Shown piece after piece: positions 1 through 64,000 of a stretch of DNA of 64,000 nucleotides. The position numbers were made by a program, and so were the translations under genes. The notes beneath the pieces were generated by a model. That model saw nothing but the letters and a program-made list of their open reading frames with translations, was not told the origin of the DNA and did no database searches. The first letter of the stretch is position 1. The number at the start of each line of letters is the position of its first letter. Origin of the DNA: Thuidium tamariscinum (Eukaryota > Streptophyta > Bryopsida > Hypnales > Thuidiaceae); contig OX344751.2 in the NCBI GenBank assembly GCA_947034885.2, forward strand, positions 6,634,001 through 6,698,000, read 5' to 3'.

Positions 1-1400
1 AGTTCTCTAGTAACACCAAATCCAACCCTTGGTAACTTTATAAAGTATTTCTAAAAATTAGGATGACTTTCATCCAATTTGTAATAAAAAAGAAATTTGG
101 ATTTCAATTTGTACATTGTCCAAAAATTGGACGTCGGAACGCTCTAGGATTAAGCAAATTTAGAGCAAATTGTGTGTAGTATGAGGTGGTGGAAATTTTT
201 CTCATCTAGGAAGATAGGAAATATGGAGATAGCAAAATTTCTAGATTTTTATTTCCAAAATAGAAATTATTGTGATTTTGAGGACGAAAAAGTGCATTTT
301 ACTAGTAGCCAATGTTTAGAGTCTTCCAATTTAGATCAATGAATTCCACTCACTATCTTGAATAACCTTACTAGTTCTAACCTTGAAAATGACAAAAGAA
401 AGACATTCCAAGCTTGATTCTGGGTTAAGGTTGGAAATAGCTCAACCTATAGTTTGGATATTGAGCTTGGTTGACAATTGGTGCTTCTACCGTATGGCAA
501 AACACCAATGTATGAGTCAACATGAAAGTAAGAAGTAATTAGTAGGAAAGTAGTTCTTGAATCGTTGGAATTAGATGACTCTAGATGTTGGTCATAGATC
601 AAATCCGACTTTCACCTTTCAAAATTCTTAATAATTTCAATTCGAGGAATAAAATTACCAAATTTTCTGCAATCCCCACTATTTCTGTCAATGCACCTTT
701 CAAAATATTTGCTTTGACTTGCACTACCCTAATCATGTCCAAATGTGCTTATTTTATCGGTTATGGGTACCTTATACTCTGTACAATATATGTGCGACAA
801 GTAGGTCTGGGGACAACTATCGTTCATGTCTACCGAAGTGCTTCCTTCCGCAGTTTCCGAGGAAAATTGCGCCAATCATCCTCAAATCATTCTCACACGT
901 TGCTGAAGTCAAATGGGACAGTAAGCTGGAATGGAGTTTTTATGCGTGTGAATGCTCCCTTGAAGCTCGCTTCCCGAGTCGCAACCATGTTCGTGAGCAT
1001 GGTCCACCATGGGAGATCACATTGACTAAAAGATGCAATTGGACACTCAGTGGGAGTCGAGTGCGTATGTCAAGTTTGGGGGACGCTTGATTCTCATTCA
1101 AGTTGACAGAAAGACGAAGTAGTGGCACAGCCACTAGCTGATTACCGGTCCCACTTGAATAATTCTTACGGCGTAATGTCCACGCCGGAGTGCGGCCCAA
1201 GCTTGCATACGCACAGCTTCCATGCGTCATGTACAGTATAGTCTACAGCTTGTTTTCGTAGTATCTGACTCACAGCATCCGAAAATTTGAATAATTTAGA
1301 GATGCCGTTGAAATGTAAGCTAGACGATCTTGTATCATACCAGAATATCATTCCCAATACTAGTATATTGTTACTTTCTACGGCAATTTAGGAGGAGAGG
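1..1400. other. Mixed sequence with overlapping short ORFs, no recognised gene
   Basis: The first 580 bases are AT-rich with no coding signal that I can support. From about 585 to 1230 the base composition is more balanced and short frames overlap on both strands (for example 719-1090 plus, which only opens at a TTG, and 940-1230 minus). None shows a family motif, a credible start and splice sites together. This could be the edge of a gene whose remainder lies outside my recognition, or an old captured fragment. Confidence 0.2.
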
Positions 1401-1521
1401 AGAGAGGAGATGTCTATTGGGTTTTCTTGATGGGAGATGGGAGGAGGTGCGAGTCTCTTAAGATCTTAACGAACCAAGGGACATATTTGATTGTGAGATT
1501 ATTGGAACAAAGAAGTTCAAC

Positions 1522-2019
1522 ATGACGAAAGTGGGCGCTTGTTGCTGCTCAAGCTTTCGAGCGAATCGTGATCACCAAGCCATTCGAGTGTGTCGTGAAA
1601 GGCCGCGGCGGTAGTCGGTGTTCTCGCATTCGGAGCAACTTTCGCAGTTCCGACCCCTTTCTGTAGGGAGTTCTGATTCAGTTACCGCGATTCGAGAGGA
1701 AGTAAAATCACAGATGGAGCGGAGAATGTCAGAGAGCGTTGCATTGCGAGGGTTTGAAAGACCAAGAACAGCGTCTGCAGTGCGAGTGCGAGACGTGGAG
1801 GTGCGAACCGGACACATTGCACGGGACCTTGTTTCATTTAACGAGAGGAGACCTGCGATCAAGCGCCATCCGCTGCCGCCAATACCACGAAGGCCCGCAG
1901 GTCCAAGACGAGGGCAGGTGAGGGCCGCCATTGCGCAATCGGTGTTCCAAGCTCTGTCCTCCATGGTTAAGAATGCACGCACAGTAGCACTCCGACGACC
2001 ATTCTCGTGGAGCAGTTAG
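1522..2019 (+). pseudogene. Unrecognised ATG-led reading frame interrupted by a single TAG
   Basis: An ATG at 1522 opens a frame of 30 codons with a cysteine-rich start (MTKVGACCCSS). It ends in TAG at 1612-1614, and the same frame then stays open for another 135 codons to 2019. The downstream part is rich in Arg, Ser and Pro and has no domain that I recognise. The block is clearly more GC-rich than the AT-rich flanks, which favours former or present coding DNA. A GTGAGG at about 1918 could be a splice donor, so the TAG might instead lie in an intron or the frame might be a first exon. Overlapping open frames exist on the minus strand (1572-1982 and 1834-2106), so the strand itself is uncertain. 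Confidence 0.3.
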
Positions 2020-3730
2020 ACAATCGCGCCTCCTCAAAACAAACCCAAAGAAAAGAAAATTCTGCCACGGCGTCACGAGACGCTGTTTTCTTCGACCAAG
2101 CACCAAGAGGATGGTCCGTGAACAACGTATGGATTACGGCAAGTCAGCTCATATACATAAGTGAGATCTCGCACAAGAAGAGCGAAGTCTACAGGCAATC
2201 TTAACACACTGTAAAGCGAGTTGCAAGTGATGTAGATGATGAGCGCTCACGAAAGACATTCTCGCAGATTCACAAAAGACATTCTGAATCTTGTAATTTT
2301 GAACTGGGAATTGATTTTCAATGACCCCAGTTTTCCAATCGAGTCGATCTGCAGATATATCTGGTGCTTTCTTCAAACACGTCTGTCGTGAATTTTGTCT
2401 CTTGCTGTCTATAAGATTTCGTGAATACTGAATCCATTCTTATTTTGGACCTACCACAGTCGGCCTTGAACAGTACAGTACATAAGTGTTGCAGACATCG
2501 GCCCTTCCCTTGAGATGTCTCATTGTCAAGAGAGAAAGTGTTCACTGTTTCAAGACAACCGAGAATTCGTGCTGTAAACATATACTTCAGAGAGATTTGC
2601 TTCGGTGGATTGGCTCCAGTATGGTAAGTACAACTGATTGTGAATTGTTTCCAGACTAACCCATAATGTTCATGCATAAAATTCATGAGAACCAAGGGTG
2701 AATTCTGATTACACTTGGGTTTAGCACTTCAAAATTTCATATTTTAATCATACTGTGTCCAAAATATGCATGCTAGGAGAGTCATGTGACCAACAAGAAC
2801 CAACTCCCAATAAGAACCCCCAAAAACTTGATCTTAAATAGGAACTACGCTCAAATGCTTATTCAAATAATTATATCTGTAGTTACCTTGTGCAAATTCC
2901 TAATAATGTGGTACACCTTATTGCAACCCTAAAACAAAAGCAACCCTAAAGTTTTCACAAATCTGAACATGAGAGTCAAAATGAGAGCGTAGGGTTGAAT
3001 TTGGATTCATCTTTAATCAGCAATTTGAAAGTTCATAGTTTATTCATAAGATGCCCAAAAAATGCAGGTTAACTTGCATAAAAATCATATTCCAATCAGT
3101 CTAATGAAAGACACCATGCTCAGATGCTTCTTCGGACACGTATAGGTGTACATACCTTAGGTCTATTTAGCAGAGAGACTGCATCACATGCAAAGCAGAT
3201 CTGTGTGAACCACATCAACTTCACCAGTCACCTTCTGATTGCTTTTTGATACAGGCATACAGACCAGAATATTTACCTCGAACACGAAAATGTGTCAGGT
3301 TTAATTCAACCGGCAGCATTTAACGCTCGGATCATTTCACCGAAAATTAAAAGACTTCGATAACTATAAAATTTAATTCAGTCTAAGTTCAAACCCATGA
3401 TCTATTCCAGAACAGAATTGACACGTACTCTCTCAATTATGTTTGATGCCACTGGCAACTGCTGTACAGCCAACTGTGATAACCATCACATGAAGATCAG
3501 AACCTTCATAATACATTCAACCTTCCCGAGTCAAATGGTCGAGTGAGTGAGTGAGTGAGCGAGCATGTCAGCGTGCTACCAGAACTGAACCCTAAGAAGC
3601 AGGCATGGGCCCTGAAACTGCAAGTCCGAGGAGGGCTTGAGCTAGAATGAGGATCTGGTGTAAAAGGAAAGAAGCCGAACCGTCCGCTTTTTTGTCTCTA
3701 ACTTAATCATACATTTGAAGTGGCCTGACT
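2020..3730. other. Intergenic, downstream of the ERD2-related gene
   Basis: Short frames run through 2007-2695 on both strands, with no recognisable product. A short GTGA microsatellite lies at 3541-3559. The 3' untranslated region of the minus-strand gene must begin just below 3731. Otherwise nothing stands out. Confidence 0.4.
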
Positions 3731-5532
3731 TTAAACTACGCCGGAAGGAAGCCGCACCATCATCTGGCCGTCCATCACACTGTCATCAAACATACACCCC
3801 CAAGATTTAAAATCATGAATTCTGGGCCATGACACTCCGCAATGCAGGACAATGTCAACTATGGGAAACAAAACATGCTTTCCTCTAAGCATCGAATCAA
3901 TCATCTGCATAATGTACTCCACGTACCTTTTAACATAATAGTAGCAAAAGTCGGCCAAGATAATTGTTTGTACAATCTCCGAAAGAAGCACCATTCCAGG
4001 CCACAACCCATAGCCTAGTGTATTAAGCAGGAAGCTGTGTCCGTCTAGCACCTGAGGGTCAAAAAGGGCAATTGAGCACCGCATATTCCTCCCTAGTGTT
4101 ACAGAATTCAAACTTAAAGCTAAATGCAGCAACTATTTGACTCTCTTGCGACTTGAAGGGCGTCTCCCCCAGTTTAAGAATTGCGAGGTGGAGCTGAAAG
4201 TGAATGTAACAAACTTCTCAGATCCTTTTGGATGTGAAACAGACAAACGGAAAAACTGGTGGACAGCAAATTTACCTGAAGAATCCAGTGAGCACAGCTT
4301 AAAAACCGTGCAATACCCAGAGCAAAGACATAGTGAGCTGTGAAAGGCTCAACAACCTGCAAATCAATATATGAACGGTTAAACAGTGGAGACTGCAGTT
4401 AAATGTCTACAAACTAGATCGTCGTGATGTTGCACAAACTGAAGGTCATACAGGCATGCCTCTCAGGTAAATTTAGCTATTTTGAACTCAACAACTGAAT
4501 ACAATTGGGACGTAAAGAAAGGTCATCTTGACCAACAGATAGCTAATAATAAAAGTTCATGGAAAATATTTACCCATGATCTAAGAACATGACAGTAGCT
4601 GTCCATCTGGTAAACCAAATAACCGAACCTCTCTCAAAACACAAAGAAAATCACACACACGTACCCGAGTGTTCTGCATAACGCGAAGCTGGGGCATAAC
4701 AGACACCGCTTCCAAGTACACACAGAAAGCCCACAACACACGGTTGACAATATGATGGGATGTTCCTGGATGGATCAAAATGGCCAGTAATGCACATGGA
4801 GCCAGCTGCAGACTCATCAAAAAGAAATTTAATTGTTAATGAGATTGTTTCTGACAATCCAAAACATAATCCACTTCCTAGGTTCAGATACAAGAATAGA
4901 ATAGCACATGGGATAGCATTGCTCTTAATGAAGAACATCTCTAGCACTGACCACAGCTGAGCTCTCAGTATCATCTGGAAGAAAATGATTAACTCACAAT
5001 ATAATACATGGGAAGATTGTCAAGATCGTCCGAAGTCGTCGACTTCAGCTTAAACCGCATCATGTAGATAACCCAAGCAGTTGTAAGGAATGTGCAGAAG
5101 TCCAGGAGAGTATGAAGATCAAACTCCATCACCACACTACAATAGAGCCGCACCATCAGGAATATAGCGGTGAGCTCCTGTGACTTAAGTGACAGTCCTG
5201 CACTCAAATAAAACATCACTCACGCAGCGTTCAATTGACACGTTCTGGAAAAATTAGGTATTCAAGTGCGATGCTCTAGAAAAAGTCTCTTTGAATTTAA
5301 AAAACTGACCTGAACAAGTCTTCTCCTTCGTCAACTTATAGATTAGGCATCCGATACCAACAGCGTGAATAAATTCTGCGGCCACAAACAAATTGTCGTG
5401 ATCGCGAATAACGAATCGCAAAAAGATGAGCACCGCAATACCGGACAACACAGCCAGGGCCGTTTTCACTTTCGGAGGCTGCTTCTTCACCCACCATACT
5501 GCCGTCTGCACAGGATTCCGTGTTCTCCTCAT
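3731..5532 (-). CDS. ERD2-related ER lumen protein-retaining receptor family protein (six exons)
   Basis: This is a multi-pass membrane protein of the KDEL-receptor fold expected in the ER-Golgi system. The family's founding member retrieves HDEL/KDEL cargo. The longer plant ERD2-related proteins resemble it, but retrieval activity should not be assumed. Coding exons on the minus strand are 5532-5310, 5197-4998, 4805-4665, 4356-4276, 4051-3927 and 3779-3731. All introns are GT-AG, the exons sum to 819 nt, and the product is 272 residues, the usual length for this plant group. Landmarks are DHDNLFVAAE near residue 45, GIGCLIYKLTKEKTCSGLSL, SLKSQELTAIF, RLYCSVVMEFDLHT, HPGTSHHIVNR, WAFCVYLEAVSVMPQLR, EPFTAHYVFALGIARFLSC, LADFCYYYVK and the C-terminal RLPSGVV. 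An in-frame TAG at 5551-5553, 21 nt before the ATG, fixes the start, and the -3 base is G. The gene appears intact and is the only such gene here. Confidence 0.95.
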
Positions 5533-5760
5533 CGCTGATCGATCACTCTCCTAAGGCTCTAGACTTCGCTCTGGTGCCACACAGCTCAACACGCAGCTCA
5601 CAGCTGCAAAACCCTAGCAACCCAAAACAGAATCCCAACAAGCCCATCAACTCCTAACCCCACACACTCCTCCCAACCCACAATCGAACAGACAAAACAC
5701 GAAACGAAGGAAAGATAGAACGAACGAAACGATTAGGGTTTTCTCACGGCAGGTTCCAAA
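5533..5760 (-). promoter_or_regulatory. 5' leader and proximal promoter of the ERD2-related gene, with telo-box
   Basis: This stretch is less AT-rich than the DNA upstream and is pyrimidine-rich on the coding strand, as plant leaders often are. On the coding strand it carries AAACCCTAA at 5741-5733, a telo-box known from promoters of plant housekeeping and translation genes, and a second AACCCTAGC-type match near 5610. No TATA box is obvious. The transcription start cannot be placed from sequence alone. Confidence 0.45.
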
Positions 5761-8700
5761 GTTAGAAATTGTCCAAATTTATTATATTGAATGGTTTGTT
5801 TTTTTCATTTGGGGACCTTGAGTCACAGAAATTGGTCTCTTTTTCATGCAAAGTTTCATCCACTCTTCTGATGCAATGATAGTATTACAAGAAAAATTCA
5901 TCCATTTTTTATCTGTTGCATTTGCAATTGGATCCAAATTTTTGGTCATTGATGTTATGTGGGGTATTCACACCTTTTTCAACAAATAGAACCTTTTCAA
6001 AGAATAGGCGGTTGCTAACATAAAACAAGAGTCAATTAGGAACAAGTGTGATACCTCCTTCTCACTAGTTGAGTAGGAAGAGTAAAAACCTACAAATGGA
6101 TTTACTTCTACAATTGGATTGGCAACTTGTAGAGTGAAGTTGGCAACTTCCAAGGTGAGAATTGGTTGCCTTCAAAGTTAAATGAGCAACCTATAGGGTG
6201 AAACTTTGGAGTTTGCAATAACAAACTTTGCTCACAAATGCTTTGCAACATTGATTATACACCTCCAAAGCAAAAGAACAAATGTTGAGAAGACTTAGTA
6301 AAAGAAGAATATTCTTCCAACAACTTCTAACCAAAAACCAACTTGCATTTGATAAATTCCCTTTCTTTGGAAAAGTCTAAGGCTGAAAAGAAGTTCCGAC
6401 TATCGTTATTGATGACTTTACAAAGGTGGAAAAGGGTGGGATTAAAGGGCTAAATATGAAGTTGTAGAGTAGAGCGATTAGTTTATTCAATGTTTAAAAA
6501 TTCTAAATTTATTTGAATATTAGTTAAGTCTTCTAAAATATTCTATAAAGCTCTATATAAGTATTCATTTTTATTCTACATTTTTTTTCTCTTAATTTAC
6601 TTATATAATTCTCACTTATCATGTTCAAAATACATATTTTGTCTTTAATGAAATACATGATTATTATTTTTTGATTTGGGAATCTCTTTTGCTCATGTAA
6701 TTTCCAACATCTATGATAAGTATATACATGATCAACACTAACAACCTTTGAGCATCCTTACTTTTCTAAATATTAAAACTTTTTAGTTGGATCTTATTAA
6801 CAAGTTAAGGATAATTCTACTATACTTTAGTATACATTACTTGGATAAGGTATGAATAGGTTATGAAATTTCAAAATATTGTTTGTAGATTACTAAAATT
6901 CAACACTAAGTTCTCTTAATTTCTAATCTTTTAATTGTGTACATCTTCTATCAACAAAATCTATTTTTTAATTGTTTTTTGGTCTAATTTTATTTGAAGT
7001 TTTTTTTGGAAGGTGTAGTGATATTTAAAGATGAATATACCTCATTCCCACTCTCTAGCTTTAGAATATAGTTTGTCTAATAATTTTAACATTAACTCAC
7101 AAGTAGCTACCATGAATCTAAAATTAATTATAATATATAAGAATTCAATGACCAAACTATAATAAATTTATATATCTTACATTAGGTCTCTATTGCTCAC
7201 TATAATCTCAACAACACCCATTGACAATTAAAAAGTTCTTGGGTCCTATTTCTAGCTTAAAGATTCTTAGCAACAAATTCAATTCTCTCATAGTGACATA
7301 GGGATAGAATCATAAAAAGAAAGGATTGTTGCATTAGGTCATATTCTTGCATACAACAAACATGTTGAGGAAAAATTGCAAGAATACCAAACAAAGCATG
7401 AACTAAAAGCCACAATGATCATAAAGGTGGTTTCATCACATGCATCAATGGATAAGGTAGCTTCTATTAGAGGTGATTATTGTTGAAGGTTAGTATTTTG
7501 TTTTTTCAACAAAACTTAAGTTTGCATTACATGTAATAGTTTCTTTACATTTCTAAACAACAACATTTGCAAAGGAAATATTCCATTCATTTTTCTATTT
7601 TATTGGATGGATTGATGTTGGTTTAAAAACCTTTGATTCATAATATTTTGATTATATCCATAACCCTTAAAGTCCCCCAAATCTTTGGAGGTTGAAGGTT
7701 CAATTTAGTTCATGGGTAAAAATATGCTTGGAGTACCCTATAAATGGTGTCACATAATCAAATTCACTAAGATTCATTTCTTTAATATAGATTAAAATAC
7801 AATTATTATCGTAGAAATATAATTTTAATACAAATATACTTACTTCAAGTAAAATATAATATGAAACCATAAAAAAATTTACCATTAATAGATCAATGTT
7901 GTTAAATTGATTCCTATAACTTGTTTCAAGACTGTCATACATTGTCCATTTTCATTCAAGAATCAAAAAGGAATCTCAAAACTTATTAGAAAGTGTATTC
8001 AAATCACTTTATTGGTTTATGATGTTTTGATAACCAATAGTAGTAATTTATAATTTGATATGGGATGTTTAATTATTTATTATTATTATTTAAATCATCT
8101 TATATACATATATTACATGGAAGGGCTACATCTAAAAAGAATTCAAAATTGAAGATTTTTTTAATATCATATTTGAAATATGAAAATGAGTTGTAAAGTA
8201 GTAAATAGGCTAAAAAAACATGGTAAAATTCTTATATATATGTTTGTATACTCTATTGACATGAAATTAACTACTAAATCCTAATAAATATGAAAATTAA
8301 AAATTAAAGATTTAATAAGTTTTGATTCTTAAAAATAATTTGACTATATGTGTTATAACAAGAATTAATGTTTTTAAAAAACTAATCTCATTTTTATTTA
8401 TAAATTGGGTGATTGCATGAAACACTTGATCTTTTTTTTGTCCCCTTGACCTTCAACAGGTAGTTTTTTGTTCATAAAATTTTCATCTTTTCTCTGTTTG
8501 GCTTGAAATTTGGAATGAAGGTGCACACAAAAGTTTTAGATGTTTAGTAATTTTTTTAATTCTTAAAAATTAGTTTACTATTTCTAAACTGCCCCCAATT
8601 GGATGTCTACCTTGGCCATTTGGAGGTTTTAAGTCCCATTTTTTACTCAAAAATCCAAATTTGAAACCACAAATTGGACAAGTTGGAGGTCTACTAACAT

Positions 8701-8940
8701 TTCAAGGATTGGAAATGAGTTTTTATGAAAATAATAACATGTCTATTGTACACATGGGGTTAAAAAGACCTTCCTTTGTACATAGACTATAAAGAGGGGA
8801 AAATTTTCCTAAAGGAATTTTTTGTTGCAATGTAAGAAAAATTTTGTTTAGAAAAATAGATTCTCTTAAAATAATTTTTTGAGTTTTTTTTTGAATTCTT
8901 AAAAATGAAAAGGTCCATAGACCCCCTTTTATGTTATTTT
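5761..8940. other. AT-rich intergenic DNA, nothing recognised
   Basis: This is long AT-rich sequence with frequent stops in all frames. I see no gene, clear terminal repeat or tandem array. Older transposon remnants are possible but not supportable by eye. Confidence 0.5.
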
Positions 8941-8950
8941 TTACTCTAAG

Positions 8951-8999
8951 TAGCCTAAATAGTACTTCATAGCACTCTATAGTACTACATAGTACTAAA
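8951..8999. repeat. Decamer tandem repeat, about five units
   Basis: Five consecutive 10-bp units of the form TAGtACTNNA run from 8951 to 8999 with an exact period of 10. Variation is confined to a few positions in each unit. Confidence 0.7.
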
Positions 9000-9000
9000 T

Positions 9001-10490
9001 CAACGGCCCTGATTCACAGGTGCCCAAAATCAATGGCTAACATTGACAGGCGCAATGTAGATGGGCAGTATTGGTAGGATCATACATGACTACCAATCTT
9101 ACACCAAAAAACTGTGTTTTTGAGACAAAAACGTGAAGTGTTTCTTGCAATGATCCAAATTAGGCTAATTGCAATTATTTCATTCCTGATTCCTTGGTTC
9201 CTGAGTGGAGTACTTCAAGCATGCTTATACCTTCTTGTACATTGATTTTAAAGGATCATTTTTTTTTTAAATTTATGAAAGAAAAAAAATTAGCTTCCCA
9301 AAAATAAAATTTTATTTAAATCAATATCTAGAAGTAAAAGCTATGCCACACAAATCCCAAAGTAGTGAAGCTCAAGCAACTAAAAAAATTCACAAAAACT
9401 TGAAATATTTTTGTTTTTTGTTTTGTTTGTTTTGTTTTTCTTTTCTTTTCCATGTAGATTAAATTTTTGTAGACCTACATATGTAAAGATTGATTCATTT
9501 CATATGAAATATTATTGTCAAAATTCTAAACTATCTTATATCTTAGGCACTTATAGCATCCTTTTGGATAAATAACATACTAGATTCATTTTTAACTCAA
9601 TTTTCTAAACTTTTAGAAAAAAGAATTTGGACAAGATATAGTTTGCATGTTAAAATAATATTACAATTGAAATTATTTTGCTTCAAATCTACTTCAAAGC
9701 TACTTTTGATTTAGTTTTCCCTCCAACTAGATACTTGTTTCCATTAGTATTGTTTTGAAGGATGTAAATGATCAAGTAATTGATTTTGAATTTTTTCTTA
9801 AAATCTCAAACTACTTATTCAATATAAAAATTTGAAATTTGAAATATATAATACAAAAATTGTAAGTTAACTCGTCATTGCCTAACGCCCAAATGTGTCT
9901 AAAAACATCCTTTCTTTTCAAGCCTTATAAGCCTAAATGTCATTAAGGTATGAAAATCTCAACTAGACAATCTTGTAGTGTGCATGTTGTAGATGACATG
10001 GATTAAATTTGGAGTCATTTAGTTGCATAGATTGCAAAATTATAATGTTTCAATATTAAAAAAAGGTATTGAAATTTTTCTTGAATCAAATTTAGAGGTG
10101 AAATTTGATTTCCAAACCTACTCATTTGATGGAAAAAAATTTAAAACAAGAACTACTTCAAAACCAACATACAAACACATTGGTAAGAAATTGGCATTCA
10201 ATTATGTCATTGTGCTAGTAAATTGGCTTTGAAATGTCAACGAAATAGCAAAAAAGGTTGCAGAAACGCATCTATAACTAAACTTCTTTCTACTAAAATG
10301 CTTCTCAATCAATCATGAAATTTTTGGATTTTTGTTTCTTGGATTGATTTTAAATTTTAAATACACACACTATTCTAGTATGTGCAACTTTTCTAAAAAA
10401 ATTTATTGGACACAAACATTATATGAAGAAGAAATAAGCTACTGAAGTACATTGTAAAGTAGAAGGTATTTAAATGGAGCATCTAAAGGG
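9001..10490. other. AT-rich intergenic DNA
   Basis: T-rich and A-rich runs are frequent, including a TTTTG-rich stretch near 9410-9450. The small plus-strand frame at 10023-10232 has no coding character. No feature can be supported. Confidence 0.45.
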
Positions 10491-10494
10491 TGGA

Positions 10495-10780
10495 ACCAAA
10501 TTACGAGGGGGTGAAACATTTTGAAATATTTCTCAATAAATATTTCTTAAAAGACAATTAGAATTGACATTTAACCTTTTTTGTTCTATACTTTTTGGAG
10601 ATTTGTAAAGTTAGTTATAAAATTTTGAAGTGGATGTGGCATATATGGCTCTAAAATGGACCACCTTCTAAAATATACATAGGTTGTATATTGTTGAAGG
10701 CTATGAAAAGGCACCATGTACAAATAGTATACATCATTAGAATTAGAGTTGGGCCAAAAGAAGGCTACCCTGGTTTGAGA
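10495..10780 (+). repeat. Dispersed repeat, copy 1 (same family as 62270-62530)
   Basis: This segment aligns by eye, in the same orientation, with 62270-62530. Shared blocks include GGTGAAACAT, TTGAAATATTT, AGAATTGACAT, AAATTTTGAAGT, GCTNTAAAATGG and TGAAGGCTATGAAAA. The copies differ by many substitutions and small indels. No coding capacity is seen, and the element ends are not resolved. Confidence 0.6.
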
Positions 10781-11511
10781 GATATGGTGCTAAGTGTTGA
10801 AGCAGGTAAAGTCAAAATTGCATCAATGGTTGAGGTCTTCTTGATCATGTAGCAATCATTGAAATTTTAGCCTCGAGCAACTAAACTTAGACCCTACCCT
10901 GATACTATCAAGAAGATGACAACACCTTCTTTCCAAAAATTCTCTCCCAGTTGTCATCTTTTTTCATGCGCTTCTCTCAAGGCACCTGACTTCCTGTTTT
11001 GTTCGAGTCTCTTACTTATTTGGTTTGAATTTGGTTTGCTTGTTGTGTGGCATTTATTTGGTTAGATTGGACTCCTTGTTTTGAGATGGAAGAGAGATTA
11101 AATTATAAAATCTCTACAACTATTTGGCCTATTGCTGGAAAATATGCTCCAATTATAAATTGCAATCACATGCTCTATAAGCAAACACCGAGATCTAAAT
11201 TTCTTAAGACAACATATCAACGACACACACAACTCGTTAGTGGTAAGAATAAAAAAGCCCTCTCATCCAAACATTCAAGCATTGATATCAAATAATTATA
11301 TACAAATTTTGACTTCAGTAAAGATACTGAAATTAATACTACTCAATTTGATTCATTACAAGGAGAGGAAGCAATTGTTGTAAGGCGCAAAGCATCTTTG
11401 ATTTCTTCTGCTACCTTATATAGTGCCTTGTGGCGTGCTAAATGCACTTGAGTAGGAAGCATATGGTTTCCAAACAAAGAGGCCATCAAAGTTTCTAAAA
11501 ATTAGCGTCTT

Positions 11512-12756
11512 CTACTGTCTCACTTTAAATTCAAGTTTCTTTGGCAGTAAAACCGTAGAAACAATATACAACCTCTCTTTTCTTACATTGGCTTTAGTGG
11601 CGTGGTTATCATTGATAATGTACATATGGAATTCAAACTCCACAGCAAGTTCTATTTGAACTACAACTTCTTGTCTGACATCATATAGCGACCAAGATAA
11701 GCCAACTTCACCGTTGATTTTGTATTGACCTATTTCACAATGCATAGTAACCATAGTTACTTACTCGTTTCGCTCAATAGCTTCAAACACATCATGTGAT
11801 ATCATCCTATTATGGTTGTATACAAAGTTGAAATATAATGTAGATCTCCTTAAGTGGTAAGTGGTAACCGAAACTAAGTGAAGGAAGATGTACCTTTGTT
11901 CTAATTATATTTGTTCCAATTGTAACCTTGTTGTCCCATTCTTCATCCAAAAGAGCATAAGTCTTCACTGACATTTTGAAATACAAACATTGTTGGCATC
12001 ATGTGCATTTGTTCATTTGCTACAAAAAACAAGTTGATGAAAATACCGATTGGCATGAACTAAGACAAGTGTATTAACTTGCTTCTAATATTTGGTCTCA
12101 TTGTTGTTTAGAAGTCTTGACATAATTTTGCACAAAAAGATTCACTTGTTCCTATATCTAGTAGTTGCTACTCTATGGAGTCAAATGACGACAAAGCAAT
12201 AGGTACCAATCTTCAATAGTGTCCATTTTGTATATATTTTGCGTTGTAAAAGAAGATATTGTCGTGTGACAATTTTGCATGAGTCCAACTTCCACGAGTG
12301 ACTTCCCCAATCTCTCTATGAATTACAACTACAACTCTACAAATGTTTTGAGGATTGATCCAGTCTTCACAACCAAAAAGATACAAGTCTGTCTAGACAT
12401 CCAAAGTATAAGAAGCATTAGGTTCTTTGAATCTGAACCTTAATTTTGTTATTGAAGTTCTCAACACTAGAAAAAAATAGGCAAAAACTGTATTTTTTTC
12501 AACATAACCGTGTCAATTGGGTTATGTTGAAAACTGTGTTGTAAATGCAGTAAAACGCAGAATTTTCATTTTCTGCGTTTTCATTGTGTAGACAACGTAG
12601 TTTTCAATATAACTCACTTGACATAGTTATATTGAAAAAAACGCAGTTTTTGCCTATTTTCTTCTAGTACAAGCTTCTATGAAATTTCATTAGCTTCATC
12701 TAGATTTACAAACTAGTATTGTGAAATTAGTCCTACAAATGGGCCGTCAATAGCTT
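11512..12756 (-). pseudogene. Decayed multi-exon gene of unknown family, split by a MITE
   Basis: Three minus-strand blocks read like protein and have splice-like borders. Block one runs from 12756, after a TTTTAG acceptor, to about 12290. It reads AIDGPFVGLISQY and then, beyond the inserted MITE, GCEDWINPQNICRVVVVIHR and GSWTHAKLSHDNIFFYNAKY. Block two is 11967-11894 (ALLDEEWDNKVTIGTNIIRT) and ends at a GTACAT donor. Block three is 11848-11512 (VYNHNRMISHDVFEAIERNE, then GEVGLSWSLYDVRQEVVVQI) and ends in a stop. At least four in-frame stops and one frame change break the frame, so it cannot make a full product. I do not recognise the family; it may be a host gene or a transposon-borne gene. 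Confidence 0.45.
12465..12669. mobile_element. CACTA-like MITE, 205 bp, with CAA target-site duplication
   Basis: The element starts CACTAG and ends CTAGTA. Its ends form long inverted repeats: AAATAGGCAAAAACTG on the left pairs with CAGTTTTTGCCTATTT on the right, and similarity continues inward for about 60 bp through the GTTATGTTGAAAAC region. It is flanked by a 3-bp CAA at 12462-12464 and 12670-12672. CACTA (En/Spm) elements make 3-bp duplications and have CACTA termini, so this is a good match. It has no coding capacity. It lies inside the decayed gene at 11512-12756. Confidence 0.88.
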
Positions 12757-12769
12757 CTAAAATTTACAA

Positions 12770-13890
12770 CTATATTAAACACTGTTGTTCCATTTTAGTT
12801 GCATCATCAAGTAAAAAAGATGATCAAATGGTTGGTCATGATGAGAATCTTGCATTAGTAATATCATATTCACATTTTAAATTCAGTTCTTTGAAAAATT
12901 AAGAGAAAAGTTATATGGATTTCTCCATTTGATGATAGTTTATATTTTGGTTTGTTTTTTCCTATTTTTGTAGGGCAATATGAAGTTTGCAAAGTGCCAT
13001 TGTAGAAGACAGAGGTTGAATTGGTCAAGTATGTCTTTAGTTGTTTGAATCGTTTAAAATAAGCTTAAGGTGAGGTACTGTACGTGAATATGCATAATCA
13101 AATCATTTTGCTTGATGTATCGATTAGAAGGCATCTTTTCGTTTGCTAGGTAAATTAAATAAATTAAGCTATTCCTAAAGATATAGAGCCATTTGAACTA
13201 TATTTGCCTAAGAAGACCAAGGTTGGAAGCAATCGATCAAGAAGCAACAAGCAACTGAGACTTTGAGAGTAATAAGCCAATAGGACAATAAGATTGTAGT
13301 GAAATAAGTTAATTTTATTAAAAAAAGAATTAAGAAAGACCAAAAGCATATCCATGCGCATTTAATACAGAAAAACATGAAAAGAAAATCCTTTTATTGT
13401 AATGTGATTAAATTTTGTGAGTCCCAAATTTGTAACCGAAGACTCATCGATTTTTTTAAATTTTTAAAAAAAATAAAGTGTGTAAAATATTATAAAAAAA
13501 ACCCTAAAAGAGTGTAAAATCAAAATAGGTGTGTTGTATTTCAATATGGTATTTGCTCATATTTTGAGTGTTTTTATCCATTTAGGTTCAAATCCCATTA
13601 GTAAGTAGGTTAAAAATCACTAAAATCTAAATAAAATCTATCTTCAATAAATTTACTTAAAATAGCCTCATCTACCATATATGAAGTTGGCTAAAATAGG
13701 TTTTAAGTTCTCAATCAAAATTTTATATTTTGTAAAAACCCTATTATTAACTTATAGGTTTGAAAAACATGGTGATAGATCGAAGAAAGAAATCTATGCC
13801 CCTAAGATGGTGTTTCTGAATTAAATTGATGTTGGGAGCTTAGCATCAAAGTTGCTTTGTCAAGATTCTTTTCAGTGTGAAAAATTCCTT
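12770..13890. other. AT-rich intergenic DNA
   Basis: No gene or clear repeat is supported here. The minus frame at 13164-13361 looks like chance in AT-rich sequence. Confidence 0.4.
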
Positions 13891-13894
13891 GGAC

Positions 13895-14285
13895 CCTGAT
13901 AATTAAAGGATGGCGTAAGATTTTATTCTCTTTCGACAATTTTATAGAGCCTAGATTTAGGCTTATACATCTTTTGTGAGATTTCATAAGAAGTTTTTCA
14001 AAAAAATTTAGAATTTTTTAATACTCAAAACATGCCTCTCTAGACAGTCAACTGCTTTAACTTTCAACGAAAAATTTCCATAAATTATTCAAGTTGTGGA
14101 CTTGTGGTAAAATCCCACTAAAAATTAGGATAACTTCTTTTATGTTAATGAAATTTTTCAATAAGTTTCAAGACATTCTATTAGCTAGAAATATCCGAAC
14201 TGAAGGATCCTCACCGAATTGACAAAATTAAAAATTATCATGGGGTTAACAACATTTCAGATGCTCTCGTATTTGGAATGGGGGC
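13895..14285 (+). repeat. Diverged LTR-like U3 fragment, copy at 13.9 kb
   Basis: This segment aligns with 15040-15415 and, more distantly, with 20900-21400, 40770-41100 and the minus-strand copies near 51.3 and 56.9 kb. Diagnostic blocks are GATTTTATTCTC, TCCATAAATTA, AAAATCCCACTAAAAATTAG, AAGACATT and ACCGAATTGACAAAATTAAA. It appears to be the middle part of a high-copy LTR. Confidence 0.6.
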
Positions 14286-14518
14286 CAAATTAGGTCTTTT
14301 TTATTTTCTTGCATCTACGTTGTCCTGTTGTAAATTCATACAAAACATACAAATATATTATAATATGTTTTATTGAGTAACTTCAAGGTGACGTTGATTT
14401 TTTGAGTAACTTCAAGGCGACGCTGTTCTTTTAAAAAATACGACATCTACCTAAGAGGACAATTTTACCTTAGAGTTTCATTGATTTTCATTAGTCAGTT
14501 TTGTTTTTCATTTTAGAA

Positions 14519-14800
14519 TTAGAATGTCAAAGTGGAGGGTTTTTTTTTAGTATCAAGATGAAGAGCCTTAACTGAAGGTTGAATTTGAATTTTTATTATT
14601 ACAATTGCTAGATCAACCTCTTCTACTGCGAGATCTTGTATTACCACGTGAGCATCTTTGAGATGAAGTTGAACCTTCTCAACCATCGAAGTAACCTCAT
14701 GTGGAGCAACAGTGGCACATGAACCTTCAACGTGATGCTCGAGCTTTAGTGATCTTATTGTAAGTTGGATGTGTTGAGGTCGATAGTCGTGAAGTGACAT
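14519..14800 (-). other. Open stretch with no recognised product
   Basis: A 93-codon minus-strand frame lies between two diverged LTR-like fragments. The frame has no family motif. Another frame of the same strand reads RCSRGNTRSRSRRG followed by Asn and Ser residues, faintly like the basic linker of a Copia Gag, but it contains stops. I would treat this as unproven retroelement interior. Confidence 0.15.
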
Positions 14801-15039
14801 TTGAAGAATGTTTTGAGAGTTTAAACGATGGACAATACTATAATATGGTCAGATTTATCAAAAAGAGTCGTGGTTACAAACAATGGTTAATAGGGCCAAT
14901 TAATTCGTTAACAAAGATGGATCATATTGATTATATCACAGCAACAATTAAACGCATCTTCAAATTTTTGTAGATGGAGACAAGGTAGAGATTACATGTT
15001 TACTTTTGAGGTCTTTTTATTCAAAGAATCTAGTAAGAG

Positions 15040-15415
15040 TTATTCTATATTATTAGGAGAAGGGATTTTATTCTCCTTCAAGAATTGTGTAGAGCTTAAA
15101 TTTAAGCTTACACATTTTTTGTGGGATTCCATAGGAGGTCCCTCAAATTTTTTTGGAATTTTCTAATATCTAGAAGATGCCTCTCCGAACAATCACCGAT
15201 TCACCACTCTATTCCCAACCGCAAATTTCCATAAATTACTTAAATTGCAGTAAGAACTTGCTAAAATTAAATTAATCTTCTTTATATTAATAAAAAATTA
15301 CAACAAGTTTTAAGACATTTTAATAACCAAAAGTGTCCAAATTAAAGGGATCCTCATCGAATTGACAAAATTAAAGATTATGGTGGAAGTTGATTAACAT
15401 TTCGGATGCTGTAAG
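15040..15415 (+). repeat. Diverged LTR-like U3 fragment, copy at 15.1 kb
   Basis: This is a direct-orientation partner of 13895-14285, about 1.15 kb away. Shared blocks include GATTTTATTCTC, ATGCCTCTC, TTTCCATAAATTA, TTAAGACATT and GAATTGACAAAATTAAA. The pair could be remnants of the two ends of a short non-autonomous element, or two independent fragments. Confidence 0.55.
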
Positions 15416-15429
15416 TCATGTAGTTATTA

Positions 15430-16230
15430 TCCAAGCTTCAGATTTTTTTTTTGCCTATTTTTTTTTTGCTCATTTTTAAGGTTATTATAGTTGAAAAAGA
15501 ACTAAAAAGAGTGTTAATAGAATGTTTAATATAATTCCTTACAACCATGGGGAATTAGTTAGAATTGTTTAGGAGTGCTCTAAGAACTTCTTAGGACTAG
15601 TTTTTAAGGTTTTATTAAGTGTTAAAATGTGGTTTAGTAGTTTAGGAGAAGTTTGCAGAAATTGACATTCCGGAAGTGAATAAGTGTGAAAGTACTAAAA
15701 ATTGACCTTTACCAGGATTCTCATAAACGGGCTTGAGATGTTCGGGTTCCAATAGCAATAATGGGAGTCCGATAGAGTCCTAAGAGCCTTTGAAAGGAAT
15801 TTCCCTAAACATATTTTGATTATGGAATCCAAGAAAAATAGACATTCAGATATATTTACAAGAGAAACCTTGCAAACATAGACAAATTGCAATCAAGGAG
15901 CATAGACAAGTATTTAAGCATAAAAGCATGCTAGGAGCGTTATAATGAAGTTAGTTTGTGGAGATTTCCTAGTACAAGAATGATTTCTCCCTGGAGGAAT
16001 TAATTTCACTAATGTTAATTTTCTACTTTATTTTAAAAGTGTGTGTTTTTAGCAAAATTTTGCACTTAATTTTGGAAAGCTTCCTAGAAGTCTTCAAAAA
16101 GTTTCATAATTTTTTGAATTATAAAAATCACTCTATAGAAAGTCAAGTGCATTTATTGACATTTGAAATCTTCTTATAAAATTCTCTGATAGTAATAAAA
16201 TCCCACTAAAATTAATAGGTGTTGTGAAGA
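15430..16230 (+). repeat. Diverged LTR-like U3 fragment matching 20640-21230
   Basis: Order and spacing follow the fuller copy at 20640-21230. Matching blocks are GGTTATTATAGTT, CTAAAAAGAGTG, GGAGGAATTA, TTTCTACTTTATTT, GGAAGCTTCCTAGAAG-like sequence and AAATCCCACTAAAATTA. No promoter or 3' part is recognisable after 16230. Confidence 0.5.
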
Positions 16231-17940
16231 AGGGTTTGGAAGTGTTGCCAGAGGACAATGATTTAAGTATTGGAAATCTTGAAGTCATAGTTGGAGATGT
16301 TATTTCTAGTGTAAGCATCTTCTTACCCAATGCAATCCCTTAAACTTTTGCTTTCATTCACCTTACGGATAATCGGACATGTATTTTGGTTCAAGGTTGC
16401 CAAAAGGGCTAACAAAGTTCAATGTTGAATTTAATAGAGCTAAGACTAGTGTTTAGGAATGATTACCCTATTTTAGTTTTTAGTAAAATAGTAGTAGTTC
16501 ATTTTATATGTTGTAGGCCTTGAGGGATCAAAGACCTCATTCTTCTAGGTATAGAGCACATACATAAGCACTTCCAAATGAACTTAGGCTCTATCTTCAT
16601 TCAATTTTAGCACTAATTAACGAAGGTTCCATTGACTAAATGTGTGAGAAAAAACAATAGGCTATTCTTTATTCCCTTTCTGCCCTCTAATGTGTGATAC
16701 CATTTGTAGAGAAGCAAACATAACTTAAACATAGTTGATAGCTTTTAAATTTAGTAGAGAAGGTATTCCATTTTTTGAATCATTTGAAATATAGTTGACT
16801 ATTTTGCACAAATTCTTTACAAAGTTACTTTCTATAAATGTAAAGACTTTTTATAAATACTTGATCTTTGAATTTTTCAAAAGTATGCATTTGATGATAA
16901 ATTTTTTTCCACCTAAGTGAAAAACCCATTGCATAAAGAGAAATAAGACCATAGATGCCAAACTAGAAGCCAAACAAATAATGATGTTTTAACAAGTTCT
17001 TTTTGAGGCAAAAGAAAAATTCAATTGAAATCCGCATTGTCATCTTTGTCATGCATAAATAGTCTACAAGAATAAATAATTCAACACCCTTAAAGTATAG
17101 TATATTTTTTCTAGTTCCTTTGTTTTGATGCAATGAGCTTTGCACAAATGTTCTAATTACAAAAATGGAGACCTCTTGGTATTTCTTGTCATTAAATGTA
17201 TCCTCATATTTTTTCTTATTTATAATTTTTGAAAGTCAGATAATTTAAATTATAATAAATATTGTTCATATGAAGTAAAAAATCACATATTATTTCTGAT
17301 TTTTTATTATTGAAGGATTAAAGTATTGATCAATTCATTATTAATAAACTTCATCATCAATAAATTTAATTTTAAGAAATTAAGAAATTAATAGATGTAA
17401 TTTTTTTATAAATTGAATAATTAATTAGTTTAATTATTCATAAATTTAGTTTTTAATAAATTTTATTATTATTAAAATTTTAAATTATTAAATTATTTTT
17501 AAATTTAATTTATTTCTAAAAAAGATTTTAATCAGAAAATAAGAAACTTCACATTATTATTTTATATTATTTTATAATTATGGTATTTCAATAATAGGCA
17601 TTCTTTGTCTGAACACCAAATCAACATATTGCCGATTCATATCAAATCAATTAAAAAAAAATAACGTCGCTGAATTTGAAGATGAATTGTTGGATGAAGA
17701 AACCTTGTGATTTCACGCTGGTTTTGGTATTTAGTACTGAATTCATTCCAAGACCAACATCCATCTAATTGCACGTTTAGATTCCTAATTTCTAGATCAG
17801 GAGATGAAGTGTAGTGCGTTGTAGATTTTAGACGTGTAAACAAATGAACCAAAGATTCAAAAAATTAAGGTGATGTAGTAAGTCTACGAAAAGACACGTC
17901 CTTTTTCCAATTTGTAATCTAAATTATGTGCAACGAAATT
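16231..17940. other. AT-rich DNA, nothing recognised
   Basis: Extremely A+T-rich between about 17200 and 17600. Small frames on the minus strand (16963-17145, 17637-17852) show no motif. No feature is supported. Confidence 0.45.
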
Positions 17941-18359
17941 TGGATAACTTCAGAATTACAAGATTCTAATACTATCCATGTAAGACGAACGAGTATCTGA
18001 GACAAGTAATGAGCATCATCATTTTCCCCAAAAAAAATCCAACTCGCTAGCTTGGCGTCGTGATCAGTGGAAAGTCTAAATTCCATTGAGCTGGATCCAC
18101 CGAGCAAGCTGAATTCCACCTAAATCCCAGCAAGCTCCACCCACCGAGCAAGTAGAATCCTAGCAAGTTGGACCAATGAGCAACACCTTTTAAGTTATAC
18201 CCAACCATTTACCAACTCACCGAGCTCTATCTCGAACTTTGTATCCCAAGGATTTGCACTATGACTACAAGACATTTGGCACAATTTCATTGTCATCCTT
18301 TTCATCTTCTCTTTCATGCTCTGAGTATTTTGTTTGTGCAAATAGAGCAAGGTTGCTAT

Positions 18360-19540
18360 AATATGAGCAGCAAGCATTGAGCATTGAGCAAGAAGATTTG
18401 AGCGTTAAGAATTTTTTTTTAATTTTTTAAAATGAATATTTAAAAATTAATTTTATAAGAAATAAATCTTTAGATGTAAATGCCTTATTTCATGCCATCA
18501 TTTCTTTAGATGGATGAAAATGATACCAGATGAATGTTGATGAAAAATGTGGATGAAAAAATAAAAAACCATGGATGTAGATTATTCTATGGTTGTAAAG
18601 AGCCTTCATTGAAAGAACTTTTTGGCATCAACAAATGAACTCTTCTTTGGGTTTAAAAGAGCCTTTGTTGCAAGAAGTTTTGGGCACCGAAAAAGGCTCC
18701 TTGGATCTGAGGAGCCTTCATCACAAGAAATTTTTGGTACCAAAAAAGGCTCCTTGGATTCAAGGAGCCTTCCTTGGGTTGTGAGGAGGTTTGTAGGGAG
18801 ACAATATTTAAAAACAATAATGGTTTTAAGGCCTCTTGGATTTAAGGATGTTCTTGATGAGTTTTTTTGGCACAAATGAAGGGCTCATTGATTTGAAGTA
18901 CCCTTCTTTTAGTTCCAATGTGGTTTCAATGAAAGACGTCTTTGGCACCAAAAAATGCTCCTTGAATTCAAAGAGCCTTTCATGAATTTGAAAAGCCTTA
19001 TTAAAAAAAACCTTTTGGCACTAAGGACAAGCTCCTCAAATCTAAGCCTTCTTTAGGTTCTAAAAAGCCTAAATTAGGGAGAGCCCTTTGGCTCCAAAGA
19101 AAGGCTCTTTGAATTAAAAAGTCTTTTCTGGATTCCAAAGAGGTTTTTAGGGAGACAATATTAAAGGGCACGAAAAATTAAAAGCGTCTTTGGTTTCAAA
19201 AAAGCTTATATGAGTTGCAAAATTTTTAACAATTTGGAAATTGAATGATGAATTATGGATGATGGATGGATGACGTGGATGAAATTCATTCACACATAAA
19301 TGAATGGGTGTTAATTCAAACAACCTTTTATTATAATATCAATTATTTTACATAATTTTTTTGTAGATTTTTTTTAATTTTTTTAATTTTTAATTTTTGA
19401 CATTATTATTTTTGGATTTGAAAATACTATTTATTGCTCTAACATGTTTATTTTTAGAAAACGTTCTTGCAATGAGTATTCAAGTTTCGTTGCTCATTGC
19501 TCGTTGCTCAATGTTTATTGCTCCCCGCTCATTGTGGGTG
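18360..19540. repeat. Foldback-like unit bounded by inverted GAGCAATGAGCAA-type motifs
   Basis: Left of the block, 18363-18400 repeats GAGCA and CATTGAGCA motifs. On the right, 19470-19545 carries the same motif several times in inverse complement (TTGCTCATTGCTCGTTGCTC). Between them lies the tandem array at 18600-19180. Terminal motif clusters in opposite orientation around a hairpin-rich core suggest a foldback-type element. No transposase and no target duplication were found. Confidence 0.35.
18600..19180. repeat. Degenerate tandem array of about 60-bp hairpin-forming units
   Basis: The motif GGCACCAAAAAAGGCTCCTT recurs with variation about every 60 bp. Individual units contain near-perfect palindromes such as GGCTCCTTG-GATT-CAAGGAGCC at about 18747-18768. 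A larger duplication is shown by GTAGGGAGACAATATT near 18795 and TTAGGGAGACAATATT near 19151, roughly 355 bp apart. Open frames on both strands across this array (18606-18879) follow from the repeats and are not genes. Confidence 0.65.
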
Positions 19541-21723
19541 CTACTATTTTGTTAACGATTTCTAGTGGGTGTCTAACCTACATGTAATCCAATTACGCCT
19601 TCCAAGCAATGAATCTTTCTAAATTCCTACTCCTAATTGGCCCACTTGTAATTGCTGAATTGAAATAGCCTTACACTAATAGTTGGCTGGTTTTCACTAC
19701 TACAATCTTGACTAAGCGTTGTTGAGTGATGATCAAAGATCAAGCAAATTGGCCTAAATTTGTAGAGCTCATTTTGCTCTTTTCAACTTGTTAAAGAAAC
19801 CTACATTTAACCTAATTACCTATTGGATAATGGCGAATGAAATTTGGATATTAACCCTTAAAACTTCATCCGTTAATTGCAAGTATTCTGACTATTGAAA
19901 TTGAATGAGTATTTTTTGGTTATTTTCTATTTTTTAATATCTATGAGAGTTTAAAGTTTCACTTGATTTGGTCAATCCTAGTTGACTTTCATCCAAATGA
20001 GCAAAACTTTTAGCTAAAATTTCATTTTACTCTAACTTCTTCATTGTTTGATTAAATTCAAAGTAGATTTGGATTTTTTCCGTTTTAAGATATCTTCTAT
20101 AAGCCTCTATTTTTAATTTATTCTTTGGTTGCCTTCTAATTTAATTAATGTATTGCTTAACTAATCTTTTACTACTTTGGCTAAATACTGGAATAGGTAA
20201 ATTGAGGTTTATCTCAAAAAGGAATGATTTTATCCTTTCAAAAGTAAAAAATCTCAAACTTTGACTGTGTAGAAAATGTAAATTTTTATGGTAAATTTTC
20301 ACTGTTGACCAATTAATCAACATTTTATGTAATGAAACTATTTTTACCTAAGCAGTCAAATTCTTTTGGGTTTATTTTTTACCTTCCTTTTTTAATCAAA
20401 TTAAAATTCCACTTTTTAATCCTTGGATGAATTAATCATAAGTAAATTTTGACCGTTATCCGGTTTACTAAAATTTACCTATTAATTGCTTCTCCCTTGG
20501 AAGTAATTTTGGTTTTTGATTTTCTACTTCTACTTCTAATTAAAAGTCTAAATTCTAACTTTGTTTAATTTTGGAAATGTGTGAGTCTCGTCATTGTCAC
20601 TTAGGCCTTGGATTTTTTTTTCCGCTTGTTGTTCATATTTAGGGTTATTATGGTTAGAAATCAACTAAAAAGAGTGCTCAAAGTAGGATTGATACAATTT
20701 TTGATAACTACAAAGAATTGGTTATAATTATTTTAGAGTACCTTAAAAGACTCCTTAGAGCCAATTTCTACATCTTATCAGGTGATTAGATATGATATTA
20801 CGTAGTTACTAGGAGGTTGCACTAACTAATATTTGGAAGACGAATTAATGCAAAAGCATCAAGATGGTCCTTATCGGAATCCTCGAGAAGGATTTTGGCA
20901 AAATTGGGTTAACTGGAAACCATGGAGTTTCGGTAGTCACCCACAAGCGTCACGGCGAAGCCAACTGGTAGAGATTCCCTTGTACGGAAATGATTCTTCC
21001 TCGGAGGAATTAGTTCCGCTATGATACGATTTCTACTTTATTTAGACAGTTTGGATTCTTAGTGAAACTTTGCACTTGTCATTAGGGGGCTTTCTAGAAG
21101 ATCCCCTAAAATTTTTGTAATTTTCTAAATTACGGATTTGACTCCGTAGGAAGTCAACCGCATCTACCGGCAATTGGAAATTCATAGAAAATTTCACGGT
21201 GATGGTAAAATCTCACTAAAAATTAGTATAGTAGGTTTTAGCATAAATAAGCGCCCCACCAAATTTCAAGACATTTTGACATCAACAAGTACCAGAACCG
21301 GCAGCGGCAACAAGTTTTAATGGTTTTACCAAAATTCTTGCGAGTTGATCGACGTACGGGGAGTATACAAAGTCCGATTTGAGTCAACTTAGACTCTTTT
21401 TCAACATTCATGGATCTTTCTGACAACCCTAGCTAGTCAAAACTTTTGAAAAAAATCAATTCCAAAAGATAGATTTTCCACCCTTTTTACCGGTTTGTAA
21501 ATGTTAGCTTTTAAGTGCAATTAGGCTCCGGGAGTAATGGGTAAGGGTCCATTTGGACTAATTTGGGTCTTTTGAAGCTAATGGCGCTGTCTATTTGGCA
21601 ATCGAGCCATTTCTCCAAAAGTTATAGTAGCCATAGCAGTAGGATAGATTTTTAGATTGTAAATTTGGTTTTTTCCCTAATAGATTAGAACGTAACTTGA
21701 GGGGGGAGGAGGCCTTGGAAATG

Positions 21724-21730
21724 TATAAAA
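21724..21730 (+). promoter_or_regulatory. TATA box of LTR-like family A
   Basis: TATAAAA is followed by GGCCTCCCCCTCCCC and then a C/T-rich stretch. The same TATA plus purine/pyrimidine-rich downstream arrangement appears on the minus strand at 26095-26089 and in diverged form at 41480 and 50530, which supports a conserved core promoter. Confidence 0.6.
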
Positions 21731-22011
21731 GGCCTCCCCCTCCCCTCATTTCACACCTCTTTTCAAACCTCTCAAACCTCTTATTTCATTAACAAACTTT
21801 TTATACCACATTCTATACATTCTTTTCAAACATTCTTTATTTCGATATTGCACTACTTTCTCTACATCCCAAAGTTTCTTACTATCTAAAACTCTTGTTT
21901 TTCTCCATTACACTTTGAAATTCGTTATACTCTTGAGTTGTTCTTGTTGTAAGCCTTTCCAAAGGACTTTGAGGTACCTTTGAAGCGCTTAACCGTGCAT
22001 TTGTGTTTTAA

Positions 22012-22253
22012 GTTTTGAAGTCTTAATACCAAAATCATTTGATTTAAGTCTTTTGATAAGGGATTCACAGTCTAAATTGGCTTATCGAGGATCCCCTTAA
22101 GCTTAAACGTTTGATTGAAGTCCTAGTTCTATTGTACTTGTTGTGAAAGTTTTGATACCAAAATCATTTGATTTAAGTCTTTTGATAAGAGATTCATAGC
22201 CTGGATTGGCTTATCAAGGATCCCCCTAAGCTTAAATGTTTAATCGAGGTCCT
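22012..22253 (+). repeat. Tandem duplication, period about 129 bp, inside LTR-like copy
   Basis: Two copies of a segment beginning ATACCAAAATCATTTGATTT start at 22026 and 22155. Both continue through TTTTGATAAG, TTGGCTTATC, GGATCCCC and AAGCTTAAA. The copies are about 90 percent alike by eye. Confidence 0.75.
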
Positions 22254-22560
22254 CATTGCACCTTAGGAATTTGGGTAGGATCCAAATTTCGTTTAGTCTT
22301 TGAATAGACAAAACTCTAGCAAAATTATCTTAGAATTTGAGGTTAATCCCTCCCATACGGCAAAGCTATCGCCAAAATTCTAAGATTTTTGACAAAGTTC
22401 CATCACGAGGTTTCTATAATTGAGGCCTAAACCCCAAGATGGCGAAGCTTTGAACATCTACTAATTTTCCTTTGACACATCGTTTTGAAATTTGGATGGG
22501 AGTAGCTAAAGAAATTAATTTTAGTTCCAAGTTATCCAATTTAGTTTTTGTTAAAAGGGT

Positions 22561-25400
22561 CCTTTGGGGACCTCTGGTTTATGTGGCTTACAACTGCCTT
22601 AGTTAATTTTGATCAACTAGACCATCTAGTGAAGGCCGGTCATAGCCAGCCAGAAGGCCGCTCAGTCGATAGTCAGCCGCTTAGTACCAATCAGTGAATC
22701 AGGTGACTAGACCGATCGGCTTCCAAATCAGAACCGGCCCTTATACACGTTATACCCAGCTAGTTATTGGGTACAGAGGGGCTTGGTCTTTTCTTCGCTC
22801 ATATACATCTATATGCCAAGGACTGGCCTAAATTTTGAATGCCAAATTTTAATTTAGACTAAAAAATCCAAAGTTTGGAATTGAGTTTAGAAAGGGAAGG
22901 GAGAGGTTTGAACTTTTAAAACAAAGTTTGAATTTTTCAAACACTTGGAGTGTGAGTGACAAAGAGTCAAGGGTGGAAAAAATTTATTCCAAATCTAAAA
23001 TTTCAAAGCTTTTAGAGTGAGAGACCTTAAGCCAGTTCATTTGAGAAAAGTTGGAAGCATATCCAGCAAGAAAACCAAAAATCTGAATTCAACTTGCTTG
23101 ATCTAGTATGTAGTTGACCAGCAGTACAGCAGCTTGGAAGGTCAAATCAGTTGGTCAACGTTGGTTGACCAGCATTCAGTTGCAGCCTGGTGAGGTGTGG
23201 GCGCTTTATTCCCACCCTTGGAATAAAGTGTACACAACCGGGTTCAATGATGAAAAGTCTAATTCCTAGTGGGTGTCTAATCACGAGCAATCCAGTTCTG
23301 CCTTCCAAGCAATGGATCTTTCTACTGCTACTCCTACTTTGTTTTTTGAGTTGGCTAATTTATGCTGTAGGGGACGGTTATCCACTGGCTTGGCTACTAT
23401 CTATCGGTTTTGGAATAATTCTTGTTAAATCTTTTGGAGATAATTGATTTGTAATTTCTTGGTTAACTCTATTTTATTCTAATTATTTTGGCTTACAGCT
23501 TTCAAACTTAATTGAGCAATTTTATAACAACTTGATCTTTTACCCTTTTTGAAATCGAAGTTCTAGTTCTTGTTGATTGGTAATATTTTCTAACTTGCTT
23601 GGCTTCTACTCTTATTCTAAGAAGTCACGATTTGTCTAATTTTTCTAGGTTGTGAGTTTTTTACTAATCGTAGGCAACTTTTGGTGTAAATCTAGTTTTT
23701 AAAGAATAATGAAGAAGAGAGTTTAGAGACTTACTTCGAGTATGTTGACCACGAATTCTTCATGTCCACCGAATAATTCTTCCCGTTGTGTGAGCTCTAC
23801 CTCCATTTGATGATCTTGTGCCCTTCTTGGTGGTATCTGGCACGTCCTTGGAACCTCAAAGCTTCTATAATTCCTCCTTTTTCTTGATTTTCTCTTTTTT
23901 TTGGATATTTTCCTTATCTTTTAAATTTCCTTCCTTATCTTTCGATAAGGGCTAAAGTCAACACATACAAAATCCTAATCAAATCTAATTTTTTGGTTAC
24001 TAACTAAATGGCTTTTAAAGTCAAACCTTCCTACAACTAGGTATTTCTAAATTTTTCCCTAAATTGGAAAACCTCTAAGTTGTCCCTAAGTCAACTATTC
24101 TTTTTCTTGTCTTTTCTATTTGTTTTCTTGTCAATCTAAAACGTGGTTATCAAAGTCAAACGGCTCCAAGATTCCTTCATCTCTCTCTCTCCCTTCTAAA
24201 TCATAATTGTGTTTCCCACTCCCAATTGTGTGAGACTTGTAGTTAGAAGCTTGAGTTGGGTGCAACCAGAATCCAGGTTGTGTGTGCAGGTTGTGAGCTC
24301 CAAACACCAGATCAGAGCTTCAGTATCAAGTCCAGATCATTCAAAACCAGGTCCAGAGCCTTCCCAACTGGATGCTGAGGCCCAACAGGGGCTGACCTTG
24401 CTTAGCTTCTGTAAATTGAGAATGTTCTAATGCCCGCCCAACAAGGGCTAACCTTGCTTCGGTTCTGTAAATTGAGAATGTTCTGATGTCCTGATAAAGA
24501 TCAGGTAGCTCTCAGTGGTGAGAGGGCTGGTCAACGAGGGTTGACTTCAGATTTCGAATGTGAGTGAGCCCTGGTTCAGACCCCTGGTGGAAAATCAAGG
24601 TCCTTGTTAGAAATTCAGTTTTCTAATTGATAGAAGCTTCAGTCTTCTAATAGGAAGCTTGGGTCATCTAACTCTAACATGGGACTCTGAGTGATGGAAG
24701 GGCTGGTCAACGCAGTTTGACTGGCCTTTTTTGTAATTAGAATGGCTAACAGGGCCTTTCTTCTTTGAAATTAAACTTTGCAATTAAATTCTCCTTGATG
24801 TGCAACTACTGGCATGTGTATGGAAGCTTCAACTAGTTGATTCTAGCATTACCACGGACGTGTGAGGTCTGGTCAACGCAGGTTGACCGCTGATTTTGGT
24901 ATATTAGACTCTATTATCTCTTAGTGTGAGAGATGGGAATTTTCCTATTTTCCTTTTTCTATCTTTTTTCTACGGAAAATCAGTCCTTCCTACTTACTAA
25001 ATTTCAACCTCTAGGTGCAAAAGCCTAATTTATACTCCATGATTATAATCTGGGGAAGGCTAAAACAAAACAAAGAATCAGTGTTCAAAAACTCACAATT
25101 CTGGATGGCATGGCATGATGGCCTTCCCTTGTGATTTTTTCTTTAGTAAACTGGGCCTAGCTTGGAATTTAAGTTGGTTTGGAATCAACCAAGAATCGGC
25201 AAGGACCCTGTGGGAAGGGACCGGCAGCCTGAGCCGGCTGGGCTGGCTGGAGAGGGAGCTGGATGAGCTGGCCCTTACTGAGAGAGAGCCCGGCTGAGCT
25301 GGCCCCTTACTGAGAGAGAGCTGCGGCCTGGCTACTTGGCTGGGCTAGTTCGTCCTGGACTCAAAAACACATACCAATAACTTAAATTTGGCGGTGGTTG
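22561..25400 (+). mobile_element. Partial third family A copy and interior between two facing LTR-like copies
   Basis: This spacer holds a good copy of the family A start module at 23196-23322 (TGTGGGCGCTTTATTCCCAC, then CCTTCCAAGCAATGGATC). Before it, 22620-22750 is GC-richer with repeated CCAGCC and AGCCGC motifs. After it come AT-rich U3-like sequence, several palindromic GGTCAACG-type motifs, a 52-bp tandem duplication at 24381-24488 and a GC-rich patch at 25200-25340. The patch carries a twice-repeated GAGCTGGCCC plus TTACTGAGAGAGAG. No protein-coding region is recognised. Confidence 0.4.
24381..24488 (+). repeat. 52-bp tandem duplication
   Basis: Two copies begin CCCAACAGGGGCTGACCTTG (24381) and CCCAACAAGGGCTAACCTTG (24437). 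Both end in GTAAATTGAGAATGTTCT followed by AATG or GATG. Confidence 0.8.
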
Positions 25401-28400
25401 CCACAATTTTAAACAACTCCAGGGTTTCTTTTAGGGACCCTTTAGTGAAACTCAAATTGGAATAACAAATAAATCAAACCAAGGCAAGGGGGGGGGGCAA
25501 TTTCCACACCACTTTTCCTTTGAGGATTCGTTGTTTTGAGTGTGAGATCTAGGACGAAAGCTTCGCCGTCTTGGAGGGTTATCCTCAAATTCTGGCAAAA
25601 TTTTGCAAGAACTTATTAATGATGAGATTCCGGAGCTCAAATCAACTCCCAAAGATCCTCACTTGGATCACAATTCAATGACTAGGCCCGAGGGGGATTT
25701 CGATAAACCAATCCAAGTTGTAAATCCACCCAAAGAGACTAGTCACAAAGAATTATGATATCACAAATTTGCAAAAGACTCTTACTTGAACTTCAAGAGA
25801 CTAGCAATGTCTTGAATAATGAGTTTAAATACCAAAAAAGGTTTTTAAAGCACACACTCCAAACAATTGCAAAATAAAAGAAAGGCTTTGAAGATCTCGA
25901 ACCTTGAATGCCAAAGGAGCCCAAGGGTGGTTGTAAGATGGTGTAAACTAGAAAGGAATAGACTAGAATGAGAATGATGTAGAAAAATGGCGCGAAATGA
26001 TGAGAATGATGGTGTTGGTATTGAATTGTGTAGTTGTAAGGGTGTAATGGTAGTAACGAGTGTTGTGAAGTGAGGGGAGGGGGAGGCCTTTTATACATTT
26101 CCAAGGCCTCCTCCCCCCTCAAATTACTTGCTAAGTAAACTAGAAAGTCAACTTTAATCTTAAAATTCTATATTACTGCTGTAATTACTCTATCTTTTGG
26201 AGAATTGATCCGATTGCCAAACAGACAGCGCCAATGGCTTCAGAAGACCCAAATTAGTCTTAAAGAACCCCTACCCCTTACTCTCGGAACCTAAATGCAC
26301 CCAAAAGCTAACACTTACGAATCGGTAAAAAAAATGGAAAATCTATCTTTTGGAATTGATTTTTCCCAAAGGTTCTGACTAGCCCAAGGTTGTCGGGAAT
26401 GTCCAAGAATGTTAGAAAAGAGTCCAAGTTGACTCAAATCGGACACAGTATGTCCTCTGCACGCCGGTCAACCCACCAAGATTCTGGTAAAACCTTGGAA
26501 GGTTATTGCCGCCGCTGGTTCTGGTACTTGCCATTGTCAGAATGTCTTGAAATTTGGCGGGACGGTTATTTATGCTAAAACATGATATCCTAATTTTTAG
26601 TGAGATTTTACCATCACCGTGGAATTTTCTATGAATTTCCAATTGCCGATAAAAGTGGTTGACTTCCCATAGAGTCATTTCCGTAATCCAGAAAATTACG
26701 AAACTTTTAGGGGATCTTCGAGGAAGCCCCCTAATGACAGGTGCAAAGTTCTGCTAGAAACACACTCTGTCTAGTTAGAGTAGAAATGGCATTAGGGTGG
26801 AATTAATTCCTCCGGGGAGGAATCATTCTTGTACACGGGAATCTCCATGAGTTAGCTTCGTTGTGACGCTCTTGAGTGACTACAGGAATCCCATGACTTC
26901 CACTTAGCCAAATTCTGCTAAGATTCTTCTTGAAAAGTCCGATAGGCTTGTCTTGACACTTTTGCACTAACTTATCTGTCGAGCATTAGTTCATGCCATC
27001 TCCTCGTAATCGTGTAATAGTATAACTAATCACCTGATAAGATGTAGAAGTTGGCTCTAAAGAGTTTTTTAAGGTACTCTGGTGCAATTCCGATCAATTC
27101 CTCATCATTACCGGGAATTGTACCAATCCTATCACAACCACTCTTTTTAGTTGATTTTTAACTATAATAACCCCAAATATGAACAATAAGCGAAAACAAA
27201 AAAAATCCGAGGCCTGAGTGACAATGACGGGGCTCACATGAGGCCAAGTCACCCTCTCACAGCTTTTGTGAGGCCAGATCACCCTTCATGGAAGCTTTGA
27301 AGGCGAAATCAACAAAACTGGAACCAACTAAAATTGGAGTCTCTACACACTAAACTTGAAAACAAAACTATATTTTGTTCACAATTCTTTCAAGTACACA
27401 CTCACACATAACTTTGACAATAAGAATGATTATGTTAGTAGTGGAAGAGAGAAAGAGATAGAAAATTCAATAGATTGACTTTTGAGACATAGTTTAGAAT
27501 AGATTCAAAGTCAAATACTAAAAAACAAAATAAAGAATCAATTGACTTTGAGGTAGTTTTAGAGGTTTCTAAATTAGAGAAAAATTGGTAAACCTTAGTT
27601 GTAGTGGAATTTGACTTTGGAAACCATATAACAATTAATTTTCAGATTAGATTATATCTGAATATTTTATGTTTTGACTTTTAAAGCCTATTAGAAAGAT
27701 AAGAAAGGTATTCAAAAGAGAAGGAAAAAACCCAAAAAGAAAGAAAAAGAAGAATGAAGACTTAGGAAAAAATACAACAATCAAGGCATAATACACATAC
27801 TAAATACACCATTCAAAACGAGAGTATTGGAGATGGAAATGAAATTAGCGCCACGTGGAGAATTTATGGGAGCACACAAAGATCTCGAAGTTGTCATGGT
27901 GGAGGTTAGTCTTTGAATTTACCCTTTATTTATGTTTTCTTCCAAAAATTCATAAAAAATAGATTTTAGTTATTAATTTTCAATTTAAGTTTGGACACGC
28001 GTATCAATTAAGTGATTCATCAATTAGAATTAAACGTAGTCAATTAGAATAGGAAAGTTCCCTAATACAAATTAAATAAAGATAAAAATTCAAACAAGCA
28101 ATTAAATGATAATCAAAATCAACGATATTTCCAAATTAAACCAAAGGTAGAATTGACAGGGAAATCAAGCTTTAGAAATTTAGACATTTGATTAGAAATA
28201 GAAGTAGAAAGTTAAAACTCGAAAGTACTTCCAAGGTTAAAACAAGCAATAAGTAGATTTTGGAAGAACCAAATAACGGTCAAAATCTACTTAAAATTCA
28301 TTTTATCCAAGGATCAAAAAAGTGAAATTTGAATTAGGATTAAAACAAAGGAAGGTAAAAGTAAGTCAAAATAAGGATTTGACACTTAGGTAAAGAAAGA

Positions 28401-29039
28401 TTTAATTGGGTAAAATTTGATAAATCAGTTAACGGTCAAAATTTACCATAGAGAATTCGCATTTACCTCAAAGTTAGAGGAAGGTTTTACTTTTGAAAAG
28501 ATAAATCATTCCTTTTTTGATCAAAACTCAATTCACTTATTTTGGTAATTAGCAGAAATAGTCAAGATTAATTGAACAAAACATTAACTAAATTTAGAAG
28601 CAATCAAAGAACTAGTTAGAAGATATCTTAGAACGAAAAACCCAAGGTCACTTTGAATTTGATAAAATCACAAAAAGAACAAAGTAGGAAGAGGCTTAGC
28701 AAAAGACGTAGACTTTGATAGAAACCTAAAAGAATAGAAAGTTATCAAAAATTACCCATTCAATTTCAATAAGTAAACCTTTGTTCATCATCTAACATTG
28801 CTTAGTCAAAAGTGTGGTAGCCAAGCGAGTTAACTCTTAAAGTAAAAGATTATTTTAACTCAGCATTTACAAGTAAACCAATTAGGAGTAGGAATTAGAA
28901 AGATCCATTGCTTGGAAGGCGCCCGGGAAGACGTAATTGGATTATACGTAGGTTAGGCACCCACTAGAGATTGTTCACAAAAGTAGTAGAACCCGATTGT
29001 ATACATTTTTATTCTAAGGGTGAGAATAAAGCGCCCACA
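25401..29039 (-). mobile_element. LTR-like retroelement copy, family A, minus orientation
   Basis: Read on the minus strand, the copy starts TGTGGGCGCTTTATTCTCAC at 29039 with the CCTTCCAAGCAATGGATC block just after. It runs through the U3, the conserved block around 27240-26400, a TATA box at 26095-26089 and a downstream region to about 25.4 kb. It matches 19533-22560 in order over most of its length, with a length difference near 27.3-27.9 kb. It faces the plus-strand copy across about 2.9 kb. Target duplications were not found, and no Gag or Pol is visible. Confidence 0.6.
26089..26095 (-). promoter_or_regulatory. TATA box of minus-strand LTR-like copy
   Basis: On the minus strand the sequence reads ATGTATAAAAGGCCTCCCCC, identical over this 20-mer to the plus copy at 21721. 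It lies at the equivalent place in the collinear element. Confidence 0.6.
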
Positions 29040-29044
29040 AAATA

Positions 29045-29843
29045 ATGTTGATTTTAATTAACTTCTAAAATTCTTGTCCTATTTTTGGGTTTTGTTTTAT
29101 TTTGAAAAACTACAGATGCTAATTGATTACTTCTAATTCTAATTGGTAAATCACTAATTGCTATACGTGTCTGATCTTAATTTGAAATTTAACAAATACT
29201 AACTAAATTATACTTTAAATAAAATTGTGAAAAAAATAGAAATAAAAAGAGATTTTCATAGACTAATCTCCATCATGACGACTTCAAGGTCTTCATGTGC
29301 TCCTATAACTCCTTCATGCTACGCTAAAATCCACTTTCATCTCAATGCTCTTGTATTTAAATGTCGTGTTTAGTATACTTGTAAAATGTCTTTGAATATT
29401 AGATTCTCCTGTAAAGCTCCGTCCTTTCTTTTACCTTCTTTTTTGTGTTTTTTTTTAATCTTTAAAATTCCCTTTTCTTTTCTAATGGCCTCTAAAGTCC
29501 AACTATAAAATATTCTAATATAACCTAATTGTTGAAATTAATCACTAAATAGTTATCAAAGTCAAACTATACTACAACTAAAGTTTCCTAACTTTTCTCA
29601 AATGTGCTTCAATATGATAAATTGCCCTCTGAGAGCATCTTGAAGAAGGAGAGCGGAGGTACTTCGAAAAATCACATGAGATTTCAATCCAAACCATGTC
29701 CTTGGATTCCTCTAGTACCCAAACCATGTGCGTTCAAGTTGACTAAGTTCGAAATTTGGGGAGCCACTCCTTTATCTGACGACAAGAAACGAATTGAATT
29801 TGTAAAACCCTTGTCAAGTATAATTTGTAAAAAAAAAACTTGA
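29045..29843. other. Retroelement-like AT-rich DNA
   Basis: Around 29260-29360 a block resembling CTCCATCATGACGACTTC and TGTGCTCCTATAA matches, in opposite orientation, the minus-strand block near 27.88 kb. This suggests another nested piece of the same family. The plus-strand frame at 29604-29843 has no recognised motif. Confidence 0.3.
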
Positions 29844-29878
29844 AATAATTTCAAAGCTAAAAAAGCTTTGAAATTATT
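29844..29878. repeat. Perfect 15-bp stem hairpin
   Basis: AATAATTTCAAAGCT is followed, after a 5-nt A-rich loop, by its exact reverse complement AGCTTTGAAATTATT. It sits just past the last recognisable coding residues of the JmjC/Myb pseudogene on the minus strand. Confidence 0.85.
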
Positions 29879-29889
29879 GTAAAAAATTT

Positions 29890-32711
29890 TGGGATTATCT
29901 CTAACTATAACAGCCTACTTCCTACCATGAATCTGAAAACCTTTGCGTAGCGCATCCTCTTGCTCTAAGGTCCATTTTTCATAGGGTTTCCTTTTACCAT
30001 GTTTTTCAACATATTTTTCTTCACCGTACTCCACGCGCTTTCGCTTTTCTAAGCGAAAAGACCTCCGCAAAGCCGAACTGGAACCATAGCAGCGTCTTCC
30101 CTAATCCTCTGAGCTCCCTTTATCCGAAAATGGGCTAAAGTGTCGAAAATGGGCTAAAGTGTCGCTAGGCGGACCTTCAAGGTCTAATAAACCTCTCTCC
30201 CTACTATCCTCCGCCTCAACACCACTTGCCTGCATCTTGGGCTTCTCCTGTAAAACAATCCACACAAATAGGTTAACACCCCGTCTGCTGTTACTAATCA
30301 TACAATCTCAAATCCACAAGAGCAAGTGTACCTGTTCTAACTGGAGTTTGAGCTTCAGTTGTTGCTCAATTTATAAAATACTTAAAAGTTGTTCATTCAT
30401 TAGAAAGGCATTTCACAATTTCCAAATGATGTACTCAAAACCACTACATACAATGCAAAAATAGATAGTCATATACTTAGACTCATGTAGAATTCATTTC
30501 AACAAGAAATCTTAAAACAAACAAATATACAGTAATAACACGAATTATTTATTTACCTTGCATTTACAATAACCCAACCTCTTCACACATATCGAAGTAT
30601 GGTTTTGATGTTGTCGATGAAGGAGTTTGAATATTGTCTGTGACCTTCTCGTACAGAGTCCATAAGGTTTGCAATTCCTTCAAATTCATAGCACCTGGGA
30701 ATTGACAATAATAGTTGAGACTATCTGCCAAACTAAATTCCATGGATATTATCCAATGGAATATCAAACCAGGAATACTCATGATTGTCGTTCCAGGGTG
30801 TTGCACAACTCGACAAACACCATAGTTTCGCATCTAAGTCTTCGAAATAGTAATGCTCCCATCGGCAAATGCTTGAACAAAGCATCGTTTTTCAAAGGCA
30901 GCTTCCAACAACCCTTTCTGTTAAAGCAAATACCTAAAACGCTCACCATTTTCAAATGGCACAATGTATTAAATTTTGGGGGCACCCAAAATTAGTATGT
31001 TGAAAGTTGCCAAGAGGCTATCTTCAACATGAATGGAGGTTCTCATGCCAAACATGCATGCTATGATAGCACTCCTTGTCACCCCACGGATAACCTTCAA
31101 ACATCCACCTGTTCGTGTCTTAAACCCCTCTATCCGCATTGTTGCACATAATCCAAAATCGTTATTCACAAGTGGGATATTGTAAGCAACCTTGTAATCT
31201 CCTTTTGCAATGTAATTCATCTCATTTCTTAAAAACTCATAAACCTCTACCACTTGCTCATCATAATCATCTTTACAAACAATCTTCAAATAAGAAGCCT
31301 TTGCATCAATGAGAGATTCACCACTCCTGAAGTTCAACCGTGTAGTATCAAAATGACGGTCAAGATCAACATCATTGTCGTAAAGTATTTGAAAATCTGA
31401 TGAAACATGATAAAACAAAGCCTCTCGAAAGACATCCACATCCGCATCTTCACCAATAATCTTCTTCATGACTTCATCAATGCCCATCTCCAATGCCATG
31501 CTCTTTACGATAAAATCGTGCAAATTACAAGATGGTCCTTGTGCAAAACCCGCTGCAGTGGGTGAAGTCAATGAATTTCCAAATTGAGACGTTTCAAACT
31601 TCATACAACAAAATTCACCCCTGTTCAACAATCGTGATAAGTTCACATGTCAATTAGCAATGTTGCCCGACTTGCAATTGTCATTCACCACCAAAAATCC
31701 ATGTCGGATCAACTCTGTGTTGCCACCCTTCTTCACAGTCTCCAATAAGTCCTTAGCTGTGGAAAAATTATGCTCAAGAAGCCATACAGCACATGCTTCT
31801 TCGTCCACACCCTGAAGAGCATTCAAAATGCTATTGTATTATCCACGAATATTATCTTTGATCTCCGATGATGCTTTGTTCACGAGTTTTTGAACCCACA
31901 CCAAGAGCCGGAGTAGGTTTTTGCCTTCAGCATCCTCAATCGCTTTGATGGAGTTATTGATGTGGGATAGAGACCCTTTGTACCAAGTCTTCGCTTTTTC
32001 TTGAAATGGTTGAAGAAGAACATCCCCATCACCATTAGTGATATGCCTCTTCAAAGCAAATGGAGTCATCTGTACACAACAATATGTTTGATGAATTTGA
32101 GCCTAAAAAAAAATTGTAATCTAAACTAAACAAATACATATAGTCTCACAGCACTAACCTTCATTATTGTAAAATATAACTTACATGTTTCTCATTTTGA
32201 TATATGATTAACGATTGGACATTTGATTCACAATAAACCTCATGATTCAAAAGTAATAAGCATTTATTTCAAACTTGACAACATTTAATATCCTCAACAA
32301 ATAAGAAAATACGTATCGAAACTTAACATGAACAACGTACCTTGTGCCATGATTTTTGGTCATACACACCACGTTGAGCTTCAAAATATTATTCATATTT
32401 CTATATTTACAATAATATCAAAATTATATGAATATAATGACCTGATTTAATTATATAAACATTCCATATAAAAGAAGATATAATACAATCAAACATATTG
32501 ATATGTTATTTTAAAATAATTACCTAAATGACACTAATGGCTTTTATATATTGATTGTCCTTCTCATAGTTTGAATTCTTGCAACTCATGCTTTTGCAAA
32601 CATTACAATAAAACTCATCCCCACGAGGTACTTTGGAGTCTGGACATAACTATAAGAGCCCTTTCGTGAGTCTTTGACTTTACATGATCGGCACGTTGAT
32701 TCACTGGAATT
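29890..32711 (-). pseudogene. Decayed JmjC-domain gene with Cys-rich N-terminal segment and Myb-like C-terminal segment
   Basis: Likely exons are 32711-32523, 32400-32341, 32069-30557 and 30247 to about 29890; a small extra exon near 30366-30331 (EQQLKLKLQLEQ) is possible. Exon 1 has a cysteine pattern (CRSCK, then YCNVCKSMSC) with one frame change. Exon 3 carries a JmjC fold: GVTRSAIIACMFGMRTSIHV and the HVED iron-binding pair, GAPK before the expected Trp-Tyr, then VVQHPGTTIMSIPGLIFH with the second His. JmjC proteins are Fe(II)/2-oxoglutarate dioxygenases, commonly histone demethylases. The last exon has KWTLEQEDALRKGFQIHGRK, like a telobox/Myb repeat. In-frame stops lie at about 32526, 32390, 31841, 31650, 30971, 30916, 30836, 30566, 30103 and 29917, so no full product is expected. 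The frame and splice sites are otherwise kept, and the Fe ligands are still encoded. Confidence 0.85.
30125..30162 (-). repeat. 19-bp direct tandem duplication in last exon of the JmjC pseudogene
   Basis: CGAAAATGGGCTAAAGTGT occurs twice in succession (30125-30143 and 30144-30162). It gives the repetitive peptide LAHFRHFSPFSD on the minus strand. The insertion length is not a multiple of three, yet the frame that includes both copies is the one leading into the Myb-like segment. Confidence 0.75.
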
Positions 32712-33200
32712 CTGAAAACTCTTTCATGCCATCTATGTACAATAAATTTGCCCCAATATCAATATATGAATCTTGTAAAATTACAAAAAACATGCAAGAG
32801 TGAATTCAATTTGACAATAGTTATGAACTCTAAGCTTCAACAAACAAACTGTAAAAAAAATGGTTGATAAGAGTTTGCATTAAAGTAATTTTGAATAAAC
32901 ACAAAAAAATAACAAAAAAATAAATCATATGCATACATAGATTCATGAAAACACAACCATTACACAATCGTTTTGAAAAAAACATAGCCACCCAAGTCTC
33001 ATAATTTGAATAAGCTTACTATATTTATAGAAGAGTCAAAATCCACACACGCTCAGCTTTTTGATTCACTATGCAAACATTCATTTAGTAGAACTACCCT
33101 TAATACCCCAAAAAAAAAGGTAAAATGAAGAGAAGCTCAGAGTAAGAAAACCCGTTCCTTGAAGAATAAAGACTCCAAAAAGTCTACTAATATAAGAAAG
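32712..33200. other. AT-rich DNA upstream of the JmjC pseudogene
   Basis: No upstream exon or promoter of the decayed JmjC gene could be recognised here. Its first exon is therefore probably missing, or too short or diverged to see. Confidence 0.35.
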
Positions 33201-33565
33201 GAACCCGCGACAAGGGAGCTCGTCCCCCACAAAACGGATCCCTTCAACTAGTGTAAGTAAAGAACAAAGGGACCCGCGGCAAAGGAGCTCATCTCCTATA
33301 AAACAGATCCCCCTAAATTAGGCAACTACGATTGTAAATAAATAATAAGGCAAATTTGCGACAAGAGAGCTCGTCCCCTGTAAAACGAATCCCTCGCAAC
33401 TAAGCAATCATGATTGTAAATAAAGAATAAGGGGAACCCACGGTAAGGAAACTCGTCCTCGCAAAATAGATCCCCTTCAACTAGACAACTACAACTATAA
33501 GTAAGGAATAAAGGGAACCTGCTGCAAGGGAAATCGTTCCACGCAAAACGGATCCCCTCCAATCA
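33201..33565. repeat. Minisatellite, about five units of 70-83 bp
   Basis: Units start near 33201, 33271, 33351, 33434 and 33515. Each has the form GAACCCGCGACAAGGGAGCT, then CGTCCCC, AAAACGGATCCC and CAACTA. The minus-strand frame 33326-33562 is a by-product of the repeat, as shown by the repeated SRFPLFL and RGFPLFF peptides. Confidence 0.85.
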
Positions 33566-33569
33566 GGTC

Positions 33570-35450
33570 AAAGTTCGAAAATGATTACTTGAAACTAGAC
33601 CGCAAAGAAGAATGAAAACATCGTGTAGATAAATCGTTAAAGGGCAAAATTTGACAGAAATAAGTCGTGCATACCGTTGTCTCAAGTCACCACAGTTTGG
33701 TGATGCAATCGAAATGAGTTCATGTGTCTAAATCTAAAGCTAGTGGAATAAGTCAAAGCGAATCGTCTGAACACACAGACATCATGTTTGTCAAAAACAA
33801 CCCATTCAAATCTACAGCCTATTTCGCATGCTACACGATTGTACGCAAAGATTACACTAAACCTTGACGATTCAAGCTTGCTGTCGAAGCAACTGATATG
33901 ACAATTTGAATTGTATTCAAGCCCTAACCTTAAACCCTAATTTTGTACAATAAGCTTTGCTTATCAAATAATCGCTTTAAATTCCGAGAAACGACAAGGT
34001 GTTCAACAATTGCGTTTAGTCCCCGAATCGCCTCACCAGCCACTTTTGGAATGGACTTATTGATTATGGAAGGGCAGAATGGGCCAACATCAACAAACAG
34101 AGATTTATGACTACTCAACACAAATTCATGAAAGCATTTAAGAAGAGAAAATGTAGATTCGAGATCTTCACGAAACTAGAAGATGGTCAACCGCAGTGGA
34201 AAATCTCTGGCCCCGAAGTGAGCTTTGTTTTCCAACCTCCGTAATTTTTTTCTTTAATTGGATGTTGGCTTGACTCCGTGAATTGTGTGTTTGTTCTTGC
34301 GTCTTAGTCCATCTGTCTTGGTTGTGTCTATTGTTTTGTTTTGTGATTTTGCTCCATTAGGCCACTTGTGGCTAGCGGATATGTACTTTTAGCTTTGCAA
34401 TGAAATGTTTTTCATTTGTTTCAAAAAACAACAACATAGAAAACTAGAAAAAAAGATTTAGAAGATGAAAATATAATATCTTTAAAAAAACAAATTGATA
34501 GTTTTTAGACCGAGGTATAGGAAGTAAACTTGTACACTTAAACACTTATAAGATAAATCAAAAGAAGAGAATTAGGATCAAATATGTGTAGAGCTAATCT
34601 ATTAGAATCCAGAAATGTGTTTCAATAAATAAAAACTTAAAATTATAAAAGTTAAAGAGAAGTGAGGTATTAGCCTAATGTCAAATGAAAAGTTAAAAAA
34701 ATTCATCTAAAATGAACAAAATTTAGAATACGAGTAGAAGTTCTTATTCAAAACTTAAAATTTCAATTCATTTCAAAATTTAAAACTCTTAAAAATCATG
34801 AATGAAATTTGATGAAACAATTAGCAATCAGCAATCAAACTTCAGTTTTCCATAACTTTTGTTAAGAATGTTGAATTAAGATTATACTTTTGAAGAAGTT
34901 AAAATTTTTTTTATAAGTTGGATTTAATACTTTTGCTCTAAATGAAGATTTTGAACAAGATTCATTGCTTAAAAGGCACAATGAATCTACGTTTAAGCAT
35001 TCACTAATATAATATATTAATATTATTGAGATCATGAAAAAAATTTAGTTGTATTAAATTAATTATCACAAGTAAGTAATTATTTGTTTACAAGATGATG
35101 ATTTGAAAATGACCTAAACTTTATTTAAGTCCATAGTATGCAATTTTCGAATAGTAGTGGTACAAGATTCATCTTGTGGACTCCACAAGGAGGGTGCTTG
35201 TGACTACAATTCATTGCGAAGCCATATGTATCTCTATTTTCATATTGTATTTGCTATTATGGTTTATTTAATTTATTGATTTGTTGTTTTGTTGGATTTT
35301 CATCAGGCTTTATATGAACAAACCCTTACTGTCGAAATTATTGATTTTGGTTTCAAATTGCAAATCATTACTAAGGGTTTGAAGATAACAACAAATAGTT
35401 TTCAAACCTTAAGCATACAAGATGATCCACACATAAAAATTTTATACGTT
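33570..35450. other. Intergenic, with one diverged LTR-start module near 34960-35012
   Basis: The segment 34200-34430 is T/G-rich on the plus strand and ends in an A-rich run, so it resembles a retroposon 3' end without proof. Near 34959 a minus-strand match to the shared LTR-start module (TTCATTGCTTAAAAGGCAC) is visible. The minus frame 33930-34121 has no recognised product. Confidence 0.3.
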
Positions 35451-35455
35451 TTATT

Positions 35456-37311
35456 GTAAGTGATTCTAATTCCATCCTTAAGTAAAAACTTAACACATAG
35501 ATTTTCATGACAATTTTTAAGTGATAAATTTTAAGGTGATCAATATAAATGCCTTCTAAGCAATGAACATTCAAATGATGTAAATTGTTCCTACTAAAGT
35601 TTGAAAAATAACTCAAAAGTATAGAAGTTAATCTAGTTTATGGATTTTCAATCAGTTAGTTGAATATTAATGTTTACAAGTTTTAATCAAGGTTTTATTT
35701 AAAATTATTTTTAAATCTTGTTTTAAGATTTTTAAATTATTAAAATAAATAAATTTTGAAAATTCCCTTCAAAAGTTATAAAAAGATGAAAAATAATACC
35801 TAAAAAGCTTTTAGAACTTTATTTGTTGTTTAAAAATAACAAATTAAGTTGATTTCGTCCAAATTTTATTCTTGTCCTTCTAATGAACTTTAGATTTAAG
35901 ATTAATTTTATTGTTGATTTTGGGCTATTTTGAGAAAAATTCATCTAAATGGGTTCCAAACTCCATTTATCAATATCTCATTCAAAAACAAATGATTTTT
36001 AAAATAAAAAAGCATTTTAAGATCCTATTTAGATTTTTTTTAATTTAATAGAATATCCTTTTAGATTCTTTTCAAAAATTAAAATTAAATGTTATTTAAT
36101 TTTAATCTAATAATAATTTTGAGTAATTTTAAGGGTTGAAGAAGAAGAGTTTTAATAAAGTAGGGTTGATAATCTTAAATCTAAATTTTGATTTAATTTA
36201 AACAACTTTAGAAATACTAATTTTAATTGTCTTATAACTAAAATCAACGGAATTACAGAAATTAAAACGAAATCAAGTAAGTTTAACATACTTTTTGTGC
36301 GTAAATTTTGAGAGTACTATCATTGAGAATCATTATGTGCATGTTTTCTCTATGAATTTCCTCATCAAACTCCTCATCCATTAACTAATCCATTGTAAAT
36401 TTGAATTTTTGATAATTGCGTTGTAATTTGTAATTTGTAATTTGTCCCTACTTAAATTCTACTTATATTTATGGAAATTCAACTATAAGGCATATTTTTG
36501 ATCATTCCTAATTCCTTGGTAATTTTTGAAATATCGCAAAATAATTTAATTTGCTAAATGTAATAGAATCTAATAAATCTAATAAATTATGAAATTTTTG
36601 TTAATTTCAAAATAATTAGTTGTCATTTTTTCTTTTCTCTTTTGGCTTATTGTGCCAAATAAAATTATTGAAAATTTGAATTTAATTAATTTAGAATCTT
36701 AAAATATTGAAATAAAATAAAATCTCACCAAATCCAATTAACTGTTAATATTTTTGCTAATTTTTAAAGAAATTAGTTATTTTTTTGTTTTTTTTCTTTT
36801 CAGCTTGTTAGGCTTAATAGGAAAAAATCCAATAAATTCTAAATACCCCTAATTCCTTCAAGAATCTAATTAATATCTAACTAGTAAGGAATGTAGAACA
36901 AAAAAATGTTAATGCAATTATTGCAATAGTAGGATTTCTTTTAAAGTGTATTTTAATTCTTGATTTCTCATGTGGAATTTTTCACGTATTCTCTATTTCT
37001 TTAACTCTTCTTTTTCCCTAATTCCTTCTCATTTAGTTTAAAAAATGTTTCGGATTTGGAATTTAACACTTTGACCAAGAACAAGAAAGCTATGGAATTT
37101 TAGAATTCAGCAAGAATTGTTAGAAAATGCAAATTTTGAGTTTTAAACCCAAAATTGTAGATGTGGTGAGCAATGGCTAATTTTCACTTTCACTAATAAA
37201 ATTCACTTGTGATTTGATTCAAGTAAATTGAGCATGTATGGTTTTAGTTCTTTTTGGATTTGATTGTATCGAAACCCTAAACTCCGTTATTTGAACTTCG
37301 TGGCTTGGCTT
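35456..37311 (+). mobile_element. LTR-like retroelement copy, family B, first of two adjacent copies
   Basis: The copy starts at a family B module near 35456 (GTGATTCTAATTCCATCCTT, then GCCTTCTAAGCAATGAAC). The first 600 bp match 46931-47521 in the same orientation, including AAAATTCCCTTCAAAAGTTA and GTTGATTTTGGGCTATTTT. A later block (TTATGTGCATG and CTCATCAAACTCCTC) matches the copies at 37.7 and 48.2 kb. A second module starts at 37312. No coding region is seen. Confidence 0.5.
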
Positions 37312-38423
37312 TGTGTAAACAATTCTAACTCCATTCATAAGTTAAAAATTTAATACACGGCTTCTATGGTCAAATGAATAATAAATCTCTTTTGAATGTT
37401 CAAGTAAAGAGTGCCTTCCTAGCAGTGAACTCTTTAATAACGTCTTATTAATCTTTAAAAGTTACAAAAAATCACTAATTGAGGAAGTTGTTAGTAGTTT
37501 GAAGGCTTTGAATAACCCTTCTAATTCTAAGTTTCAATCTAGTAAATGACTATTGTACTCTATCTAATTTTTAAATTTTTTTCAATGGGTTAAAATAAAA
37601 AATTTATTCTAATTATTCTAACTATTCCTAAAAACTTGGCAAGATAAAATTAAACAACAAAGTAAAGAGAGAAAAATAAGTCGACGTATCTCTTGAGTGT
37701 AAATCTCCATGGTTCCATTGTCAAACATCATTATGTAAACATACTCTTCAGTAATCTTTCTATTAAACTCCTTATAACCATCCTTCTCACTAATTCACAA
37801 TAATGAATTTCTTAATTAAAAGTGCACTAATAGTTATGTGCTTTTAACTATTTTTCATGTTTTTGATTAATTTCTAACCCTTGGTAATTATTAAAATATC
37901 ACAAAATAAATTAAATACACTAAAAATAAAACAAATTGATTCTAAATAAAATTCCAAAGCAAAATAAATTTAATCTAAATAAATCTAAAGGCAAATTAAA
38001 TTTAGTCTAAATCTAAAAAATCATTCATTTTTCTTAATTCTAAATAATTAGTTGTCTTTTTTGTTTTGTTTTGTTTTGTTTTAGCTTATTTGTCCAAAAT
38101 AATAAATATTAAAATTTAATCAAATATAATTAGTTTTTATTTATTTTTAATTCTTAAAGATATTAGTGGTTGATTTTGTCTTTTTTCCTTCAACTTGTTA
38201 AGCTTAATAAAACAGAACCAACAAAATCTAAATACTTAAAAATCTAATTAATAACTAACTAACAAAGAATAAAGAACAAAAATAAATAAATAAATTTCAA
38301 TAGTGGAATTCCCAAAAATCAGTTTTTTAATCACTAATTTTTTCACATGTGCTTCTTCTTCATACTTCTTCATCCCTATTTCCTTTTTCAGTTTTTATTC
38401 TTTCATTTGTTTGTTGCAAACTT

Positions 38424-38455
<32 letters not shown>

Positions 38456-38640
38456 GCTATAGAGTTTGGAGTGCTTGATAAATTTGTGATAAAATTGTGA
38501 TACTTCAAATATTAAATTTTGAATGAAGCATCAAAATTATAGGTTGCAGCTTCCACTACTAAGGATTGGTAGTGGAAGCCACAAACTAAAATTTTGATTC
38601 AGAATCAAATTTTTGTAGTATCAATGGCTAATGATATATT
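37312..38640 (+). mobile_element. LTR-like retroelement copy, family B, second adjacent copy
   Basis: The module at 37312-37430 (TGTGTAAACAATTCTAACTCC, then GCCTTCCTAGCAGTGAAC) is followed by AAATCTCCATGGTTCC and CAAACATCATTATG, which match 48.2 kb. A TTTTG run at 38063-38085 and an AG run at 38424-38452 lie inside. The 3' end is uncertain. Confidence 0.45.
38424..38452. repeat. (AG)n dinucleotide microsatellite
   Basis: An uninterrupted AG repeat of about 14 units. Confidence 0.9.
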
Positions 38641-39099
38641 GGTGACTTCGTGTGACTTACCTATTAAATTCTAAGAGTCTCTAGACCGTTGTTACATTCA
38701 ATCGGCCATATTCTCTAGCTATAGTCAACCACACTCTAACTATAGTTCTAATCACCTATTATGTGATTTCCAAGTACTGACTCTCCATCCATTGGCTTTG
38801 TCCCACCACGCGATGCTCCTCTGTTGACTTGACTCTTTGTATGAGTACTAGATGATTAGATGTCATTATTAATGCTCAATTTAGTGGGTTTTTTAAAATT
38901 GTTTTAGAACATCTCAGAAAAAAATTTATAAGTAATTTTATATATTTTAGTGTTAGTTAGTTGGTAGTTTTATATATCAATAATGACTTTTGAGCCAAAT
39001 GTTTGTGAATTTGATGAAAAATGTGATTTAAAAGAAGATAGGTAAAATAGAAGTGTGTAGTTAGAAGCTTAGAGGAGAGAAGGATATTAAAATTCAAAA

Positions 39100-39660
39100 A
39101 TATCTCTTACATATAAAGTGTAAGAGAAATAAAAAATATGTAACAAATAGATGAGTTAAAGTCCAAAGTTCTTATATGTAAGATGTAAGAAGTGTTAGGT
39201 GTAAATGTAAGAGAAATTAAAAGTATGTAAAAAGTATGTGAGTCAAAATTTAAAGCTCTTACATGTAAGATGTATGAGGTGTTAAGTGTAAATGTAAGAA
39301 GAGTTAGAAGGAAATGAGTGGTGAGATACTGAGATAGTGAAATCAAAGTCCAAATTTTTTGTAGATGTAAGGCGTAAAATGTAAAGTGTAAGAAGAGGGG
39401 AGGTGAATTCATTGCCAAAATCAAGATGGGAGCTTGAAATCAAGGCCTAAAGAAAAAAAAAAAAGTGATTGAAAAGTTCAATGAAAATTTGCAAAAATTA
39501 TGTAAAAAATGAAGAAGGTCAACAAACACACCATTCTTTTGCTAAAGAGCTTGTTCACATATGCATTGAAGATCATATAGCTTCTCTACTAGTTCACTTT
39601 ACCTCTCCTAGTCTCCTTCCTCCTCATCTTCATTTCAAAATTATTTTAGAGATAGTAGAT
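39100..39660 (+). repeat. Inverted-pair repeat, left arm (partner 45680-46110)
   Basis: Left arm of an inverted pair. It carries several CTTACATGTAAG-type palindromes and a run reading ATGAAAATTTGCAAAAATTATG, then CAAACACACCATT and CATATGCATTGAAGATCATA. The partner on the minus strand has the same order. The frames on both arms (39469-39678 plus and 45559-45828 minus) encode similar peptides (KICKNYVKNE, HICIEDHIA) only because of the duplication. Confidence 0.75.
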
Positions 39661-40600
39661 GTTATAGTAGGAAAGTGAAGGATTTTTTTTTCGTTCCTCC
39701 ATATTTTCTCATCTTTGACTTCTAGAAAGATTTTCAATAGAAAATGAAACCTTTGAGGGTAGGAGTATCATATTTTTATCTCCTTAAAAAGCTTAGATTC
39801 ACATAATTTGGATAAGTATTATAAGAGTTATTCAAGTTTAATTAGAAGAAGGTTAACTACTAATAATTAACATTCGTCGAGACTTTGAGCAGACATAACG
39901 TCCTATATGTTGTATATTTTTTAATGAAACTTTGTAGAAAAAATAGATATTGCTCTTAAGTTTTTGAAAAGATTTAATTTGATTCATTTAGAGTAAGTAA
40001 GAGAAAGTTATGAGTGTTTGAGTGGCTGGAGGTTTACACTCTTGTTATAGGTTGTATTGTAGTTTTTTTGAGGGTTTTTTTAGCTTTCATTCGTCTTCTA
40101 TATTTTTTGACTTCTCATAGGTATTAGATTGAAAATTGGTGAAAACTTTGAGAATGAGTAAGGATTTATAAAAGCCAAATCAAGCTCAATTTAGCTTTAA
40201 AACGAGATTGTGGGGCCTTGTGAGTGCCCATTTGATCACTCATAACTCAAAAATTGTTTTTTTTGGATTTTATTAGTTTTGAGTGTAGTTTTATTTACAA
40301 AAAGATAAAAAAAGAGTAAATAACCATAATAGAGATGTCACATATCAATATAGCAAAAGGTCCTAATGGGGCATTTTTCTTCAAATGTAACCAAATCCTA
40401 CATATAGATAGGGTAAAAACTCAGAAATTGTACAAAATAAACATATATAGTAGAAAATGCCTAATTTTTTACACTTATTGTGAAATGAGACGCAAAAGAG
40501 CTAACTTGGTTCAAGGGAATCATGTGAAAGCCCTTAGATTGATTTTCAAAGATAGGTTTCAATTTTTTCATTCCATCGATGAAATAGTAGAAACCCCAAA
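39661..40600. other. AT-rich DNA between inverted arm and LTR-like copy
   Basis: The plus-strand frame 40335-40613 (92 codons) has no recognised motif. No other feature is supported. Confidence 0.3.
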
Positions 40601-40619
40601 TATTAGCTTATAGGTGAAA

Positions 40620-42130
40620 GAAATTCAAATGGAGCGACGAAGGGCATCTACGACCTTATTACAATGACTTGAGGTGAAAATCATTCCAAGAGTTCAACGG
40701 CGCAATCGGTTTGCCCAAATTCCCTTTTGGTTGAAAGATTCCCTAATTATCGAAAGCTAAAGGAGATAGCGGGATTTGATTCTCCTTCTTTAGATGTGCA
40801 AAGTGGAAATATAAATTTGAACATCTCTTGAGGAATTCCATGAGAGGTTTCTCAAAAAATCTTGGTTTTTTCTGATCATTTAAAAATCTTTTTCCGAGTG
40901 GTCAACCGCCAAAATTTAGTATGATAAATTCATGAAAATTACCTTAGATGCGGTAAAAATCTCACAAAAAATAATTATAGTTTTTTTTATGTTCATAAAG
41001 AGCCCCAACAAATTTGGTGACTTTTTGATTGCGGGAGATGCCAAAATTAGCAACATCTTCTAAAATCGGCAATTTTAAAGTTTAATTATTGAGTTGACCG
41101 GCATATCGGGAACAGACAACCTTAGAATAAAACAAACTTAGGGTCTTTTCTTACTCCCTCGAATCTACTTAGGAGCCTAGGCTAGTTACTTTTTACAAAA
41201 AAGATAAACTCCAAAACTTAGGTTTTTATCCCATTTTGAGTTTCCAGTTGCCGCTAGGATTCTTTGAGTTTGTGAGGTAGAAAAAGGAGGTGAAGGGTCT
41301 CATAGACTAAAAATGGCCTTCTGAAGCCAATGGCACAATCTGTTTATGATTTGGAGTTAATCTCCAAAAGTTAGAAGTTAGGATCAACGTAAAAGTGAAA
41401 AATGGGAAAAAATTAGTTTTTACTAGTTTAAACTAGTTTCCTAGTAGGTAATTAGGGGGGGGTGACCCTTGGCTTTGAGTATAATAGGGGTCTCTCTTCT
41501 CTCTCATTCCACCCCTTTGTAACCATTATTTTTTGTAATCTTCACACGTTGATCCACTTGGGTCATTTTTTGGTTTCAAATTTGTAAAACGTGTGTTTTT
41601 TTGGCTTAGTTGTTGCTATTTGAAAAGCTTTGAAGGACTTTGAGGTTCCTTCAAAGCTTTGTGAACTTATCATGTGTTTTGATGAAGTTTTTGTATACTA
41701 ATTGTATCCTTCTAATTTTTGTACTAATCCTAGAGATACCCCCCTTCGTACCTTGGCGATGCCGCTTAGGGGGGGCCTCTAGTGTTTAATTGTGAGTTCT
41801 TGTATACTAACAACTTGTACTAACCATGCTCATATCGTTATAAGTTGTATTAACAACCAAACTAACCTTCGTACTTGTTCATAATTGTTTTTGTTTGTAT
41901 TTTTCTTGTCCACATTTTTCTTGCCCCATTTGGGACGGCGGAGCTATCGCTTCAAGCCAAGTTTTTAGTCCTATTTTTTATTGTCTTCTTTGATTGTTGT
42001 CAAAATTGGGACTTGAATCCCCCTAGGCAGCGAAGCTTTGCTTTTAGCCAAAATTTCTGTGTTTTGTTTGATCTAAAGGTCTCCATTTTGGGGGGTTTCT
42101 CCATTCTTTTAATTTAGAAAGGAAAACTAG
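40620..42130 (+). mobile_element. LTR-like retroelement copy, family A-related, plus orientation
   Basis: The conserved middle block (AAATCTCACAAAAAATAATT, GAGTTGACCGGCATATCGGG, TTCTGAAGCCAATGGC) is followed by a TATA-like TATAATA at 41480-41486. A region with an inverted pair, CTTTGAAGGACTTTGAGG then CCTTCAAAG, lies near 41630. The plus frame 41875-42117 has no recognised function. The 5' part is missing or diverged. Confidence 0.55.
41480..41486 (+). promoter_or_regulatory. TATA-like box in LTR-like copy
   Basis: GAGTATAATAGGGGTCTCTC lies at the position equivalent to the TATA boxes at 21724 and 26095. Confidence 0.45.
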
Positions 42131-42238
42131 TTCCTTTAAAAATTAAACATTTTAAAGCTGAGTCAGAATTGTCACAGGGAAGTTGGAGTGAAAAATCTGA
42201 TTTTTCAAAGCATAATGGAGTGATTTGAATGCTAAAGT

Positions 42239-42600
42239 GACTAGTGAGGGAAGAAAAAAGAAATTCAAACTTTTTCTGAACTTGATCTAATTTGATTGAG
42301 GTTTAGAGAGGGCTGAACCTCCAGTCAACTCAGTTTGACCAAGGACCAGAGGGCTAAACCTTCCAAGGTACATCAGAGTAGAGTGTGATTGAGAAAAAAT
42401 CAAAGAAATCAAAAACTAGAATGACTAGTGAGGGAAGAAAATAGAAATTCAGATTTTTTTCTGCATTTGATTTAGTTTGATTGAGGTTTAGAGAGGGATG
42501 AACCTCTAGTTAACTCAGTTTGACCACTGACCAGAGGGATGAACCTTCCCAAAGTACATCAAAATGTGATTGAAATCAAAAGTTAAACACTGAGACTGAA
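42239..42600 (+). repeat. Tandem duplication, period about 184 bp
   Basis: Two units start GACTAGTGAGGGAAGAAAA at 42239 and 42423. Both continue with TTTGATTGAGGTTTAGAGAG and CTCAGTTTGACCA. The second unit is shorter at its end. Confidence 0.8.
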
Positions 42601-44960
42601 TGAGAGAGTTTAGAGATAGGAATTGAGAAGAGGAAAGGGCTGAATTTCCTAAAGGAGATGACTGGATTCAAAACACATCCTGTTGAAAATCAAATTGATC
42701 CAGTTGACCAAGATGGGGGTGTTGAACTCCTTTCGTGTTGCATTCAGCCTAGAAGCTCCTTCCCCATCTATGAATCTTTGGCTTTGTTCAAGTACTAAAG
42801 ACTTCCATCTGTGAAGCATTGGAATACCAAACTAGCAATTATGAACTCACAATCAAACATCAAATTAGAATTATAAATTAGCAACTTGGACCTTAGAGGA
42901 AGCATAGAAGAGCTTAGAAGAAGGATTGCCATCCATTAGAGCATATTAGACAAGTTGGATTTTGCTAAAAAGACAAGAAGAATTGCAAAGTTTGGATTAG
43001 AGCCATCCAAAAAGAATAGTTTGACTTTAGTTTTGTGTTTTGATTTTTAGTAGAAGACAAAAAGAAAGAAGAATAGTTAAGTTTAGTTTCCAAGATATTT
43101 GGTTTAAAGTAGTATTTCGAAATTTCCACTTATATTATTCTCCACGTATTAGGTAGAATATTGTATTTGACCAATATTCAAAATATCCCCCAAAACCAAA
43201 AAGAAAATTAGAAAAAAAAATAGAATTAAAATTAAATTTTTTAGTTCTGTTGGCTTATTGGAAGAAAAGACCAAGAATGACGCACGAGGTGGACTTCGCA
43301 ATTGAAACACCCCCAGTTGAGGTAAGGAAATAGGACATTTAATTCATTTTGAGTTTTTCATTATTTTTTATTCAAAATTAGTAGTTTAACCCCCAAAGGA
43401 CCACGGCCGTTTTCCAACCCAAAACCATTCAAAATTGCCATTTTTGCTCCATTCATCCATGAAAAACAAAAAAACAAAATTTTTCAAATCTAACCATAGG
43501 ATCTTGTACTTTACTTAGCTAAAATCATGTGGTGAAAATTTCATGAAGTTTGACCGTATAGATAGGAAGATATGAGCATTCAAAGTTGGAAAACAAAGTT
43601 TTCTTAAACTCTAGTTTGCAACTTCAAATGACTTTGTCCTCCATTTATATAATTTTTTTGCACTATAGACCTTGAATTAAGAAAAAAATTCTATTGAGAA
43701 ATTGAGCTAAGATCTTAAGAAAAAAAATTCACAAAATAAAGAATTTTTTTTCATTCTTTAAAAAATTGTCAAGTAGATGTAGGTCCAAGATTGAAAGAAA
43801 ACCTAAATTGCAAATATCTCATAGATGGAATTGAAACACAATAATCCCAATGGTGAGGTTGTTCTAGCAAACAAAATCAACCTTGTACAACAATTTTTTT
43901 TGAAAAATTGTGAAAATTGCATTCACAAATGAATCCTATAAGTTATTTTTTCAAGAAGATGCTTAGATTGCCCAAAAAACAAGATTGTTCATAACTTTCA
44001 CATTACTAATCCAAATGGAATGAATCAAAGCTTCACTTGTAGACAAAAATAAAATCTATAAGAAAAAAAAATTAATTAATTTTGAAGTTTTTGTAGATTT
44101 CTGCCCGGCGACATGAAAATTATGTTTAAAATGGCATAACTTTTGCTCCCGGTCACCAATTGAAAAAATATATATTCCCACAAAGCTAATCAGTTTTTCT
44201 ATCTTATCTGAAAATTTCAAGAAAATTCATTAAAAATTGAAGTCACAAGTACTTGCTCGAATTCTTAAAGTCCCCCGAGGGGACTCTTGGTCCTTTAGGG
44301 GTTAATTAAGATTGTTAAGTAGGATTGGTGTTAGGAGATTAGGAAGTAGTATAGTAAGTTGGCTTTCGAATAGCTTCAAATAACAACTTCAAAAGACATA
44401 AGGATTCAAGTAGTTTTTCTATAAGATAATTGTTATAAAAAATTTCATAAACAAAATTTAGAAGTTGTTTTGATATAAAAATCAAGGTTACAGATAGAAG
44501 TTAAAAATCAAAGTTATAAGTCAATTTCCTTGAAGTTCAAGATAAAATAAAATTACTAAAGTATTTTGATGAACCGATCAACGGTCAAAATTCTTTAAGT
44601 AATTTAGAATTTTATTTTTTCAAGTTAAAAAAATACTATAGAATTTAATTTCTACAAGTAATTTAGATTTTTACTTTTATAAGTTAAAAATTCTTTAGAT
44701 TTGAATCTCTACAAGTAATTTAGATTTTTACTTAAGAAATTAAAAGTCAAATTAATTTTTAAAAATTTTAATTAAATAAAACTAAATAAACATAAAATAA
44801 AATAAAATAAATATCAAGGGTTAGAAAGTTAAAGTACAAAAAATGACTATATAAAATTAGATCATAAAAGATAAGTTATTTAGTTTTATCAATGGAATGA
44901 AAATAAACCAAATTCTAGTAATAGTAAAAACCTTAGAGGCTTTTATCAAATATGGTCAAA
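42601..44960. other. Retroelement-like interior, AT-rich, no coding region recognised
   Basis: This lies between a plus-oriented LTR-like copy and a minus-oriented start module at 45089-44961. Near 44100 the minus strand has GGGCAGAAATCTAC and AAAGTTATGCCAT, faintly like the foldback arms at 58.3 kb. No protein domain is visible. Confidence 0.3.
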
Positions 44961-45089
44961 AGACCCATTGCTTAGAAGGCGTAATTAGATTACATAGTAT
45001 TAGACACCCATTAGATTTTAATTACAACCAAAACACAAAGAACTTGGTTGTGCATGCTATATTTCAAGGGTGGAAATAAAGCGCTCACA
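44961..45089 (-). repeat. LTR-start module, family A, minus orientation
   Basis: On the minus strand it starts TGTGAGCGCTTTATTTCCAC and ends GCCTTCTAAGCAATGGGTC. It matches the modules at 19533, 23196 and 29039 in order and length. Confidence 0.7.
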
Positions 45090-45679
45090 GGCCCATTGAA
45101 GTGAGAGGAGGTCAACTACCCCTCTTTTCTACAATAGTAAACTCTCTTATCTTTTTCTCCTTCTTTATATGTTAAGGTGAGGTGCACTTTTGTTCTTAAT
45201 TTAAGAAAAATAAACCTAAAAAACTTATAAATATGAATTAAATTTAAATTGAACGTTGGTTAGTTTGGGAAGCATTACTAAACATCTTAATCGTTTAACA
45301 ATTAAGAAATAAACAAACTATCAGACAACTAATTTCTTATTATAAAACTTTTATGTTCTTCTTTTAGTTGTAAGTATTTCTAAAAAAATTCACCAAGAAC
45401 TTGTATGTCAACTTTCAATAAACTAAAACAAAAAAAACAATATAAAACGAGTAGAACATTTGGGATTGATATAAATGGTGCATTTGCCGGGAGGTGGAGT
45501 TTCTTCTTGATTTAATAACATCCTTTGGTGTTTAGGAAACTTTCCAGTGAATGCCATTTCAATACACAAGAGGCCAGTTCTCATTTAACAAGAATAACAC
45601 GAGTAGAGGATAGTGAGATAAAAAAAATGTACATGTTTTAGTAGTTACTCGAGGTGGCACAAATACTAATAGAAATGAA
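45090..45679. other. AT-rich DNA, nothing recognised
   Basis: There is no supportable feature between the family A start module and the right inverted arm. Confidence 0.35.
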
Positions 45680-46110
45680 AAGACAGAAAGAAAGAATAGG
45701 GGGGAAGTAGAGTGAACTAGTAGAAAAGCTATATGATCTTCAATGCATATGTGAACAAACTCTTTAACAAAGCAATGGTGTGTTTGTTGACCTTTTTCAT
45801 TCTTTACATAATTTTTGCAAATTTTCATCTAACTTTTCAACCACCTTTTTTTTTCCTTTAAGCCTTGATTTCAAGTTCCTATCTTAACTTTAGCAATGAA
45901 TTCACCTCCCCTCTTCTTACGCCTTGTGCCTTATATTTTACATCTTATATCTACAAGAATTTTTGGATTTTAATTTCCCTATCTCTTTACTCATTTCTTT
46001 CTAACCCTTCTTACATCTACACCTACCTCTTACATCTTACATGTAAGAGCTTTAAATTTTGACTCACCCACTTCTTACATACTTTTTATTTCTCTTACAC
46101 TTTACATGTA
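45680..46110 (-). repeat. Inverted-pair repeat, right arm (partner 39100-39660)
   Basis: Reverse-complement partner of the left arm, sharing CTTACATGTAAGATGTAAG, AGAGGGGAGGTGAATTCATTG and CATATGCATTGAAGATCATA. The pair is separated by about 6 kb that contains retroelement pieces. Confidence 0.75.
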
Positions 46111-46626
46111 AAAGATATTTTGCATTGCAGAGGTTATCCAAACTGTTGGAGACTTAGCCTGTTCATCACCCTTGTTGACTTTGATTTCACACTGCCATCC
46201 ACTCCGAAGAATCCTTTGTAGCTCATACAGCTCAAAAACATCGAGGTCAGTAAGTAGAGAGCTCCGTAGTTTGAAAGACACTTGAACTCCGAGGATCCAT
46301 GACTTGCTAAAAAAATGTAAATTGGAATCAAACTCCCATAATATAGTACTCGTTTTGCAAGATGTAGTCAACTTTACAACAGCCAATTGTACGGTTAATT
46401 GGGTCAGTCGCAATGCTGCAAATTGTGGTGACAGGTTTGTTGACATCCAAATTGAACGCGAAACACCTATTAAACAGGAAAGCAAGTGCAACATTGGGCC
46501 CCAATTCGCACGAAGACGCTCATAATGCTCCCACTGGTCATTTGATTCAGAAGAAAGTTGAATGGCCATGAAGTGTAAAAGAGTGTGATTCAAAATCACT
46601 TCCCTAACTAATCCCATGGTCTTCAT
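46111..46626 (-). CDS. Unrecognised exon-like open frame, partial
   Basis: A minus-strand ATG at 46626 opens a frame that stays open past 46111 (174 codons to 46102). The base composition is more balanced than that of its neighbours. Codons before the ATG are also open and peptide-like (HLLGARFQL) back to a TAG, so the true exon may begin upstream, near a TTGCTTGCAG acceptor at about 46680. I do not recognise any domain. The frame runs straight into the inverted repeat arm at 46110, which suggests truncation by repeat insertion or a captured fragment. Short internal GT/AG pairs exist, but no intron model is convincing. It may be a real gene piece or chance. Confidence 0.3.
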
Positions 46627-46930
46627 TAATTGAAATCTTGCACCAAGTAAATGCTACCTCCCCCAAGGGTGCAAACTGCAAGCAAAGACAGAAATCCAAA
46701 AAGCAGAATACCCTCACCATAATGTGTTCTGCATTAACACGAACACAATATTTCATATTTTAATATAGAAAACCTAAACCCTAAACTTTAAACCAGAACT
46801 TAAAGACTAAACAGCAATTACTAACCGGGGCAAAAGAAGACGAAGATTTAATAGATCCCGCAATTGAGCATGTATCTAATACACATTATAAACTCAACAA
46901 TTAAGCAATGACATTAGACTAGGATTAAGG

Positions 46931-47521
46931 TGTGAGCGATTCTAACTCCACCCTTGAGCTAAAACTTAACACACGGGGTCTAATGGCAATTTTAAGCAGT
47001 AAACTCTAGGATAATCAAAATAAATGCGTTTCAAGCAATGAACACTCAAATGATGTGATTTATTCTTACAAAAATCTAAAAAGTGTAAAAGTAAATCTAG
47101 TTTGTAGGTTAATGGTTAGCTAATCAAACGTTAAAGTTTATGGATTCTAATCAAAGTTCTATCTGAACTTATCTCTAAATCTAATTTTAAGGTTTCTAAA
47201 ATGGTAAAGTACATGAAATTTGAAAATTCCCTTCAAAAGTTATGAAAGGATGAAAAACAAACCCTAAAATGTCTTTAGAACTTCATCCATTATTTAAAAA
47301 TAACAAATTAATTAGGTTGATTTTACCCCAAATTTTATCCTTGGGCTCCTGATGAACTCTAGGCTTAGGTTTAATTTTATTGTTGATTTTGGGCTATTTT
47401 TAGAAAATTTCATCCAAATGAGTTCTAACTTCATCCATCAATATCTCACTCAAAAATGAATGATTTTTCAAATGGAAAATGGTTTTAGAATCCTATTTAG
47501 ATTCTCTAAAGGATTCTTCAA
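46931..47521 (+). mobile_element. Family B LTR-like copy, truncated at a CACTA-like terminus
   Basis: It starts TGTGAGCGATTCTAACTCCA at 46931 and matches 35456-36060 throughout. Similarity stops exactly where CACTACAAAAAAC begins at 47522, as expected if a later element inserted there. Confidence 0.65.
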
Positions 47522-47889
47522 CACTACAAAAAACAGGGATATAAATGACTGCAAAAAATGACTGAAAATGAGTCATTTCGGATTGAGATGATTGAAAAAT
47601 GACTACAGTCATTGTGGACAAGTCATTCTTTAAATGACTGCGAGTGTATTATCACCAATCCATTTGGAAATTGGATGACTACAAGATGAGTCTGTCTAAA
47701 GGATAAAGAAATTTTACTTGAAAATTTTGTGAAAAGGGTGGGCAGTTGACTATTTTTAGGGGATTTTCACCTACGTGGCTTCCCACGTACGTTAATTTAT
47801 AAATCATTTTGTAGTTGCGGCATAGTTGAAGTTTTGGTGACATGTAAGTCCATTTCATCTAATTGTGCAGTCATTGTTCAGTTGTTAGG

Positions 47890-49420
47890 TGTGAGCGCTC
47901 CTAACTCCACCCTCGAGCTAAGAGTTTTTCACACGGGTCCTGTGTCTAATTGAGTTTTCTTTCTAATTGGGTGAAAAAGAAAGCCTTCCAAGCAATGAAC
48001 TCTTTTAGTCACGTTTTTTGGGTGTTTCTAATCTAATTTCGTGGTTATAATTCTATCTATTCTATTCTAAAATTCAACCAAGTGACCCTACTCTATTCTA
48101 CAGTTTTGCCTAAATCTAATTCCAAGCGTTTGGTAAAAAGAAACTTAACAGTAAAACAATGAGAATGAAAATCAAATGTGAGCGGTTTACCTCCTCTGCG
48201 TAAATCTCCATGGTCCCGTCGTCAAACATCATCATGTGTAAATATTCCCCTACGACCTCGCCATCAAAATCATCCCGGCTCTCCATCTAATCCATAGTAA
48301 TTTTCCACAACTATTGGTAAATTTTCTCCTAATTAAAAGAAACCACTGGAAGTTACGTAGATTCGAGTTAATTGCACATTCTCTCTTCAATTGCACATTC
48401 TCTCTTCTCCTAATTTATTGGTAATTGGAAAATGTCACAATATTTTGAATCTACTAAATATCTCGAATGATCAATGAAAATCCTATCTAATTGTTAGTAT
48501 TATTATCCTTTGATTAATTGAATTAGCAAATTAATTGAATTACGAATTTAAGAATTAAATTTCTCCTGATTTTGAAGTGATGAGTTGTTCTTTTGTTTTC
48601 TTTCTTTTGGCTTTCGTGAATGATTTGGAATTGAAATATTATCACCAACCCTAATTGATTCAATTTCTTGGTAATTCCCTACGAAATTGGTTGTCAATTA
48701 GTTTGGTTTTTTTTTTAGAATTAATTTAATAAAGAATTGCAACCAAATCTTTTATAATCCAATTAATTTTAATTTTTTTTAAATTCCTAAAGAAATTGGT
48801 TGTCAATTTGTCCTTTTTAATTTGGCTTATTAGGATTACTTTGAATAAAGAATTGCAACCAAATCTTTTATAATCCAATTAATTTTAATTTTCTCAAAAT
48901 TTCTAAAGAAATTGGTTGTCAATTTGTTGTTTTCCTTTTGGCTTATTAGGCCTAATAAAACAAAACTAAAAAAATCCAAACCTTCTAAGAATCTATTAGC
49001 CAAAGAATGTAGAACATTCCAAAAGACCGAGAACAATTTCAATAGTGTTATTCCAAATAAATGGATTTTTTATTCCCAAAGGTCAACCCCCAAGAATAAA
49101 GAATCCCACTCTATAGTGTTATTCCAAAGAAATTAGTTTTTTAATCTAATTTGTCACGGTTAGGAATCTCACAACCTTAATCTCCCCCTAGTTCTCTTTC
49201 TTTCTCATTCTTGTTTTGCAAGAGTTGTTGCAATTTTGAAAGTTAGAGTATGGCTATGGCGGTTGAGTTGTCGATGGTTGGAGAAATTATTAGATGTTGC
49301 AAATTTTGAGTTTTTTGATGGAAAATTGAAGTGAGAGGTTGGGAATTTCCCTTCCAACTCCTTTTAATTTGGTCAAAAATTTCAATGTTTGTAATGTCGA
49401 TTAAGCAAAAGGTTTGGTGT
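47890..49420 (+). mobile_element. Family B LTR-like copy nested in the CACTA-like region
   Basis: The start module TGTGAGCGCTCCTAACTCCA is at 47890 and GCCTTCCAAGCAATGAACTC ends at about 48003. It is followed by AAATCTCCATGGTCCC and CAAACATCATCATGTG, which match the 37.7 kb copy. A three-unit tandem repeat lies at 48683-48960. The 3' end is uncertain. Confidence 0.5.
48683..48960 (+). repeat. Three-unit tandem repeat of about 110-116 bp
   Basis: GAAATTGGTTGTCAATT occurs at 48683, 48792 and 48908. GAATTGCAACCAAATCTTTT follows the first two, and TTTGGCTTATTAGG follows the last two. Confidence 0.8.
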
Positions 49421-49440
49421 GAGAGTAAAACTTACTTTGA

Positions 49441-49735
49441 GTGTTTTCAAGTTGTAGTTTTGGTGTGAGTTTAGTCCCTGGACCCCGAGATCAGTCCCTG
49501 GACCTCCGAAATCAGCCCCAGAGCTTCCCCGAACTCAGCCAGAGCTTCCCCGAACTCAGTACTGGGCGCCCCCTTCACGCCCCCGGCCACCCAGCCGCGG
49601 CCACGTGGCGAGGCGCGGTTGGTCGGGGGTCCGTCCGTCCTGGCTCCTCCGTCCGTCCTTGCTGGCCCGTCCTTCAGCACTCCTGGCCCTTCCTTCAGCC
49701 TGATTCGGGCTGGCTTGGCCGGCCCTGGTCAATTT
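49441..49735. other. GC-rich, internally repetitive island
   Basis: About 290 bp of strongly GC-rich sequence sits in AT-rich DNA. Short direct repeats include CAGAGCTTCCCCGAACTCAG-type units and GTCCGTCC-type units. Open frames exist on both strands and in overlapping frames, which reflects GC content rather than a gene. Confidence 0.55.
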
Positions 49736-49739
49736 TTTG

Positions 49740-50490
49740 GTCTTTTTTGGACTACTAATCACCTTCTATTTTCTGGATTATCACTTGATTAAACTAAATA
49801 GATTTTGATTGACACTAAACGAATAATCAACACAACTAACTAATGGAAGAGGAATTAAGGGCTAGACTCAACTTAAAGGAAGTGAGCCATCCTTGCTACT
49901 TTTATCAATCTATAATCTTCCCACGGATGTCACGTAACCAAGTGTGAAAGGAAGGACGGCAACTTGCAACAAGAGATAATATAGAGAGGAGCCTTTCCTC
50001 TCTTTAAATCCTTGAGCACTTATCACCACCTTGCTAATTTCTCTTGGTAAACGCCTTTATAGTGTCTTGAATTTATTTTCTTTCTACTTTTGATTATAGG
50101 TTCAAAGCTTCGCCGTGTGAGGTTTTAGCAATAGTATTTTGACACTTTGATCGCAAAAGGAGATGCACATGACAGTGCTTAACCGGACTTTCACTTTAAG
50201 TTATCAAAATTTCCCGTATTTCAAGGTTTTGCACTCAAAGGAGGTACACATGACAGTGTTTGAACCGAACTTTGATGCTCTGCACTTGAAATTTCCGTTC
50301 TACGAAGTCAACGCAAGATCGAGGCTTAACCTCTTACACAAATTTTAGGAATGAAAAGTCAATTGAAGGGGCCCTAAGCCTTCAAAATTCCACAACAAAG
50401 TACATAAAAACTTGGCCAAACCGTTGGTCCAAGTGGTGCTCCAACCACGCCGGTAGCACTTAAGTGAAATAACAAAGTGTCGGTGCGAGA
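49740..50490. other. LTR-like interior, minus orientation, no gene
   Basis: This probably continues the minus-strand LTR-like copy below its promoter. GACAGTG with GAACCGAACTTTG-type repeats occurs near 50168-50275. The plus frame 50163-50348 has no recognised product. Confidence 0.3.
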
Positions 50491-51830
50491 AATAAGGGTA
50501 CTGGCAACCTCGAGGGGGGCCCTTATATACCCGTGGCCGGGCCCCTCTTAGTAATTGCCGGTGAAAACACTTTGTTACTTCCTACCCTAAACTACCCTAA
50601 TGTAATTCCAAAATATTAGTTGTTTAATGGTGGAAATTTCTAAAAACATCCCCATTTTGTCAAAGAAATCTTGGCCAAATCAAATCCAAGATCTTAACCC
50701 AAAATATTTTGGAATTAACCCTAATCTACCTAGATATTTTGCAAATTAATCCAAAGTCATTTCAAAAATTGTCTTTCTTTAGCCCAAAGATGGCTTTTTA
50801 CGCAAGAAAGAGATCTTGACCAAATCCAATCTTTGATTTTCCAAGAGATATTTCCAAAATCACTCCTAATTAACCGCAATTAACGATTAAAAAGTCAAAC
50901 TAAGAGCTGACCCTCTCTATCTTTTAGGGAACAACTCGAAACGGAAAACCGTCTGCGCCATTGTCTTCAGAAGACCCCAATTAGCCTAAGGGACACCTTA
51001 CCCCTCACTCCTAGGCCATTTGCGCGCCCAAATTGGAATTACGGTAACTCCAATTAAAAGTCAAAAATCTAACTTTTAGGATTTGCGCAATTTGATGAAT
51101 CTGTCAGGCCAAGGTCGTTAGGTATGTCCGTGAGAGTAAGGAATGACTCCTTATTTGCGACAATCGGACATCATTCGCTCCTGATACGCCGGTCAACCCG
51201 CCGCCAACTTGTAACTTCCAGTGAATTTCGATGTCGATGCCGGTTTTGGTAGTTGGGAATGTCGGAATGTCTTCAAACTTGACCGGGCGCTTATTAAGCA
51301 CACAAAAACCTATCCTAATTTTTAGTGAGATTTTACCGCATCATACGTAATTTCTATGATTTTACGAACATTTCTATGTGCGGTTGACTTCCCATGGAGT
51401 CAACGTGGAATTTCGGAAAAATCCGAAATAAATTGGGTAACATCTAGGGCACTCCTAGATTCTTGGTGTAAGTCCCACGCAACCTTGCACCTTTCTAATT
51501 TTAGTAATTTGGAATTACTTTGCCCAATTGGACAATTTAATTCCCGATGCCCGGGAATCTTGGACAATTGTTTGATTCTCGTTCGCTCCTGGCATGCTCC
51601 TACCCTTGGAACACCTCTCTGTAGTCTTCAATCTCCAATCCTCCATCTTTTGTCTCGTGAAATTCGAATTCTCCAAATCCATTGTAGTGGTTTTACCTTT
51701 AAATCCAATTTATTTCCAAAATTGAACTTGAGCCCTGGTAACTTCCCCACGCACTTAGTAGACTCTTTTAGCTTAGTCAGTGTGTCTTATGCATCCTTAA
51801 AAGGTTGACTTTGCACAGACAATTGCTAGG
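50491..51830 (-). mobile_element. LTR-like retroelement copy, family A-related, minus orientation
   Basis: On the minus strand, AAATCTCACTAAAAATTAGG, then GGTTGACCGGCGTATCAGGA, then GGGGTCTTCTGAAGACAATG appear in the same order as in the other copies. A TATATAA follows at 50530-50524. The conserved blocks sit in GC-richer sequence than in the other copies, so this may be a younger or different subfamily. The plus-strand frame 51356-51808 is antisense to it and is not taken as a gene. Confidence 0.55.
50524..50530 (-). promoter_or_regulatory. TATA-like box in minus-strand LTR-like copy
   Basis: The minus-strand reading GGGTATATAAGGGCCCCCC has the same position relative to the conserved block as the other LTR TATA boxes. 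Confidence 0.5.
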
Positions 51831-52369
51831 ACTGACTAACTCTCTATTCCTCATTTCTCTCGGAATTACTAATTCTTCACATATACTTGCTTTGGAGACT
51901 TAGAATGATTCCAATTTCTAGCATTAGGAATTTTTCACCTTCTAAGTTGGTTTTCCACCATTTTGGCATAGACTGACACCAAAACTCCCTCAACACTCTT
52001 TTTATGTCTTTTCCTTGAATATTTTGACTAATTTTCGCCATTTAATCGCGAAAAATGGACCCAGAGTCCTGAGTGCTATCTCGAGGGCTCACATTAGGCA
52101 ATCATTATTTAGTTGTCAAATAGTCAGACCGATGCTGACGTGGACAATGATGTCAGTAAAAATGAAGTCATATTCCAATTGTAAGATAGTTATGTTTAAG
52201 GGCAGGATCTCTAACATGTAGCATTTAATAGTAAGGGGGTTCTGAAGTTGCATCTTAATCATTTTTGAAACATTTTTGCTTTAGGGTAAGTCATATTCCA
52301 GTTATCTCTCCCCTCTCTAAAGTAGTCATTCTACAATCACATATGAATACATTCAAAGTTCCACAATGA

Positions 52370-52480
52370 TACACCATACACCATATGCCATACACATGCA
52401 ATACACCATACTACATACACAATTCATCATATATAATATATCATGTACAATACACCATACACCATATGCCATACATCATT
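52370..52480. repeat. Degenerate TACACCATA-rich tract
   Basis: ACACCATACACCATATGCCA occurs near 52371 and again near 52450, with related CATAC/ACACC units between. A further partial match lies near 53937. It looks like a decayed simple-repeat tract. Confidence 0.55.
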
Positions 52481-53538
52481 TCAAAATCCACTTAATATGT
52501 AGATATGAATAGATGAAATGACAAGCCTTTTATAAAGGAAGGATAGTAGTAGACAAGACAAAGCTTGTGGAATATGTAAAATGCAAGAATTGCATTACAA
52601 GTCATATTTTTAACCTCATTGAGGCATAGTAAACCAACTTTTTTTAAAAAAAATTGAACTAATTAAAGTTGGGAAATCAATCTCACTTTCATCTCCAAAA
52701 ATTTGTTTTAGATTTTAAGCCTCTAATCAAAAATTATAGATAAAATTTGCTAAAAGGTTTGAAAAGGATTGGCATGGGAAGAGTACTAAGTTCAAGCACC
52801 TATAATTTGACTTTCTCCAAACAAAGATGTATGTAGCTATCCGTAAGTCTCCTTACTTTATATAAAGAAAGTGTGACAATGAATGTACAAGATTTTTGCA
52901 AATAACACAATGATTCATAATGCACAAGACGCCAAAGTAGTAGTAGAGTAGCTATGTAGAAGTTCAAAATTATTGAGTAGTCATTTGGTAGTTATAGGAA
53001 GTCATTTGGTAGTTGCAGGAAGTCATTTTGTAATAAAACTAAAGTAGTGGTGGTGGTATTTGCACAAGGAAAAAATAGAACTTAACAAATGTCATTGGAT
53101 TCATCTAAATACCATACTGTATGTTTATTGGGACATTTAGTAATTCAAATGTAAAGCATATGAAGTGTTCAAAAGTAGTTCATTGACAATGGCACAAATT
53201 TTCAAAAGTCATTATTGACATAATGGCATATAAATAGGAGTTTAAACAAATCATACAAATGGATCCTAAGGAAGAAATTTTTTTTAATGCGAACAAAGAC
53301 AAAGGCCACTTGTAATGCATCATTTTCAAAAAAAAAGACAAAAGTATTCTATTGGAAATTTTTTTTAAAGAAAATGAAGAAGATAAACAAGGAGTACAAA
53401 TATTGGAAAGACTAAAAGAAAAGTTATTAGTTCAAGAAAGGTATTAGGATATGAGTGTTAAAAAATCATAAATCAGATGAGTATAGTTGCATCCTAGTAA
53501 TTTGAGAGTGATTGTTGTCTATGTTAGCATATTGTCTT

Positions 53539-53685
53539 TACTACAAGAAAATAGGGGGATAAATTAAATGACTTTTCTACAATGACTACATCGGCAACAA
53601 TGACTACAAAATGACTATTTTGCAGTTATTGTTGTTGGTGCAGTCATTGTGAACGAGTCATTTATCCCCCCATTTTCTTATAGTG
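53539..53685. mobile_element. CACTA-like MITE, 147 bp, with CTT target-site duplication
   Basis: The left end TACTACAAGAAAATAGGGGG and the right end, reverse-complemented to CACTATAAGAAAATGGGGGG, are inverted repeats that continue into GATAAA and AATGACT. CTT flanks both sides (53536-53538 and 53686-53688). The interior is a series of AATGACT/AGTCATT motifs like those of the larger element around it, which suggests a deletion derivative of the same family. Confidence 0.85.
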
Positions 53686-53699
53686 CTTTTTCATCTTAA

Positions 53700-54800
53700 G
53701 AGCAAAATTTTTTAGCATGGCCCTACAAAAGACTTTGTAGTAATTCTTAAGTTGCATAGTAGTGAAGTACAATTACATCCTTGGGAAGCTCACTTAGTGT
53801 ATCTATCATAAATCATGTACGAACAAGTCATTTTTAGACTCTTTAAATATATGCAATTTTTTTAAATTATAATTTCATCCTATAATTTTGAGCTTTGTCC
53901 AATAATAACTATAGATTTCTATTGCCAAAAAATATCATACACCATACACTATATGCCCAACTCAAATAATGTATGAAATGATTTCTAGAATAAATTGAGA
54001 AATGAACTAAAATGGCACAATTAACAATTGAAATATTTCTTGAGAATACATGAAATAGATGACCATTGCATCAATAATGAGGAAAAATAAACTTTCAATA
54101 GAGAGTTATTTTTGAATTAAAAAATAAATTAGACCATTTTTTCTTGTATAAAATAGGGGTGTGAAATTATTTTCAGCTCTACAATGTATTTACTTACTTC
54201 AAAAATTTGTAATCAATTATTATATTTGATAAATAAAAATACAAAAAATTCAAAATACAAAATTTCAAAGTAGGAAAATATATTCATATTTTTTTTATTT
54301 GAATTTATTTGAATTTTTAAACACAAAATAGGGAGTCTAAAATTTGATTGCACATGACTTATTATAGATATTCTAAGTGAACTCCCTAGATATGCATCCC
54401 AATAATTTGAGAATAATTGTTTTCCATATCATGCCCATCTTTAAAGCAAAAAATTACAACATGACCCTACAAAAGACCTTGCAGTCATTTTAAAGTCACA
54501 CAATAGTAAAGCACAGTTGCATTCTAGTAGTCCTAGATCAATTCCCATCCACGTCAATAAGTTGCCCTGCCCGTCCTTGGCTTAAAATATGGAAGTATAG
54601 CCTTTTTGTAACCCTTTAGTCATTATCCAGTCTTGAAGTAGTGAAATTAAGTTACAATCAATAACTATGTCTTACTCATTAATGACTCTAGGATCCACGC
54701 TAATTTTTCCCTTCCTTTTGTGCTCTTGTTGATGACAATCTGAATGAAAAAATGTACATGAATTTCGTTGTCCATCATGTCTTCATCTGTTAGTTGCACT
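53700..54800. other. AT-rich interior with scattered AGTCATT motifs
   Basis: No coding frame is seen. AGTCATT/AATGACT motifs recur toward the right terminus at 54957. Confidence 0.35.
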
Positions 54801-55430
54801 CATGACTGAAAAATGACTGAAAAATGACTAGGACTGTGTAAATTCAGCTGGGTTGGTGCAATTACAGAGGTACCAATTACTATTTAGTCAAACCAGACAT
54901 TTAATCATTTCTGAGTCATTCCTCTATAGTCATTTATACCCCTATTTTTTTGTAGTAGAAGGGAGGGAGAGAGACAATCAATAGTACCTTAAGTTTAGGG
55001 GTGTAGGAAAATCCTAGGAAGCCATTGTAGCCAATTGAATAAAGATTAGAATGATACAAAAGATGACAATGGAAGATGGTGGAAAGCTGTCCATTATTTA
55101 AGAGCACTATAGATGTAAGACCACCAAGATGGTTGGTGGAATAGTGCTAATGTAAAAGAGGGAAGTTTAAAGGAGAAAGAGGGAGGAATCAATTGAGACT
55201 TATAAGTGTACATTACCCCTTCTCAAATTACGCTGTAGGCGTTGAAGGTGTTTCAAACATGTATTTACAATGGAGTATGGGCATGCGAACGGAGGTTTGG
55301 AGGGAGATGTCGCGAATGCTAAAGAACGTCAAGTAAGTTATTAAATCAATCCCTGATAGGTTGTGTCTCCCTAAATTTGTTGCGATTAGTGGGAAATCCA
55401 ACTTGGACGATGGGCGATAAATTTGTGATA

Positions 55431-55615
55431 GATTAGAGTCCCAAATTAAGATCGGATTAGATTAAGGTCAAATTAAATTAGCAATTAGATTAGAGTCCAA
55501 AAGTAAGCTCGGATTAGATTAGGGTCAAATTGAATTAGCAATTAGATTAGAGTCCAAAATTAAGCTCAGATTAGATTAGGGTCAAATTAAATTAGAAATT
55601 AGATTAAAGTCACAA
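55431..55615 (+). repeat. 57-bp minisatellite, three units plus partial
   Basis: Units start GATTAGAGTC at 55431, 55488 and 55545, with a partial unit from 55602, giving an exact 57-bp period. Each contains GGATTAGATTAGGGTCAAAT or a close variant. Confidence 0.9.
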
Positions 55616-55960
55616 CTTCAACTGGTAATCAGATAACGATCACAATTTAAGCAGTGAATAATTAGGGAATTAAATTAAACCGATGGTCACGATTAAATTA
55701 ACAATCGTGATTGGTAATAAACACGGAGAAAGAGTAGGGAAGTAGATTCCTTAGTCAACCAATCTAGCAAAAGAACTATGGATGGGACCTAAGGGACGCC
55801 GTAACAGTTGTCCATCCCTAACCTTTTTCTTTTCAACCCAAGTAAACTAGGTAATAGTTGTTGAGGCTGCCGTTAAGGGGCGGTTAGCCTGAACCACTTC
55901 CTTGCCGTCAAGGCACTCCGTTGTCCCCTGTGAAGATCAGGAAGGTTAGAAGAAAAGAAA

Positions 55961-57400
55961 AGATTCATTGCTTGGAAGGCACAATGGACCTACGCTTAAT
56001 CACTCGTTAGGATAAAAACCTTACCAACCCCTAGAACTTGGTTGTATCCGTTTACTTACCAAAGGTGAGTAAATAAATGCCTACACTTGGCTAGGGTACT
56101 CTCTTCCATTTTCTAACTAGAAAACTTAGATTCAAAATTAGGATTTGGCTAAACATAAGTCCCACCTAAATCTAAATTTTGGCCCAAAATTTAAGGTTTG
56201 AGGCCAAAAATAAATTATATCTAACTCACTTACACATTTTAACAAATCACCTACATTTACCTTTCTTTAATCTACCACGTTCACAAGTTCTCCACTTATT
56301 TCTCTGCTACCTACTTTTCTAGGGGTTAACACCTAATTCAAATTCACACCTAATTAACTTAGAACTTATGCCGACTTTGTTATCATCACGTCTTTGTGTT
56401 CCAAAGTCACTCCTAGAGTTACCTATGGATTCTCTTACGGATTTTGGGGGCTCTGTTACCATTTTTTCAACTAAGGACCTCCAAAGCCAATTTTCCATCG
56501 TATGTGTTGATCCGTTCTTATAACTTTTGAAGTATGAATCCAAATCACAAACAAATTACGCTATTAAATCCGTAAGGCCATTTTTTATTTTAGAAATCCC
56601 TCCTCTCCTTCTTCTATGTTCAAATTATGAACAAAACCTAGTGTAGGCTAAATACCAATTTCGGTCAAAAATCCAACTTTTGGAATTCAATCCTTTTGCC
56701 AAAAATAACTTCACTAGGCTGTAAAAAAAGGCAAAGAGATTGACTTGACATTAGCCTCATTCCATATTTGTACACTTCCAATACGTTGGTCAACCCCACT
56801 ACAACTTTTGAATGCACTAGTTGTTAGAAAATCTTGTCAGTTAGAGTCCTTTTGACTATCGGAATGTCTTGAAACCAATAGGGGTGCTTTATTAATTTAA
56901 AACAACCTATCCTAATTTTTTGGTGGGATTTTACCACTCTAAAAATTTTCAAGGAACTTTCATCTAAAAGAATCTATAGTTGATTGCTCGGAAAGGCATT
57001 TTTGACTAGTAGAAAAGTCTAATACTTTAGAGGGACCTCTTTTGGAGTTCCCTAAAGTAAGGGTAGGTCCACGTCATCAACCTACACCTTTAAAAAAGGA
57101 GGATAATAATCCCAATCCCTTCAATTGAATTCAATAATTTAAAGAATCTTCTCCACCAAGGAAATCTTGAGGGATTAACTTTGCCATTAGGTTCTTTTGT
57201 GCTTCAACTCTTGGATTATCAATTTGGGTGACTAGATTTCCTCGATTGGCTTGTCTTGTACGGTAGCACCTACATCCTAACAATAAGAGATTCTTATTTT
57301 GTTGATACTATGGAAAAACTGAAATTTCTCCATAGAATCTTATCCTAGACTCAATCTAAGGCTTTCGCGGACCAATAAGCCATATTTACCTATATACACG
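55961..57400 (-). mobile_element. LTR-like pieces, minus orientation, start module and U3 block
   Basis: A start module lies at 56085-55961 (minus reading TGTAGGCATTTATTTACTC, then GCCTTCCAAGCAATGAATC). Separately, 57060-56600 on the minus strand carries AAAATCCCACCAAAAAATTA and AAGACATTCCGATAG, the conserved U3 block. Order and spacing suggest two different copies. The minus frame 56319-56543 has no recognised product. Confidence 0.45.
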
Positions 57401-57679
57401 CTTTATTACTCATTTTTCTTATCTTTTATTCTAAATTTGAGCTTCCAACCTATTTAGGAGTGATTTTGAGTTTGTGACTATGTATAAATACTATTTTAGA
57501 CCAAATACTATATAAGCATGTAGCATGCCTATTTTGGTTCTACAATCTTTTTAGAGATTTTTGTATATATTTGTATGTTTAATTCTATAGGAATAAAAAA
57601 AACTAGTGAGTCATGGATGACAAATCAAGGACTTACACATACCTAATGAATTTAATCCACAAGAATAGAAAGTAACTAC

Positions 57680-57805
57680 CTTGGATATTGTACCAGAAGG
57701 CTCTTGACATGCATACATTCTTGAAAGTTGGATTGGTTCATTGATCCTCACCGTCAAGCTTAAAAACGCATAGCCAAGTACCCCTAGTAGCATTGTAGTG
57801 CTCAA
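57680..57805 (-). other. Possible short exon, unrecognised
   Basis: A minus-strand segment reads MLLGVLGYAFLSLTVRINEP and ends ACQEPSGTISK exactly at a GTAGTT donor-like site at 57679. The sequence is protein-like and may contain a membrane segment, but no companion exon was identified and the family is unknown. Confidence 0.2.
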
Positions 57806-58168
57806 AAGTCACGTTGTGTCACAATAGTATCCCTTAAATACATCATTGTGCTTAATTCATGGACTGTGAGATGATGCAACAAGTTTTGCCCGTGTCCTTT
57901 AGTTGATGAGAGACAAAAAAATTTGCTGGCTAAATCTATGTTTGGTTTCCACAAGGCATTTACATTTTGTTTGCTTGATTATTTTATGTGTGGCAATCTT
58001 TGGCTCCGATAATAAGGTGTAGTCCTGTCGTAGACACCTCACATGTGTCCTATAACTGACCCCATGTTTGTTCTGGAATATGGATGTAGGTGAGGCATGA
58101 CTACTCAAGATTGAAAGCTCATTTTATCAACCAATGCATTTAGTATTTTACCTTCTTTTGAAATCTTG

Positions 58169-58910
58169 TTAACCCCTAAAGTCCTCAGCTGTGTTTTTTG
58201 GCAACATAGCGATTTTGGGTAGCTCACTACGAATGGAATTTTTATTTTTTTTCTTTGAAATTTTGACACAACATGTGTCCAAGGAGTAGCTTCAAGGCCC
58301 AATAATTTTCATAACTTTTGATAACATGGTTAAGAAGTTATGGCATGATATGTTGTTTTGTTTGAACTTTGGGCAGCCCGGGCAGCTGAAAAAACTTCTT
58401 AATTTTTTTTTTCAAAAGTGAAATTTCAAATTGATTCTTTAGGTTTTTATAGACATGGAAATCTTAGAATCATTCCATTTGGATATAGGAGTCAAAAGTT
58501 ATGAGGAATTTTAGTTTGTGGGAAGGTATGGTTTTTAAAGACTCCATACCTACCCGCAAACTAAAATTTGTCATAAATTTTGACTCCTTTATCCAAATGG
58601 AATGATTCCAAGCTTTCCATGTCTATAATAACCTAAAGAATCTATTTGAAATTTCACTTTTGAATAAATAATAATTTAAAGAAGTTTTTTCATCTGCCCG
58701 GGTTGCCCAAAGTTCAAACAAAACAACATATCATGTCATAACTTCTTAACCATGTAATAAAAAGTTATGAAAAGTGTTGGGCCTTGAAGCTACTCCTTGG
58801 ATACATGTTGTGTCAAAATTTCAAAGAAAAAAAATAAAAACTTCATCTGTAGTGAATTGCCCGAAATCGCTATGTTGCCAAAAAACGCAGCTCAAAGCTT
58901 TAGGGGTTAA
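58169..58910. repeat. Long near-perfect inverted repeat (foldback), about 365-bp arms, 12-nt loop
   Basis: Left arm 58169-58531 and right arm 58544-58910 are reverse complements along their whole length, with scattered mismatches and small indels. Outer ends are TTAACCCCTAAA and TTTAGGGGTTAA. Inner ends are TTTGTGGGAAGGTATGG and CCATACCTACCCGCAAA. The loop is 58532-58543. If transcribed, the RNA would form a hairpin of roughly 360 bp. The two similar frames on opposite arms (58302-58105 minus, 58774-58965 plus) are a consequence of the symmetry, not evidence of coding. Confidence 0.92.
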
Positions 58911-58914
58911 TTCC

Positions 58915-59360
58915 TTTGCATATGTCCAATCTGTAGGATGTACGACCTATTTGGCTATTATGTGATCAAGAGCATGTAGTAAGAGCTTTGACTAGGGGCT
59001 TGATCACTAGTAAGTGTTCCTAATCAAGCTTGATCATGTTTATGTACTAGTTTCTTGTAGTTGTAAGAACAAATCTTTCACCTAATCAAATGCAATTGAT
59101 TTGATAAATAAGAGACGTCAATGTCTTTGACTGTTTGTGATGAATTAGGGTACATGTAAAGAATCCCACCCAGTGTCCTAATGAAGATTCTGATTGAAGC
59201 TTCGGTATTGAGCATAAGCAGGTGTCAACCTGTGAATTTTGGTTCATCATGATGTCCCAAATAATAATAGTTGAGGTAAATAAAGAGTCATCTATATACT
59301 GAGAAGAATGCAGATTTAATGGACTGAATAAGCCGTATCTTGGGGTGTCAAGTAAAGAAC
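58915..59360. other. Spacer between foldback and MITE pair
   Basis: Less AT-rich than average. No gene or repeat boundary recognised. Confidence 0.35.
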
Positions 59361-59364
59361 TCTA

Positions 59365-59636
59365 AAGTAGGTACACCCAAAATGGCTCCTGACCTTAAAG
59401 CGCTCTGTACAACGTGCATAGATTTTCAAAATCAGTCATGTACCCAGACTGTAGATGGCGCTTTCAGAAACACACTTTGACCGTTAATAACTTTTACATA
59501 CGGTGTCCAAATCCACTGTTCTTTGGTGCGTTGGAACATGCTTTCACTCACCAACAAGACTGTAAAAAAATTTGAACAACATAATAACGAGAACTAGGCA
59601 CAGTAGAGAAACTGGCGCTTTTGGGTGTACCTACCT
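59365..59636 (+). mobile_element. MITE copy 1, 272 bp, TA-flanked
   Basis: It starts AAGTAGGTACACCCAAAA and ends TTTTGGGTGTACCTACCT, giving inverted termini of about 15 bp. TA dinucleotides flank both ends. The interior includes TAATAACTTTTACATAC and TTCTTTGGTGCGTTGGAACA. It lacks coding capacity. TA target sites would fit a Tc1/mariner-type (Stowaway-like) MITE, but PIF/Harbinger (TWA) cannot be excluded. Confidence 0.75.
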
Positions 59637-59680
59637 TATATCTCTCTCATATTACACTGGTATGAATTCTAGAAGGACTA

Positions 59681-59956
59681 AGGTAGGCACACCTAAAAGT
59701 GCCACTTTTTGGTACTGTGCCTAGTAACTATTACTAGTCTGATCAAACTTTCATATAGTCTTCTTGGCAAGTGAAAGCATGATTGTTCCAATGCACCAAA
59801 AAACACAGCATTTGGATACAGTATGCAAAAGTTATTAAGCTTCAAAGTCTGTTTCTAAAAGAGCTCTAGCCAAATAGGTACATAATGGAATTCAGAAATG
59901 TATGGCAACTATAGATGGCACTTTTAGGTGAGGTGCAATTTTAGGTGTACCCACCT
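59681..59956 (-). mobile_element. MITE copy 2, 276 bp, inverted relative to copy 1
   Basis: Termini are AGGTAGGCACACCTAAAA and TTTTAGGTGTACCCACCT, with flanking TA. Its reverse complement aligns with copy 1 across the interior (TAATAACTTTTGCATACTG, GGTGCATTGGAACAATCATG, CTAGGCACAGTA). The two copies lie 44 bp apart in opposite orientation and together form a second long, imperfect hairpin. Confidence 0.75.
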
Positions 59957-60693
59957 TAAATGTCTTGTAGATGGCTTCATTTGAGAATACAAGATGGAAA
60001 AAAAATGTCTTTTAATTCAATTTTTTTGATGAAGTTGATTGAGTACATTTCCAATGAATAGTATTGCAAATTTTTTTATTATATTACTAAATTTTCTAAA
60101 GAAGAAAGATGTTTGATCCATGTATTGCCCATGAAGTGTATTGCAACTAGCATTTCTTGCCATTATACTCCTCATGTGAGTTTCAACTACAAAAATGATA
60201 TTTTTGACTTTGAATACAACTAATGAAATGAAGCTCATCAATCTAGTACTACTCCAATTCATAAATTTTGAAAATTTTGAAAATTTCAATATTATATTCT
60301 AATATGAACTTTGAGCATATAATTATGGTTTGTTGTTTTTACCTAATTCTAAAGAGACATGGTAATTTTGGCTTTTACCATCATATGTACTACAATATAC
60401 TACTATAGTGAGAATTTCAGATTTTTCAAATATATTTTGTATTTGATATGAATTATCTTCATTTTTTCTCAAAAAATTCACATTAATTTTACATTTTTCC
60501 TACATACTTGAAGATTTTACGACTTGTAGTAGACATGTGATTTTTTATTTTAAATTTTATTTTTATTTTTCCATATCTAGTTGCAAAATTGCAACAAAAG
60601 AAATGAAGGACCACAAGGCTTGAAATCAATGGTCATAGGCCCTTCCTTCAAGAGTTACCATTTATTCTTCAAAAGTTAGATTATTTTAAAATG

Positions 60694-60962
60694 GGCACCT
60701 CCAAATGTACCACAAATCCTAAACCACCACCTTCACCTTGTATACATCTCCAAAATAAATTGTGTACCTATGCAGAAGAAACAATTTTAGAACTAAATTA
60801 AACTTTGTTCCTTCATAACTTTTGCATACAATACCCAAATATTGTATTCTTTGGTGTGTTGGAGCCTACTTTCATTTGCCACCAAGAAAATATGAAATGT
60901 TTATCAGTCTAATAGTATCAAAGGCATGGTAGCAAAAAGTGGCGGCTTTTTGGGTACCCACC
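60694..60962 (+). mobile_element. MITE copy 3, diverged, same orientation as copy 1
   Basis: It shares TTTTGCATACAATACCCAAA, TTCTTTGGTGTGTTGGAGC and the right end TTTTTGGGTACCCACCT with the two copies above. The left end (GGGCACCTCCAAATG) is more diverged. A TA follows the right end. Confidence 0.6.
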
Positions 60963-61132
60963 TTAACTGCCAGGTAGTCCCAACATGATTGCCGGATTTG
61001 CTCGCATTCTCACTACTGTAGTCTCACTCTATGGTATGATTTGGATAATTGATTGGAACAAGGAAGGAAGCAGATTGCAACCAACATAACATAATACAAA
61101 ACCACAGATTCAATGAAAATTCTCTGTATGTT

Positions 61133-61267
61133 AAAAGAAAAGAAAAGAAAAGAAAAGAAAAGAAAAGAAAAGAAAAGAAAAGAAAAGAAAAGAAAAGAAA
61201 AGAAAAGAAAAGAAAAGAAAAGAAAAGAAAAGAAAAGAAAAGAAAAGAAAAGAAAAGAAAAGAAAAG
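61133..61267. repeat. (AAAAG)27 pentanucleotide microsatellite
   Basis: 135 bp of uninterrupted AAAAG units. The open frames in all phases across it (Lys/Arg/Glu on plus, Phe/Leu/Ser on minus) are artefacts of the repeat. Confidence 0.97.
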
Positions 61268-62265
61268 AGCCACAGATTTGGAAGCTGGTCTTAACCTGCC
61301 TCACAGAGAGACAAACTGAGAGAAATCCAACAAACAGGGGACACCACATCCCAATATATTCTGTTAAAAACTCAATCAGCATTCTAAATCAGTCTTTCGA
61401 CAAACAAAAACAGACACTCCAGAAAATCAGTCTCCACATTGATATATCATAACTTAAGTTATATCAATCACTCAAATTCATGCCTGAAATCAGCCTGGGC
61501 AACTACAGCACTGCCAAAATATAATAAATAATAAAAACTTCCATTGGAATGCTTCATATATGGGCCACTACTACTATTGAATGAAAAAGACCAATTTCGG
61601 AAATTCCAAGGATAATGCCTCATGTCCCTTGCTTGCTTGCTATAAGTGAGAGAATGTTTTCAGAATTTCCAGCAAACATCTTGAAATTATTGTGATTTGG
61701 GAAAGAAAATGGGAGGAAAAGGTGGACTAAGAACTTTTGTTGTTTATTTTTTTTCATAAATATTATGAATTATTACTTCGTGCGAAAAGATTGTTGGGAA
61801 GAGCATCCACATCGTGAAGCTCATATGAAAGCCACTTGTAGTGTAGTGTGGTATTGTGTAGGAAGTTCTGTTTTGTTTTTGAACCAATGAAATAGAAAAT
61901 TTCCTTGTAGGGAGCCATTTCAATGTCATATTGCAATGACTAAGGAGATTTTTTTTTAATCATTTGTGCACTACCATATTGTCCCCTGGCCCAAGCATTC
62001 ACAATTTGAACATTTCATCCATCTGACTGGGATTTTAGGAAGTTGCTTTCTTTGTGTGTCCAGTTATACACTTGTGTATGAACTGTATGAACTTTTCTTT
62101 GTGCTATTTTTTTCTCTAATTTTCTTACTGATTTTCCAAATTCTCCTTATTATTTTCTTAGAGAGTGCATTTGGGAATTCCAGACCGAACCATAGAAGGA
62201 TCGATCCACCCCCTTTGTCCCATGATAAGGTAGAAGGCTTAGTAATCGCCCATCCAAGTGCCGAA
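61268..62265. other. Intergenic, nothing recognised
   Basis: Short overlapping frames at 61744-61929 minus and 61966-62356 on both strands have no recognised product. The plus frame 61966-62295 contains a hydrophobic run but is immediately followed by the dispersed repeat. Confidence 0.35.
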
Positions 62266-62269
62266 ACTG

Positions 62270-62530
62270 AATTTTGGGGAGGTGAAACATCTTGAAATAT
62301 TTTCTTAGTACATTTTCCTTGAAAGACAAGTAGAATTGACATCTAACCCAAGTCATTTCATATTTTTTTGAGATTTGTGGAATTAATTATCAAATTTTGA
62401 AGTTGAAAGGGCATGGAGCTTTAAAATGGTGCCCTAGCTAAAATGTACACTATTAGGACACTGCTGAAGGCTATGAAAAAAAAACATATACAAATGCCGT
62501 ACATTTAAGGTTGGGCACCATTTTGAACCT
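62270..62530 (+). repeat. Dispersed repeat, copy 2 (same family as 10495-10780)
   Basis: Direct-orientation match to 10495-10780: GGTGAAACATCTTGAAATAT, AGAATTGACATCTAACC, AAATTTTGAAGT, CTTTAAAATGG and TGAAGGCTATGAAAA. Confidence 0.6.
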
Positions 62531-62539
62531 GCTCCATTT

Positions 62540-64000
62540 AAAAGCCTTCTACCTTACTAGTCCTTTATAGGGTTTTCCATTTGTCGTGAATTACTTGTTG
62601 CCCTCAGCAATGTACTTCATACTTAGTTTTTGGGTTGAAGATTATTTAGTCATTCATTTTGGCAATAGTTGATGAAATGAAGCACAACAAATTTAGTTTT
62701 ATTATCCTTCTTTTAGCCAATTAAAAATTTCCACAAATTCAATTTCATATATTAATTTGAAGTTGATTGGGTCAAAGACCCAAAATACATTGAACTCTCC
62801 ACATTGAATCTAATTTCAAAACACTCTTGTGCAAATCTAAATACACCTAGAAGGCAAAGCAGTTGCACAAAAAGTCGTTTTTCCTAAATAGAATATATAT
62901 GAGTGGCACTTTGTACCTATTGAAACCTTCTTCATTTTTGATCTATTGGTAATGCAATTAATAGCAATGCCCATTAATTTTGCACTTGAGAAGATAGATT
63001 GCAAATTCACTATCAAATCATTTCATTGCAATATGCACAAAAGAAACCCTCATAAAACTATAATTTTCATAGACATTTCCGTGAATACTTGCATTGTTAA
63101 AACACCGATGATCCTAGTTAACCTCCTATTTCAGGTGCACCGTGCACATCTTCAAATTTTAGATTTTTTTTCCATAAAAATTATTACTAAGAAATAGATT
63201 AAGTTATGAATCCAATGCCTATAGTTTCATCAAATTAATTCTAAGTTACACTCCATTTTTATAGAATTTTTAAGGGTTGAATGGTGTAGTGTAGTTCATA
63301 AGTCATTACTTTAGATTTATTTTGGGCATACAGTAAAAAGTCAGTCAACTAGTGTAATTGCTGCTCACTTCAAAAAGGAAAGAATAATTCACAAAGCTAA
63401 AGGAGAATATAAGTGTGCCCGATTTCATTTTACTTACAAATACTATTGTCATTGTAGTGTCCACAATGCATTGCAAGCTCTACCAAAAACTGCAAAATGA
63501 CCAAAATATTGTGAGATTTTAGATGAGCTTTCTCAACCCTCTTGTCTTTCATTGAGTACAAAAGTTAATCATTTCAAAATGTTTTCACTAAGATATGCTC
63601 CTTTAAAGTGTGCTACCTTCTGTTTCTATTAAAGTAAAACTTCAAAATCTACCAAATTGTGCGGTCAAATATTTTGAAAGTCTTAGAGGTTCTTATTCTC
63701 AATGTAAAATACAAGATCATATAGCTTCATCTGACCTTATCTCAAGAAAAAATAAGCAAAAAATTGCTCAAGTTTTTAGTAGTTTTGGCCCACTTTCAAG
63801 GTACCCCACTTTATTATTAGGAATCAAAGAGGATACAAAGGAAACCTTTCATGTTTGAATTTCATAACTCAAAGAGCCTATAGAATCAATCATTGCCATT
63901 TTTGAGATTTATATTTTAGTTAAAAGACAAATTCAATTTCATGAAATCTTTCTTTACCTTCTATATTTATTTTGGAAAAAAAAATTATTTCAGCTATGAT
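62540..64000. other. AT-rich intergenic DNA to the window end
   Basis: Plus frames 62946-63197 and 63610-63858 lack recognisable motifs and start or splice context. No feature is supported. Confidence 0.35.

Follow-up and report, generated by a model that had tools for sequence, protein, structure and literature searches.

Does a JmjC gene that is full of stop codons, with its reading frame and splice borders largely kept, record a special inactivating process or the ordinary decay of a pseudogene? The question is raised by a locus in a 64,000-nucleotide stretch of the Thuidium tamariscinum genome (C3:6634001-6698000, contig OX344751.2; hereafter the window), where the initial annotation had described a JmjC gene at 29890-32711 on the minus strand and attributed its damage to deamination of methylated cytosines in a silenced locus rather than to neutral decay. 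We searched the genome assembly (363 Mb in 19 contigs) for related sequences and compared the window copy (W) with a copy on C1 (A; C1:4.83-4.84 Mb) and a copy on C5 (B; C5:6.72-6.73 Mb). On the evidence below, W is very probably a pseudogene, one of at least seven dispersed JmjC relics, and no special inactivating process is needed to account for its state.

The Pfam scan detected a JmjC domain on the minus strand (PF02373, E = 1.4e-9, 38.8 bits against a curated cut-off of 24), and the window match scored 41.5 bits in a genome-wide JmjC family search. The alignment of W, A and B together with phase counts gave a minus-strand gene of three exons and about 560 codons, whose exon borders are all in phase 0 (39, 20 and 501 codons) with a 7-bp insertion set aside. 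The features of the locus, in window coordinates, are as follows.

33559-33197, minus strand: upstream tandem repeats with a unit of about 82 bp and many cross-matches in the C1 copy, within a duplicated block reaching 33954
32647-32524, minus strand: exon 1, with the start codon at 32647-32645 and a CxxC stretch; a premature TAG at 32526-32524 adjoins the retained GT donor
32523-32401, minus strand: intron 1, GT and AG present in W, AG lost in A and B
32400-32341, minus strand: exon 2, 20 codons, with a premature TAA at 32391-32389
32340-32070, minus strand: intron 2, GT and AG present in W, AG lost in B
32069-30564, minus strand: exon 3, 501 codons followed by the likely natural stop at 30566-30564; premature stops at 31841, 31652, 30971, 30923 and 30836
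31649-30969, minus strand: longest stop-free run, 226 codons, within exon 3
31061-30714, minus strand: JmjC domain, with HVED (the histidine-glutamate pair) and the distal histidine still encoded
30363-29868, minus strand: foreign segment of 496 bp, carrying a SANT/Myb-like exon in degraded form and, at 30125-30162, a 19-bp tandem duplication
29788-29599, minus strand: downstream block beyond the likely natural stop, matching the C1 copy at 88% and C2:26023414-26023581 at 80%

Although a JmjC relic is indeed present, the gene first described at this place joined two unrelated pieces. W, A and B all have a stop codon at 30566 (TAA, TAA and TGA, respectively), so the JmjC gene most likely terminates naturally at 30566-30564. 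The GT at 30557/30556, one of the borders considered usable, was rejected as a needed splice site because the stop at 30566 precedes it in every copy and the GT is not conserved in B; the borders of introns 1 and 2 are present in W as described. Across these first two introns W keeps four of the four GT/AG borders, A three and B two, and exon 3 of W runs in a single frame throughout its 501 codons.

The segment beyond the terminator (30363-29868) is missing from A and B, which have a different sequence in common at this position, and a DNA search of the genome with its 496 bp returned one match, the window itself. Its SANT/Myb-like exon, with a Pfam match below the cut-off and two in-frame stops, was also rejected as a part of the JmjC gene: neither A nor B carries it, and no convincing JmjC match was seen in 10 kb around each of the segment's three weak protein relatives. 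Thus, the GRK-stop-AVI codon, which had been read as a lesion of the JmjC gene, lies in foreign DNA, as does the 19-bp duplication listed among the damage. Repeated degenerate SANT/Myb-like exons, weakly related to this segment, were observed at C10:22.557 Mb.

With these corrections, seven premature stops count as lesions of W, together with 7 bp inserted immediately after the start codon, and no open reading frame passes through all of its exons. The insertion, which is the single frame change reported for the Cys-rich exon and is borne out by our alignment, occurs in neither A nor B; both copies also lack an 8-bp stretch of W upstream of it. The count of about ten in-frame stops drops to seven, given that 30566 is likely the natural stop and that two stops belong to the SANT segment. 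Most stops had been explained by C-to-T or G-to-A changes, and five of the seven are GC-to-AT steps: 32526 (TAG; CAG in A), 31841 (TAA; TAG in A, CAA in B), 31652 (CGA in A, TGG in B), 30971 (TGG in both A and B, two changes) and 30923 (CAA in A, a stop also in B). The two others are G-to-T changes, at 32391 (TAA; GAA in A and B) and 30836 (GAG in A). Stops are common to conflicting pairs of copies (W/A, W/B and A/B), indicating either gene conversion or repeated mutation of the same codons.

What the gene once encoded can still be read in part. Translation and PDB alignment show the iron-site histidine, acid and histidine encoded in W; the C1 copy has a stop codon at the first iron-site histidine. 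The best PDB sequence matches were KDM4D (E = 1.2e-5) and other KDM4 chains, followed by Arabidopsis JMJ14 (0.004) and JMJ13 (0.015), a nearness to KDM4 that is a ranking of PDB sequence matches and not a tree. A JmjN domain is typical of KDM4/JHDM3, and none was matched in the scanned pieces of the window gene, whose sequence is degraded. In the PDB alignment the window gene differs from KDM4 by a threonine in place of a phenylalanine, and according to PMC9029850 KDM3 has threonine at this position. The plant JmjC histone demethylases (KDM4/JHDM3 and KDM5/JARID; PMC9029850) have an iron site of histidine, glutamate and histidine and a lysine at the 2-oxoglutarate site, both of which the window gene shares; it differs from them in that no intact copy of it was found. 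The approximately 336 residues of exon 3 that precede the JmjC domain gave no Pfam match above a cut-off, nor did exon 3 give one in NCBIfam. Elsewhere in the window, no Pfam match passed a cut-off in nine other open reading frames or in the downstream pieces, and the window as a whole had no Rfam or tRNA hits. An open frame at 5254-5550 on the minus strand, without a Pfam match, reads like an ER-lumen protein retaining receptor.

To place W among its relatives, we collected the protein-level matches in the genome. The 225-residue open run gave 13 matches, of which that at C4:23.33 Mb is weak (E = 0.79), and exon 3 read through its stops gave 17 matches at seven loci:

C3, the window: W
C1:4.83-4.84 Mb: A
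C5:6.72-6.73 Mb: B, with a mirrored fragment at 6.715 Mb
C1:30.86 Mb: further relic
C8:9.77 Mb: further relic
C8:15.30 Mb: further relic
C3:20.97 Mb: further relic, 35% identity

Stops interrupt 15 of the 17 matches, and the remaining two are 31-residue pieces. Genome searches that scored only the best candidates found no intact copy of the window JmjC gene. The JmjC family search gave 14 matches in the genome; among the eight compared, only W and A are closely alike. Over exons and introns, DNA identity to W is 83-88% for A and 78-80% for B. The gapped alignment of W and A extends from 33954 to 29599 and takes in the introns and the upstream tandem repeats, so the copying took place at the DNA level.

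Both sister copies have been rearranged in their own ways. In A, an insertion of 13.4 kb (C1:4829950-4843410) splits exon 3; it has terminal inverted repeats and, judged by eye, an apparent 9-bp target duplication, presumably of the kind made by Mutator-type transposons. B lies within an inverted duplication centred near C5:6723012; between C5:6740801-6741700 and C5:6704301-6705200, 876 of the 900 bases overlap and all 876 are identical. Three LHC gene pairs are also inverted with equal scores, in a genome with 49 chlorophyll a/b-binding protein matches. For one of these proteins, two long LHCI chains set aside, the nearest solved chains are 8htu and 7xqp, from Physcomitrium, in keeping with a plant and probably a moss. 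The inverted C5 duplication and the LHC pairs are either recent palindromes or assembly artefacts.

We then asked whether the stops of exon 3 exceed what the substitution load of each copy would produce. The simulations kept each copy's own spectrum and covered exon 3 without 10 gapped codons of 501; where the parsimony ancestor was a stop or unresolved, a copy's non-stop codon was taken, which leans towards counting stops. For W this gave 3.4 expected nonsense changes where 5 are seen, for A 5.7 where 8 are seen and for B 10.0 where 13 are seen; the three copies together have 26 against 19.2 (P = 0.06). A three-way count that left out 31 of 500 codons, and so took in only two of W's five exon-3 stops, gave no nonsense excess. 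An earlier pairwise test of W and A had found 10 stops against 4.0, 5.3 and 6.9 expected (P = 0.003, 0.019 and 0.11) with the GC-to-AT share of transitions set at 0.5, 0.75 and 1, respectively, but 61 of the 226 codons it covered belong to the downstream block, which is no longer counted as coding. The window locus is more than chance as a gene relic, and its stops are not clearly in excess.

Missense changes are depleted on the deeper branch leading to B or the stem (105 against 127.2 expected, P < 0.001), which indicates that the gene once worked. The depletion is weak in W (49 against 57.5, P = 0.026) and in A (64 against 71.6, P = 0.067). The 226-codon open run was considered as a functional remnant and rejected, since its missense changes on the W branch (24 against 25.1 expected) show no constraint of its own. 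Divergence points the same way: between W and A it affects 199 of 1505 sites in exon 3 and 42 of 394 in the two introns (p = 0.20), and between W and B 290 of 1490 and 57 of 389 (p = 0.03, the exon being higher). Transition/transversion ratios, calculated on blocks with earlier exon borders whereas the regional divergence and indel counts use the final ones, were 2.8-4.1 in five W-A and W-B gene blocks and 1.3-4.1 in seven repeat pairs between the window and other loci; the distant copy at C1:30.86 Mb gave 1.7 and the downstream block 10 (20 to 2). As the gene decayed much like the surrounding repeat DNA, its many stops need no special explanation.

Indels tell a different story. Between W and A, exon 3 has one indel per 199 substitutions, as against three per 42 in the introns (p = 0.02), and six per 59 in the introns and 3' flank together (p = 0.001); the seven repeat pairs have 47 indels per 539 substitutions (p = 2e-5). 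The W-B comparison gives seven per 290 in exon 3 and seven per 57 in the introns (p = 0.005). Exon 1 has two indels in 116 aligned W-A bases. Purely neutral decay does not explain the scarcity of indels in exon 3; a period of function, faster base change or a low-complexity bias on the side of the introns and repeats could each account for it. The claim that the locus did not decay neutrally finds support in the indels of exon 3, and loses its footing for the stops, which fall within neutral expectation, and for the transition/transversion ratios, which overlap those of repeats.

To characterize the base changes themselves, we polarized them by parsimony among W, A and B over 2163 ungapped columns, leaving out gapped columns and 18 three-state columns. 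Changes unique to W number 127 (46 GC-to-AT, 51 AT-to-GC and 30 transversions), those unique to A 125 (81, 27 and 17) and those on the B or stem branch 257 (132, 79 and 46). The corresponding per-site ratio of GC-to-AT to AT-to-GC transitions is 5.7 for A, 3.2 for B plus stem and 1.7 for W (p = 0.008 for W), so the count of substitutions by type, proposed as a check in the expectation of an excess of C-to-T and G-to-A, yielded only a modest per-site bias in W. Where A and B lost the same C in parallel, the parsimony count records a gain in W, and such homoplasy inflates the AT-to-GC class, above all in W; part of the 51 AT-to-GC changes of W is probably of this origin, parallel losses in A and B being frequent. 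We estimate that about 15 parallel losses in A and B and about 8 in W and B would raise the ratio of W to roughly 2.8.

Sequence context was informative over the three copies. C-to-T changes unique to one copy occurred at 46 of 86 CG sites, 30 of 50 CHG sites and 183 of 612 CHH sites, giving odds ratios against CHH of 2.7 for CG and 3.5 for CHG (p about 2.5e-5 each). The contrast of CG plus CHG with CHH is found in A (p = 0.003) and B (p = 0.001), and in W alone it amounts to 13 of 136 against 33 of 612 (odds ratio 1.85, p = 0.076). Methylated, silenced pseudogenes and transposon relics of plants have a GC-to-AT bias, an excess of changes at CG and CHG, few CAG/CTG sites and stops derived from CAA, CAG, CGA and TGG. 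Observed CAG/CTG amounts to 0.58 of the expected value in exon 3 and to 0.62 in the rest of the window, where 4-kb blocks range from 0.32 to 1.01; four other JmjC loci gave 1.19-1.56 over six stretches. Exon 3 departs from the pattern in its CpG content, which is not depleted relative to other JmjC genes (0.58 against 0.55-0.78; 0.51 in the window outside the gene). In other respects the family differs in nothing essential from such relics, although the signal is weak in W itself. The CG and CHG excess is a prediction of methylcytosine deamination and supports it over the three copies; judged from these patterns, methylation-type decay has support in the family and weak support in the window copy. 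The proposed deamination thus seems to hold for the family, with its context excess and GC-to-AT bias, and less so for W.

These results bear on three other readings of the locus. The one put forward initially, that a burst of accelerated methylcytosine deamination broke a silenced locus so that stops outran indels, draws on the GC-to-AT origin of five of the seven stops, the CG/CHG excess across the family and the indel-poor exon 3. However, W has the weakest GC-to-AT bias of the three copies, two of its stops arose by transversion, the nonsense count of exon 3 does not clearly exceed the expectation from each copy's own spectrum, transition/transversion ratios overlap those of the repeat pairs and indels are present in exon 1; we consider such a burst doubtful, if conceivable. 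The same lack of indels, the slight missense deficits of W and A and the iron-binding residues still encoded in W could also mean that the gene was translated during part of the divergence of W and A and died late. This is unlikely, and somewhat more so than the burst, as the stop at 31841 common to W and A, against CAA in B, suggests that their ancestor may already have been dead, and exon 3 diverges no less than the introns.

The many C-to-T and G-to-A changes might finally suggest RIP-like or enzymatic hypermutation. RIP produces CpA-biased C-to-T changes, whereas CHH sites changed in one of the three copies show no preference for CpA (CA 88 of 331, CC 41 of 111, CT 54 of 170), which led us to reject RIP-like mutation. 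Strand-specific editing was rejected as well, the per-site rates of C-to-T (19 of 289) and G-to-A (27 of 451) being equal in W. With equal strand rates and no CpA preference, neither process fits, and hypermutation of either kind is exceedingly improbable.

Ordinary pseudogene decay, our preferred reading, would have proceeded as follows. The JmjC gene was under selection earlier, as judged by the missense depletion between B and W/A, and was copied as DNA, since the close copies keep their introns. After W and A separated, base changes in both were near neutral. The copies would have become cytosine-methylated like transposon DNA in such genomes, and stops would have arisen by deamination of CAA, CAG, CGA and TGG codons about as often as the substitution load predicts. 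W also gained the 7-bp insertion behind its start codon and the fragment of an unrelated SANT gene behind its stop codon, and A the 13.4-kb transposon-like insertion. Four observations weigh against this reading: the indel-poor exon 3, the nonsense total of 26 against 19.2, a CpG content no lower than in other JmjC genes and the modest GC-to-AT bias of W.

A stop-rich relic that keeps its frame can therefore mimic targeted inactivation; once aligned with its sister copies and with its changes polarized, this one fits ordinary decay with methylation-type deamination. The point of wider interest is a multi-locus JmjC family with no intact member found in the assembly. It is conceivable, if quite improbable, that a JmjC lineage spread to at least seven places and then became extinct by silencing, every copy being methylated and broken. 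If true, such an extinct lineage would be the expected outcome for a mobile or multicopy demethylase gene in conflict with the silencing system of its host plant.
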